Positions 1 through 64,000 of a DNA stretch of 64,000 bases are shown here, piece after piece. This DNA is from Beroe forskalii (taxonomy: Eukaryota; Ctenophora; Nuda; Beroida; Beroidae): positions 1 to 64,000 of the forward strand of contig WFMF01000049.1 of assembly GCA_011033025.1 (NCBI GenBank), given 5' to 3'. A program made the position numbers and the translations under genes. The notes beneath the pieces were generated by a model that worked only from the letters and a program-made list of their open reading frames with translations, was not told where the DNA came from and did no database searches. Every line of letters begins with the position of its first letter. Within the stretch, counting starts at the first letter, position 1.

Positions 1-246
1 TGTTGTAAATATAATATTATAATATTAACAGCTCGTAAAATGTAAATATATTTTAATTTTAATTATAACTTAACTGTGTTCGTTTAGTTAAAATGATCTA
101 GATTAGTTGAAATGATCTAAATTTTACATCAATGATCAATTAGTTATATGAGGAAGTCATCTATATTCTATAATTTTAATAATAATGCATGCATCAAATT
201 ATTCAAAAAATGCATTGCAAACACACATTTTTATGCATCAGTCATA

Positions 247-1426
247 TGTCATTTCGGCGATTTTTCGCTGAAGTTTATGATAATAATGGGGTGCTGCATT
301 CTAGTATCTTCGGCTTCAAGCGCCGAGAGTAAATCTCATCGGCCCCCTATCGGCTGGTTAGGTTAAAGTCATATCGCCTGGAAGAGCATCAATTTTATCC
401 AGCTTCGAGATCGGTGTACTGACCGATCAGTGTAAACAGTGAGACTCCAGAATAAGGGGCATAGGAAAAAAATAGCTACGAATAATATATTAGTTTCAGC
501 GGAACATTTGTCAATCGAACCATAAACAATCTCATTCATTTCAATATCTCAATATAACTGCGGACTCGGAAGCAGAGTGCGTTAGGTTCAAACCAGAAAC
601 TCTGATTCCCTATCTAGAGTGAGCTACAGTGAGTTAGAGATCACTCAAGAGTTCCAGTTCATCAGCTTGTGCCTCCCTGATCCATGTCGTTTCGACACAA
701 AGCAACGAAACAGTATAGCCTCCGAACTGGTCTGGATCCACACTCCGCTGCCGTGTCCGCTCCAAAAGCAAATCATAAACTGGCTAAAACTGAACTTCTC
801 CCGGTTCCCTCGGGGGGATATATCCTGGGGATCACGAGATTCCAGGGAAACTCAGAATTAATTAGCTCTCCTCCATTTCCATGCGGTTTAGAGTCAAGTA
901 CCAATTTCAGTGCTTGCTTTGATGATCCTTTGGGTAGCCTGCCGCCTGGAATCACAACTTCCCCCATAGCTGCCTTCCGTTCGGTCACATGCCCCTCATT
1001 GGGACTCGATCGAGTCTCAAAATAACTCTCCTCACTTTCCCTGTGATTAAGAGTCGAGTACCGATACCAAGCATCAAGCTGACCCCCTCATACGGTCATT
1101 TTTGACAAATACAATCCCAAATCGCCTATTGACTTCTAAGCTACTGAAAACCCTATATTATTGTATCATATATAGTCGCTGTTAACAAATACAATCTCTT
1201 GTGTCTATTAACTGTTTGTAGCTATAAGCAGTGTGTGCTGCACGCTTCTTGTGGTGAAGTCTTGCTGCAAGGAGCAGCAAGACTTCCAGCTCTTTTTGCT
1301 GCTGGAAAGGGCGCAGCACACTTTGGCTCAAGAAAAACTGTTCAAACTCTTCTGGTAGGTCATTGGGCAGCTCCGTCCAAAGTCCACAATCCCATATTTG
1401 GGTATCACGATTAGGGATGGATGACA
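247..1426. repeat. Interspersed 1.2 kb repeat, copy 1
   Basis: The same sequence recurs at 12756-14050. Both copies start TGTCATTTCGGCGAT and end GGATGGATGACA, giving 6-bp inverted ends TGTCAT/ATGACA of the TG..CA kind seen in LTRs. No target-site duplication is visible at either copy, and no primer-binding site or polypurine tract follows, so a solo LTR is only one possibility. This copy carries about 150 bp (around 1040-1190) that copy 2 lacks. Copy 2 carries a 235-bp MITE that this copy lacks. Short open frames inside are not supported as genes. Confidence 0.85.
1232..1321 (+). other. Three-way-junction secondary structure inside the 1.2 kb repeat
   Basis: An outer 9-bp stem (GTGTGCTGC with GCAGCACAC) encloses a perfect 12-bp hairpin (AAGTCTTGCTGC, loop AAGGA, GCAGCAAGACTT) and a second short hairpin (CCAGC/GCTGG). 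The second repeat copy (about 13873-13961) keeps all three stems; its one change in the small hairpin turns a G-C pair into G-T (G-U in RNA). The structure is seen in the sequence; any RNA function is inference. Confidence 0.5.
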
Positions 1427-1433
1427 ACTCCCT

Positions 1434-3727
1434 AATTTTTTTAGAAATTGGTTTCCAGCTGAAACCTATTTCGTTAAGTCCATGCCCCAATTTTTTAAAG
1501 ATATAAGAATTGAATTAAGATAAATATTAAGATTACTATTAAGATAAATTAAGATAAATATTCAATATTCTCATAGTGCAAGCAGCAGCCATTTTTGAGA
1601 TAGATTCGTTGTCCGCATCCGTCTTCCGCATCACCTCTTGCCCCTGTTGCATTGCATTTCATCTGGCATCCTATGACATTTTTTGTCATTTTGGGTTTCT
1701 TGTGGCCTTGTGCAGCAGTGCACTTGCATGCCTCTCGTGAGCAGTTGTCACTCCTTGATTCACTTCCATCTTCTATTTGTCTAAGTATGTCATTTCAGGT
1801 ATTTCTCCTCTTGACTAGACATTTTGTACATTGTCTTCATCTATTTTGAGCTTGGACCGTGACATGCACTAGGTGATTTTGCACTATGCAGTTCTGATGT
1901 GGCATGCATTCTTGTTTGAGGTTGTGTATTAGATATTTGGAGATATATTGGATGCTATTGTCCTTTATTGGCACTAATCATGGGCAAGTGGTTTCTTCTC
2001 TCTCATCTCGTTGCCATAGCACAGCATTAAAAACGAATTATAGCATAGATTAATGTTGAATAGTGGATAAATTTCCCTTCCAAGAAAGGAATCAGGATTA
2101 TTGACTAAAATAGTAGTATCCTAATTAATAAAAGTTATAGTTGTCATATTCAGTTATAGTTTTATATCCCGATCGAAAAAGAAATAATGTTTTCATTTTA
2201 GCCTAAATATGGCTATCAAATTTTTAACTACATTTAAGAAGATATGTTACTCAAATAAGTGCCTGCACATTAACAAGCGCCATGAAAAGATTGTCTACTG
2301 CAATTGACTATTTGCATGGTCCATGATCATTCTGATAACTGGTCCAGTCATATTGTAAAATGGTACATCAGATACATAATTGACAATCTGTTCCTGGCTT
2401 GTTCTTCACTTAAAGGGGAACTTGGTATTGGAATTAGGATTCTATTGCTTAGTTAATATGTTTTGCTCGAGTTAATTAATGAGAGAATGAGCATGGCATA
2501 TTCCAATCTCGTGTTGTCCTACATAAAGGTCCATTTTTTAAACTTAAGTTAAGATAATTTTGTCTAACCTATTTCTATGCAATGTAATTCTCTGAAAGAT
2601 TATAAGTTCGACTTAAAATATTCAATTCACAAGTGTATTACATAAGTGGTCCATCGACATGTCAGTAGAACTCTACTGATGATGAATTTTTTAAACATAA
2701 TGTATACAATGCTTTTGAAGTGCCAAATAGTTCCTTTTGCAGCTGAGAAAATCTTCCACCAGAAACTGAGTGAATCTATATGAAGAATGCCAGCAGTCCT
2801 CGAGTCTTGACTTGATTTGGCATGATATGAATTTCTTTTTGTGAAGTGATTCATAATGGAAGTTGAGTGATGGAACAAGTTTTTTTTGATGTCACCTTCC
2901 AGTGGAGACGTTGAAGAACCAATACAGTCGAAATCAAATTAATTGCTAGGAAATAATTAATTGCAAGGAAATAGTCGAAATCAAATTAATTGCAAGGAAA
3001 TAGTCGTTATCATTCATCTACTTCTCGTGTCTATCATATTGGTGACTATCATTGCTTCTCAAGAGTAAGATTGGTTGCTATAAATGCGTGCAAAAACCGA
3101 AAAAGGGCACGGCGTATCGGCTCCTGGAGAAAAATGCGAGTATTTTTTCGTAAGTGACAAGATGTGGCCTAACCAGGCTGATTGAGAATTGTCAGAATTC
3201 AGATACGTATAAATGTAAAATTTTGATATTTTCAACCTTTTTATTTGGAGTTTTAGGTGCACACGCACAGACATTTCATGACTCATGACATTGCAAAGTA
3301 ATCATAAAGTTGGATAGATTTTCACTGATCATTGCACTCCCAAAAATACGGCAATTTTCAGGAAAAATGCGTATTTTGTATCTACTTTTGAAAATACTTA
3401 TGTGACAGCCGCAGCTTTGCTAAGTGTAGCATCGGTAGAGTCATTGAGCATCATGTATTGTGTTCGTTAACAATGCAGGTTACATTCCGGAGAGCAACTT
3501 GTTGTGCCGCAATCACTGCGTGTGGCATTTGGAAAGCTCATTATGCTATTATCACTTCTTGTAGTTGCGAGTTGATGATGTAAGATAACCATAATATTGT
3601 CGTCCGTTATTGCTAGGTATTGATATCTCGAATGCGGTATGATTTGCGGGGGAATTTTTGCTAAAGGTTTCGTCTATTTAAACTGGCATAAGCTGTCCGT
3701 TGTTTCGATGACAGAGTATTTTATTTA
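1434..3727. other. AT-rich stretch without a recognisable gene
   Basis: Short open frames here have no convincing codon pattern, splice context or known domain. A small direct repeat (GAAATCAAATTAATTGC plus GGAAATAGTC) occurs two to three times around 2930-3007. Nothing else stands out. Confidence 0.6.
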
Positions 3728-3728
3728 C

Positions 3729-4258
3729 TGTAAAGCCATATATTTTCGCGGGTGCTATTTTTCGCGTTTCTTTAAAAACAGACTAATTTCACGGTTTTAA
3801 TTTTCACGCATTTCAAAATTCCTTAAACACAAACCAGTGCTTGTACGTGGCCATTTATCATTTTTCGCTCATTGCTGTACGCCTTGATAGCCGGTGATTG
3901 TACAAAGGCAAAAGCCCAGTAATGAGGTGTCTTGTTCGTCTATGTTTACTTAAGTGTGCCTCTGTTTGTCAGACATTACAGCATGTCATCCGTAAACGAT
4001 ACTGCGAACTTAGTTGAGGGGCTTAATGTTTCTAATGAGACACTTTGAGTTGAAAATAATGCCTTGATGACGATCCAATATATCGACTTATCGAATACCT
4101 ACCAACAATGTACAAGTTTCTTCCACTCAAAAATACGCAGATATAAATTTATCTCCAAGAATTGAAAATTAACTTCACGGCTGATATTTTCGCGGATTTT
4201 CTTTTCCAAATAAATGCGCGAAAATTAATGCCGCGCGAAAATTAATGGCTTTACAGTA
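3729..4258. mobile_element. Tc1/mariner-like MITE with CTGTAAAGCC ends
   Basis: The left end reads TACTGTAAAGCCAT and the right end ATGGCTTTACAGTA, so the element has inverted ends CTGTAAAGCC flanked by TA, the target duplication of the Tc1/mariner superfamily. The inverted repeat continues inward with TTTTCGCG-rich sequence on both sides (about 3735-3780 and 4180-4250). No transposase frame is present, so it is a non-autonomous element. The superfamily rests on the TA flank alone. Confidence 0.7.
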
Positions 4259-4497
4259 TGCGAGACTCTGGACGCTCGTGATTCCTATTGTACATTTGCT
4301 TTCAGCCAACCTTGTGTGACAAAGAAATAGGTGAGAATGGGATTTGCATTGGAATTATTATAGTGCAAATTCTAAAATATTCGTTACAATTGGGTCGGTT
4401 TTCTGTCATTATTGTGGACTTTAATTGTAATAATGATAACTACATCCTGGGTTCATGCCTCCATCATCATTATTACCCTCCCGTGGCTCAAACTCCA

Positions 4498-4770
4498 GTG
4501 TGATAATTATCGATATATCACTCCTTTATAGGACAACTGAACAGTGGTGGAATAATAGAGCAGAATATCGTTAAATAAATTGTTGATTTTATGAAGGAGC
4601 ACTCGATAATCTATAAAACGTTGAATTCAGACGAGGGTCGTCAGACCAGTGGGAGAAGATACTGTTTTGTCGGGTAATAATACAATTAACAAACTCATGG
4701 ATCGTGTGATATCGAAAATTGTCAAACTCGGCTGACGCCTCGTGTGATAATTTTCGATATAACACTCCCA
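4498..4770. repeat. Palindromic short repeat with TGTGATAATTTTCGATAT arms
   Basis: TGTGATAATT(A/T)TCGATAT occurs at about 4499 and 4742, and its reverse complement (GTGATATCGAAAATTGTCA) at about 4705, so the segment can fold on itself. It sits at the downstream edge of the gag-like frame. It is probably a small MITE or foldback repeat; the exact ends are not resolved. Confidence 0.45.
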
Positions 4771-5550
4771 TTCGTTTGTTAATCGTACATTATACATTTG
4801 GTCTGTCATGCCTTGTTGATTGGCCTGTTCCATGTGGTTTATAGCCAATTTCTCAACCATGTTTGTGAGCTTTGAAATTCGAGCATTGTTCATCTTATCT
4901 GCCTGTTTGGTCATGGAGTTTACTTGGTGTGCTGGCACCTTAGATGCCTCGTAGCAACTTTCCAACAAGATTGCCAAGTCTAGCAGTTGGTCAATGTTCA
5001 TTTCCGTGTGCTCCCGAAGTCGAGCAGAAATCAGCGGATGGTTGATATTCGTCATGAAATGTTGTCTTAGATTCGCCTCTCTCACTCGCTGCTGGTCAGC
5101 TCCTGGGTAAGCCATTTCAGACATTCTGGATAGGTCCACGAAGAAGTCGTGTGAAAACTTTTCAGTTTTCAGTCTTTTTCTGGCTGCCATTTCTGTTATA
5201 TATTTGTCTGTGTTATTAGCATGGTAGCCCTCTGCTTTCTTCAATATATCCACGATTTCTTGAAAAGTTAGATCTTGGTCCAGGTAACGTGAGATTCCCC
5301 TTAGTGCAGTGTCGTCCAAGTGGGCCACAAGAAGACTTGGTAGCATGTCGTCAGGGACTTGGAGAGACTGGCAATAGGAGTGGAATCTTTGGAGAAAGAT
5401 CAGCAAATCTGAACCGTGTTTGAAAGGTTGAAGATTCCTGATATATTGTACCGGTGCCATTCTCACTCCTAGTTGGCCCTGGTAAGGAGGTGGAAAACCT
5501 GCTGGAGGGAAGTTGAGAGGAGCTGCCGCTGCTTGATTATTGCCTGCCAT
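4770..5550 (-). mobile_element. Gag-like fossil of an LTR retrotransposon (Ty3/mdg4-like by appearance)
   Basis: An open frame of about 260 residues starts with a Pro/Ala-rich segment. It continues with an alpha-helical capsid-like region (around PFKHGSDLLIFLQRFHSYC and later LRQHFMTNINHPLISARLRE) that resembles the gag of metazoan LTR retrotransposons. No protease, reverse transcriptase, integrase or terminal repeat is visible beside it, so only a fragment of the element remains. Family placement is by general resemblance; a domesticated gag gene is an alternative. Confidence 0.5.
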
Positions 5551-5559
5551 TCCTGTATA

Positions 5560-6270
5560 GCTGTATTAACGCTAAGGGAATAAATGATTATAATATAATT
5601 AAGTATGATAATGAATTAATGGAATTATAAGCAATGTTCTGCCAATATGTTAATATTGTTGTAAATTAAATTAACGTTGCTGCCGTCAGTGTATGTATTC
5701 ATGACCATAGAATTGGGGATACTATTATTACGTCTGCTAGAGCAGGATATAAAACATTGAAGTATCGATAACATGTGGTATTTTATAGATACGTGATGAG
5801 GCATACTGATGAGGTAATGTGATGAAATTAGGGCTGTGAGGTGTATGTCATTTTGTCAGCGATACAGTTATGAAATCAGGTAAATTGGAAAAGTTATATG
5901 ATTGAATTCGATGTGCCATGATGCATTTGATGATATGCCTTAAGATATAGAGGATTAATCTGGTAATATAAATGCAATGAGGCATTAAATATGCCATAAG
6001 GCATGTTAAGGTTTAAATGTATTCAAAATTCTAGCTATTTTCATTATCCCTGGATTAGTAGAGGTTGGTGTAAATTTTGTCTACTCAACGAGTTTTCTCA
6101 CTTGAAAATACTATATGTCATATTATGCAAGTTGCCTTGTGGTCTAATTTATGGTAACGATTTCTTCCATAGGTATGAAGAGATAGTATATGGATTTCTA
6201 ATTCTGATGGGATTTGTGAAGACGCCACCGGTTGCTACTAAGGTATGCTTAAGCCATTATTAAGCTGTGG
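5560..6270. other. AT-rich spacer, nothing recognised
   Basis: There is an 86-codon open frame at 6003-6263 with AT-driven composition and no domain or splice support. No repeat family from elsewhere in the window is seen here. Confidence 0.5.
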
Positions 6271-6279
6271 CGGATGATT

Positions 6280-7930
6280 TGCATTATCGGTACATTTTTT
6301 TCGCCGATGAACGATAATTTTTCATAATTATGGCCGATACCGATAATTATCTCCGATAAAATTTCAATCTACTTTTGGCCGTAATCATAGACACAATATT
6401 CGATGAATTGATCAGCAAGTATCTTAAATGTAGTGAGGTGTACGTCTAAACTACTAACTTACGTGTTGGCATTATATTATTTACCCTGACGCCACTTACT
6501 TTTTATTTGAAAGGTTCAAGAGAACCTATGGAAGCAAAGGAGTGTTGTCAGGGCAACATGGTGTCGGTGTAAGGTGGTGTCGAGTTACTAATGCGTTGTC
6601 AGGGTATTAAAGTGGTGTCAAAGTAAAGTGGTGTCAGGGTTAAATTGTGTATTGGTTAGGCGATGCCAGGGTGTAAGGAAGTGACGACCTACTGAGCTAC
6701 GATCAATGTTCTACGACCTATTGAGCACCGATTACGAAGCCGATTTATCGTTCTATCAGATCTATGTTCTGCGATCTAGTAATTAGGGTCGGTCTCTCTA
6801 AACTGGTTATTATTAGAGCAATAATGAGCCTGACGCCCGAAAAGGTCAACAAAGGAATTAGTCGATTTTAGCCGGCAATTAATCGAAATGCGCTTCAAAT
6901 TCCTGGGCATAAGTCGAAATGAAAAATTTAGTCACTGAAGTAAGGGAAAAATGGCGTCAGTGTAACGTGGTGTCGAGGTAATAGGTTGTCGTGGAATTGA
7001 ATGGTCCTGCAATGTAAATTGGTGTCTTGGTAAAATCGTGACAGGGTTAGGTGATGCCAATATGCCATAGTTTAGTTACTTCCGGGCAAATAGTGTCAGG
7101 TTGAATTAGTGTCAGGTTAAACTGGTGTCATAATGAAGTGGTGTCAGAGTCAAATAGTATCGGAGTATCAGGGCAAAATAGTGCCAGTGTTACGCTGTAT
7201 CAGGGTGAAATGATGTCAGGGTAAGGCTGGTGTCAATAAAGTTCTGTCTGGGTTAATTGAAGCCATGTTTGGTTTCGGGGTGAAGAGGTTTTGGGGTTTA
7301 ATGGTGTCAGTGTAAATAGCTGGTGGTGTCAGAGTAAGTGTAACTGTGAACTGGTCCCAGTGCTAAGTTGTGTCAGATCAAAATGGTGTCATGGCAAAGT
7401 AGTGTCAGCGTTAACTGGTACCATGATAAGAAGGAAGAGGAAACTTGTGTCTGCCGTCTGGGAAACGTGCTGTCATGGTGCTGTGATGACAGAGTAAACT
7501 GTTGTCATAGTCAGCTATTATAGTGATGCTAGGATCTAGTGGTGTCTGGATAAATGGGTGCCCGGAAAAATTTGCTTGATTGAAACCTGTCAGCAGGGCT
7601 TAGTGGTTTCGGGGTGAAGACTGAAGTGTCATAAGGATTGATTGATGTAAGGGTTAAATGCTACCATGATAAAGTGGTTATCGGGCAAGGTGGTGTCAAG
7701 TTTTGCGGTTTTGTGGTGTCAGGGTTGAGTGGTGCCATAGTAAAGTGGTGTCTAGGAAAAGTGAATTGGAGGTGCGATGTTGGGTTTTAAGTGGTGTAGG
7801 GGCATATCTCTTCTTCAAAAGATGATAAATTTTACTCATTAAATTATCGGTCAGATTTTGTCGCCGACAACCAATAATTATTTTTTTGCGATTAATCGGC
7901 GATTATTTATCGCTAATAACATCGGTTGCA
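6280..7930. repeat. Degenerate TGGTGTCA minisatellite between two direct repeats
   Basis: From about 6490 to 7800 the sequence is a diverged tandem array with core GTGGTGTCAGGGTAAA (unit about 16-18 bp). It is bracketed by two direct copies of an ATTATCGGT...TTTTCGCCGA...AATTAT segment (about 6285-6356 and 7843-7912). The same octamer TGGTGTCA/TGACACCA dominates other arrays in this window. Confidence 0.7.
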
Positions 7931-8056
7931 AACCTTAGGCGGATCCTATTTGCTTATTTAAGCTCTTATTTTCGAAAATATTATGTGAATTATTATCAAG
8001 AAGGTGGTATGCCCAAAGGTTGATATGGAACTGTTAATGTCGGTTCTACATTTCAG

Positions 8057-8284
8057 TCTTCAGATGATGATTTCTCATTAAGAAGATGGAAGACCGGCAG
8101 TATCCCCCAGCCTGCGCATGTCTCACGCATGAGACACAAGCCCAACGGTACGCAGCCAGGCGAGTTCCGGAGAGGCATCGGCTTCCCAAAATTAGCCGAT
8201 GACTGGATCACTACCAGCGCAAGTCGGAAACACCCCCTCTTTTCCACTCAGCCATCTGGGATCCAAACTGAGCGGGGAACTTAG
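8057..8284 (+). CDS. Isolated exon-like open frame, 75 codons to stop
   Basis: A good 3' splice site (ttctacatttcag) opens a frame starting SSDDDFSLRRWKTG and ending QTERGT-stop. It is rich in Arg, Pro, Ser and Lys, has no low-complexity bias, and reads like a terminal coding exon of an unrecognised protein. GC content is clearly higher than in the flanks. No upstream exon that would join it was found. Chance or a transposon-borne exon remain possible. Confidence 0.35.
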   Translation, partial: SSDDDFSLRRWKTGSIPQPAHVSRMRHKPNGTQPGEFRRGIGFPKLADDWITTSASRKHPLFSTQPSGIQTERGT

Positions 8285-8805
8285 ATGTGCCTCGCCTCCA
8301 TCCCGAAAGAGAAAAACGTGAGTATTAATGCTAATAATGCTAATGGGATGACCTGTTTACATGATCGTCAGTGACCTATGAATTCAAACAATTGGAACCC
8401 ATGATCGGATTCGTACTTCAGGTTAAAATATGTTAAATGTATTCACTATAATTTTGTGAGCATTTATTGGCTGAGATTGAAATTTCAGCCAACATCATGA
8501 CAACATCGACTGCTTACTCAATTTCTAGGAGAATATGACGCCATCGCCGCATGACTTTTGCAAACAACAGATGCGCGGAATTGTCAATTTGTGCGGCGCG
8601 CGCGCGCGGCGTGGGAATTTTGTTCGCCCGCCTAAATCAGTACTTTTTCGAAATTTCTATTTTCTATTCACAATTAGGTCCATAGTCAAGGGAAATAAGG
8701 AAAACTATAATCATCGTTTGGATATTTTGTTTGCTTCTAATTAGTTAAGAATGGACAATTCGTTCGTAAATAGGCTCGGTACCACCCTCCTTCATCCTTG
8801 ACTTT

Positions 8806-9785
8806 AAGGGGGGGGGGGGCTCAAGCCAAATTTTTGGGAAAACACGTTTCTGAGATAACGGTTGACCCAAAAGGTATACCCCGTGGGCCAACTTTTTGGC
8901 CAGGTTTGGTACCCCCAGACCCACTAGCGCCGCCGTGGCGCCGTGCCCCTCAAAATTGCGTTTTTGTTTTACAAAAAGGCAAATGAGAGGGTTAGCAGAG
9001 ATCGTGTATTTTGAGAGGATCGGGTCGACAAAAATTAGGACGATGTGTATACTACCTTTATCTGTACTGTTAATTCTGAAAAGGGCCCGGAAAATTTGAG
9101 GGAGATATGTCCACAAATTTTGGCAAAAATTTGGCGCTTTTGGCGCCAAAAATTTTTGAAGGCCTAACTCAAAAATCCGGCTCCATTTGTATCTGAGGAA
9201 TTTAGTCTAGTTTCACGTAAAAAAAGAATTATGCAAAAATATTAATCGTAGCCGAAGTTATAAGCGTTTGAGTAAAGTGCACTTTGGAAAAAACGCGAAC
9301 TGAGAAAAATAACGCGATTTGTGGTTTTAAGAGGTTTTTGGACCTCAAATCGCCATTTTAGCAGCAATCAACCCCAATCTTGCAGAGAATACATAACCCT
9401 ACGCTATTTATCGAATAAAGTTGGTTTCATACAAAAATATTGATATTTGGCCAAGTTATGGGCCAGAATTAGCTTGCGCGACGCGTATGCCCATATGGGC
9501 ATACGTTTTTCGGCCATAACTCGGCCATTTTTTTGAATATCGACTTCAAATTTTTATAGTAACTCAGGGACCATTATCTATCGATTGCACACCTCAGATC
9601 CCGCACAAGTTGCATTTGAAAAAATATGCCCATTTGTGCCCATATTTGGGCACGGCGCCACAGCGCCAGTGGGTCTAGGGGTACCAAACCTGGCCAAAAG
9701 TTGGCCCACGGGGTATACCTTTTTTGGGTCAACCGTTATCTCAGAAACGTGTTTTCCCAAAAATTTGGCTTGAACCCACCCCATA
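8806..9785. mobile_element. Non-autonomous DNA transposon with about 150-bp terminal inverted repeats
   Basis: The left end (about 8817-8952: GCTCAAGCCAAATTTTTGGG, then GGTTGACCCAAAAGG and CCCCGTGGGCCAACTTTT) is repeated as its reverse complement at 9636-9783. The interior has two CATATGGGCATACG-type palindromes (around 9487) and no transposase frame. A poly-G run lies at the left edge. The superfamily cannot be assigned because no clear target duplication is visible. A rearranged relative lies at 20205-20830 and a short fragment at 28855-28895. Confidence 0.75.
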
Positions 9786-9899
9786 AAACATTTCACCCGC
9801 GGATTCAAATGCTATTGGAGTTGTGCGTATGGCATATCCTATTCCTTCAATGCAAATTTGATTATAAAAAACTAAATTATAATGCCTGTTTGCATTAAC

Positions 9900-12755
9900 T
9901 TAGGCACCTGTATCGTTCCTGCATCAAGTAAGGCGAGCATATTGCGACGGCTATCCCACAATCAGTATGGCATGAACTTCTTTATTTGGCTGCGCATGGA
10001 CTTATGATTGACACAGACCTCGGAGCTCCTATTCATGAACTTTCTTCTCCTTGTGCCTTCGTCAATATGTTCCATATTTCTGTCTAATCATCGAGTAATT
10101 CATTCTATATCCATCATCTCTATTTTCATCATCTTTACTATCGAAACCTTGTGCACAATCGCCATTTTCGTCATTTCTGTCTCATATTTTTGACCATTCA
10201 CCCTTCACATACTAATCGTTTACTTCTTCATAACTTCAATATAATTTCATCGGCCGGTATTGTAATATCCCATCATTTCCCATGATCTTCCGCCGGCGCC
10301 AATCCTCGATCCCTAAACGTCAGTTATCCCTTGGGCGGGTAAAATAAAGAATTCTTCGGCCGGAATTCCACGCTTGCCCCACTAGCAACTTAACTTCTCT
10401 CTATTCACACGGCACACCACGTGTTGCTCCCGTTCATGAATTAAGAGGCTGTGTTATCAGTATCCATGCACTCGCTGTCCGTGTGTCCTGTGAAGCGGGT
10501 TTTCACATCAGTCAGTTTACTCGCCCGTTCACCACTGACCAACTGACAAGCTGCTCTTTGAAGCAGCAGATACCACTCTGAGATAGCGACGCAGTTTTAT
10601 GCTGCGCTGTCCCGTATGTTTTTGCGAGCTGACATGGTAACTATTATTTTAATCAATCTGAAAAGCGTTAACTAAGCGGGCCAATTTGCGATTTACGTGT
10701 TTCAGCACCGTTTGTTGATTGCCATCTGGCGTATTCCGCTTTCTGTTTCAGTGGGCTTTTTAATGATCTCTACTTTTGCCTTCAGGATGTGGATGTGTTT
10801 TCCCCATACGTGCCGTCAACTGTTATATTTCATCCCCTACAATCTACATACAGAGCATTCATGTTCATAGGTAAGTTACAAGAGCGACTTTTTCTGCATT
10901 TTACGGTACTTGGAACAGTTGTAGTCAACTAATGATTGTAGGCTATCATATTTTTTGTAAAAATCTATGCCGTTTCCGTAACACAATGCTATTAAGCTAT
11001 TAGATCCTGATCTGTTGAACCTTTATTTGCAGTCACGTATCTTTTAACTATTGTAATGTGAGGCGATAAAGGCACTGGCAAGGGCCAAAAATTCAGGCGG
11101 AAATAAAATTTCTCATATTCTCCCTAAAACTTCAATTCAAAATTTTGGGCAAGACTGATATCACATAGGGAGGAACTTTCCCGGTTATCTTCAAATTTGT
11201 TTCTCTTTAGACGTGTTTTGCGGCCAGAAGGAAGCGAGATAGCAAAAATCTGAGGCCATTTTGGAAGATATACCGAATAAACTTGTGACTTTTATTTCGA
11301 AGGTTTCACTTCTATTCCAACAGCCGTACGGCCAATGACAGGAATCGAAGGATTCAAGTGTACTCAAGCCAGTGACGGTTAAGGAAGTGTAATCCATACT
11401 TTCGTCGCCCGAGACTTCGCTGCAATGGGCAGTTCCTCATTTAACCCTCCCGTACAGTTTCCTGCATGCTCGGCTGAGTGAACCGCCGGGCCGCATAGGC
11501 TCAAGATGAATACGGAGTAAATCACGCAAGCAGGGTTTCAATGAAGTATACTTCTGCAAATTTGCTGTTTTGAAAAGTCAAGGTTTTATTGGGAATTGTG
11601 GGTGAATGCTTTGAGATTAGGACTTCAAAACCTCAAAATATGCAGTTTTCGGCCCAATAATCCGGTAAGTGACAAGTATTCGTTTCAAATTCCTTAATTT
11701 TGGCCCAGGGAAAACTAAAATTAAACAAAGGCTGTACAAAGTGCCAAAATCGCCAGAATTAGGATTTTTGAAGAAAAAGATAAATTTTAAAGCTATTCTC
11801 GAGAGCTTTGTTTCTAATTTTTGCCTTAAATATACTCCTCTCCGAAATACGGGGTACGAATGATGCTACCTGAACATTGCGTAGCGTAAAAAATATTTGC
11901 GTGTTTTAATAATAGCGTGCTTACGAACTGATATATCTTAAATTGACTTAATATTGACTACTTTTTTTAATCTTGATATTTTGATATTATTGACTATTTT
12001 GCGGATGAAAGATTATGTTGCTCAGGTAATTTGACAGGGCTAAAATCAGGTGTGTCAGCATTAAAAATAGTGTGGTGAACGCTGGTCCTATATAGTGTTT
12101 TCAAAAAGCATATTAATCTTCCAACTATTTCAGGTACGTGTATTTCCGGCTGGTGTTCTGAAATTGGGTGAGTGACAGATTGAAAGAAGAATAGCGACTT
12201 TGCATGAGTGTGTGCATATGAGGCTTCCTGGAATCAAGTCAAGGATCTGGATTGAAATTGAAGACCGCTGACAAATGTCGTTTTGTCCTGGTCTAAATAC
12301 GGCATTATGGGATCAGTATTAGCTTGCGCAGATGCCATAATTTTATCTCGATATGCGGCTGGTACAAAACTCAACCCGGGACTTGCAGTTAATGCTAATC
12401 AAAAGTCTGATCATTGGAATTGTTAGGGTGCATCTGCACCATCTGTGTGCCACGTACAGACGGATCTGGTAGTGGAATTGGCATAGACTGTGCTCTGTTT
12501 GAGGAACTATTCGGCATATATGTGAATTTCGCGAAAGTTGCTGAATCGAAGGATCATAAATCGCACTCGTTTATTGGATGAACGTTTCAACCTCATAGAT
12601 TTGCTTTTGTTTAACCGACTTCGGTGTCAACATAGGATTAGGAAAAGCCCCAATCTGTGATCTGGTATGTCGCACTGTTTCCACGATGGAGTCATCTGCA
12701 CAAATCTCTGAAAGCTGTTTTTTTGAAGATGGGTTGACTTTTGTACAGGCTCCAC
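9900..12755. other. Long stretch without recognised gene; one short repeat
   Basis: Only one repeat was recognised: about 11287-11434 (CACTTCTATTCCAACAGC ... GTCGCCCGAGACTTCGCT) recurs at 32100-32210. Upstream FERM exons of the merlin gene would be expected on this side but none was recognised. Open frames here are short and unsupported. Confidence 0.5.
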
Positions 12756-14050
12756 TGTCATTTCGGCGATTTTCGCTGGAGTTTAGGATAATAATGGGGT
12801 GCTTGGTTCTGGTATCTTCGGCTTCAAGCGCCGAGAGTAAATCTCATCGGCCCCCTATCGGCTGGTTAGGTAAAAGTCCTATCACCTGGAAGAGCATCAA
12901 TTTTATCCAGCTTCGTGATTCGTGCACCGACCGATCGATGGAAACAGTGAAACTCCAATATAAGGGGCGCAATAAATAAGAAATATCTACGAATAATATA
13001 TTAGTTTCAGCGGAACATTTGTCAATCGAACCATAAACAATCTCCTTCGTTTCAATACCTCACAATATAACTGCGGACTCGGAAGCAGAGTGCGTTAGGT
13101 TCAAACCAGAAACTCTGATTCCTTATCTAGAGTGAGATAAAGTGAGTTAGAGATCACTCAAGAGTTCCAGTTCATCAGCTTGTGCCTCCCTGATCCATGT
13201 CGTTTCGACACGAAGCAACGAAACAGTATAGCCTCCGAACTGGTCTGGATCCACACTCCGCTGCCGTGTCCGCTCCAAAAGCAAATCAGGCGCCCGTAAC
13301 GTTCATCGGTCGATCGAATGGAATTGGTCGATCGATCAACTCCAGTGGAACGAATGATGTGTTTAACTACTGGTCCCTAATGACTTGAATCGTGTTTAAT
13401 TTAGCAATATTCAGTTGTTTCCCTACTAGCTCAAAGATTTTCTATTTAAAACGCACAAGTCGATCAAATGAAGTTCATCGATCGACCAATTCCATTCGAT
13501 CGACCGACGAACGTTACGGCCGCCTCATAAACTGGCTAAAACTGAACTTCTCCCGGTCTCTCGGGGGGATATATCCTGGGGATCACGAGATTCCAGGGAA
13601 ACTTGGAATTAATTAGCTCTCCTCCATTTCCATGCGGTTTAGAGTCAAGTACCAATTTCAGTACTTGCCTTGATAATCCTTTGAGTAGCCTGCCGCCTGT
13701 AATTACAACTTCCCCGCCTGTAATTACAACTTCCCCGGTAGCTGCCTTCCGTTCGGTCACATGCCCCTCATTGGGACTCGATCGAGTCCCAAAATAACTC
13801 TCCTCACTTTCCCTGTGGTTCAGAGTCGATACAATCTCTTGTGTCTATTAACTGTTTGTAGCTATAAGCAGTGTGTGCTGCGCGCTTCTTGTGGTGAAGT
13901 CTTGCTGCAGGGAGCAGCAAGACTTCCAGCTCTTTTTGCTGTTGGAAAGGGCGCAGCACACTTTTGCTCAAGAAAACTGGTAGGTCATTGGGCAGCTCCA
14001 TCTAAAGTCCACAATCCCATATTTGGGTATCCGATTAGGGATGGATGACA
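12756..14050. repeat. Interspersed 1.2 kb repeat, copy 2, interrupted by a MITE
   Basis: This is the same family as 247-1426, with the same ends (TGTCATTTCGGCGAT ... GGATGGATGACA) and high identity throughout. It carries a 235-bp insertion at 13289-13523 and a short tandem duplication (CCTGTAATTACAACTTCCCC) around 13695-13735. It lies immediately upstream of the first recognised merlin exon. Confidence 0.85.
13289..13523. mobile_element. 235-bp MITE, TIR GGCGCCCGTAACGTTC, TSD TCA
   Basis: The ends GGCGCCCGTAACGTTCATCGG and (reverse complement of the right end) GGCGGCCGTAACGTTCGTCGG form inverted repeats that run about 50 bp through GATCGA-rich sequence. The host repeat copy at 247-1426 preserves the empty site (GCAAATCATAAACTGG around 768-783), which proves the 3-bp duplication TCA. 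There is no coding capacity. A 3-bp duplication fits PIF/Harbinger or CACTA-type elements; the family is inference. Confidence 0.9.
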
Positions 14051-14281
14051 ATGATGTTTCTAACACACTGAACAAATCAGGATTTTAAATTCATGATTCA
14101 GTGAAGTGCCTAATAAAATGCTAAGACTTGACAACTCAGCTCCTCTATTAATGAGCACCTTGCTCATTTCATCTTTCATCTTTCAAAATACTTATGCTCA
14201 TCTTGTTAGTATGTTTCATCTTTCAAAATACTATTCAATTATTCCATTTAAGAAACATTTTATGAGCTTAGATAATTTCAG

Positions 14282-15361
14282 GGATAGAGAATGGGCAGAG
14301 CTCCAGTATTTGATGATAGCTCAAGATCTAAAGATGTTCGGTGTGAACTACTTTCTGATTCAGGTTCCAAATAATTCTTATTAAATGTGAGAAAAATCAT
14401 ATCAACAACTCTCAGAACTGCTTATTAAATGTGGAACATCTCTGAGGCATTGTTATCTGGTACTTAGAACTTCCTGTAAGAACTACCTACAGTTAAATTG
14501 CTTTGATGTGCCTTATCATTTGCCCTTGCTTATTCGGTTAATCATTTTCAAACAGAACAAGAAAGGTACAGATCTCTGGCTAGGAGTTGATGCTCAAGGT
14601 CTCAACATATACGAGAACCAGCAGAAACCAAAGATTGCTTTTCCTTGGAGTGAGGTTAAAAACATATCCTTCCAGGATAAGAAGGTAGATGTTCATTAAA
14701 TCCTCATTAAATGTTCATCTTTCAATGTTATTTGCTTCATTGAAGTATGATTATAGGTACTGCCACGTCCGGTATATCTTGGGACTGGGCACCTACTTTA
14801 ATTTGTTTAGCCATGAAGTGTGTTAGGCTTGAACCCCCCCCTTGATGCATTTAAAATCATTGAAGGGTTCCTACCAGTTACCACTTCCAGTATTTCTAAT
14901 AAATGCCGCCACCTTTCAGTTCATTATCAAACCTGTGAATGAGAAGTCCGAAGAGTTCAAGTTCTTTACAAAAAACATCAGAACTAACACTAAGTAACAG
15001 AATGGTTGGTACTATTTGTCGTGACACTGTCCACTGATAATAAATTTTAAAGAAATCATTTTTTTCTTCATATTCAGCTGTTATGTATCTAGATATTAGT
15101 GATTTGAATCAATTCCTTTTAAAATCCAATGACATATAATTTGAGTCACTATAAATTATTGTCGATAATCGATGTATGGAAATCACAGAAAAAATACCGT
15201 ATTACATTGCCAGATCATACGGTCTGGTATGAGAATACAACGTAACGCTGAAATACTGATTCTCCCAGATTCTGCAACTGTGTGTTGGTAACCACGAGCT
15301 GTACGCTCGCAGACACAAGGGAGACACTGTGGTTGTTCAAGCTCTTAAACAGCAAGCTAAG
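14282..15361 (+). CDS. NF2: Merlin/NF2-like protein, FERM C-lobe exons (gene continues to 58426)
   Basis: Four exons encode the end of the FERM F2 lobe and most of F3: 14282-14363 ([18 protein letters not shown]), 14556-14684 ([20 protein letters not shown], then [11 protein letters not shown]), 14920-14994 ([20 protein letters not shown]) and 15269-15361 ([19 protein letters not shown]). The order and spacing match merlin and ezrin/radixin/moesin. ILQLC and the C terminus favour merlin, the membrane-cytoskeleton scaffold and growth suppressor. Phases agree except at exon 3: AAG is followed by TAACAG, so the donor GT sits one base too early, as if one G had been lost from AAGGTAACAG. Exons for the F1 lobe and most of F2 were not found and should lie upstream. 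Confidence 0.85.
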
Positions 15362-16703
15362 GTACTTTACCTGGTATGATTATTTGGATATTATTACACC
15401 CATAAATCACCCGAAATCGCACTTGTTGAAGTTCCACTCGAAGTGCCAATCCCTTGAACCTTAGAGGTCAATGATACATTGTAAACCATATAGTTAGATA
15501 CCTACCCCATAACCGTAATATTCGGTTAGAGCTTTAAATGCTATGAGGGAGGGCATTTCATACATAATCTCGCGTCTAATATACACGTGCTGTTCAGCTC
15601 CAATTTTCCATAATATTCAATAATTGTTCTTGTTCCGGCCAGAAATCATGTGCAGTTATTTGAAACTTCACCGGTGCTTTTCTTTCTTGGAAGCTGGGAA
15701 AACACCTCAATGAGCTTCATTTATATTGCAATGAAACATTGTGTGTTGTGGTCCACGGTGCTCAAACGATTCTGAGTTTATTGAATTGGTAACAATCAGA
15801 TTTTCCTGCAACTATTCGTGTGTAAATTTGCATGTATGAACATTGGAGACCGAACTCTGCCTAATTACCAGTTTAATTGACCTACTAATTGGTTTAACGA
15901 CAAGAAGGATTGGCGCAAATATAATTCAATAATTTACTGAATTTACTGCTTTACTGAACCCAAAATTTGGACAGATTTAAATCTCTGTGAGAGCTTCCTT
16001 ATTATAGAAACAAGACACGACATGATGTCTGGCTGGTTAGTTGGAGCAGAATTAATTTGTTAATCATACTAATTTAGGCCTAAAATGAAAATGAACAAAA
16101 AATTAAATTTCACTTTTCATTAAGTCTGTTGTATTAGTTTCTCAATCTAGCCGTTAGTTTAAAATGAAGTGGAATATTGCCGCGACCAATATATCTTATG
16201 TTCAAATTACAATGAGATGCAGAGTTTATAATGATAACACCTCGTTAGGGCAAGCCGGAACAAAAGCTCAATCGGAATATTGGAGCATGACAGCTCCCAA
16301 TAATTGGAGTATTGTGCTGGGAATTTAATAAAATGCCCGTCACGTATATATACATTATGCTTGATAGAAAATTACACAAGTCACTATAAGCACAATCACC
16401 ATTTAACGAGAGTCATAGACCATAGTGTTATAACATAGTGTTTATATGACAAAGGTCGCAAAGGAATTAGTGTAAAACACAGGCACCCTTATACAGTGGT
16501 CAAATAATAACAGCAGATAATGGAATATTTGATGTGTTAACCTTTAATTCGCGGTAAGTGGAACAAAAGCTCTATCTGAATATTGTGATATAGGTCATCC
16601 GTGAGACGTCTCAATAATAGTAGTATTGTGAATTTGAGAAGTTCGGGTCACGTATTGCTTTGATAGCAGTAAGCAGCTTACACGGGCTCCTATCACAATT
16701 GTG
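15362..16703. other. Merlin intron sequence, no recognised element
   Basis: AT-rich sequence with no convincing exon, tandem array or repeat copy. The missing part of the merlin coiled coil should fall between 15361 and 27511 but was not recognised here. Confidence 0.5.
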
Positions 16704-19700
16704 CATTATGGTCCCAGGAGTCACCAAACCAGAATCCCGAAAAATCCGGTCGGCACTTTTCGAGATATGGCCACGCCCTTTTTTTGACCGTGGGAATTTT
16801 TAGTGAAAATCACTAAAAATTCACAAAATGGCAAATAAGGCATGATTATACTCTAATCCCATGTTTTTTGACACGAGAAATCGATTAAAACCATTATCTA
16901 AGCTCTAGACCCAATATTTGGGCCAGTAGGGGCCACGCCCACTTTTTGTCGTGGATATTTTGGCTAAAAATCGGAACTTTCCAAAACATTGGAACATAGG
17001 CATGATTATACTCTAGACCCATGTTTTTGACCCAAGAAATCGATTAAAACCATTATCTAAGCTCTAGACCCAATATTTTGGCCAGTAGGTGCCACGCCCA
17101 CTTTTTGTTGACATGATATTTTAGCTGAAAATCGGAACTTTCCAAAACTTTGTAACATAGGCATGATTATACTCTAAACCCATGTTTTTTGATCCGAAAA
17201 ATCGATTAAAACCACTATCTAAGCTCTAGACCCAATATTTTGGCCATTAGGGGCCACGCCCACTTTTTGTTGACATGGATATTTTGGCTGAAAATCGGAA
17301 CTTTCCAAAACTTTGTAAAATATGCATGATTATTGATTATACTCTAAACCCATGTTTTTTGAACCGAGAAATTGATTAAAATCATCATCTGAGCTCTAGA
17401 CCCAATATTTTGTCCTGTAAGGGCCACTTCTTCTTTTGTTCTGGATATTTTGGCAGAAAAAATGAAAATAGGAACTTTCCAAAATGTAAAACGTTTAAAC
17501 GAAATTAAACATGGACATGATTATACTCAACGTTCACGTTTTTGGTACGAGAAATCTATTGAAGGCATTATCTAATTATCTATGGCCTTAAGCGAATAAT
17601 CTGGCCAATAGCGATAATACCCACATTCTGTCATGGATTCCAACTGTATATCAGAAATAAAGAATACCAAGTAAAGTAGTTAGTAATTCACCAATATCAT
17701 AATTTATGATAATAGTTACTCCCTCATACCCCCATATTGAATGTGATGATAATAATCAGAAGATGTAGCTCATGGTAGTTCAGATGAACAAGGCATTAGA
17801 TGTATGTCAATTAGGAGATTGCTGTTTCGATTCCCATTCCTGAACTTCTGAATACCGTGGTCAGAGAATCTGGCAGTTTGTCAGACTGCGGAATCACGCA
17901 GCTCGGTCGTTCATTCAACCCAGTGTACAGAAGAGTGCAGACGCAAGTAGGAGGGTTAATCTCTGTCTGCCTTGAATCTTGATTCTTGCTGATTAATTGA
18001 CTATACTTGAATCCATAGATTCCTGTCATAAGTTGTAAAGCTGTTAAAAGTTCAACTTACAAAATGAAACAATGTTCAATAAGTTGTGGATGGACAGTGG
18101 AAACTGGTAGATTCTACTTCTATAAAAGGGGACGGACCTGCGAGAGGCTCGGGCAGCCGTGAGGCTTTTGAGAAGTGTCTTAGTGTGCTGGAGGACTGTG
18201 GGTAGAACGAGTTCTGCTCCTCCCCAGTTTCCAGCAGTGTTATTCCATTGCGTAAGGATTCATCTCCTGTGTCTTCGGGCATGTCAAGTCGACTCCTGAG
18301 TCCGAGATACTAAGGATCAATCCTGTCAGTGTTGGCAGACCCGTCGCTTGCCTTGTTAAGTTCAAGATGACCAGTCCTATAGGTCTAGCTTATGATTCTG
18401 CTCAGTTTGTATGTAAAAGATGTCAGTTTCTGCACAGAAGTAGGTGCCAAAATACTCAGCCCAAATGATGCCTAGGTAGTAGGTTACAGCTTTACAGGTA
18501 AAGAGGTAAAATGATGGAACGCAGAGCCACGCAACATGAGTATTTTGGACAGTGGTCACCAGAACAAACATTAGATTTGGTAAAATTTCAATGATAATTT
18601 AAAGCAATTTCGTTTGCAAGCAGTGGACGGAGTGGAAAAAGAGGGCTCTGGTTAGAGTTAAGAGTAAATCAAAATATTATATCTAAGGATTAAAAAAGTC
18701 AGGGAGTAGCACTTTCAATTGATTTGTCGTGTGAAATAGGCTATGCTATAATCAAAGAAGCCAAGTAAGGAAGTGAGAGTGGCTGGAATCTATATGGCCT
18801 TTCTTTTTCAGCCTTAGATAATGCTTTCAATCGACGTCTGCCAAAATCATGCGTATAATCATGTCCATGTTATAAATTTTTGGAAACTTCCGATTTTTCA
18901 CAAATTCATAAATATTATAAAATTGGACTTGACCCCGACTGGCCAAAATATTTTTGGGCCTACAGTACTATGATACTTTCAAGCGATTTCTATTATCGAA
19001 AAACATGGGTTTACAGTATAATTATGCCTCTGTTGCAACGTTTTGGTAAGTTCCGATTTTTGGCCAAAATATAATCTGAAAAAAGTTAGCGTGGCCCCTA
19101 CAGGACAAAATATTGAGTCTAGAGCTCAGATGATGGTTTTAATCGATTTCTCGATTCAAAAAACATGGGTTTAGAGTATAATCATGCCTATTTTACAAAG
19201 TTTTGGAAAGTTCCGATTTTCAGCCATGTCAACAAAAAAGGGCGTGGCCCCTAATGGCCAAAATATTGGGTCTAAAGCTTAGATAGTGGTTTTAATCGAT
19301 TTTTCGAGTCAAAAAACATGGGTTTAGAGTATAATCATGCCTATGTTACAAAGTTTTGGAAAGTTCCGATTTTCAGCCAAAATATCCATGTCAACAAAAA
19401 AGGGCGTGGCCCCTAATGGCCAAAATATTGGGTCTAAAGCTTAGATAGTAGTTTTAATCGATTTTTCGGGTCAAAAAACATGGGTTTAGAGTATAATCAT
19501 GCCTATGTTACAAAGTTTTGGAAAGTTCCGATTTTCAGCCAAAATATCCATGTCAACAAAAAAGGGCGTGGCCCCTAATGGCCAAAATATTGGGTCTAGA
19601 GCTTAGATAGTGGTTTTAATCGATTTTTCGGGTCAAAAAACATGGGTTTAGAGTATAATCATGCCTATGTTACAAAGTTTTGGAAAGTTCCGATTTTCAG

Positions 19701-20123
19701 CCAAAATATCCATGTCAACAAAAAGTGGGCGTGGTCCCTACTGGCCAAAATATTGGGTCTAGAGCTTAGATAATAGTTTTAATCGATTTCTTGGGTCAAA
19801 AAACATGGGTCTAGAGTATAATCATGCCTATGTTCCAATGTTATGGAAAGTTACGATTTTTAGCCAAAATATCCACGACAAAAAGTGGGCGTAGCCCCTA
19901 CTGGCCCGAATATTGAGTCTAGAGCTTAGATAATGGTTTTAATCGATTTCGCGTGTCAAAAAACATGGGATTAGAGTATAATCATGCCTTATTTGCCATT
20001 TTGTGAATTTTTAGTGATTTTCACCAAAAATTCCCACGGTCAAAAAAAGGGCGTGGCCATATCTCGAAAAGTGCCGACCGGATTTTTAGGGATTCTGGTT
20101 TGGTGACTCCTGGGACCATAATG
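16704..20123. mobile_element. Foldback-like element with long inverted arms of tandem subrepeats
   Basis: The left arm (16704-17580) and right arm (about 18836-20123) are inverted copies, both ending in CATTATGGTCCCAGGAGTCA. Each arm is mostly a tandem array of a roughly 150-165-bp unit containing GGGGCCACGCCC, ATCGATTAAAACCA and GGCATGATTATACTCTA. The roughly 1.25-kb centre differs in composition and holds coding-like minus-strand frames. Long inverted arms of tandem repeats around a unique loop are typical of foldback transposons. No transposase and no clear target duplication were seen. Confidence 0.75.
17811..18309 (-). CDS. Two coding-like exons in the loop of the foldback element
   Basis: Exon A (18309-18138) follows an acceptor gattgatccttag and encodes YLGLRSRLDMPEDTGDESLR through FSKASRLPEPLAG, ending at a phase-1 donor GCAG/GTCCGT. 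Exon B (18022-17811) follows acttatgacag in phase 1 and encodes IYGFKYSQLISKNQD ... FRSSGMGIETAIS-stop. Phases match and composition is protein-like (acidic and Ser-rich). A further open frame at 18377-18571 (minus) has hydrophobic and aromatic stretches and could be an upstream membrane segment. No family is recognised; it may be a captured host tail or chance. Confidence 0.3.
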
Positions 20124-20204
20124 AATCGAAAAAACACCCTAAGTCATTGTTCCGAGTTAGTTCCCTAACTCGTCAAATTTTGCATGTTTTCTACCAGACT
20201 AATT

Positions 20205-20830
20205 AATGGTTGACCCAAAAGGTACACCCCGTGAGCCAACTTTTTGGCCGGGTTTTCAAAAGCGACTTGGACGGGATCTGAGGTGTGCAATCGATAGATA
20301 ATAGTCCCCTGAGTTACCATTAAAAAAATTGAAGTCGATATCTCAAAAAATGGCCGAGTTATGGCCGAAAAACGTATGCCCATATATGGGCATACGCGCG
20401 TCGCGCAAGCCTATTTTGACCCATAACTTGGCCAAATATCGATATTTTTGGATGAGACCAACTTTATTCGATAAATAGCATTAAATTATGTATTCTGTGC
20501 AAGTTTGGGGTTGATTGCTGTTAAAATGGCGATTTGAGGTCCAAAAAACCTCTAAAAAACCACAAAATCGCGATTTTCTCAGTTTTTTTTTTTTTTTTCG
20601 AAAGTGTGCTTTACTCAATGGCTAAAACTCCAGCTACGATTGATATTTTTGCATAATTCTTTTTTTACGTGAAACTAGACTAAATTCCGCAGAAACTAAT
20701 AGAGCCGGATTTTTTCCTGTTCCCAATCGCGTTTTTGTTTTACAAAAAGGCATTGAGAATAGGTTAGCAGAGATCGTGTTTTGTGGGGCTTGTATGCATA
20801 CTACCTTTACACGTACTGTTAAATCTGAAA
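20205..20830. mobile_element. Rearranged relative of the 8.8-9.8 kb TIR element
   Basis: GGTTGACCCAAAAGG and CCGTGAGCCAACTTTTTGGC at 20209-20250 match the terminal repeat of the 8806-9785 element. About 20250-20700 matches its interior in inverted orientation, while 20725-20830 (GCGTTTTTGTTTTACAAAAA) matches it directly. The parts are therefore shuffled relative to the first copy. It ends in a GTGGTGTGTCGTGGTG microsatellite (20833-20884). Confidence 0.6.
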
Positions 20831-21236
20831 TAGGTGGTGGTGTGTCGTGGTGGTGTGTCGTGGTGGTGTGTCGTGGTGGTGGTTGGTACATTTTCATGCA
20901 TCCAACTGCTCCTTTATATCACTCGAGTAGCTTGGTGTAGTGGCATCCTTTGCATTGTGGGCTGCAGCCCTTACCTTAGTAAGGGCTGTATTTGATATAT
21001 CTGAACATGGGTGTGAAATAAATCTTAATCTAGGTTTGAGGGTTGGATCCGACAGCATATAGGTCAAATATATACAACGAAAAAAAGTTTCAAAAATTTT
21101 CGATGCGGAAACCCATTTTTGGCCACGCCCATTTTGGGCAGTGGCCAAAAAATGAATCAACGATATCTCAGCTTCTGTTTGAGGAAAAGTTATAAATGAC
21201 CACTCTAACCGACGTAGAATTTTCGGTTTTGGTAGG

Positions 21237-22145
21237 ATAGAACATGGTTTCAAGGTTCTATCTCAACCCGTTCCCGAGATAATCCCAAATTTGGCCATTT
21301 TGGCTGTCCGTCAGGCCCAATTTGGGCATATGGGCAGCTTATGAGATGGAGAACATCATAACCATGTAACTCGACTGAAAATGATCGGTACTGGAAATGA
21401 ATTAAAAGTACTTAAGGTAATAGATTTATATTATTATAATCTAGGATTATTGGTATTTGATTACTTCTCAAATGAAAATTTCCCTGATTCTTTAAAATTT
21501 AAATTTTCCAGCTTTCTACCAGAAACTAAATATATGAACACAAGAAGCTGTGGACGAAATTTACAATATAATGTGCCTAACAATATAAAAAATTACAGAA
21601 AACCAACAACTGCAGCCTCCATGTTCTGGAATTCATTACCGAATGATATAAAAGCATGTCGTACGAAAGCGTCTTTTAAATCCAAACTTAAAAAATTTTT
21701 ATTAGCCAAGTATGCGGGTTGAAAGATAACTTGCTAGCGAAGATCGCAAAGGCTTGAAGCCTTTGATTGAATCTAATCATCTATAGATATATCGGGTAGC
21801 GCGTTGGCCAGCAATCTGATGTTGCGCAGCCCACCTATTTTTAAAATAAAACCTGTTCAAATTTACACCCAAAACCCCCTTTACCCCTTAAACTCTAAAA
21901 TATCAAAACGTTATTCTTAACGGGGCTATGAACAACTAGTATTTTGAACATGTTTGTTTTTGTAAAATGAAGAATAAATCAGTTTGAATTTGAAATTTGA
22001 ATTTGAATTTATGAGGGTAGAGCATGGTTTCAAGGCTCTATCTCAAGCCGCTCTCGAGATAATCACCAATTTGGCCATTTTTGCTGTCCATGAAGCCCAT
22101 TTTGGGCATTTGGACAGTTTATGAGATGGAGAACATCAGAACTCT
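21237..22145 (+). mobile_element. LINE 3' fragment flanked by diverged 125-bp direct repeats
   Basis: The frame 21381-21725 reads like the C-terminal end of a non-LTR retrotransposon ORF2: KVIDLYYYNLGLLVFDY, then TR-SCGRN-QY-VP and finally FWNSLPNDIK ... SFKSKLKKFLL. After a short 3' UTR it ends in a (GAATTT)n tail at about 21985-22010, as in CR1/L2/jockey-type LINEs, so it is a 5'-truncated insertion. It lies between two copies (about 15% diverged) of an ATGGTTTCAAGG...GATGGAGAACATCA segment at 21237-21380 and 22015-22140. Confidence 0.65.
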
Positions 22146-22419
22146 TGAGTTCTGCAATAAAATAAATCTTGTTTTCTATTTATGGTTTTTATTTATTTCC
22201 GATGTAAATAAATAAACTATCATGTGGCACAGAAAGTAAAGTGACGATCAATTAATTCTTATCGAATCCTCTGTCGTTTTCATGCACACTCGCCTAATCG
22301 GGACCATATTGGTTTAGATCATCGCCCTATGGGTCATAACTAGGGCTTACGCCATAACTTGGGCTTACGCCACTTTGGGAAGTATCCCAAAATGGACCCG
22401 ATAGGCATGTGTCAGCACT

Positions 22420-23479
22420 TTCCCACTAGTGCGAACCGCCGATTCGGCGCCGATCAGCGCCGAATCGGCGCCTATAGGCGCCTATAAGTTTTTTTCGGCG
22501 CCGATTCGGCGCCTATAGGCGGTACCGCTTTTAGGCGCCTATAGGCGCCTATAATTGACATTCTCCAATTTTTCGGCGGTCATCGGCGCCTATAGGCGCC
22601 GATAAGCGCCTATGCACCGCCTATCGGCGCCGTCGGCGCTTTTCGACCGCTTATCGGCGCCTTAGTTTTCAACCGCCTATAGGCGCCGATACTGTTTCTT
22701 CATCCCCGGCGCCGATTTTGCCTTCTAGCAATCTGTGTTCTTCCACCTTTTTTCGGCGCCTATAGGCGCCTATAGGCGCCGATGAATTAAAACAGTCCTA
22801 AATTGGCGTGCGCTTTCGTCAGGTTAGGGTTTGGGGTTAGGGTTAGGGTTTGGGTTAGGGTTTGGGTTAGGGTTTGGGTTAACCCTGACCCTAACCCTAA
22901 CCCTAACCCTAACCCTAACCCTAACCCAACCCTAACCCTAACAACCCCAAGCCTAGCCCTAATCCTGACCCAAATGTGGAAGACATACCGTGCAACGATG
23001 TTGCGGGCCAATTTAGGACTACTTTAATTCATCGGCGCCTATAGGCGCCTACAGAATTTAGGCCAATGAATGTAGGTCATTGACTCGGAGCTCAGCTAAT
23101 AAAACTCATCCTCGCTCCTTCAGGACTGTCTTAATTCATCGAAAAAAAGGGAAGAATATCGGCGCCTATAGGCGCCGATACGTAAGATGAAAACAGCATC
23201 GGCGCCTATAGGCGCCTATAGGCGGTTGAAAACATAGGCGCCGATAAGCGGTCGAAAAGCGCCGACGGCGCCGACAGGCGGTGCATAGGCGCTATCGGCG
23301 CTTATCGGCGCCTATAGGCGCCGATGACCGCCGAAAAATTGGAAAATGTCAATTATAGGCGCCTATAGGCGCCTAAAAGCGGTACCGCCTATAGGCGCCG
23401 AATCGGCGCCGAAAAAACTTATAGGCGCCGATTCGGCGCTCATGATCGGCGCCGAATCGGCGGTTTGCATTAGTGGGAA
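22420..23479. repeat. 1.06 kb palindromic element of GGCGCCTATAGGCGCC words
   Basis: The left end (TTCCCACTAGTGCGAACCGCC) and right end (GGCGGTTTGCATTAGTGGGAA) are inverted, and the arms match across about 400 bp each. The arms are themselves built from the self-complementary word GGCGCCTATAGGCGCC and variants, so they are nested palindromes. The right arm carries a small insertion (about 23055-23130). The centre holds telomere-like repeats. No open frame of note; probably a non-autonomous DNA element. Confidence 0.85.
22823..22945. repeat. Head-to-head telomere-like repeats (TTAGGG then CCCTAA)
   Basis: From 22823 to 22879 the strand reads TTAGGG and TTTGGG variants, then from 22880 it switches to CCCTAA repeats that run to about 22945. 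This is the orientation of two chromosome ends joined head to head. Position at the exact centre of a palindromic element suggests element structure rather than a fused chromosome end. Confidence 0.85.
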
Positions 23480-23485
23480 TGTGCC

Positions 23486-23609
23486 CGGGAATCAAACCCT
23501 CAACGGGAATCAAACCCACAACGGGAATCAAACCCTCAACGGGAATCAAACCCTCGACGGGAACCAAACCCTCAACGGGAATCAAACCCTCGACGGGAAC
23601 CAAACCCTC
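23486..23609. repeat. 18-bp minisatellite GGGAATCAAACCCTCAAC
   Basis: About seven tandem copies with few changes (GGGAACCAAACCCTCGAC variants) lie directly outside the palindromic element. The 18-bp period keeps frames open on both strands; these frames are shadows of the repeat. Confidence 0.9.
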
Positions 23610-23727
23610 CATGGGCCCAATAATCCATGTATGTGGGAACTATGCCCCCTTCTGGCATCAAACCAACCAATACCATACCATTACCCAACAGCTCCCAGCC
23701 CTTTCGGCTACCTCGAAAAGTATAATG

Positions 23728-24785
23728 CAAACTTCTTCAATTGTAACAATTAAAACGTCGTGTTCTTGTGATATTTCAATGAATATATCATTCATCATAG
23801 TCATACATTCTGAGAAGTTTATTGGTTAGAACATACAACTGACACACAACATATTCATATCACTAAGCTCTTATCTTAGCTAAATCTATAAATAATTGAA
23901 TTAAATTAATTAATTGGAAAATGCAATGCACTGAATATATTATACGATAATCTACTGTCTGCTATAATGTGAAATACAATATACATTATACAATATACAC
24001 AGCAATTGGCAATGTCAAGGCACGAGCACTGTACTCAGTACACGGTGACGTAATGACGTATGTGAGCTAGTAGAGAGAGAGAGTTCCCGCTCAAACCTAT
24101 GCTTGTCAATACGTCACTGCATACCAAAACTCTGTTGCTCAGTGACTCTGTGTCTTGACCTTGTCAATAGCTGGGGAAAATTCTGCCCTTCAGTTGGTCT
24201 TGATACGTTGGTAAATTGAATAAAGAATAACGGTACTGATTTCAGTTTATCATTAATTAATGTTCCATCATCGTATTCCTGTATATATAAGCTTTCTTTA
24301 ATTTTGCGTTTAAACATTTTTACTTTCAAACGTTAGTATATCACAATCCTCAAACGTAATTTGGCAGCTTGGTTGCCGCCAAGTGTTTTCCAACTTCGGT
24401 CATACCAGTTCCACTTGTCTTCATGTGTTCTTCAAACCGTGTTCGAAAGAGCACGACAAGTCTCACCAATATCTACCGTCGCCCACAACTACAAGTGATC
24501 CTGTATACCAAATCATGTTTGAGGTGTTTGGCTGTCTGTCTTTAAAACTGAACTTATGACATAATTTAGAATAACTGTTCAAATAAATTAACTGACATTT
24601 CCCCAGTAAATCCTTGCTAATACATTGTTTGACTTTCTTATTCTTATTCATCAATGTATGAAGACCAACAGACAGCCAAAACACCTCCAGCTGATTTGGT
24701 AAGGTCAAGACAGATGAGTCACGAGGCAAATAGAGTTTTGTGGTTGCAGTGACGACATTGACGCTATAGGGTTTGAGCGGGAACT
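23728..24785 (-). mobile_element. Penelope-like retroelement fragment, copy 1
   Basis: About 750 bp (23728-24480) is closely shared with 37030-37788. Read on the minus strand it encodes the tail of a Penelope-like element with a GIY-YIG nuclease-type segment, best seen in copy 2. It is an old partial copy. An inverted pair (GTTCCCGCTCAAACC at about 24083 and GGTTTGAGCGGGAAC at about 24770) brackets the segment 24083-24785. Confidence 0.6.
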
Positions 24786-24859
24786 AACGTTTGGTAAAAA
24801 TGTTTACTAAATGCAAAACCATGACTACAACTAACAATAACCACGACAAAACCACACTT

Positions 24860-25265
24860 AACTGACATAGTCCTGCACAACTCAACCTGATGCTCTGATG
24901 GACTCTCAGAGCCCAGTGTTAGAGGGACATGGCATCCAAGCCATTCTTACCAAGGGATCACGGTAGTCAATCTTCGGAGGGGCGCCCCCGACCATTTGGT
25001 GCTCACTGCTCCCAGGAGCACCACCATCTGGCACCCAGGTAAGGGGTTACTAGCTTGCTAGAGTGCATCCAGATGGGTCCCAGCAGAGCTCTCTACAATG
25101 GAGAGCTGCCACCGTCACTCGCGTAAGCGGTGGCGTGTGGTCTGTGGATTTTGCACCAAAAAAAGGTGAGAGTTCTCACCCTTAGCACGATAGGCACGGC
25201 CGGAATCGAACCACCAACCTCTCGATTGGAAGCACGACGCCCTAAACCACTGCGCTACCTGGCCA
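24860..25265 (-). mobile_element. SINE-like element with tRNA-derived head (25193-25265)
   Basis: On the minus strand 25265-25193 reads like a tRNA: A-box GTAGCGCAGTGGTTTAGG and B-box GGTTCGATTCC at proper spacing. The acceptor arms (GGCCAGG and CCGTGCC) pair imperfectly, so it is more likely the head of a SINE than a working tRNA gene. A roughly 330-bp body follows with several short hairpins (for example GAGAACTCTC and GAGAGCTCTC). The 3' limit near 24860 is estimated. Confidence 0.55.
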
Positions 25266-25269
25266 CCTA

Positions 25270-25510
25270 TACATCACACTGGTGTCAACTAAAACTATAC
25301 CTCACACTGATATCAGTTTTACATCACACTGTTATCGATATACCTCACACTGGTGTCAACTAAAATCACAGTGGTGTCAACTATACCTCACACTGGTGTC
25401 AACTAAACCTGACAGTGGTGTAAACTATTTTATATACTTCATCCTCAAACTGTGTCATCCTCACAATCAATCGTCGGTTATAGTACTCTATTGGTCATAC
25501 TGGTGTCATT
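25270..25510. repeat. Degenerate ACTGGTGTCAACTA minisatellite
   Basis: Tandem but irregular copies of CTCACACTGGTGTCAACTAAA fill the segment. It shares the TGGTGTCA octamer with arrays at 6.5-7.8, 34.6-35.0 and 48.0 kb. No coding potential. Confidence 0.7.
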
Positions 25511-25848
25511 GATCCGTCAGAGGTACGCCTAACCTCTAAAATATACGATCATTAATAACGATGCTGTTTTGAATACGTAACTCAAAACTGTCATTCTGAT
25601 TGATATTTTTGATGCGATAAAATAGTACGATTGTTCGTCGGAAGAGTGGGGACATTTGAAACCGTCGAGGGAAGTACAGAGACTAAGATGACGTAAGAGC
25701 TGGTCTGGTGGTACTCTGAGGCCGGCTTTTAATTGGCCGGGTGTCCTGTGACCTAGAAGGCCCAACGGGCCTTCTCGTATTACTATATTAGACTAGGCTG
25801 CTAATCGAAAAAACTCGGCGCAATAAGTATGGCCGGCTATGTCACTAT

Positions 25849-27314
25849 GAACTTACCCGGGGCAGTAAGCACGGGGTCTGCCCAATTTAATGGTCGATTA
25901 AATTGGGCAGACTGGAAGAAAACAGATTTTTAAAAAGTGGAAACAGAAGTGGAAACCAGGAAACATTATTCCTAACCACAACCATAACCCTAACCATCAC
26001 ACTAAACCTAACTGTTTATGGTTAAGATAAGGTTTAGCCATGATGGTTCGGGTTATGTTAAATGGGATATCTATTATTATAATCGAGAGAGGTAGTTATA
26101 AGTAGGAGCCTCCGCTCTCCCAGAAAATCTGACAAACTAGGAGTTGACAAACCGCGATTTTTTGCAGGGTGGTAGAACAAAGGTTTCTTCGTATTGCTAC
26201 ATTCTTCTTTTCTGCGTAAAGGCTTTAGATTTTTTGTGTTTAACGCTCAAAGTTGGAAAAAGGGTCCCGAAAAACAAGATCGAGTTTTAGATTTGATTCA
26301 CCAGTTGCGCACGTTGCTATGGATACATGGGCTAGCGCGCGCAAAACTGCACGTGCATTTTCACGATGAATCTGCCATTTCGTTGTTGTATAATTTGGAA
26401 ATGTTTCCACTGTTGAAATTCATAATTTATACGTTCCCAATAGAATTTTCGAGTTCGGTAAAAAGTTTTTGACCGAAGACTAACTCTTATCACCGTCGTA
26501 GGAGAAATGGTAAGAGTTGTTCCATTATGAAAATTAGCGGTAATTCTTTCAAGAAAACAATTCGATGGTTTGCTGCGAGAATTCGACGGAATGAGGAATT
26601 CAATTATTTACTGAAGCTAGAAGTGGGTTATGAAAAGACAAAAATGCAAACAATTTTGATTTCAATGAGCTCGGATTCAAATTTGTTGCCCATCTATTCT
26701 CCTAATCTGAACTTAAGATTAAAAACATTATTTTTGAGTTCTTCTTATTTAACAGCTGTTTGTTCGAGGTTAATATGCAATCGTAAAATTTGGTCTATAT
26801 TTTCATTTATTTTCAAAGCCCTTATGTGAATATTTCGTAATTTCGTTACGTTGCACCCCCACCCCCAGTAACAAAAAATTGTTTCAATGACTAACTTAGT
26901 GTAAGATATCACATTTGACACTTCCAAACTTAAAAAAACCGCAATTGTTCATTTTATTCCAATTTCATACGTTTCAATTGTTTTTGTCATTAATTTTCAT
27001 AATTCAATATTATTATTTATGAAACTTGCGTTGTGGCTCATGAATTTTGGAAATACTGCGTACTTTAATGTCCATTTTTTCAACTTTTCAAGCCTAAGAA
27101 ACCAGGGTCCTGACTAGGGCAATTATATGCTGGCATGGTGGTGCCCTGTAGCCAGCATTGAAAGGGTCGGGTGTCCTGTGACCCAGAAGGCCCAACGGGC
27201 CTTCTAGTAACTATATAAGACAGAAATAGCACTACCACTTCTGTTTCCACTTTTTGAAAATCGGCGTTCTTCCAGTCCAATTGAATGAATTTCAGTAACT
27301 GACCCAGGTAAGTT
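25849..27314. mobile_element. Possible element bounded by imperfect inverted repeats, with two internal frames
   Basis: 25849-25952 and 27235-27314 are inverted relatives sharing CCACTTCTGTTTCCACTTTT, TCTTCCAGTC and AGGTAAGTTC. Inside are two plus-strand open frames, 26194-26472 (FHDESAISLLYNLEMFP) and 26527-26829 (SFKKTIRWFAARIRRNEEF), with no recognised domain. A hairpin AGAAGGCCCAACGGGCCTTCT sits at 25755 (just outside) and again at 27185, both in GGGTGTCCTGTGACC context, and resembles a retroposon 3' end. The whole reading is tentative. Confidence 0.35.
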
Positions 27315-27394
27315 CAGAATTTTTGATCACGTGACATAATCGTCAATACTTTTAAATGGCAGTATTGCGCCGTGTTTAATGTGTACATCCGCAG

Positions 27395-27510
27395 GGCCAG
27401 CCAGGCATACCGTCTGGCTGGCCTCACTCTGTCATGTTACCTTGCTAAACCCAGGGCCAGCCAGGCATACCGTCTGGCTGGCTTCTGCCATGTTACCTTG
27501 CTAAACCCAG
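27395..27510 (+). repeat. Tandem duplication of a merlin splice acceptor and exon start
   Basis: GGCCAGCCAGGCATACCGTC, preceded by a cag acceptor, occurs at 27395, 27455 and 27511 (spacing 60 and 56 bp). Only the third copy continues into the exon; the first two run into GGCTGGC and intron-like sequence. All three keep an AG just before GGCCAG, so three competing 3' splice sites exist. Confidence 0.85.
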
Positions 27511-27836
27511 GGCCAGCCAGGCATACCGTCTGAAGCAGGAACTGGAGAGTGCCAGGGAACGAGAGAAGGTTGCTAAGTGCAAACTGATGGAGATAACACA
27601 GCAAAGTGTGCTTCATGACCAGGCAAGTGCAGCTAGTCATTTACTTGGAAAACTGGAAAATTTTCTAGTGATTCTACTGAGTTATTCCTGCTTATAGGAA
27701 CAATTTCCCAATCTTCACCCGAATTATCACTAAATTTATTTATGAATCGTTGCTTTCAGGCGGACATAATATCGTACATTGACCGAGAGGAATCCCTCAA
27801 TAATAACGGCGATAACGAGGAAGGAGAATGTGCTAG
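27511..27836 (+). CDS. NF2: Merlin/NF2-like protein, coiled-coil exons
   Basis: Exon 27511-27622 (acceptor ctaaacccag) encodes ASQAYRLKQELESARERE then KVAKCKLMEITQQ, close to the merlin alpha-helical domain ([22 protein letters not shown] in the human protein as I recall it). It ends at a GC donor (GACCAG/GCAAGT), a GC-AG intron. Exon 27760-27836 (acceptor tgctttcag) encodes ADIISYIDREESLNNNGDN and ends in phase 2 (GCTAG/GTGGGT). Phases join to the next exon at 44817. The preceding exon should end in phase 2; none was found between 15361 and here, so about 100-150 residues of coiled coil are missing from this model. Confidence 0.8.
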
Positions 27837-28019
27837 GTGGGTAATGAAAATATCATATAAGATTTGCCTTTTTGAAACGCAAGGAAATATTTTCGTTGGG
27901 TAATGAAAATATACTGTATACTGTAGGTAAATAATTCATATTTTTGAGGGCTGCCCAGCTACAAAATGAAACTGCAGATGAAGATTTATTAATCTTCAGC
28001 CTGGATGCTTAATAACGCT

Positions 28020-29030
28020 TGATTCCAAAAATCAAGTTTTCCATTTTATACCACCCTGAAAAAAATCAGGTGATTTCAGCTCCAATTTCACATTTGTAAT
28101 TTTCTAACTGAAAATGAATTGCGCTAAGAGGTTTCATGCAGGCGCTAATCATGAAAATTGAATGACGGCCCGGATGGGCAGGTACTAGAATGAAAACCAT
28201 TGAAGATTTTTTGGCGCGCTGTTTCATGTTTTCATTACCAAGGGGTCCATTTTTGTTACGCAATTTTTTTGCTGTTGACCATCGTCGCACCTTATTATTG
28301 TTGCATCCCGTCTCCTTAAGAGGTCAATAATCATGAAAATTGACACGATGGGCAGGTACTAGAATGAAAAAGATTGCAGATTTGGATTCAGCTTGAGCAT
28401 CTAATTCCTTGACAATCAATCCATCGTCACACTTAAATCATGAATTCATTGTCAGTTAGATGCTCGAGTTTGAAACATTTATAAATGTTTCAAACTCCAA
28501 TCGAAACCATGAAAATCGATAAATATTTTGAATTCATTATTTTAGTGTGAAAAGATTTATCTATGAAATCGATCTAGCAAGTTTTTGAAAAAGAATCAAT
28601 TTCAAGGTTAGAATTACCTGAGCATTGAACCCAAATTCCTGTCAGCTAACCGCAGTGTATAATTCACTCGATGCCACTACACCAAAATACGCCGACTTGA
28701 CTGATATTATAAAGGACTCATATTATAAAAGAGCAGTTGAATGAATTCTTACGTCATTTGTGGAAATTTCTCCCCCATTTTTAGAGATTTCTCCCCCATG
28801 TTTTAGAGATTCCTCCCCCACCCGGGCAATCCTCCGAACCACGTCCATTTCTGACCGTCTCATTTGCCTTTTTGTGAAACAAAAACGCAATTGGAGAGAG
28901 GAAAAAATAACGAATTTCAAGAAAAACCCGCCGAAAATCGACTACTGTATTTCCAAAATTTGTGAAAACAATTCGAAGTTTCGATTTCCAAGCGCCCATA
29001 ATTATCTCCACCCTCATATTATATACCTTC
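28020..29030. other. Merlin intron with diverged tandem segments
   Basis: Two diverged copies of ATCATGAAAATTGA...GGGCAGGTACTAGAATGAAAA lie at 28147-28208 and 28327-28386. A 25-bp TTTCTCCCCCATTTTTAGAGA repeat occurs at 28767-28822, and a fragment of the 8.8-kb TIR element (TTTGCCTTTTTGTGAAACAAA) at about 28855-28895. No gene recognised. Confidence 0.55.
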
Positions 29031-29213
29031 TGCCCGCCTAATAACTATAATGTTGAGGCAAATTATGTCCTATTAGCCGCTATAAGTAGCATTATTATCT
29101 TGAAGAATTGAGAAATAAAACCCACTTTTAATGCAATATTTTAACTTTCAAACAAATTCGACTCATGGATCACTTGTGTTCATCTGAAGTCGTCCGTTAG
29201 TGTTGCTCTCTTA

Positions 29214-32200
29214 CTACAGACACTCTTCACATACCATACCGTCAATGAGCTCCCCAAGCTCACTTACCAACTTTATTTTGTCTTTTTCCTCAGGTAACAT
29301 GAGTTCCTGGCTGGTCCTCATCTTCAGCACGTCGTTAAGAGAGAAGCAGTAGCCAGATGCTGATATCTCCTTTATGGAGTAAGTCTCGGAGCCCTCCAGA
29401 TCGATCCTTATTGCTGTTGCCATCCCTGTCAGATCAACCCTCCCAATCTGCCCTGAAGTCTCTGCGTTCGTCTCATTTCCCACAATGTACCGCACTGTTT
29501 GCGTTCCTTGTACGCCATTCTCCCAGTCAATGGTTACATTTTCCAGCACGCATATGCCATCCAAGGAGATTTCCACCCAAGATGGATTGGTAGTGCTGGT
29601 CCAGACGGTGCTTTCATCTCCATCCACTAGGTTCTGAGCTGTTCCTTCAACGTTACTTGTCACTGGTCGAGATAGGGTAACTATTTCTCGTATCGAATCG
29701 TGCTTACCCAGGATCTCAATTTGATAAATTCCAACAGTCCAAGGACTCAACTTACCAGAAGGTGTGATACAATACATCGGGTTTTCTATCATTTTTATAT
29801 CGAGCCTTACTTTAGTGGTTATTCCGTCCCATCCTGATATAAATGATTTCCTTTTACCCGTTTTTCCCTTCAGGGTTTCGTCTGCTTTACTTCGCACTTT
29901 AATGAAGTTGCCGTATATTTCTGCACTTAAATCCCAGTCAAGTACATTTGTAAAACACGATTTTTTCCAAATTATTTGGACTTGATCGATGGTGAAAGTG
30001 CCTTGGAGGTCTATTTCAGCCCAGGAATTCTCGTCTGTTCCAGTAAACCAACTATTACCGCTTAAGACGAGTCTATTGTCTACTTTATCATTTCTAAAAC
30101 TTGTGTTACTGACTGCTGGTTTTGCAAAGGCAACATTTTCTTGGGGTTTATGCTCAAAGACCTTCACGACAGCTGCCATCTTCAAAGCCATTGCACTACT
30201 ATCCATGGTTTGTGGCGTGGTAAAACCTTCGCTAAGGGCAAGGTAAAGTTCGTAATTCTGAGGACAGATGGAGAGTGCGTCTTCAATCAGCATGAAATTG
30301 AAAGTTGGGTCTACGATGGATGCTAAAATCCGCATTTTCTCAGACAGACGATATGAATTGGTATCCTGCTGGGCCTCGTTCATGAGGAGTAGGTAATGAG
30401 CTGCTTTTCCCCAAAAGAGGTTGTATGCTTTCCTCATCCAACTTTCCTGCCAACCTCGGATCTTGTTGCGTAGTGTCCACGTTCCATTATAGTATGTAGT
30501 AAAAGCACAGTGGCCTGGCTGCGCCAAGTTAGTTGCTGGCATCCCAAAGGCCTCCGTTACTCCGGCTCCGAATTTACAGAATGTACCACAGACTCCCCCG
30601 TATTTATACATGCCTGCTAGACTCCACTTTGCCGGTTCTTTAGTAGGGTCTTCTGCCTTCTGAGCTCCAGTTCCTCCATACTCTATCATATTGAACACTG
30701 CATCCCCGATTGTTGCAGCTGTACGGTATTCTTCTGCGATATTTTCTCTGGCCCACACGTAGTCCTCATCAGGTTGCATTCCATTTACTACAAACCTCAT
30801 CTCCCACACGTTGAGGTGGAAGAATTCATCGAATAGGACGCCTTCATCTGCCCACTTTGCAAAGTTATGGTACCTGGCAATGCCGTCAATTGGTTGCGAT
30901 AAACTCTGTCAATCACCTCTTCCACAAAGGTCAGTGCTACTGCCACAGCCAGGGTGTGCTTGACTCCCTGTTTGGCGTGAGGATCCTGTTTTATAATCTC
31001 AGCCAGGATGTCTACTGCCTTCCCGCATCTATTGAGATACATGCCACCAGTTGTGAAGAAAGCTTCCATTGTAGCCTTATCGCTGTAAATCCACGCCTTA
31101 ATGTCGTCACTTAGGTCCAATGATTCACCATTCTCCACCAAGCATTCCAGCAGCAGCATTTGGAATATATCAAAGGATTCCTCACTTTTTGCGTAGTTTT
31201 CAAATTGACTCAGTTCGTCAAAATCTCCAACATTCGCTTTGATTTGCGTTATTTTTGCATTCAGCAACTCCTGTGTTTCTGAAAGGTTATGCTGCCATTG
31301 GTTATACCAGAAAAATGGGTTAAAACTCACAATTAACTGGCCTCAAACTCCCTACTAGAAGTGAACTGACAGAGTGAAGTTATGTCACAGTGATATGGTT
31401 AAATTGTGTCGCACTTAAACGAAAAAAGAAATGGTACGAGAGTGAAATAGTGCCATGGTGAACTGAACATATTTGAGAAAACTGGTACCTTTGTATGATA
31501 TGGTGTCTTAGTGAATGGCGTCATATTCTATAGAATGAACTGTGATAGAGAGAATAGAAAAATAAACAGAAAAAAAGACAGTTGGATACCAAGATAAGTA
31601 AATATCTAGGGCTGATGGTTACTTTACTACTTATGATTTATCATAAGTATTAAAGTAACCATCAGCCCATTTACCATCATTTGCTGCTCCATTCCTTTTA
31701 TCAGTCGTCTTTGAATCAATGAAGATTCCTTCGTTTCTGAGGGCTTCAATTTCTGAATCCACGTCATAGTGTTCATCATAATCGTCCAGATAATCAGTAG
31801 ACTGAAGGGTTTATTATCAACATAATATTGGTATGTAATGCAATTATTACTGTAATCAGTTCCAAGCGTTTTATTTGACCTGTTTGCGGATCTGGCGTCT
31901 AAAACATCTGTCAAGGCTTGATTTTTTAATTCAAAGGGTAGATAATGTCCAGTTGTATGCTTGTTATATTCCTACATTTTTAGATCTGCAAGCATATTGT
32001 ATAATATTATCACTATAAAATCAATATGAATTATTTAGATTATAAGTGAAAATTAGGTTATTTGGTTGGTAACTGGGAAAAAGGTCCAATACCTTTTTTT
32101 TGAAGGTTTTACTTCTATTCCAACAGCTGAAAAGGATTTAAATTATCCACAGTGACGGTTAAAGAAGTGTAATCCATACTTTAGTCGCCCGAGACTTCGC

Positions 32201-32513
32201 TTGCAATGGAAAAAATCCCAAAACCTGTACGCTTTCATTAAAACTTTGCAATAGGCCTCGAACTTTCTGCTTCACGTCTTAATAATATGATGTTTCGCTG
32301 CCGGGTATTCAATGTTCCCTAGACTTGAAATATCACGGTTCGTACTTACATTACCTATATTTGGCACAACGTACTGAAACTTTGAAAAGTTGATAACGAG
32401 TAGTGGTATTTGGAGTAATTTTGACTTACCTCGTAAAGCAGAGTTGATGAGATGTGTAACAGTAGAACAAGTAGTAGGAGAATAGTCCTACTACAGCTTC
32501 CTTGCGTGGACAT
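29214..32513 (-). CDS. Secreted transglutaminase-like protein with two discoidin-like domains
   Basis: Three exons. Exon 32513-32430 encodes a signal peptide (SRTILLLLVLLLHISS), donor GAG/GTAAGT. Exon 31801-31675 encodes an acidic linker (STDYLDDYDEHYDVDSEIEA), donor GATG/GTAAAT. Exon 31278-29214 holds the rest; all phases agree. The core has GGVCGTFCKFGAGVTEAFG followed by QPGHCAF, the Cys and His pattern of the transglutaminase/papain-like fold. Two galactose-binding (F5/8C-like) domains follow: one around WFTGTDENSWAEIDLQG, the second around SRPVTSNVEGTAQNLVDGDE. The protein is about 755 residues and ends MVCEECL. It should act outside the cell; substrate unknown. The frame slips by one base near 30890-30905 within a run of T, without other decay. 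The gene lies inside a merlin intron, antisense. Confidence 0.85.
31612..31671 (-). repeat. 27-bp-stem hairpin abutting the exon-2 donor
   Basis: GGGCTGATGGTTACTTTA and its near-perfect complement, with ACTTATGATTTATCATAAGT at the tip, form a roughly 60-nt hairpin. On the minus strand it begins 3-4 bases after the 5' splice site (GATG/GTAAAT) of the second exon of the discoidin gene, so the donor sits at the foot of the stem in the pre-mRNA. Confidence 0.8.
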
Positions 32514-34238
32514 TGTCGACCTGTTAATATTCAAATTCAAATTTGGTTTATAACATTTTAAGGGGCTGAGATTCCTTCAGTCGATTTCCTATTTTTCAAG
32601 TGATTCTTATTAAAGTATCAAGGAGAACTATGAGAAGTTATGGAAACTTATCCTAACAAGCAAAGAAACTGGAGAGGCGTACTAGGTGAGTTTAGCCCAT
32701 CCATGAGCAACTGAGGCAGTTGCTCTAGGTATTGCTCAGTGTTAACTGACTCTGGTTGATGGAAATGAATCTTTTATATTTTTCTTATCTTTTCAAAACA
32801 TAATAGATAAAACATGTGAATAAAATGTCACAATTTAATGTTTTGTTCTCAATAACCATCTGTCGTTGTAGTTAACTGCACTGGTTGATGGACATGAATC
32901 GTTATATATTTTTCTCATATTTTAAAAACATTATAATAGATGAAACATGTGAATAAAAATGTCATAATCTAATGTTTTGTTTCCAATAACCACCTGTCCT
33001 TCTAGTTTGAACTTTGATGTGTGACTAACAGCCCGCAGCTCTCAAACAAGTCAACAAGCAATTGTTCCCCCTATATAGCCATATAATGTTGTTTTGTGAG
33101 CGTTTTATTGGTAACATAAACAGTTGGCTGCAGTCACCAACTGACAGCTTTTAATTATTCAACCGGCTTAAGTGTCATTTTAGCGTCTTCAGGTGACTAA
33201 AATAGGTTCTTAGGCGTCTGCAGTCACTGACTAGGTATTCAAAACACTACGAGCCGCCGTTTTATTTGCATTGTTGCATTGTTGTAGATAAAGCATATAA
33301 TAAGCAGCTGACCATCTTGACAATGATGACTTAATGTGACCCCTACTAAGCTACTAGTCGTTACACACCGCGGCACTTTTCAGGGAAATTTTCTATGGGA
33401 ATTTTTTGGAGAACTTCTCAACGAAAAAATGAATTCGAACATTACAATTTCATAAGGCTCTGCAGATTCAAAAGTTCAGACATGTTTCCCTCAAAAAACT
33501 AAAAAAAGGGGTAAAAGTTGGCCCATAATTATGATCAGACCTAACATTGATCATATTCGAGTCTCATGGACTGTAATGACTTGATAAAGAAAAAATCTCA
33601 AAAAGCGATATATTTTTCCTTGATGTTTACACGTTGCCATCCTGGAATAATGGAATGCAGTTTTAATATCAACAAGAATTACGTTACCTCGTTTTGTGGG
33701 CGCTATATTATCTCTCCTACGTGCTTGAATTAACGCGCGCAGATGATTACACGTGGGTGAATTCGTTAAACGTGGCAAATGATTGCGCGCGTTCCCGCAT
33801 ATTCGTAGAACTCGTTTGAAGACTCGTTTAGCTGCGCGACGTTTCAATTTTCAGTTCATTGGGACCATTTTTATTGCGCATTGCATTTTCTTTGGGATCG
33901 TTCACATATTACGTAATCAATTTTGGACGATTTTCCCCCCCTCCCCAAATCAAGTTTTCAGTATTTTATTTGTTAAAAACATGCAGTCATTTGAGGGTGA
34001 TTACGTATGGAACGACCCTTATTTAAAAAAAAAAACTGAGCGAGGGTAAAATTTTCTGAAAACTACCTTTGTCCTTTACTGTGCTAGCAACTAATCAGGA
34101 GGCAGTATTCGCGTTGAACGTGTGCGTTCCCTTGATAGATGATGTCGTGTGTGCTTGGTCACACGTACATGATCTAAAAGTTTGAACTCTTCAATCACAA
34201 GCCTGGGTCATGGGTGGGGGCTGTCAAGACTCGAGTCT
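32514..34238. other. Spacer upstream of the discoidin gene; no gene recognised
   Basis: A diverged direct duplication occurs around 32750-33010 (TGGTTGATGGA ... AACATGTGAATAAAATGTC, twice). The promoter of the discoidin gene should lie here on the minus strand, but no TATA box or initiator could be chosen with confidence. Open frames at 33.55-34.05 kb look like chance. Confidence 0.5.
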
Positions 34239-34383
34239 TCAAACCACGATACCGAGACACCTGCCAATCTTCCATTCAGATAAAAGTTCGGGTAGCATCG
34301 GCCGTGTAGGTGGACCCGGCGTGCGTGTAGGGGTCGAGTAGTAGAACCTGTCCACGTTGTGACTCAACTCAAAGTCTTCCAAC
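34239..34383 (-). CDS. Terminal exon-like frame, possible cytoplasmic tail of the mosaic gene
   Basis: Acceptor cctcatttcag precedes LEDFELSHNVDRFYYSTPTR, TPGPPTRPMLPELLSEWK and a stop after CLGIVV. Pro/Thr-rich sequence with a tyrosine pair looks like a receptor tail. It lies downstream (minus) of the mosaic extracellular gene and could end it. A possible 27-nt micro-exon (35062-35036, LIMKFYTLR, phase-compatible) would precede it. No transmembrane exon was found between, so the link is inference. Confidence 0.4.
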
Positions 34384-34647
34384 CTGAAATGAGGATCAGG
34401 AATGAGTGAAGGAGTAGTAGAACCTCTCCAGAGTTTAATAAGGCATTTGACGATTAGAGGGAAGTTGTCTGTTTCACCCCACGCTGCACAGTTGGAGGAA
34501 TTATGCCGGATGCTGAAAAGATATTTCATGTGGCGTAGATGAACTTGTTCCATACCCAACTTTGCTTTTTTAGAAAGGCAATGATTGATGTTATGATGCA
34601 TGAAATGAGGATCAGTCCGAGTGAGACAGTGAGTGTACACGCTTAAC

Positions 34648-34962
34648 TGACACCAGTTACCAGAACGTCACACGATGTGTCTCTGACACCAGTACGTCGC
34701 ACGATGTGTCCCTGACACCACTATTCCGCACGATGTGACCATGACACCACTATGTCGCACGATGTATCCCTGACACCACTATGTCGCACGATGTGACCCT
34801 GACACCACTATGTCGCACGATGTGACCCTGACACCACTATGTCGCACGATGTATCCCTGACACCACTATGTCGCACGATGTGACCCTGACACCACTATGT
34901 CGCACGATGTGACCCTGACACCAGTACTTCGCACGATGTGACCCTGACACCACCGTGTGGCA
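34648..34962. repeat. 28-bp minisatellite TGACACCACTATGTCGCACGA
   Basis: About eleven tandem copies of a 28-bp unit (TGACACCACTATGTCGCACG plus ATGTGACC). The start is diverged, the middle nearly identical. It contains the TGACACCA word shared with other arrays here. It lies in the merlin intron between the tail exon and the BTB gene. Confidence 0.9.
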
Positions 34963-35515
34963 TTACGTGTCCTGGATACCATTATTTCCCACTAGTAGAA
35001 GTGATTCTACCGAGTCTGGGGAAGGATGTGATAACCTTAACGTGTAGAATTTCATGATAAGCCTGCAGAGAAAGGCATGCCATCACCAGCGCTCCATACC
35101 ATACCTCGACGGTGACCAAACCCCCATAATTTGCTAATTATCCAGGCATAATCAAATGATACTCCTGCTATCCCGTGGTACGCATATCACTCCCATCAGG
35201 TGATTTCAACGGATAAGGACGCGATGCAGAAGTGGTAATTTCATTTTATTATATTCAAGACCGCTTTGTTCGAGGGTAAATGTTTTTAAATAAATTCGAA
35301 GCATTTTTCCTTTTGATGCAACGTTAAAGACGGTTTTTCGTGGCTGTTTTACTTATGTAGTTATGTGAGCCATCCTAAACTTCTTAATCTGACAATCTTA
35401 AGTAGCTGGAAATGGTTATATAAGGTTATAAGGTTGTAAACATATATTTCTATTTCTACGCATAACATTTATAATCACAATTATAAATCAAATTTGAGGC
35501 ATCGTCCAAGTTGGA

Positions 35516-37001
35516 ATGTCTGCTACAAAGGTTTCCGTTCCCTGCAACTTTGGTGTGGAGAATCTCCGTGACGAATTCCATGGAAATGTGACCGTGGAAT
35601 TCGAGGATTCCACCTCCATGATGGCCAGTTCCCTGATTTTGTCGTGGAACAGTGAGGTGTTCACCCGAATGTTCACAGAGTACAGACAGACCACTGTAGA
35701 GGTTAAGGACTTCTCCAAGGACGTTGTTGTAATGTTCCTGGAAAGCCTTTACAGTGGCGACCTTGTTCTGGAACAGAGCCATTTCAGAGAGATGAACAAG
35801 ATATCTCACGCTTTCAGAGTGAGATGGATGTCTGAGAAATGCACTGCTGCATTCACCCGATTCTGTGAGTCCTGCTCACAGAATTTCAAGGAAATGGCGT
35901 TTCTTTTCGACGTGGCTATTTACTCTGAAGCTACTCTGAAATGCAAGGATTTGATGGAGGTTGTGAAAGCCACATTTTCCAGAATTGAGAATGTGGCTGA
36001 ACTGTTTGTGAAGCAGTATCTGAGAGAAAACTTCGTAAACATCAAGACAGTGACTGTGGCACACCTCCTTGGAATGTGCGATGGGCAATACATTCCAGTG
36101 TTGCGAGCTGTGAAAGAGCATATCCAGATGGAAGAAGGGATAACAGCCACTGTCCACGCTGTGTTTTCTAATACAGATGTGATGCAGTGCTTGGTGAACA
36201 ACACCCAGTTATACGACGATGTGATGGACGTGCTGTTCAAAAAGTTTGATAATACGAACCAGAAAGATCTGGACTTGGTTAAAAGTTTGACTAAGGCTCT
36301 AAGACACCAGGATGGTGCATCTTCGAGTACCCGTGATGCGACTGTGAGGGAATCAGGTTATACCACGATTCCAAATTTATTCTCCGATGGGAAGCTGTTA
36401 CGGGACGTACCTGACGAGGGTATTGTGAAAGCTCTGTTGGAGGTACCTGGAATCAATACCTTTATGGTCCTAGAATATGCGCATTCTTGTGGGAATGAAA
36501 CTCGTCGTAGAGAAATACTGGAAAGTATTCCTGGTATTTGTACTGCACGATCTCTGTGTATGGTGCCTAGACTGTTTATTAAGAGATTCCGTTTTCCTGA
36601 ACGCTTACAGAACTTATCTCAATCAGTGGTATCTGACAGTGACACAGCGGTTATTGTTGGTACAGAGAAGACAACATTCGAACAATTAATAAACACTGAA
36701 CACTACTACAAGTTCGTATTCCGTCACCCTCAGTGTAACATACAGAACTCAGAATGTGGGTTTATTCTGAAGGTAACTCCAGCTTCACGGAAAGAAACTG
36801 GTAAGTTTAACATGGAGCTAAAAACGGATGATAAGGACTACCCTGCTGACTTGCACTGTCACAGATGCTATCAGCAGTGCTAACATACACCTTGTTATTG
36901 AGCAGTACTACGATGGTAGATGGTCTAAAAGGTGCATATCCTGGTGGGGTAGATCGGAGTACGACAGGGTGTGTAGAATAGGGATTTCTTCGTCAATTTA
37001 A
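35516..37001 (+). CDS. Intronless BTB-domain protein
   Basis: An open frame from ATG 35516 runs 455 codons to 36883. Residues about 12-110 form a BTB/POZ fold (DEFHGNVTVEFEDSTSMMAS, then FLESLYSGDLVL and a BACK-like helical stretch), as in substrate adaptors of cullin-3 ligases. The C-terminal half (VFRHPQCNIQNSECGFILKV) resembles a beta-rich domain and is not assigned. Near 36845 the better codon pattern moves to another frame (LTCTVTDAISSANIHLVIEQ, then YYDGRWSKR) and stops at 37001. One extra C in the CCC of GACTACCCTG would explain this, so the true protein may be about 490 residues. A single exon inside a merlin intron suggests a retrocopy origin or an expanded intronless family. Confidence 0.8.
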
Positions 37002-37029
37002 TCAGAAATAGGACGAGTAGAGTGGTTAC

Positions 37030-37788
37030 GAACATCTTCAATTGTAACAATTAAAACGCCGTGTTCTTGTGATATTTCAATGAATATATCATTCATCATA
37101 GTCATACATTCTGAGAAGTTAATTGGTTAGAACATACAACTGACACGCAACATATTCATATCACTAAGCTCTTATCTTAACTAAATCTATAAGTAATTGA
37201 ATTAAATTAATTTATTAGAAAATGCACTGAATATATAATACGACAATCTACTGTCTGCTATTATGTGAAATACAATATACATTATACAAGATACACAGCA
37301 ATTGGCAATGTCAAGGCACGAGCACTGTACACAGTACACAGTGACGTAATGACGTATGTGAGCTAGTAGAGAGAGAGAGTTCCCGCTCAAACCCTATGCT
37401 TGTCAATACGTCACTGCATACCGACACTCTGTTGCTCAGTGACTCTGTGTCTTGACCTTGTCAATAGCTGGGGAAAATTCTGCCTTTCAGTTGGTCTTGA
37501 TATGTTGGTAAATTAAATAAGAATAACGGTACTGATTTCAGTTTATCATTAATTAATGTTCCATCATCGTATTCCTGTATATATAAGCTTTCTTTAATTT
37601 TGCGTTTAAACATTTTGCTTTCAAACGTTAGTATATCACAGTTCTCAAACGTGATTTGGCAACTTGGATTTGCCGCCAAGTGTTTTCCAACTTCGGTCAT
37701 ACCAGTTCCACTTGTCTTCATGTGTTCTTCAAACCGTGTTCGAAGAGCACGACAAGTCTCACCAATATACCGTCGCCCACAACTACTC
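37030..37788 (-). mobile_element. Penelope-like retroelement fragment with GIY-YIG-type domain, copy 2
   Basis: Read on the minus strand, the segment encodes RRYIGETCRALRTRFEEHMK, the signature of the GIY-YIG nuclease at the C terminus of Penelope-like elements, followed by a tail domain. It is 5'-truncated and shares about 750 bp with 23728-24480, so it belongs to a family present more than once here. It inserted a few tens of bases after the end of the BTB frame. It is a partial, inactive-looking copy. Confidence 0.75.
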
Positions 37789-38125
37789 CAGAAAGCGTCT
37801 ATTTCTTAGTACTATGTGGGGTATTTACCAGTATGACACAAGTGCACAAGCCAGGTTAGTTGTTTACTACGACGTTAGACAGAAGACACTACAATCCACG
37901 ATGGAGCAGTGCGTCACGTACTTAGCTGATAATCAGGTCTTCAGCAGAAATATCAGAGGGTACATCGTAAGAACTGTAATGGGAAGAGCTGGAATTGGAG
38001 AGCGATCGGACGGGTTTACAATTAGCTTATTTTGTCGTTTTACCCACTTAGTTAACCGCGCAATCGCATTAAATATCTGTAAGTATCCAAGCTACATCCT
38101 TATCACCAAGCTAATATCCTCCTAG
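37789..38125 (+). CDS. Coding-like segment after the Penelope insertion
   Basis: A frame open to 38125 reads RKRLFLSTMWGIYQYDTSAQ, ARLVVYYDVRQKTLQSTMEQ and RGYIVRTVMGRAGIGERSDG, with protein-like composition and no low complexity. It starts exactly where the retroelement ends, so it may be the displaced 3' part of a BTB-type gene or part of another lost gene. No domain recognised. Confidence 0.35.
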
Positions 38126-38748
38126 TTGTAAGTTGTAATAACAAGGCAAAATGTTTTGAATTTCAATCCAAAATTTAGAATAAAGGACTTTATTAAGGTA
38201 AACTTACAAATTACATTTTAGCAGAAAATATTGTGGCAATTGGCAATTATATATGCGATGAACTCTGAGTTTTTAAGAAAGGTTTTTACTTTTTTATAGG
38301 TTTTTTATGTAGTTTTTTTTAATTGAGTACAGCAGTAATATGCAATATGCGACCAATAAATGTTTTGACTCATTATATATTATGTACTTCATATTTACTT
38401 CATATGAACTTTTATCTTCGAGCTTTTAAAGATATCGCTTGAAAACTGGCTTTTAATAGTGTAGCTATTAAATGGGTATCAAATTACACTATGTCATAAC
38501 AAACACATGTCATAAACTGCGCCTTGCCTATACGCCTTGCTATACGCGTTTATACTAATAGATCGACGGTTTAAATACCTGTCGTGAGACTACTATAAAA
38601 GTTTGATTAAAGGACTAGCAGACGTCCCGTACGCTTGAACCTTCAAAATGGTTCCATTTATGAGTTACGGTCAACGGATAATATTATACTGCCACTTGCC
38701 ATTCGCCACTCTTGGTAAAACTTCATAAGAGTTGGACTTTCTTGCACG

Positions 38749-41700
38749 TTTTGCACGGCCGTGCAAAAAAACGAAAAAGTCGAATAATTCAAAAACTGGC
38801 ACTTAGAAATTGATGAAACTTGCCAAATTTACTTATTAGACATAGAGAAACATCCCTGAGGAGTTTTATAGAAATCAACGGAGCCGTTTTCATTTTAAAC
38901 ACAAGGAAAGTTTTCAAAAATCAAAAATCGAAAAAGTCGAATAATTCAAAAACTGGCACTTAGAAATTGATGAAACTTGCCAAATTTACTTATCAGACAT
39001 TGATAAACATTCCTGTGGAGTTTTATGAAAATCAACGGAGCCGTTTTTATTTTAAATGCAAGGAAAGTTTTCAAAAATGTATACCGTGCAAAAAATTGAA
39101 AAAGTCGAATAATTCAAAAACTGGCACTTAGAAATTGATAAAACTTTCCAAATTTACTTATTAGACATTGATAAACATTCCTGCGGAGTTTTATAAAAAT
39201 CAACGGAGCCGTTTTCATTTTAAACACAAGGAAAGTTTTCAAAAAATCAAAAATCGAAAAAGTCGAATAATTCAAAAACTGGCACTTAGAAATTGATGAA
39301 ACTTGCCAAATTTACTTATCAGACATTGAAGAACATTCCTATGGAGTTTTATGAAAATCAACGGAGCCGTTTTTATTTTAAACGCAAGGAAAGTTTTCAA
39401 AAATGTATACCGTGCAAAAAATCGAAAAAGTCGAATAATTCAAAAACTGGCTCTTAGAAATTGATGAAACTTGCCAAATTTACTTATGAGACATTGATGA
39501 ACATTCCTGTGGAGTTTTATGAAAATCAACGGAGCCGTTTTTATTTTAAACGCAAGGAAAGTTTTCAAAAATGTATACCGTGCAAAAAATCGAAAAAGTC
39601 GAATAATTCAAAAACTGGCACTTAGAAATTGATGAAACTTGCCAAATTTACTTATCACATATTGATAAACATTCCTGGGAGTTTTATAAAAATCAACGGA
39701 GCCGTTTTCATTTTAAACACAAGGAAAGTTTTCAAAAATGTATACCGTGCAAAAAATCGAAAAAAGTCGAATAATTCAAAAACTGGCACTTAGAAATTGA
39801 TGAAACTTGCCAAATTTACTTATCAGATATTGATAAACATTCCTGGGGAGTTTTATAAAAATCAACGGAGCCGTTTTTATTTTAAACGCAAGGAAAATTT
39901 TCAAAATGTATACCGTGCAAAAAATCGAAAAAGTCGAATAATTCAAAACTGGCGCTTAGAAATTGATAAAACTTTCCAAATTTACTTATCAGACATTGAT
40001 AAACATTCCTGCGGAGTTTTATAAAAATCAACGGAGCCGTTTTCATTTTAAACACAAGGAAAGTTTTCAAAAATCAAAAATCGATAAAGTCGAATAATTC
40101 AAAACTGGCACTTAGAAATTGATGAAACTTGCCAAATTTACTTATCAGATCTTGATAAACATTCCTGTGGAGTTTTATGAAAATCAACGGAGCCGTTTTT
40201 TATTTTAAACGCAAGGAAAGTTTTCAAAAATGTATACCGTGCAAAAAATCGAAAAAGTCGAATAATTCAAAAACTGGCGCTTAGAAATTGATAAAACTTT
40301 CCAAATTTACTTATCAGACATTGATAAACATTCCTGCGGAGTTTTATAAAAATCAACGGAGCCGTTTTCATTTTAAACACAAGGAAAGTTTTCAAAAATC
40401 AAAAATCGAAAAAAGTCGAATAATTCAAAAACTGGCACTTAGAAATTGATGAAACTTGCCAAATTTACTTATCAGACATTGATAAACCATCCTGTGGAGT
40501 TTTATGAAAATCAACGGAGCCGTTTTTATTTTAAACGCAAGGAAAGTTTTCAAAAATGTATACCGTGCAAAAAATCGAAAAAGTCGAATAATTCAAAAAC
40601 TGGCACTTAGAAATTGATGAAACTTGCCAAATTTACTTATCAGATATTGATAAACATTCCTGGGAGTTTATAGAAATCAACGGAGCCGTTTTCATTTTAA
40701 ACACAAGGAAAGTTTTCAAAAATCAAAAATCGAAAAAGTCGAATAATTCAAAAACTGGCACTTAGAAATTGATGAAACTTGCCAAATTTACTTATCAGAC
40801 ATTGATAAACATTCCTGTGGAGTTTTATGAAAATCAACGGAGCCGTTTTATTTTAAATGCAAGGAAAGTTTTCAAAAATGTATACCGTGCAAAAAATTGA
40901 AAAAGTCGAATAATTCAAAAACTGGCACTTTAGAAATTGATAAAACTTTCCAAATTTACTTATTAGACATTGATAAACATTCCTGCGGAGTTTTATAAAA
41001 ATCAACGGAGCCGTTTTCATTTTTAAACACAAGGAAAGTTTTCAAAAATCAAAAATCGAAAAAGTCGAATAATTCAAAAACTGGCACTTAGAAATTGATG
41101 AAACTTGCCAAATTTACTTATCAGACATTGAAGAACATTCCTATGGAGTTTTATGAAAATCAACGGAGCCGTTTTTATTTTAAACGCAAGGAAAGTTTTC
41201 AAAAATGTATACCGTGCAAAAATCGAAAAAGTCGAATAATTCAAAACTGGCTCTTAGAAATTGATGAAACTTGCCAAATTTACTAATCAGACATTGATAA
41301 ACATTCCTTTGAAGTTTTATGAAAATCAACGGAGCCGTTTTTATTTTAAACGCAAGGAAAGTTTTCAAAAAGTATACCGTGCAAAAAATCGAAAAAGTCG
41401 AATAATTCAAAAACTGGCACTTAGAAGTCGATGAAACTTGCCAAATTTACTAATCAGACATTGATTACCATTCCTGCGGAGTTTTATAAAAATCAACGGA
41501 GCCGTTTTCATTTTAAACACAAGGAAAGTTTTCAAAAATGTATACCGTGCAAAAAATCGAAAAAGTCGAATAATTCAAAACTGGCACTTAGAAATTGATG
41601 AAACTTGCCAAATTTACTTATCAGATATTGATAAACATTCCTGGGGAGTTTTATAAAATCAACGGAGCCGTTTTATTTTAAACGCAAGGAAAATTTTCAA

Positions 41701-44300
41701 AAATGTATACCGTGCAAAAAATCGAAAAGTCGAATAATTCAAAAACTGGCGCTTAGAAATTGATAAAACTTTCCAAATTTACTTATCAGACATTGATAAA
41801 CATTCCTGCGGAGTTTTATAAAAATCAACGGAGCCGTTTTCATTTTAAACACAAGGAAAGTTTTCAAAAATCAAAAATCGATAAAGTCGAATAATTCAAA
41901 ACTGGCACTTAGAAATTGATGAAACTTGCCAAATTTACTTATCAGATCTTGATAAACATTCCTGTGGAGTTTTATGAAAATCAACGGAGCCGTTTTTATT
42001 TTAAACGCAAGGAAAGTTTTCAAAAATGTATACCGTGCAAAAAATCGAAAAAGTCGAATAATTCAAAAACTGGCGCTTAGAAATTGATAAAACTTTCCAA
42101 ATTTACTTATCAGACATTGATAAACATTCCTGCGGAGTTTTATAAAAATCAACGGAGCCGTTTTCATTTTAAACACAAGGAAAGTTTTCAAAAAATCAAA
42201 AATCGAAAAAAGTCGAATAATTCAAAAACTGGCACTTAGAAATTGATGAAACTTGCCAAATTTACTTATCAGACATTGATAAACATTCCTGTGGAGTTTT
42301 ATGAAAATCAACGGAGCCGTTTTTATTTTAAACGCAAGGAAAGTTTTCAAAAATGTATACCGTGCAAAAAATCGAAAAAGTCGAATAATTCAAAAACTGG
42401 CACTTAGAAATTGATGAAACTTGCCAAATTTACTTATCAGATATTGATAAACATTCCTGGGGAGTTTTATAAAAATCAACGGAGCCGTTTTTTATTTTAA
42501 ACGCAAGGAAAATTTTCAAAAATGTATACCGTGCAAAAAAATCGAAAAAGTCGAATAATTCAAAAAACTGGCTCTTAGAAATTGATGAAACTTGCCAAAT
42601 TTACTTATCAGACATTGATAAACATTCCTGTGGAGTTTATGAAAATCAAAGGAGCCGTTTTATTTTAAACTCAAGGAAAGTTTTCAAAATGTATACCGTG
42701 CAAAAAATTGAAAAAGTCTAATAATTCAAAAACTGGCACTTAGAAATTGATAAAACTTTCCAAATTTACTTATCAGACATTGATAAACATTCCTGTGGAG
42801 TTTGATGAAAATCAACGGAGCCGTTTTATTTTAAACGCAAGGAAAGTTTTCAAAAATGTATACCGTGCAAAAATTGAAAAAGTCGAATAATTCAAAACTG
42901 GCACTTAGAAATTGATAAAACTTTCCAAATTTACTTATCAGACATTGATAAACATTCCTGCGGAGTTTTATAAAAATCAACGGAGCCGTTTTCATTTTTA
43001 AACACAAGGAAAGTTTTCAAAAAATCAAAAATCGAAAAAGTCGAATAATTCAAAACTGGCACTTAGAAATTGATGAAACTTGCCAAATTTACTTATCAGA
43101 CATTGATAAACATTCCTGTGGAGTTTTATGAAAATCAACGGAGCCGTTTTTATTTTAAACGCAAGGAAAGTTTTCAAAATGTATACCGTGCAAAAAATCG
43201 AAAAAAGTCGAATAATTCAAAAACTGGCACTTAGAAATTGATGAAACTTGCCAAATTTACTTATCAGACATTGATAAACATTCCTGTGGAGTTTTATGAA
43301 AATCAACGGAGCCGTTTTTATTTTAAACTCAAGGAAAGTTTTCAAAAATGTATACCGTGCAAAAATCGAAAAAGTCGAATAATTCAAAACTGGCTCTTAG
43401 AAATTGATGAAACTTGCCAAATTTACTTATTAGATATTGATAAACATTCCTGGGGAGTTTTATAAAAATCAACGGAGCCGTTTTTATTTTAAACGCAAGG
43501 AAAATTTTCAAAATGTATACCGTGCAAAAATGGAAAAAGTCGAATAATTCAAAAACTGGCACTTAAATTGATGAAACTTGCCAAATTTACTTATCAGACA
43601 TTGATAGACATTCCTGCGGAGTTTTGTGGAAATCAACGGAGCCGTTTTCATTTTAAACACAAGGAAGGTTTTCAAAAAATCAAAAATCGAAAAAGTCGAA
43701 TAATTCAAAAACTGGCACGGTATACATTTTTGAAAACTTTCCTTGCGTTTAAAATAAAAACGGCTCCGTTGATTTTCATAAAACTCCACAGAATGTTAAT
43801 CAATGTCTGATAAGTAAATTTGGCAAGTTTCATCAATTTCTAAGTGCCAGTTTTGAATTATTGACTTTTTCGATTTTTGCACGGTATACATTTGAAAATT
43901 TTCCTTGCGTTTAAAATAAAAAACGGCTCCGTTGATTTTCATAAACTCACGTGTTTATCAATGTCTCATAAGTAAATTTGGCAAGTTTCATCACTAAGTG
44001 CCAGTTTTGAATTATTCGACTTTTACACGGTATTATTTTTTGCGTTTAAAATAAAGACTTTATTTTAAACGCAAGGAAAGTTTTCAAAAAGTGCCAGTTT
44101 TTGAACTTTTGGACTTTTTCGATTTTTGCATTTTTGAAAACTTTCCTTGTGTTTTAAATAAAAACAGCTCCTTTGATTTTTATAAAACTCCCACAGAATG
44201 TGTTTGTCAATGTCTGATAAGTAAATTTGGCAAGTTTCATCAATTTCTAATTGCCACTTTTAATTATTCGACTTTTCGATTTTGAAGTTTTGGAATTTTT
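38749..44300. repeat. Satellite array, alternating 157- and 168-bp units, with an inversion near 43717
   Basis: About 30 direct units run from 38765 to 43716. Each holds GTCGAATAATTCAAAAACTG, TTGATGAAACTTGCCAAATT and TCAACGGAGCCGTTTT. Type A (about 157 bp) has ACACAAGGAAAG and lacks the 11-base GTATACCGTGC segment. Type B (about 168 bp) has ACGCAAGGAAAG and contains it. From about 43717 to 44300 the units are inverted, shorter and more diverged. The left border carries a perfect palindrome TTTGCACGGCCGTGCAAA at about 38751. The many open frames are repeat shadows. It lies in the merlin intron. Confidence 0.95.
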
Positions 44301-44816
44301 CCTTGCGTTTAAAATAAACATTGCTCTTATGATGAGCCTAAAACTCCTGAGGAATGTTCATCTATGCCTGATGAGCAGAACTGGTAAGTTTCAGCCGATT
44401 ACAAGATTTGGTTGATGAATTAGGCCATTTCTTGTTCACTCGAATTCTATGTCAATAAGCCGAAATGCCCGATTTCCCGAATATGAATACGTGCAAAAAT
44501 GGAGAAAGTCCTACTGCTTCATAATATTTTCATTCATGTTTTTGTAGCGCGCAAAATTTCATCTAAATGAAAATTTTGCGCGTCTCAATCGTACGCATTC
44601 TGCATGCGCGCCATATGTTATTTACTAACTTTCAGTTCTTCTAAACCCATCGGGCTATTAGGCCAGGGTAGCTGGCGCAAAAAAGAGGATACAGACAAAA
44701 GTCAAAATAACGGTGTGAAATGAAAGGGGGCAGAATGAGCGTAAGGTCGCTAGTCCCCCAAAGATCAGCATAGAAGAATTGCTATAACACCTGATCTCAT
44801 GGTTCCTTGCCCGCAG

Positions 44817-47800
44817 GTTGGACGACTCAGTACAGTCTGAAGAGATCAAGAGTCACCTGAATAGTCTCAAGTCTAAAATGGACGTAAGTTTCTTAAGATT
44901 TTCTTATATGCTGGTTTTAGTTTTACACATTTACACACTTACCTACTAATAGCTTGAGTAAGTAGTAGATAAGCATTCCATAACCCGCAAAATAGGTACC
45001 TGCAACCGTTCTCTCCTCAAATAAGCAAATAGATCGTCGAACATTGGTCGTCAACTCTAGGCACGAACTGAGATCCTTTTCGGCCGTCTGAATCATCCAA
45101 TTCGAAGGAGCTGTATCTCAATCCAAAAATATTGCAAGCGGGGAAGTTTAGAATTGAGCATTTCAATGAGGAAATGAGGAATTTTATTTTGCATAATCGT
45201 AATTCATGTTGTATAGTAATGTGGTTACAAAACAATTATCTTAAACTTTGTTTTATGGTAGATTTGATAATATTAATGTGCCCTAACACATTAATATTAC
45301 CGGGTTTCACACGTATTATCTCTAGTATGTCACATCACACTTCCTCACACTATCAACCGGCATCCTTGTTATCCTTCAGTTTATTCCAGCTGTTACTTAC
45401 CTGCTTTGATAATTCTTAGAAAAGCGTAGTTCCTAATTTCATCGTCACTTTCTATTCCTTCAAAGTACGTCTTAGCAAATTGTACTTTCCCCGAAAAAAC
45501 GAGGTCAGTCCACTTATCATAATTTTCACACGATTGTACTCCGGTTCCATTAACAGTTACCCTGTAGTTATGACCGCTGTTTCTTTTTCCCAAAGAAATG
45601 ATAGACACATCTTCATCATTTTGTATGAGGTATGTGCACAATTGATCAGATTCTTTGCTACCCAACGTCAAATTGATATGAGACACCAGTGGGTCACCAG
45701 TAGTTTGAAATAGAACAATAACCCAACCCAGAATATCAGTATCTTTGTCCATATTCTCGTTATAAATATTGGTTATTATCGCGTAATTTTGTTCGGCTTT
45801 TGTTATGCGGTATTGGAGCAGGTAACTAGAACTATAAGGTGTGAATGTTTCCAGCATTGCTCCATCTGATGAAGGTATTCTTCTCCAATCTGAATAATAA
45901 TGCGAATAAGAGAATTTGAAAATGCCAGACGCCTTTGAATTCCAATGCGCTCTGTGTGTTATTTGTGGTGACTGGAGCTCAGTGCAACCGCCTCCACTGC
46001 ACACTACACAGCCCCTCAATTCTCCAAATTGAAAAGTTAGCAATTTATTAATTTGTTATTTGCCATCATTAATGAGTAAAAATCGTTACCCAGTAGCGAT
46101 TAATGAATGATAACGCCGAACATTGGAGATCTCTTAAACTGGCACTAGTTTAGTATACTACAATGACTGCCTACGACAGATACCAAATTAACCTAGCTAC
46201 ACGAATCCCGGCCAACTCGCCACAAGGAATTAAACAAGGAATTAAGCTAAAACAAATATTTGCCAAAGAGGCACTAACACCTCTGTTTGGACGAAATACA
46301 TTAATTGCATCAAAATTTTTCGAAATCATGAAATATTAAAAAGGCTCAAGTTGCCAAATACAATAAATATCACTAACTAAGTATAATAACGAACCTGTAC
46401 AACTATTGACGGAGTATGCGGTGTACCCGCCCCCGACCGCTGGACACATCCTCCTGACTCTTTCCTCGTACGAGGTCGCAGGTGTGGGTATCACTGACCA
46501 GGAACACCGCACACCCCCGGTATGCCCGGCACCGCACCCGACACTCCCCCACCGAGGTGATGCCGGTATACCCGGCTAGTAGTAATCCGGAGGCCGAGCA
46601 GCCGCCCTGCCAGAGCTTACCGCAGTGCGGTGCTGCGCAAATTAATGAATTACTTAATTACTTAGTCAATTAATTATATTGGCGTGTATGATTCGGCAGA
46701 ACAATAGGATACAGTGGTCGCATCCTAAAATGAGTAAATGACTCTCATCATCATATGAATGAATCACCGTCATGCCAAAACAGTTTTACACAAGATCCCA
46801 AAAGATTGGCATTTCATGGTATTAAAAAGAAAGTTGCTCAGTAATAATAGAAATTGCTGCAGGTACCTTCGCATGTGTACTTGGAGTACGCAATAGAATT
46901 ATCCATCTGAAGTGCATGATTGAGCATCCCAGCAATCCTGCTTCTTTGAAAAGGCCACAAGCATCTACACGGTGGTCCATGAAAATAAAAGCGCAGTCTG
47001 GATGTTCGTGGCACTTTTCCCTGCACGCTCCGATTGGCTCTTTTCCAAGAAATGTGATATGCATTTCCACCCACTCCACGCACCCTCCGCCTCGTATTTT
47101 ACCGCAGTGACCTGGTTAGCAGAGTATAGTAGCGTTACAGTATAGTACAGTATAGTAGCGTTACCCTTTCTCATACCTCTTTAATCAGTAGCAGTTATTG
47201 GCTTCACTGATGTTTAGGTAGTTGTATTTGTTACCTAGTTACAGTCATATTGTACAGTTGTATTTGAAGCGTAAAAAATTCCTCGCAATGATAGTATAAG
47301 GTAATCGGTTCTCAAATGGTAACTATTTATTATACCCATATCAACGTTAACATGCCACCCGTAGCCACTATCATCTCCAATTAATCTACCATGAAAAATC
47401 AAAGAATAAACGAGCTATCTTACCTACTCCACAGTCTAGCTGGTACACAGAATTCGCCCAGCGCCCTCCGGTCCCGCCTCTGCACTCATCAGACACGCCG
47501 TACCTTTTGTACGTTTCTCCAGCGTTGGGAGCTGTGAAACACTGCTTGCCAACTTGCAGTGCAAAGAATTGAAATCCCTCGCTGAGGGCACGGTCCTTGC
47601 ACCATTCGATCGGATCGTTAGTTGTGCTTCTCACTCCGCCACCTACTGCCCTGTCTTCCCTGTCCTTCCAGCAGCCTTTGTTGATAACATTGCAAATTTC
47701 TTGGTTTCCTGGTTTAGTAGATAAACAATTACATCTAATATGTAATTATTTAATTAGAGTTATGAAATAAATTACAAGATTGCGATCCAATAATTCAAAA

Positions 47801-49329
47801 ACCACGGCTAAGGCTGAATGTCACAATCTACTATAGCATTATCCTATATACTTTGGTATATCTTTAATCTGATGATAAGAGTTAAGTTCAAATTATTACC
47901 TCCGCTTATCAATTCTAGCATCACACCAAGCAAGAGATACATTCTTCTGATGTATGACGGCAACAATTCCGACTTGACACCACTTTCAACTTTTTACCAG
48001 TTCCAATTGACACCAGATGCAACTTGACACCAGATGCAACTTGACACCAGTTTCAAGTTATCACCAATTTGAACTTGACACCAGTTGCAACTTGACACGA
48101 AATTCAACTTACCACTTTCAACTTATTACTTGATCAAATTATAAATGAGCAATGCTAATGGTACGAGACCTGACTCAAAAGAAATAAGAAATTGCTGCTA
48201 ACCCCTGAGTTATAACTGAGACTGCTGTGAGACCTCTAATTATACGATGATCTCAATTATAACAGACTACAGCTATAATAAAGATTCTCTAAGAGCTTTT
48301 TGCATACCAATTTATATGCAAATCTGAGGGTCCAGTTTCTTTGTAAGATAGGGAAGATGTCGCTTATTAGTTATTGTTCGCCAATTTAAGACCGGTCAGC
48401 GTGAGCTTGATAGTGTTATAGTCTATAACATTGGGTATTCAGATTGTGACAGGCCACGCGACTCATGACTCCTCAGGTTATTGAATGCCGCCACATAATA
48501 CCTCTCTGTGAAGCAGATAACGAAACTCTCTCCCGTCTTATTGGGCAATTCCCCGCGTTTGAAGAGCATAGTCGAGTACTTCGACACTTGCTAAACTCAG
48601 TGTATTTATCGGATCAGATCAGATCAAAGTGTTGGGTCACGTGACCAAGCCGGCACTATTCAAATGCGTTGAGTATACACCCACTGCAACGGAAATTGTG
48701 CACAAGTTTTTAAAACAGAGACAGATTTTAAGTTATTTGCACAGATTCAAGCGATTGAAGCTTTGATGCACATGACTTACCTTATTGGCCTTTATTTAGC
48801 CGGCCTTTTTTTAACCGGCCCTCTGGACAAAAATCGAATCATATTCGAACCGTTTTAACCGGCCCCTTGGACAAAAATTTTCCTATTGGTTACCAGATCA
48901 ATGATTTTATACTCTAAAATGGCCACTAAAACCCATTTATACTTAATAAATTGCATCAAAAGACCCAAATACCGGTCTAATTTGATGATTTAGGGCATTA
49001 TCGTGTTAAATAATGACATTCAAGAGAATTTGACACTTTATTAGGCATGTCAAAAAAGTTTTCTTTGGCCTCAACTAATTGGCCTTTAATTTTACCGGGC
49101 CCAGTTTAACCGGCCTTTTTTTTAACCGGCCCTTTGGACAAAAATCTCAAAGTCGTTTTTGTCCTTAAGAGCCGGTTGAATAAAGGACAATAAGGTACTA
49201 CTGCAAGACCAAGTCCTGGAAACACTCTCCAGCCTGACACAGGACAGCGACACTGCGGATCCAAGGAGGGACAGGGCATCACACAAATTAACTCCGGATC
49301 CATGGCACACTAGAACATTGTCAGATGGG
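44817..49329 (+). CDS. NF2: Merlin/NF2-like protein, two exons before the C-terminal domain
   Basis: Exon 44817-44883 (acceptor ttgcccgcag, donor GAC/GTAAGT) joins the AG left by 27836 to give Arg, then LDDSVQSEEIKSHLNSLKSK, matching the merlin segment before its C-terminal domain. Exon 49195-49329 (acceptor ggacaataag, donor GATGGG/GTGAGA, phase 0 on both sides) encodes VLLQDQVLETLSSLTQDSDT then RRDRASHKLTPDPWHTRTL, a polar linker. The second exon is supported by phase, splice sites and codon pattern but not by family similarity. A longer version to a later GTGAGG donor would also keep phase. Confidence 0.7.
45401..47708 (-). CDS. Mosaic extracellular protein, downstream exons (WSC-like, PAN-like x2, beta-rich module)
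   Basis: Four exons, all entered in phase 1. 47708-47424 is WSC-like (WCKDRALSEGFQFFALQVGK, then GGTGGRWANSVYQLDC). 47111-46867 is PAN/Apple-like (GHCGKIRGGGCVEW, CREKCHEHPDCAFIF, and KYTCE in a second frame). 46632-46395 is another PAN-like module (PHCGKLWQGGC, then CRVRCRAYRGCAVFLVSD). 46021-45401 is a 207-residue unit starting ELRGCVVCSGGGCTEL, unassigned and probably beta-sandwich. The first and last have lengths divisible by three; the two PAN exons are off by one base (245 and 238 nt), each beside a run of A or G. Donors are GTAAGA, GTACCT, GTTCGT and GTAAGT. It is likely secreted or membrane-anchored and ligand-binding. It continues from 51565-53307. Confidence 0.75.
47790..48780. other. 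Spacer with a short TTGACACCAG minisatellite
   Basis: Around 47970-48115 an irregular array of ACTTGACACCAGTTGCAA (about 18 bp) carries the shared TGACACCA word. The rest is AT-rich merlin intron with no recognised gene. Confidence 0.6.
48780..49060. repeat. Diverged interspersed repeat, copy 1 (copy 2 at 51215-51500)
   Basis: TTTAGCCGGCC, GGACAAAAATCGAATCAT, TTGCATCAAAAGACC and TACCGGTCTAATTTGATGATT recur in the same order and orientation at 51215-51500 with many changes. The core TTTAACCGGCCCTTTGGACA is repeated again at about 49110-49140. It lies just upstream of a merlin exon. Confidence 0.7.
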
Positions 49330-50364
49330 GTGAGAACGGAAATTGGTTCCCTCTGCCGGGTCTGGCGGGTGAGGAAATTTGGTAATTTGTAATTGATCAA
49401 TGAGGTATTTCATACCTCAATATCTATGAATTCAAATATCAACACAATCGTGATAGAAAATAAAGACAAAGTGTTGTGAAGTGTGATTATAAAGGCACTT
49501 AAGTTATGGTAACAAAGAACTCCGATCTTAAAATATATAAAGCGGGGAATAATTGGAAGAAAAACGCCCGAAACAGTGACTATCAATAGAAGTTATTGAA
49601 GCAATGATATATCTATTGTGTACAAAAATTATCCGAAAGTTTCATTTCAGTATCTACTGAATGTCTTATTCATTCTTCACAAATCTTAGGGTATTATATC
49701 GGCAATCATTGAATTTAAATCTTAATCTTTGTCAATTGTTCACTGTCCGTTAGTAATGAATAATGTATATTGACATATTGTTGGGGGAAGCTAGCGAATC
49801 TCTCGTCTTCACTCTTCATTGCAAGTAGGAGTACGGCTAAAAGTTAAACACGTGACAATATGACATAATTTGGTCACGTGTTCAATCGTTTGACACTCGG
49901 CTCTGCGATGGTTCCTGTAAAGTTGTTCATTAGAAATAATTGTATACTAAACTTCCTATAAATTATGCTAGCCTCGCCAGAAAAATTACATGCTGTTTCT
50001 TAACCTCTGAATGGTTCAGAAATGACAATTGACACAGGCGTCGGGACTATACATAATACAATATTTTGCGGTGATCCTGAATTGTCCGCTTGTTCGCCAT
50101 TTCTACCTAAGTGTTGCTGATTTAGCTTTTACTTCATGGTACGGCTGGTATTTCAGAATGATTCTCATATTATTTCGATATGATGTCACGACGTTGTGTG
50201 AATGTAATATATGTTTGCTGGCCTTAGATAATTATAAAAGTCATAAAATTTGTCGGTGTGTTGAATGCATGAAGGATCTTAAATTGTAAACGAATTCCGG
50301 GCGCTTAGAATTTAACAGATAAAAATAATTATTCAGAAGTATGACGCGTACAACTACTACTTAC

Positions 50365-50449
50365 ACATAGAGATCAAGATGCCATTTTGCTCCGTTTGGG
50401 CCATGGAATCTCGACCTAAGATTATCCACACCGTCTGTGTTCCATGGGA
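50365..50449 (-). CDS. Possible small exon of the mosaic gene
   Basis: Minus-strand sequence after aaaatctgag reads PWNTDGVDNLRSRFHGPNGA then KWHLDLY and meets GTAAGT. Composition is strongly protein-like and entry is in phase 1 like its neighbours, but exit would be phase 2, which breaks the 1-1 rule. It is probably a real or relic exon; borders are uncertain. Confidence 0.3.
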
Positions 50450-51564
50450 CTCAGATTTTCTAATTCTGAAATTAAACCACAAATTATATTGATGTAAGGG
50501 TGAATACTTGAAGGAAAATCATCTATGGAAGATCTCTGGACTGGAATGCCCTTTTGAGATTATTGATAGCATTCTGCTTTGTTTTGACTTGTTTGTATTG
50601 CGCTAATAGTAGCATTATGCCCGCTATCAGCATTCTCTGGAAAAAAGAATTAAAAATTTGCAAATGAAATGCAGATACAAATTACAGCATCACTTAGGCA
50701 TTATGTTCTGATAGAAACATGAATACTCATCCTCTGAAGATTGTCATCATTGTCACTCTTGCTGTAATTCTTGAACCAATAAACCATGATATAAGACTGA
50801 TAAGATAAACAGGTCTGTGAGACAAGCTGCTGGTTGTCTGTGTTATCATTATTAAAAACTGCGGATTGGAACTGTGGACTGGAAACGTCCAGTGAATGTT
50901 AACTGTGCCAGTGGAAGGTGGAATGTGTAGTGCAGAATTAATATCCGATAGCGAAAATAATAGAACTGGGCAGAATTGAAATGGAAATTGAAATATTTAA
51001 GATTGTTTGGTTATCACATAATACAAAAGATTTCATATAATAGAGTTATAATAGATTAATTATAGTAAAACCTCCTAATATACTTATTACTACCCAATCA
51101 TTCTACCCGCAGCGTAATTGAACTGAAAATATCTGTGCCGTGAGATATTAATGTCCCTTGAGCATTAATATCCCGTTCTAATAATGCCCCTTGAGTTTGA
51201 TCAAACTATTCTGATTACCTTACCCAACGCTATTTAGCCGACCTTTTTAAATCAGCCTTTCTTTAAACGGCTCCAATGAACAAAAATTGAATCATTTTTG
51301 AACCATCTTAAGCACCGGCTCCTTGGACAACAATTTTCCAAGCAGTCACCAGATCAAGGATTCTATAATCTGGAGCAACCACCAAAACCCTTCCATACTC
51401 AATGAATTGCATCAAAAGACCGGAATCCCGGTCTCATGATTTAAGCCATCATCAGAGTTATATATTGACTTTCAGGTGAATTATAGGACATAGTTTAATA
51501 GAAATTTCATTTGACAAATCTGAGTTTTACCATGTGACATGACATTTGAACGGGCTTTTCATAC

Positions 51565-53307
51565 CTTTTTTAACCTGAGGTTCTGCATCATCTCGTGTTG
51601 AGCAGACATCGTAAGGACAACCCTGATAAGCTTCATTTTTGCAGCAGATACTGTCGATACTGATGGGTCCCCCGTCACATGCTTCACCCACTCTTTCCTG
51701 GGTGTTCTCTAACCCATAACTGCAGCAAAACCTCCCTTGGTAGAATGCCCAAGGGTAATCCTCCGGACATTCCCCTGAAACTATATCAATGGAGCTAGAC
51801 TTGATATATTTTAATTGACAGAAATACAGAAATACCCCCTGCCCCCTGAGGAATATCATCTACGTGTGCCACATGCACAGAGTTCCCAATCATTTCCCTC
51901 CTCTTACTGGACTGATATAGGCGCGTGTATATGACAGTTTTGTGGAATCTGGGATCCATTACCCAAAAGTCACGACCTGGCCCATTTCCTATCACATTTA
52001 TCGTTACCTGTATTCCTTGTTATTTTGTAGTAAATTTTCTCTGGAGGAACTTTGTAGATGTTACTCAACTTCAGAAACACCTTGACATTCTTTACTTTCA
52101 CGGATTCCATGTCTGTGAACTGGCTGCAACTGTCGTGGAAGGATTGTAGCGGTGAACCATTTACAGAAAAAACCGACTCCGTGGTCATGTCCCAGGTTAT
52201 CATGAAAAGGCCGTTTTTCGATACTAGCGCACTGGAAATGCAAGCTGTGTTATCATCCAGTTTGAACGATATCACAAGTTCATTATTGTAATATTTTATG
52301 CGCATCAAGGCCCTTGTTTCCACGGCATCTTGAAACGTCGTATCGACACTGAAATCATCGCCTTCCATTGCTGTCGACTGGATTTTGTACTGCACAGTAT
52401 CTGATGCAGGGTCGAATGTTTCAAGTGGAATTACAGGTTCTTTTACTTCCTTCCAGTCACCTGGGATCAATGGTTTTGATTATTGATTTTTTGCATCATA
52501 TATTACACATGTTATTGAGTTATCAACACGGAGAAGTTGAGTAGTGGTACTGGTTACAAGACTGAAATTCAAATTCTGTTACGATATGCAATGATGCCGT
52601 TAATGTTCGGAACCATTTGCAGTTCGGAACCATTTGCAGTTTGCACTTTGCACCTATACCGCTTCCATGGTTAAAAAGTTAACGCTAGTTTCATGGCTAT
52701 CTATCCTTGATCGGACGTTTGATAGCTATTTTTAGTTTTTTAGAGGAAGAAGCTTAAACGAGAAGTATTTTCATCAGATGCTTTCTGAAATTGTTGACAT
52801 TAAATCAGTGAATTCTAATGCTTTTGTTCAATTCATAATTCCGTGGTGTATTCATTTTTCTGGTCAGTAAGCTTCATGAAAATTAGAAATCATTTCAATC
52901 CATGTATTCATGTATTCGTATTATGCTGATTGCTGATTGTTAAGTTTTCAATTTGTTTCCCTTCTTATCAGTTTATCATCTGTTTACTATTTAGCTAACT
53001 TCAACAATAAGTGATGTTTCTCGAATTGTGGCAATCATGATATCATTACCTGTACATGTGTGAACAGAATAACTGATTGTAGATACAAGTAAAACGCCCG
53101 TTGTGCACTCCCAGAGCCCTTCTTTCTTGGCAAAGTAACATTTCTTTGACACAGAATCAAACAGGAAAAATTCGCATCCGTCCAAGTCTTGACACCGCCC
53201 TATGCATTGATTTGCTGATTGCACCGTCATCTGATCTTCCAAAGCACGTAGTGCACGTCTTTCATCAAATTCCAGACATCCTCCTCTCCAAAGCTCACCA
53301 CAATGTC
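51565..53307 (-). CDS. Mosaic extracellular protein, upstream exons (PAN-like, beta-rich, Cys-rich)
   Basis: Three symmetrical phase 1-1 exons. 53307-53050 (86 codons) is PAN/Apple-like: GHCGELWRGGCLEF, NQCIGRCQDLDGCEFFLFD, KKCYFAKKEGLWEC and a closing TISYSVHTC. 52460-52008 (151 codons) is an unassigned, probably beta-sandwich module (DWKEVKEPVIPLETFDPASD ... KVFLKLSNIYKVPPEKIYYK). 51774-51565 (70 codons) is Cys-rich (GECPEDYPWAF, FCCSYG, SIDSICCKNEAYQGCPYDVC) with the spacing of small extracellular eight-cysteine-like modules. Donors are GTAATG, GTAACG and GTATGA. The 5' end with a signal peptide was not found; it would lie beyond the minisatellite that begins at this first acceptor. The gene is antisense within merlin introns. 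Confidence 0.75.
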
Positions 53308-55071
53308 CTGGGATCGGAGTGCACTAAATTAGAACCTAACAAAGCTCACCACAATGTCCTGGGATCGGAGTGCACTAAATTAGAACCTAACAAAGCTCAC
53401 CACAATGTCCTGGGATCGTTTAGAACCTAACAAAGCTCACCACAATGTCCTGGGTTTGGGGTACACTAAATTAGAACCTAACAAAGCTCACCACAATGTC
53501 CTGGGTTTGGGGTGCACTAAATTAGAACCTAACAAAGCTCTACAATGTCCTGGGTTTTGGGGTTCACAATGTCCTGGGTTTGTCCTGGGTTTGGGGTTCA
53601 CTAAATTATAACCTAACAAAGCTCACCACAATGTCCTGGGTTTGGGGTTCACTAAATTATAACCTAACAAAGCTCACCACAATGTCCTGGGTTTGGGGTT
53701 CACTAAATTAGAACCTAACAAAGCTCACCACAATGTCCTGGGATCGGAGTGCACTAAATTAGAACCTAACAAAGCTCACCACAATGTCCTGGGTTTGGGG
53801 TGCACTAAATTAGAACCTAACAAAGCTCACCACAATGTCCTGGGTTTGGGAGCACTAAATTAGAACCTAACAAAGCTCACCACAATGTCCTGGGTTTGGG
53901 GTGTACTAAATTAGAACCTAACAAAGCTCACCACAATGTCCTGGGTTTGGGGTTCAGTAAATAAGAACCTAACAAAGCTCACCACAATGTCCTGGGTTTG
54001 GGGTGCACTAAATTAGAACCTAACAAAGCTCACCACAATGTCCTGGGTTTGGGGTGCACTAAATTAGAACCTAACAAAGCTCACCACAATGTCCTGGGTT
54101 TGGGGTGCACTAAATTAGAACCTAACAAAGCTCACCACAATGTCCTGGGTTTGGGGTGCACTAAATTAGAACCTAACAAAGCTCACCACAATGTCCTGGG
54201 TTTGGGGTGTACTAAATTAGAACCTAACAAAGCTCACCACAATGTCCTGGGTTTGGGGTGCACTAAATTAGAACCTAACAAAGCTCACCACAATGTCCTG
54301 GGTTTGGGGTGCACTAAATTAGAACCTAACAAAGCTCACCACAATGTCCTGGGTTTGGGGAGCACTAAATTAGAACCTAACAAAGCTCACCACAATGTCC
54401 TGGGATCGGAGTGCACTAAATTAGAACCTAACAAAGCTCACCACAATGTCCTGGGTTTGGGGTGTACTAAATTAGAACCTAACAAAGCTCACCACAATGT
54501 CCTGGGTTTGGGTGCACTAAATTAGAACCTAACAAAGCTCACCACAATGTCCTGGGTTTGGGGTACACTAAATTAGAACCTAAAAAAGCGCACCACAATG
54601 TCCTGGGTTTGGGGTGTACTAAATTAGAACCTAACAAAGCTCACCACAATGTCCTGGGTTTGGAGTGCACTAAATTAGAACCTAACAAAGCTCACCACAA
54701 TGTCCTGGGTTTGGGGTGCACTAAATTAGAACCTAACAAAGCTCACCACAATGTCCTGGGTTTGGGGTGCAGTAAATAAGAACCTAACAAAGCTCACCAC
54801 AATGTCCTGGGTTTGGGGTGTACTAAATTAGAACCTAACAAAGCTCACCACAATGTCCTGGGTTTGGAGTGCACTAAATTAGAACCTAACAAAGCTCACC
54901 ACAATGTCCTGGGTTTGGGGTGCACTAAATTAGAACCTAACAAAGCTCACCACAATGTCCTGGGTTTGGGGTTCAGTAAATTAGAACCTAACAAAGCTCA
55001 CCACAATGTCCTGGGTTTGGGGTGCACTAAATTAGAACCTAACAAAGCTCACCACAATGTCCTGGGTTTGA
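53288..55071. repeat. 51-bp minisatellite built from a PAN-exon splice acceptor
   Basis: About 35 copies of a 51-bp unit (CACAATGTCCTGGGTTTGGG ... AACCTAACAAAGCTC). On the minus strand every unit reads CCAAACCCAG/GACATTGTGGTGAGCTTT, which is the acceptor and first 18 bases of the PAN exon at 53307. The array therefore arose by amplification of that intron-exon junction. Because 51 is a multiple of three, the plus strand shows long frames of KAHHNVLGLGCTKLEPN repeats; these are not taken as genes. Confidence 0.95.
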
Positions 55072-55220
55072 GTCGTAACAAACTAAAACTAGAGTTTCCA
55101 CATAAACCTCATGGATTTCCGGGCGATGAAATGACTAACTTGGTAAATTGGTATTCCCAATTTCCTATCATAGCTGTAAGTTTGTAAATAATTTTTATAA
55201 AATGTTAAAAATGTGATAAC

Positions 55221-55457
55221 ATGTACCTTCCGAATCCACTGTTGCCAGTAGAAGTGAAGCCAGGCAAGTCAGTTCACGTAGCATCATCATATCTTCCCGG
55301 ATCTAGCCTACATGAGCGCGGGAACCTGAACGACAAGGAAATATTGAGCTATTTGAGGCGGGGCATCGAATTTATGGGGGCCCCTCACGCAAAAGGTTAC
55401 GTCACAAAAGCGCTATATCCACGTGTGATAATGACGTCATCTTCCTACGAATATTAG
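55221..55457 (+). CDS. Small open frame (78 codons) with a nearby poly(A) signal
   Basis: ATG 55221 opens MYLPNPLLPVEVKPGKSVHV ... RGNLNDKEILSYLRRGIEFM ... VIMTSSSYEY-stop. Composition is protein-like and an AATAAA follows at 55537. Just upstream (55073-55167) another plus-strand frame (LEFPHKPHGFPGDEMTNLVN) ends at a possible donor ATAGCT/GTAAGT and might be a first exon. No domain recognised. It is an unknown small gene or a relic. Confidence 0.35.
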   Translation: MYLPNPLLPVEVKPGKSVHVASSYLPGSSLHERGNLNDKEILSYLRRGIEFMGAPHAKGYVTKALYPRVIMTSSSYEY

Positions 55458-55536
55458 TCTTGCATATCATTAACTCGCTCAGACGAATCCTACTTAAGCA
55501 ACCGGGAGGGTGTTAGCCGACTGCTGGTGTGATTTG

Positions 55537-55542
55537 AATAAA
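55537..55542 (+). promoter_or_regulatory. Poly(A) signal AATAAA after the 55.2 kb frame
   Basis: An exact AATAAA lies 80 bases after the stop of the 78-codon frame. It may also be chance in AT-rich DNA. Confidence 0.35.
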
Positions 55543-56074
55543 GATGAACCGGGTTATGCGGATATAAAGCAAGTTTTGATCATTACTCTCTCCCCCTGGG
55601 ATCGCCCTGCTAAGTTCTTCCTTTGTTAAATCGGGGATGAAATCACGATAGCAAGCAGCAGCTTTGATTATTCAAGAAAGCCGAGAGAATGGGAATTAAA
55701 ATATGGTGATAGGTAAATGACGGATCGTGAACCCATTAGAGGCACACGTTCAGGAGTCTCCTGCAGTGAGCAGTGTGAGTTGGCGCCTGCAGTCTGAAGC
55801 TGCTTTAAGCTGGGTAATGCTGCTATCTCAGAGGGGTAGCATTGAATTCATTGAGGGATGATAAACGTTGTCTGACCCATTATATTATGCTTTAAAGGGG
55901 GCCAGACAATGTCTGACAAGATCAACGAGAAGCAGGCTAAATGAACTTTGAAGTTTGAAACAGTAACACCGGACTAATAGCACTATGGTGACACAGATCC
56001 GTCAACAATATGAAATATATTCTTAAGTTAATTTTAATTCAAATAGAATTTATAACTTGAAGTAAAAGCAGTAT

Positions 56075-57302
56075 AAAAATTTTGTGGAACTGTGCCATGG
56101 CATAAATCCGCCATGGCACAAATTAAGGTCATATGAAAATATACCAATGACCCCCTACTGACCCCCTGCTGACCCCCTACTGACCCCCTGCTGACCCCCT
56201 ACTGAACCCCTTCTGACCCCCTACTGACCCCCCTGGAACCCCTGCTGACCCCTGGTGAACCCCTACTGACCCCTGCTGACCCCCCCTACTGACCCTACTG
56301 ACCCCCTGCTGACCCCCTATTGACCCCCTGGTGAACCCCTACTGACCCCCTGGTGAACCCCTACTGACTACTTTCTGATCATTGTTTCAATTCTTATCAT
56401 GAGTGATTTTTAACATCTAAAAGCACTTGAAATTTCACTTTGCCTTATCACAAAGTGATTTAGGCAAATTGTGACCAGTCGACCGATGCACCCTCAACAC
56501 ACCAAAATACCATAAACACACCCTACATGTTAATAAGTATGCTATGTTAGTATTTTAGCTATATTAGTTGTGTTAGTTATGTTTGCCATAACTGAAATAA
56601 ATAACATGTCAAGCGTAATGATAAGGCAAAAGTGAAATTCAAAGTGCTTTAGATGTTAAAATCACTCATGATAAGAATTGAAACAATGATCAGAAAGTAG
56701 TCAGTAGGGGTTCACCAGGGGGTCAGTAGGGGTTCAGCAGGGGGTCAGTGGGGGTCAGTAGGGGTTCACCAGGGGGTCAGTAGGGGTTCACCAGGGGGTC
56801 AGTAGGGGTTCAGTAGGGGGTCAGCAGGGGGTCAGTAGGGGGTCAGCAGGGGGTCATTGGTATAGTTTCATACGACCCAAATTAAAACTGATTTCAATTT
56901 GAAATCAATTCGAAAATGTTATTCTTGACATCAATTTCAAATTGATAATGATTTCAATTCCAAATTAAAATCGATTTCGAATTGATTACAATTCGCATGG
57001 ACGAGCTCTTTGTTTATGCGATTTTTAGCTCAACGTTTTCAAATCATTCTCAACCTAATTTCGAAATAGTATCAATTTTGAGGTGATGTTGATTTCATTG
57101 ATTAATATTCCATTGATTAATATTGATTTTGATACTAATAATTTCGTTTTGATCTTAATTTCGAATTGATATTTATTTCGAATTGAAATAAAATCAAGAT
57201 AAGTTTGAAAATCAAACTTATTCGAGTTGATTTCAAATTAACATCAAGTTTTTGACAATTTGGCGGATTTATGCCATGGTACAGTTCCGCCACGAAATTT
57301 TC
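56075..57302. mobile_element. 1.2 kb TIR element with inverted 12-bp minisatellites
   Basis: The ends GGAACTGTGCCATGGCATAA and (reverse complement of the right end) GGAACTGTACCATGGCATAA are inverted at about 56085 and 57285 and extend outward through AAAATTT-G-GTGG to flanking TA. Inside, CTGACCCCCTA repeats (56146-56370) are mirrored by TAGGGGGTCAG repeats (56700-56862), with matching TCATGAGTGATTTTTAACATC/complement segments between. The right part (56880-57250) is AATTTCGAATTGAT-rich. No transposase; a mariner-type TA target is possible. Confidence 0.75.
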
Positions 57303-57966
57303 GTAATTCAATTATTATACAATTTTGAAAAATGTACTAAAGAGTCCTTCCCAGATGTAAATAGAAGAATATTGAACTGATCAGAGCCGTGATGAATATT
57401 CATAATTTCCTATCAATTCCTCTCCCTTAGACTTAGAGCTTTAAATTAATTCCTTGGGTTTATCTAGATTATATAATTTCGTCTCCTTTGATAAATGGTA
57501 CCATTCACACACTAATCACTAATGACCATTAATACCGACTATCATCGCATTGTGAACCTTCACATCATGAATATTCTCCCCTGATCAAGACAGCCGTTTA
57601 AACTCCGACTCGATCATCTCTAACATGAGAGTTAGAATATGCCTGTATGGTAATGATGCTGGGCGGAGACCACATACAATTACATAATGGCCCTCTTGTC
57701 TGATCCTAATACTATACTCATCGAGTGTTATATCAATTAATAATGCCTTCTCACTTTTCGAGCTGTGCAACCACCTCGACTGCGTCTCGGCAGTAATGTG
57801 CACAGAGTGAAAATGAATTAATTTGTTATAGGCCTTCTGACGACAGCTGTGTTCAAGTGAGCAGACCTTTAATTTCAAATAGTGCACTGGTGCACAGTAC
57901 ATGTGAAAACAAATAAATTCATAAAAATTGGTGCTAGCTGTTCTAGTTTTGCATCTCTCAAATAAG

Positions 57967-58426
57967 AACCTAAATCCTGACCCTTTATATACCATATTCC
58001 CTGTCATCAGTAGTTTGACCCCCCTCCCCTTGGACGCCCTGAAAGTAGACAGGAAGTGTGACTCTGTGGAGTACCTGGATGAGGACAAGTATCAGACCCT
58101 GCGACGGGTAAAGCAATACCTTGCATTTTGTGAAGCAATACCTTGCAATTTGTAAAGCAATATACATTTTACTTGTTGCTTTTTATATTATTTCAAAAGC
58201 TTAACTATTCAGTATTTTGGAGCAGACACAGACAACGCCTTTGAGTCCTATTTAGTACTGTTTTTACATTCGCTGCAATTTCTAATCTTTTGCTAGGAAC
58301 TTTTTTGGGGTTTCCTTATTTTTTTAGTACTAGTAGCGAAAATGAATAAAAGCATGTAGATTTTACTTTTTTCAGATCACAGCCGGTGAAACACGGTCCA
58401 GGATTGCATTCTTCCACTCGCTGTAA
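57967..58426 (+). CDS. NF2: Merlin/NF2-like protein, C-terminal exons and stop
   Basis: Exon 57967-58107 ends SVEYLDEDKYQTLRR with donor CGACGG/GTAAAG. Exon 58376-58426 (acceptor acttttttcag) encodes ITAGETRSRIAFFHSL-stop. This is the C-terminal ERM-association domain: DKYQTLRR matches ERM DKYKTLRQ, and SRIAFFHSL matches the merlin ending SRVAFFEEL better than the ezrin ending. The start of the first exon is chosen for phase 0 after caaataag; it could begin 45-50 bases later if another exon precedes it. The actin-binding ERM tail is absent, as in merlin. Confidence 0.85.
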
Positions 58427-58624
58427 GTGTATACCCCTGCGCTCGAAAGTAGGCTGAATCCCTTATAAACCCTGGCATTGAAGTGACTTTCAAAACGACA
58501 TTTATGAGCAAACTCGGGTGGTAAAAGATCTTAATTTAGATCAAAACTGACTATATATTTAACATACCTGGTATCATAGTTTGTATTTTATTTTTATGTG
58601 CAATTGACGTGTAAATTATGGTTT

Positions 58625-58630
58625 AATAAA
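58625..58630 (+). promoter_or_regulatory. Poly(A) signal AATAAA of the merlin gene
   Basis: AATAAA lies about 200 bases after the merlin stop codon, on the coding strand, with no gene between. It is the likely 3' end signal. Confidence 0.55.
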
Positions 58631-58639
58631 ATCGTGTTA

Positions 58640-60515
58640 TTATAATGTAAGCAAAGGTATCAATATCGGTCACGTTCTCTTGACAGGAAGTTGGACTCTA
58701 AAGACTCTAGACTTTTTCGGTTCGGTAAAATTTTTTTGAAAGTTCTAATGTTTTTTATAACAATATTTAAAAACTTTCTTACTCACATTTACATCCTTAG
58801 AATCGAGTAAAGAAGTAATGTTCGTTGAAGGGTTATTAACTATAATAAAGCAGATGTCGCGAGTTCGAGGAATCATTCTTAAAGTGAAATTTCCTCGCTG
58901 CACGGTACTTCGTATCACGCTTATGTGGAAATTTTGTGCTCAAAACTCGCGACATATTTAAAATATCCAGTGCTATATCGCATGCAATCAAGTATTGTAG
59001 TACTCAACTCCAAGGATTTAGAATATACCGCTAGTCACCTGACCAAAAAATTGTCTGAAACTTACCTGGTACATTCATATATTGGCGACACTGCAAGTGC
59101 AGATTGTAATTGTCAAAATTTCAAGTTGCAACCTATATCACTCTTTTTTGGTAGAGCGACCAGAATATTTGATCACGTGAAAAGCCTATATACGTTTCAA
59201 ATCCGTTGAGTTTTGTATCACATGGACCTTGCTCGAAGGGTGCGTTTTTGGTTCCCATGATTATGATACCGAATAGATTTACGGATGACTGGAAAATTTA
59301 TTGATTTAATTAACGGTTTTATACACCTGCTTCGCTGGTCTATGTTTATATGTGTTTCGATACAGAACTTTGTTTTGCACATTTTTATGTTGGATAAATT
59401 TCACGAATTTTATCAAGTATCTCATATTCGTATCTAGATAAACTTAAAGTTAATGAGGGTATTTCGCTAAATCTTCACGACCCTTTTTCATGGGTCCTAA
59501 ACGACTTTTTAGTTTTTCTTGAATGGATGCTTGGGATAAAGATTATTCAATCGCTTGATTTCGATCAAGAGATGTTTATTTTCACGTTTGACTTTCTGAT
59601 ATGGATGAAAATATGAAAGTTATTTACAAATAAATCACAAACTATATTACCAGTCAAAAATATAAGTTTTGTAAAATAACAGATAACAGGAATTTGCAGT
59701 TGCACATTTAGTAATGATATGTTTTCTGGCCACATGAAAACACAGATGAGTGCTGGACACGAACAGTGCAGTTTGACGTCATCAGTTAAAAATTAAGTCA
59801 TTTCGAACTGTTTACTTTATAATTTATGCACGCATCTCGACCTATAACTATATAACAAAACTTAGTGCTGAGCACCTGTATTGCAATAGGGGCAGTAATT
59901 TTGAAGAATGTGACATTATACATTATCATTTCATCTAACATATAGTTCAATTTGAACCCGTTTTTTTAATTTTAGTCCATGATAATCATGATTATGAGAA
60001 TCATGATTATGAGAAGTGTTCATTATATTATTTATTGGCACTAATAGTTGATGATTGGGTCATTGGTATTGATTCAAGTTCATTCTAAGTTTTCACGCAG
60101 TTACCCTCACGCAATATTCTCAAATGCCTGATGAAGGGTGGTCTGAATAACTGTGCTTATTTCCAGCCATGGCAGTAAATTGACACAATCATTATTTGAA
60201 TTCTGTTTGTTTGAATGTACTATGTACATTTTAAGTACCTTCTCGGTGAAGTTCTACAATGTAAGTCCTCTCTAAGGCCATATGTACCTCAAATTAGCTT
60301 CTTAATAGATTGCATAACCCAGTGAGTAAATGAGGAATGGGCTGTGGGCAACTCCCGACGATTTTCTCCGACAGCACTTCCCAGTTCCCACATTATCCTG
60401 CCTCTAAAGTCTAGAAGCATTTTATTGAAACTATTTCCTACAGTGTAGGGTTGCAGTTGCTCCACTCATCTAGCGTCTACGTCTTAGGGTTTCTCCAAGT
60501 CCAACAATAATCTCA
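58640..60515. other. Intergenic AT-rich stretch between convergent genes
   Basis: A 94-codon frame at 58925-59209 (SKDLEYTASHLTKKLSETYL) has some protein-like character but no domain or splice support. Otherwise only short AT repeats, such as AATCATGATTATGAG at 59985-60015. Confidence 0.5.
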
Positions 60516-60522
60516 TACCGCG

Positions 60523-60840
60523 TGTAGTGAAGGGTTGCTTATACTCATCACGCGTTTAGGGTTGCTTGGCACATTACTCATCACACGTGTAGGGTTGCTT
60601 GGCACACTACTCATCACGTGTGTAGGGTTGCTTGGCACACTACTCATCACGCGTTTAGGGTTGCTACTCATCACGTGTGAAGGGTTGCTACTCATCACAC
60701 GTTAAGGGGTTGCTAATCATCACGTGTGTAGGGTTGCTTGGCACACTACTCATCACGCGTGTAGGGTTGCTTGGCACACTACTCATCACGCGTGTAGGGT
60801 TGCTACTCATCACGTGTGTAGGGTTGCTCCACGGGTGGAG
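60523..60840. repeat. 33-bp minisatellite GTAGGGTTGCTTGGCACACT
   Basis: Roughly ten units of GTAGGGTTGCTTGGCACACT plus ACTCATCACGCGT, some shortened by loss of the TTGGCACAC part. The minus-strand frame through it is a repeat shadow. Confidence 0.9.
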
Positions 60841-61047
60841 GGGTTGAGTTGTTATTGACGTTAGGAATGCTGTGACTTGTCAGACTGTTCCGGAAGGGTG
60901 CAGGGGTCCGGGCCTCTGACTCAGTTGGAGCACTCGGCTCTGTGCCTGGGATAAATACTTGTGGTACATTTGGTGTGATCTTAAATTGGCTATTGAGATC
61001 TCTCCATTGATTCCACTTTCACTTTCAGATTATTTTGAAATCGAAGT

Positions 61048-63021
61048 TTAATAAATGGTGTCTTTATGAATAATGAATACAATTTTATCCCGACCTTTAT
61101 CCTCCTCCCCTCCTCTCTCCCCCTCTTCCGCTTGAGGTGGGATGTGCCCAGTCCTGTGGAACAGTTTCTCCTTGCTCACGACGATCGTTGGGAGTAGGGA
61201 TTTCTTCTTTCGTCGGTACCGGGTCTCGTACCATATACCGACGGCCAGGATGATCAGGCCAATCACGATACCCGAACAGATTGCTATTATTTTCCAAAGT
61301 GTGTCCCTGCCTGAATTTTCTTGGTTTAATGGGTCTGGATGTTGGTATTGAGATAAGTGCTATGAAATGATGAAAAGCTCGCAAAAACACACAAATATGG
61401 AATTTGTGGATTTGAAATTCATTCTCAAAAAACTTCATTTAAATTTGGCGTTCTTGGTTCGGTAGTTTTAAATTGAAGACATTTTCTACGAGTGATCATT
61501 TTGGACGCTTACTTATGCCAGTTCCACTCGTTGGATTTTCTGAGTCTACGTTATCCCTTTTGTCCTGATCCGTTGATCCGCTATCTCTCACTTCTTCTGA
61601 CTGGCCAGTTTCTGAAAAGATCATTACATTGATTTTGGGTCCATTTTCAATTTAATACCGCTATCATTTTTGCCAACTCTCATTTATATAGGATCAAAGG
61701 TCTTACCAAATATTTCCTTGTGTTTGGACTCACCCGTGCTTATGGTACAGTTAGCTCCTGTCCATCCCTCCAAACAAATCTTGTTTCCTGTGACAGATTC
61801 GCACGTGTAGTGGCCTGTTTCGCTGTCTTGTGCTATGCACATCTTATCACATAGCCCGTAAGATCCTGGCCCGCAAATCGCCTGACAGTGATAGAGATTC
61901 ATTGTGATGGATCATTGATGTGTCTGACAGCTGTTATAAGGAATCATTAACTCCCTCCATTTGGCATTTTCATGTCTGAAATAATTATTCAACCATATTC
62001 CATATGCAAATGTGACGCAATCTGAATCATGCAACCGTCTGATTTTGAATTCACCATTCTGATTCAGAACACAACTCCGTCTAAGCCTAATAAAACGAAT
62101 GGACAGTCTCACAGCACATGAACATTTACATAGAAAATTTATGCCCTCGCACCACAGATACAGATATAAACTGTAGGAGCAAAAGTCCATATCATATTTG
62201 TATTTTCGAGACTCACATCGTAGCTGAAAGTGAGGGAGGCACTGCCGCTGGATAAGCTCACTTTATCGCTCATCACACCAGCCTGATGGTAGGTGAACTC
62301 TGCCATTTTGTACTCGTTGTTGGGGTAGTTCTTCTCAACCCCCATCACCACCAACTCAAACTTTACACGGACCTAGTTGAGAAATATATTTTAAGTGTGT
62401 GAGTGTGACGAATCATTTGAATCTCAAACATGCCCTTCAAGAAGCTCCCAGGTTTTTCTGTTAAAAGATTTAATTCATTCGAGCTTAAAAATAACTTTGA
62501 TTTAGCCTGATTCAATTTTTCGTTTCTGACCTTTCCTGCGAAGTTAAGAAGTAGAGGATTAGACCACTTTGTCCCTAGGGTCGATGAGAAACTCTCCACG
62601 TCTCCGATGTTGTCATGTGATGTCAGTTGACTAACTTCCTCTAATATAACATCGTTTGCTCGAACACTGAGAGGGTTTTCCTTATTAACTGAGATTAATT
62701 ATAATTTCTGTTTCGGACTATATGTCTTAAAGTTGAAATTACTGACCATCTCGAGATTTGGGTCATATGGTTGGACAGCTTGCTGACGATTTCAGGCTCA
62801 TGAGAAGGATTTAGATCGATTAATCAATTCGCGTTGCGGTCAATTGCATAATTGTTATGGTCCTTGACATAAGTGTATAAAAGCTGATCAATGTACCTGG
62901 TGAATAGCGTGATGGTGAAAGTGTTGACACACTGACCAGCACACGTGTCCCCACCGACTGACTCTGATGCAGGGTTGTTGTAGGAGTGGATGTGGAGCGA
63001 CAGGGAACCATCTCCCAGACA
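61048..63021 (-). CDS. DSL-family Notch ligand without EGF repeats (5' end missing)
   Basis: Six exons with consistent phases: 63021-62897, 62666-62531, 62372-62217, 61881-61734, 61611-61513, 61310-61048. The first three form an MNNL-like N-terminal domain (LSLHIHSYNNPASESVGGDT, then CAGQC, FAGK, VRVKFELVVMGVEKNYPN). Exon four is a clean DSL domain with six cysteines: CGPGSYGLCDKMC, GHYTC, GNKICLEGWTGANC. A Ser/Glu-rich linker follows (SEEVRDSGSTDQDKRDNVDS), then one transmembrane helix (IIAICSGIVIGLIILAVGIW), a basic stop-transfer RYRRKKK and a 60-residue tail ending KDTIY. It should be a type I membrane ligand activating Notch on neighbouring cells. No EGF repeat lies between DSL and membrane. 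A signal-peptide exon was not found upstream of 63021. Confidence 0.85.
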
Positions 63022-63279
63022 CTGAATTTGGAGTGCAGTTTGATTGAAATTTAGAAAAAAACGTTTATTCCTCATTCAATACGCCAGGAGGTTTCATTTT
63101 TATAAGCCCGTGTACTGACAGTGCTTCATTGGCAATGGCATTGCAGTACTGGCAGTGTCTCACTGGCACTGTAATACTGCCAGTGGCTCACTGCAGTGGT
63201 GACAGTAGTCCAACGGATTTTCGCATAAAAATGGGCTGAAATTAAAATCGAAAATAACAAGCTGATTTCACCTGGATAA

Positions 63280-63480
63280 GGCGCCCGTAACGTTCGTCGG
63301 TCGATCGAGTGGAGTTGGTCGGTCGATCGACTCCATTGGAACGAATGATGTGTTTTACTGGTCCCTAATGACTTGAATCGTGTTTGAATTAGCAATATTT
63401 TGTTGTTTCCCTACTAGCTCGAAGATTTTCTATCTAAAACACATCAGTCGATCAAATGAAGCCGATCGATCGACCAATTT
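63280..63480. mobile_element. Second copy of the GGCGCCCGTAACGTTC MITE, right end lost
   Basis: Same element as 13289-13523 (GGCGCCCGTAACGTTCGTCGG, ACTGGTCCCTAATGACTTGA, TTGTTTCCCTACTAGCTC), but the right terminal repeat stops after GATCGACCAATT. The left flank is TAA. It lies upstream of the Notch-ligand gene. Confidence 0.85.
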
Positions 63481-63489
63481 AGGCCTCCT

Positions 63490-63990
63490 GACACACGGTA
63501 CCCCGTCAAAACCTGTCTCAATTGAGTTGAAAACGGTCCTAAACCCGTCTAAAACCGTCACAAACCTGTCCAAAACCTATTGAGAACCCGTCCCAATCTT
63601 CTAATAAGTAAATCGAAATCCCGTTCAAGACCTGTCAATAACCTGGCCTAAACCTGTCGAGAACCTGCCCGTAAAATTTTCTTTATCTGTCACGAACCCG
63701 TTCACAACCTGTCACAAACTGTCGAAATCTTTGTCGAAACCTGTTTTAACCCAGTTATGAACCTGTCAAAAACCCGTCATGAACCTGTTTAAAACCCGTC
63801 GAAAACCCGTCGAAAACCCGTCATGAACCTGTTAAAAACCCGTCCAAAACCCGTCCAAAACTTGTCCGAAACCCGTTCAAAACCCGTCCAAAACCCGTCC
63901 AAAACCCGTCATCAACCCGTCCAAAATTTGTCCAAAACCCGTTCAAAGCCCGTCCAAAGACCGTCCAAAACCCGTCAAATTTCATTGAAT
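63490..63990. repeat. 10-11-bp minisatellite AACCCGTCCAA to window end
   Basis: AACCTGTCAAA and AACCCGTCCAA words repeat irregularly at first and almost perfectly after 63740. The array may extend to or beyond the window edge. Confidence 0.9.
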
Positions 63991-64000
63991 AATATGCTAA

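Follow-up and report, generated by a model that had tools for sequence, protein, structure and literature searches.

A 51-bp minisatellite carrying copies of an intron-exon boundary in a predicted PAN-domain gene of the ctenophore Beroe forskalii

The window analyzed here, 64,000 nucleotides of the forward strand of contig WFMF01000049.1, contains a tandem array whose units repeat, on the minus strand, the end of an intron and the beginning of the exon that follows it. The locus raises the question of how such an array arose inside a gene, and whether its copied acceptors take part in splicing or are passed over in favor of the one acceptor that joins a complete exon.

Structure of the array

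The array and the sites within it are as follows.

53289-55070, minus strand: 51-bp minisatellite
53404-53629, minus strand: irregular patch with units of 40, 49, 24 and 11 nt amid normal ones
53308-53312, minus strand: CCCAG of the terminal (true) acceptor of the PAN exon, in the context CACTCCGATCCCAG
55062-55066, minus strand: CCCAG of the 5'-most acceptor copy

Tandem Repeats Finder (TRF) reports the 51-nt period in two rows (53289-53554 and 53581-55070). Read on the minus strand, the unit consists of 19 nt of exon start, GACATTGTGGTGAGCTTTG, which is identical to the start of the exon beginning at 53307, and 32 nt of intron end with the consensus TTAGGTTCTAATTTAGTGCACCCCAAACCCAG. The motif CCCAG occurs 37 times in the array region and is followed by GACA every time (37/37), that is, at 36 copies and at the true acceptor; the array thus comprises 36 units. 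Thirty of these are 51 nt long and two are 50 nt, while units of 49, 40, 24 and 11 nt occur once each. They fall into 18 distinct sequences, the commonest of which is seen 10 times, and mean identity to the consensus is 97.6% across the thirty 51-nt units. The 24-nt boundary sequence CCCAGGACATTGTGGTGAGCTTTG occurs 34 times at no more than three mismatches (33 exact, with the true boundary counted in), compared with an expectation of 0.00 from 100 dinucleotide shuffles. These counts bear out the proposal of the initial annotation that an acceptor and exon start have been amplified here. Its estimate of about 35-fold amplification becomes 36 extra copies besides the true boundary, and the exon part shared by the units, given there as 18 bases, measures 19 nt. 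Four units searched against the 216-Mb assembly gave 11 matches, all within the array at 53289-55070, although a search of this kind cannot prove rarity. The window has no Rfam match at gathering thresholds.

Other repeats in the window include a 168-bp tandem array of about 29 copies (38759-44024), followed by a shorter piece whose consensus is seemingly in the opposite orientation, and two 162-bp arrays (16838-17427 and 18999-19989) whose consensus units look reverse-complementary. At 22822-22971, GGTTAG repeats run directly into TAACCC repeats, forming a head-to-head telomere-like pair inside the contig. Elsewhere in the assembly, a 13,339-base contig encodes a very divergent COX1 that needs TGA to be read as tryptophan; ARAGORN finds no tRNA in this contig, although the bacterial code used makes this a weak test. 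According to PMC6991124, mitochondrial genomes of ctenophores are fast evolving, lack tRNAs and use a code in which TGA specifies tryptophan; the traits of the contig thus suggest a ctenophore host.

A predicted gene around the array

The array lies in the first intron of a gene model with four exons.

55227-55290, minus strand: exon 1 (predicted), MMMLRELTCLASLLLATVDSE plus one base, donor AAG/GTACAT, phase 1
53308-55226, minus strand: intron 1 (predicted from the predicted exons), 1,919 nt
55071-55226, minus strand: 156 nt of unique sequence in the 5' part of intron 1, preceding the first copy
53050-53307, minus strand: exon 2, PAN domain, 258 nt, phase 1-1, donor CAG/GTAATG
52008-52460, minus strand: exon 3 (predicted), 453 nt, phase 1-1
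51565-51774, minus strand: exon 4 (predicted), 210 nt, cysteine-rich, phase 1-1

Joined together, exons 1 to 4 form one open frame of 985 nt, all junctions of which are predicted. The host gene probably encodes a secreted PAN-domain protein. Exon 2 matches the Pfam family PF00024 (PAN; E 5.3e-8) and its paralogues begin at the same place, in agreement with the earlier identification of the exon ending at 53307 as a PAN exon. Among PDB sequences it is most similar to two micronemal proteins (E 8.7e-7 and 3.9e-5); hepatocyte growth factor comes next, with weak matches. These are proteins with PAN/apple domains. The predicted product of exon 1 is signal-peptide-like, judged by eye and hydrophobicity only. 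This exon sits 156 nt beyond the array with the right phase for exon 2. Across 128 kb of strand, two independent phase-1 candidates of the form ATG, hydrophobic stretch and AG/GTR reach at least its hydrophobicity, itself included, and no other candidate of any hydrophobicity has its ATG at 53308-58000 on the minus strand; a scan with stricter thresholds and a stricter donor pattern returned no candidate. The array accounts for 92% of predicted intron 1 (1,763 of 1,919 nt). Splicing of exon 2 at 53308 is predicted from homology and phase, and the array alone is no evidence for it.

Two PAN-like exons lie further along the minus strand (47111-46867 and 46632-46395). Both start in frame (HCGK, then GGC), and their conserved ends, YSKYTC and YSVNSC, are in another frame; the change of frame may reflect sequencing errors, decay or other exon limits. 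On the other side of the array, neighboring minus-strand open frames (61051-61911 and 60542-60828) show, by eye, an EGF-like stretch, a membrane-spanning segment and, just downstream, a 33/24-bp array that reads as NPTRVMSSVPS repeats. A single open frame of 461 amino acids with a BTB domain occupies 35498-36880 of the plus strand.

PAN exons elsewhere in the genome

A survey of the genome at E <= 0.01 identified 29 PAN loci, the array locus included. The conserved start contains LW in all 28 other PAN exons, followed by GGC in 18, and an AG in matching phase lies no more than 20 nt upstream in 28/28, a loose criterion when taken alone. A tandemly copied acceptor was found in one of the 29 exons, that of the array locus; none of the 28 others is preceded by a tandem array of its own acceptor.

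Seven of the 28 other loci have a second similar stretch at a distance of 252-1,618 nt; the nine translations that were checked each begin another PAN domain, identifying these stretches as domain repeats rather than copied boundaries. TRF arrays fall within -40 to +20 of the start of the PAN match at 4/29 loci, namely the array locus, L017, L035 and L037. Those at L017 and L035 overlap and represent a single 255-bp coding PAN repeat. That at L037 is an intronic 32-bp repeat with 1.9 copies, which stops 29 nt short of the match and leaves out the exon start. Ten other boundaries of the array region were also checked, and none is copied within 3 kb: the donors of exons 1-4 plus those of the two PAN-like exons downstream (B and C), together with the acceptors of exons 3 and 4 and of B and C.

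Acceptor sequences and predicted outcomes of splicing

The acceptor joined to the PAN exon is of a minority type, CCGATCCCAG. The majority type, CCAAACCCAG, which the initial annotation had placed in every unit, is found at 29 of the 37 sites. The sequence GATCCCAG occurs at five sites: the acceptor joining the exon, the following two and a further two within the array. A small acceptor matrix was built from 32 sites (29 distinct), mostly from paralogues (27, plus five from the array region). These sites are related to one another, L035 is omitted and L037 looks misassigned; 26 of the 27 paralogue sites read CAG, and CAG and TAG were favored in picking them. On this matrix the terminal acceptor scores -0.3, the 5'-most copy 1.6 and the copies as a whole between -1.2 and 5.7; the value of the terminal acceptor is equaled or exceeded by 21% of minus-strand AGs outside the array. 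The matrix from paralogous PAN exons thus does not separate the true site from its copies, and site strength does not explain a preference for the terminal acceptor, because that acceptor is no stronger than the copies. The donor-like sequence GTGGTGAGC is present 33 times in the array, the exon's own occurrence counted in. It falls within the exon part and is distinct from the exon's donor; its GTGAGC, which is donor-like, begins nine bases past the acceptor.

Exon 1 was joined in silico to every one of the 37 acceptors, and the product was read through exon 3. The terminal acceptor alone keeps the frame open, which supports the initial annotation in that only the last site continues into a full exon, and each of the 36 upstream copies leads to an early in-frame stop in the predicted mRNA. 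In 33 of these 36 splices the stop comes directly after GHCGELC (32 cases) or GHCGALF (one case), and for three upstream acceptors in the irregular patch it comes somewhat later. The extended exons that would start at upstream copies measure 309 to 2,012 nt. Any upstream use is thus predicted to be unproductive.

Origin of the array

The reading that we consider likely is that the array is a mirage-type minisatellite, in which an intron-exon boundary was duplicated and then expanded and in which mostly the terminal acceptor is used. A segment of about 51 bp, made up of the last part of intron 1 and the opening 19 nt of the PAN exon, would have been duplicated in tandem, and slippage or unequal exchange would then have produced the 36 extra copies that fill 92% of the predicted intron. 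The gene would stay readable because the copy closest to the exon still joins the full exon. The spliceosome would mostly pick the terminal acceptor, as this site alone defines an exon of normal size (258 nt) with a nearby donor; mis-splicing to an upstream copy would yield an early stop and no full-length protein. The exon part of the unit belongs to a coding family, in which LW is present in 28/28 other PAN exons, and this indicates that the array derives from the exon rather than the reverse.

The edge of the array that lies farthest from the exon is diverged. The 32-nt stretch that closes with the 5'-most CCCAG departs from the consensus unit at 11 positions, eight of which are transitions. 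Aligned in register and outside the shared CAAACCCAG, this flank matches the unit at 11 of 19 positions, and six of the eight differences are transitions. Three of 948 other CAGs on the strand match at least equally well, and shuffling gives P 0.0045, an optimistic value because the test was chosen after the alignment had been seen. Free local alignment of the unit against the flank does no better than shuffles (P 0.75). Homology of the 5'-most edge copy to the unit is thus moderately supported by these comparisons.

Two adjacent 204-bp blocks of the array differ at only two positions, which points to a recent duplication of several units together. Repeated blocks of two, three and four units are in no excess over shuffles (P 0.71, 0.25 and 1, respectively). 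Variable sites number 2/19 in the exon part and 9/32 in the intron part (P 0.18), a comparison that gives no sign of selection on the copies. Expansion driven by a hairpin was considered and rejected: two units folded as DNA are no more stable than shuffles (z 0.50).

Alternative explanations

The copies could instead be functional decoys, such that upstream acceptors are really used, transcripts are diverted to mRNAs with early stops, and output is tuned by copy number. The 36 extra acceptors are present and TTCTAAT, which we take to resemble the branch point consensus, is found in 29/36 units; the copies score either above the true site or at most 0.9 below it, every upstream copy yields an early stop, and the first copy would give an intron of 165 nt. 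In its discussion of amphioxus, PMC3087553 allows that copied signals could act as cryptic sites. However, amphioxus mirages are reported not to give rise to aberrant mRNAs (PMC3087553, PMC3902484), and the distribution of variable sites (2/19 versus 9/32, P 0.18) is without sign of selection to keep the copies. Competition among the many acceptors, as the initial annotation proposed, would go against this precedent, and use of the copies as decoys is unlikely. The stronger version, in which the array is a copy-number-dependent splicing rheostat whose 36 poison acceptors compete so that array length sets the amount of PAN protein, is a long shot; under such a rheostat, the length of the array may vary between generations or cells. 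It can also be speculated that the GTGAGC of most copies makes in-frame microexons of 9 nt, each adding HCG.

It is improbable that all or the downstream part of the gene is decaying or silent, with the array lying inert in a pseudogene. The PAN-like exons at 47111-46867 and 46632-46395, which end in a frame that differs from that of their start, could be taken in this sense, but they may belong to another gene and the shifts may be sequencing errors. Moreover, exons 1 to 4 are open, their phase-1 junctions are consistent and the signal peptide is plausible.

Long near-identical arrays are often misassembled, and both the near-identity of the units over a long array and the irregular patch at 53404-53629 would fit an artefact of copy number or of irregular units; an aberrantly assembled mirage is also noted in PMC3087553. 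Against this, the array contains 18 distinct unit types in order and occupies a single locus, so that an assembly error would change the count and not the existence of the array, and we give this explanation very little credence. A 17-residue repeat protein encoded on the plus strand, which the divisibility of 51 by 3 and one frame open for up to 186 amino acids might suggest, is rejected as next to impossible on its frame breaks, given that 6/36 units are not 51 nt long, that the open stretch is split among several frames and that boundary homology accounts for the sequence.

Significance and comparison with known systems

As a mirage-type minisatellite, the array would offer a clean test, set up by nature, of the way in which the spliceosome selects a single 3' splice site when one intron holds 37 that are alike, with all wrong choices predicted to be unproductive. 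It is also large, and changes in copy number and splicing could be followed in it jointly. The repetition of a boundary is a phenomenon that already has a name, with precedents that the initial annotation did not mention. Among the matches listed in one literature collection, judged by title and the start of the abstract, none describes such an array in a ctenophore or this many acceptor copies.

Three precedents bear on the locus. In the Rogers model, cited in PMC3087553, introns are gained by tandem duplication of AG/GT proto-splice sites. The array resembles this model in that a tandem duplication surrounds splice signals. It differs in that an existing acceptor is multiplied and no new intron bounded by copied AG/GT is seen: the array lies within the phase-predicted intron, and CCCAG is followed by GA (37/37) and not by GT.

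In the human IFI6 gene (6-16/G1P3), a minisatellite provides multiple splice donors (Turri et al. 1995, cited in PMC4526556), and downstream repeat units are reported in the latter source to be used as donors. The two cases share a minisatellite in which a splice site is present many times over. The duplicated boundary in B. forskalii is, however, an acceptor and not a donor, and use is reported for IFI6 whereas the present acceptor copies are candidate sites.

The closest likeness is to the mirages of amphioxus, which PMC3087553 describes as minisatellite-like tandem duplications of an intron-exon boundary, with many units carrying splice signals. In the globin gene BflGb6, the duplicated segment joins an intron's 3' end to the beginning of the following exon and is present in six or three units of 150-160 bp; BflGb9 is likewise described as a mirage, and Adh3 is cited with units of 10-72 bp and somatic instability (PMC3087553). 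PMC3902484 adds a troponin C mirage and imperfect repeats in PGBD5. According to PMC3087553, the amphioxus data suggest that regular splicing is undisturbed, and edge units escape homogenization. The B. forskalii array has the same anatomy as BflGb6, including a boundary unit outside homogenization. Its unit spans an exon-intron boundary (19 nt of exon and 32 nt of intron, with the boundary set by PAN homology and phase), its units carry splice signals (37 CCCAG/GACA sites), and a homogenized interior (97.6% mean identity) is accompanied by a diverged edge (11 differences, with moderate support for edge homology). Where BflGb6 has six and three units of 150-160 bp, this array has 36 extra copies of 51 bp that fill 92% of the predicted intron, and its host is a ctenophore rather than a cephalochordate, which suggests that boundary minisatellites are not restricted to cephalochordates. 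On these sequence-level features, the array is best filed as a large and clear example of a mirage-type minisatellite.
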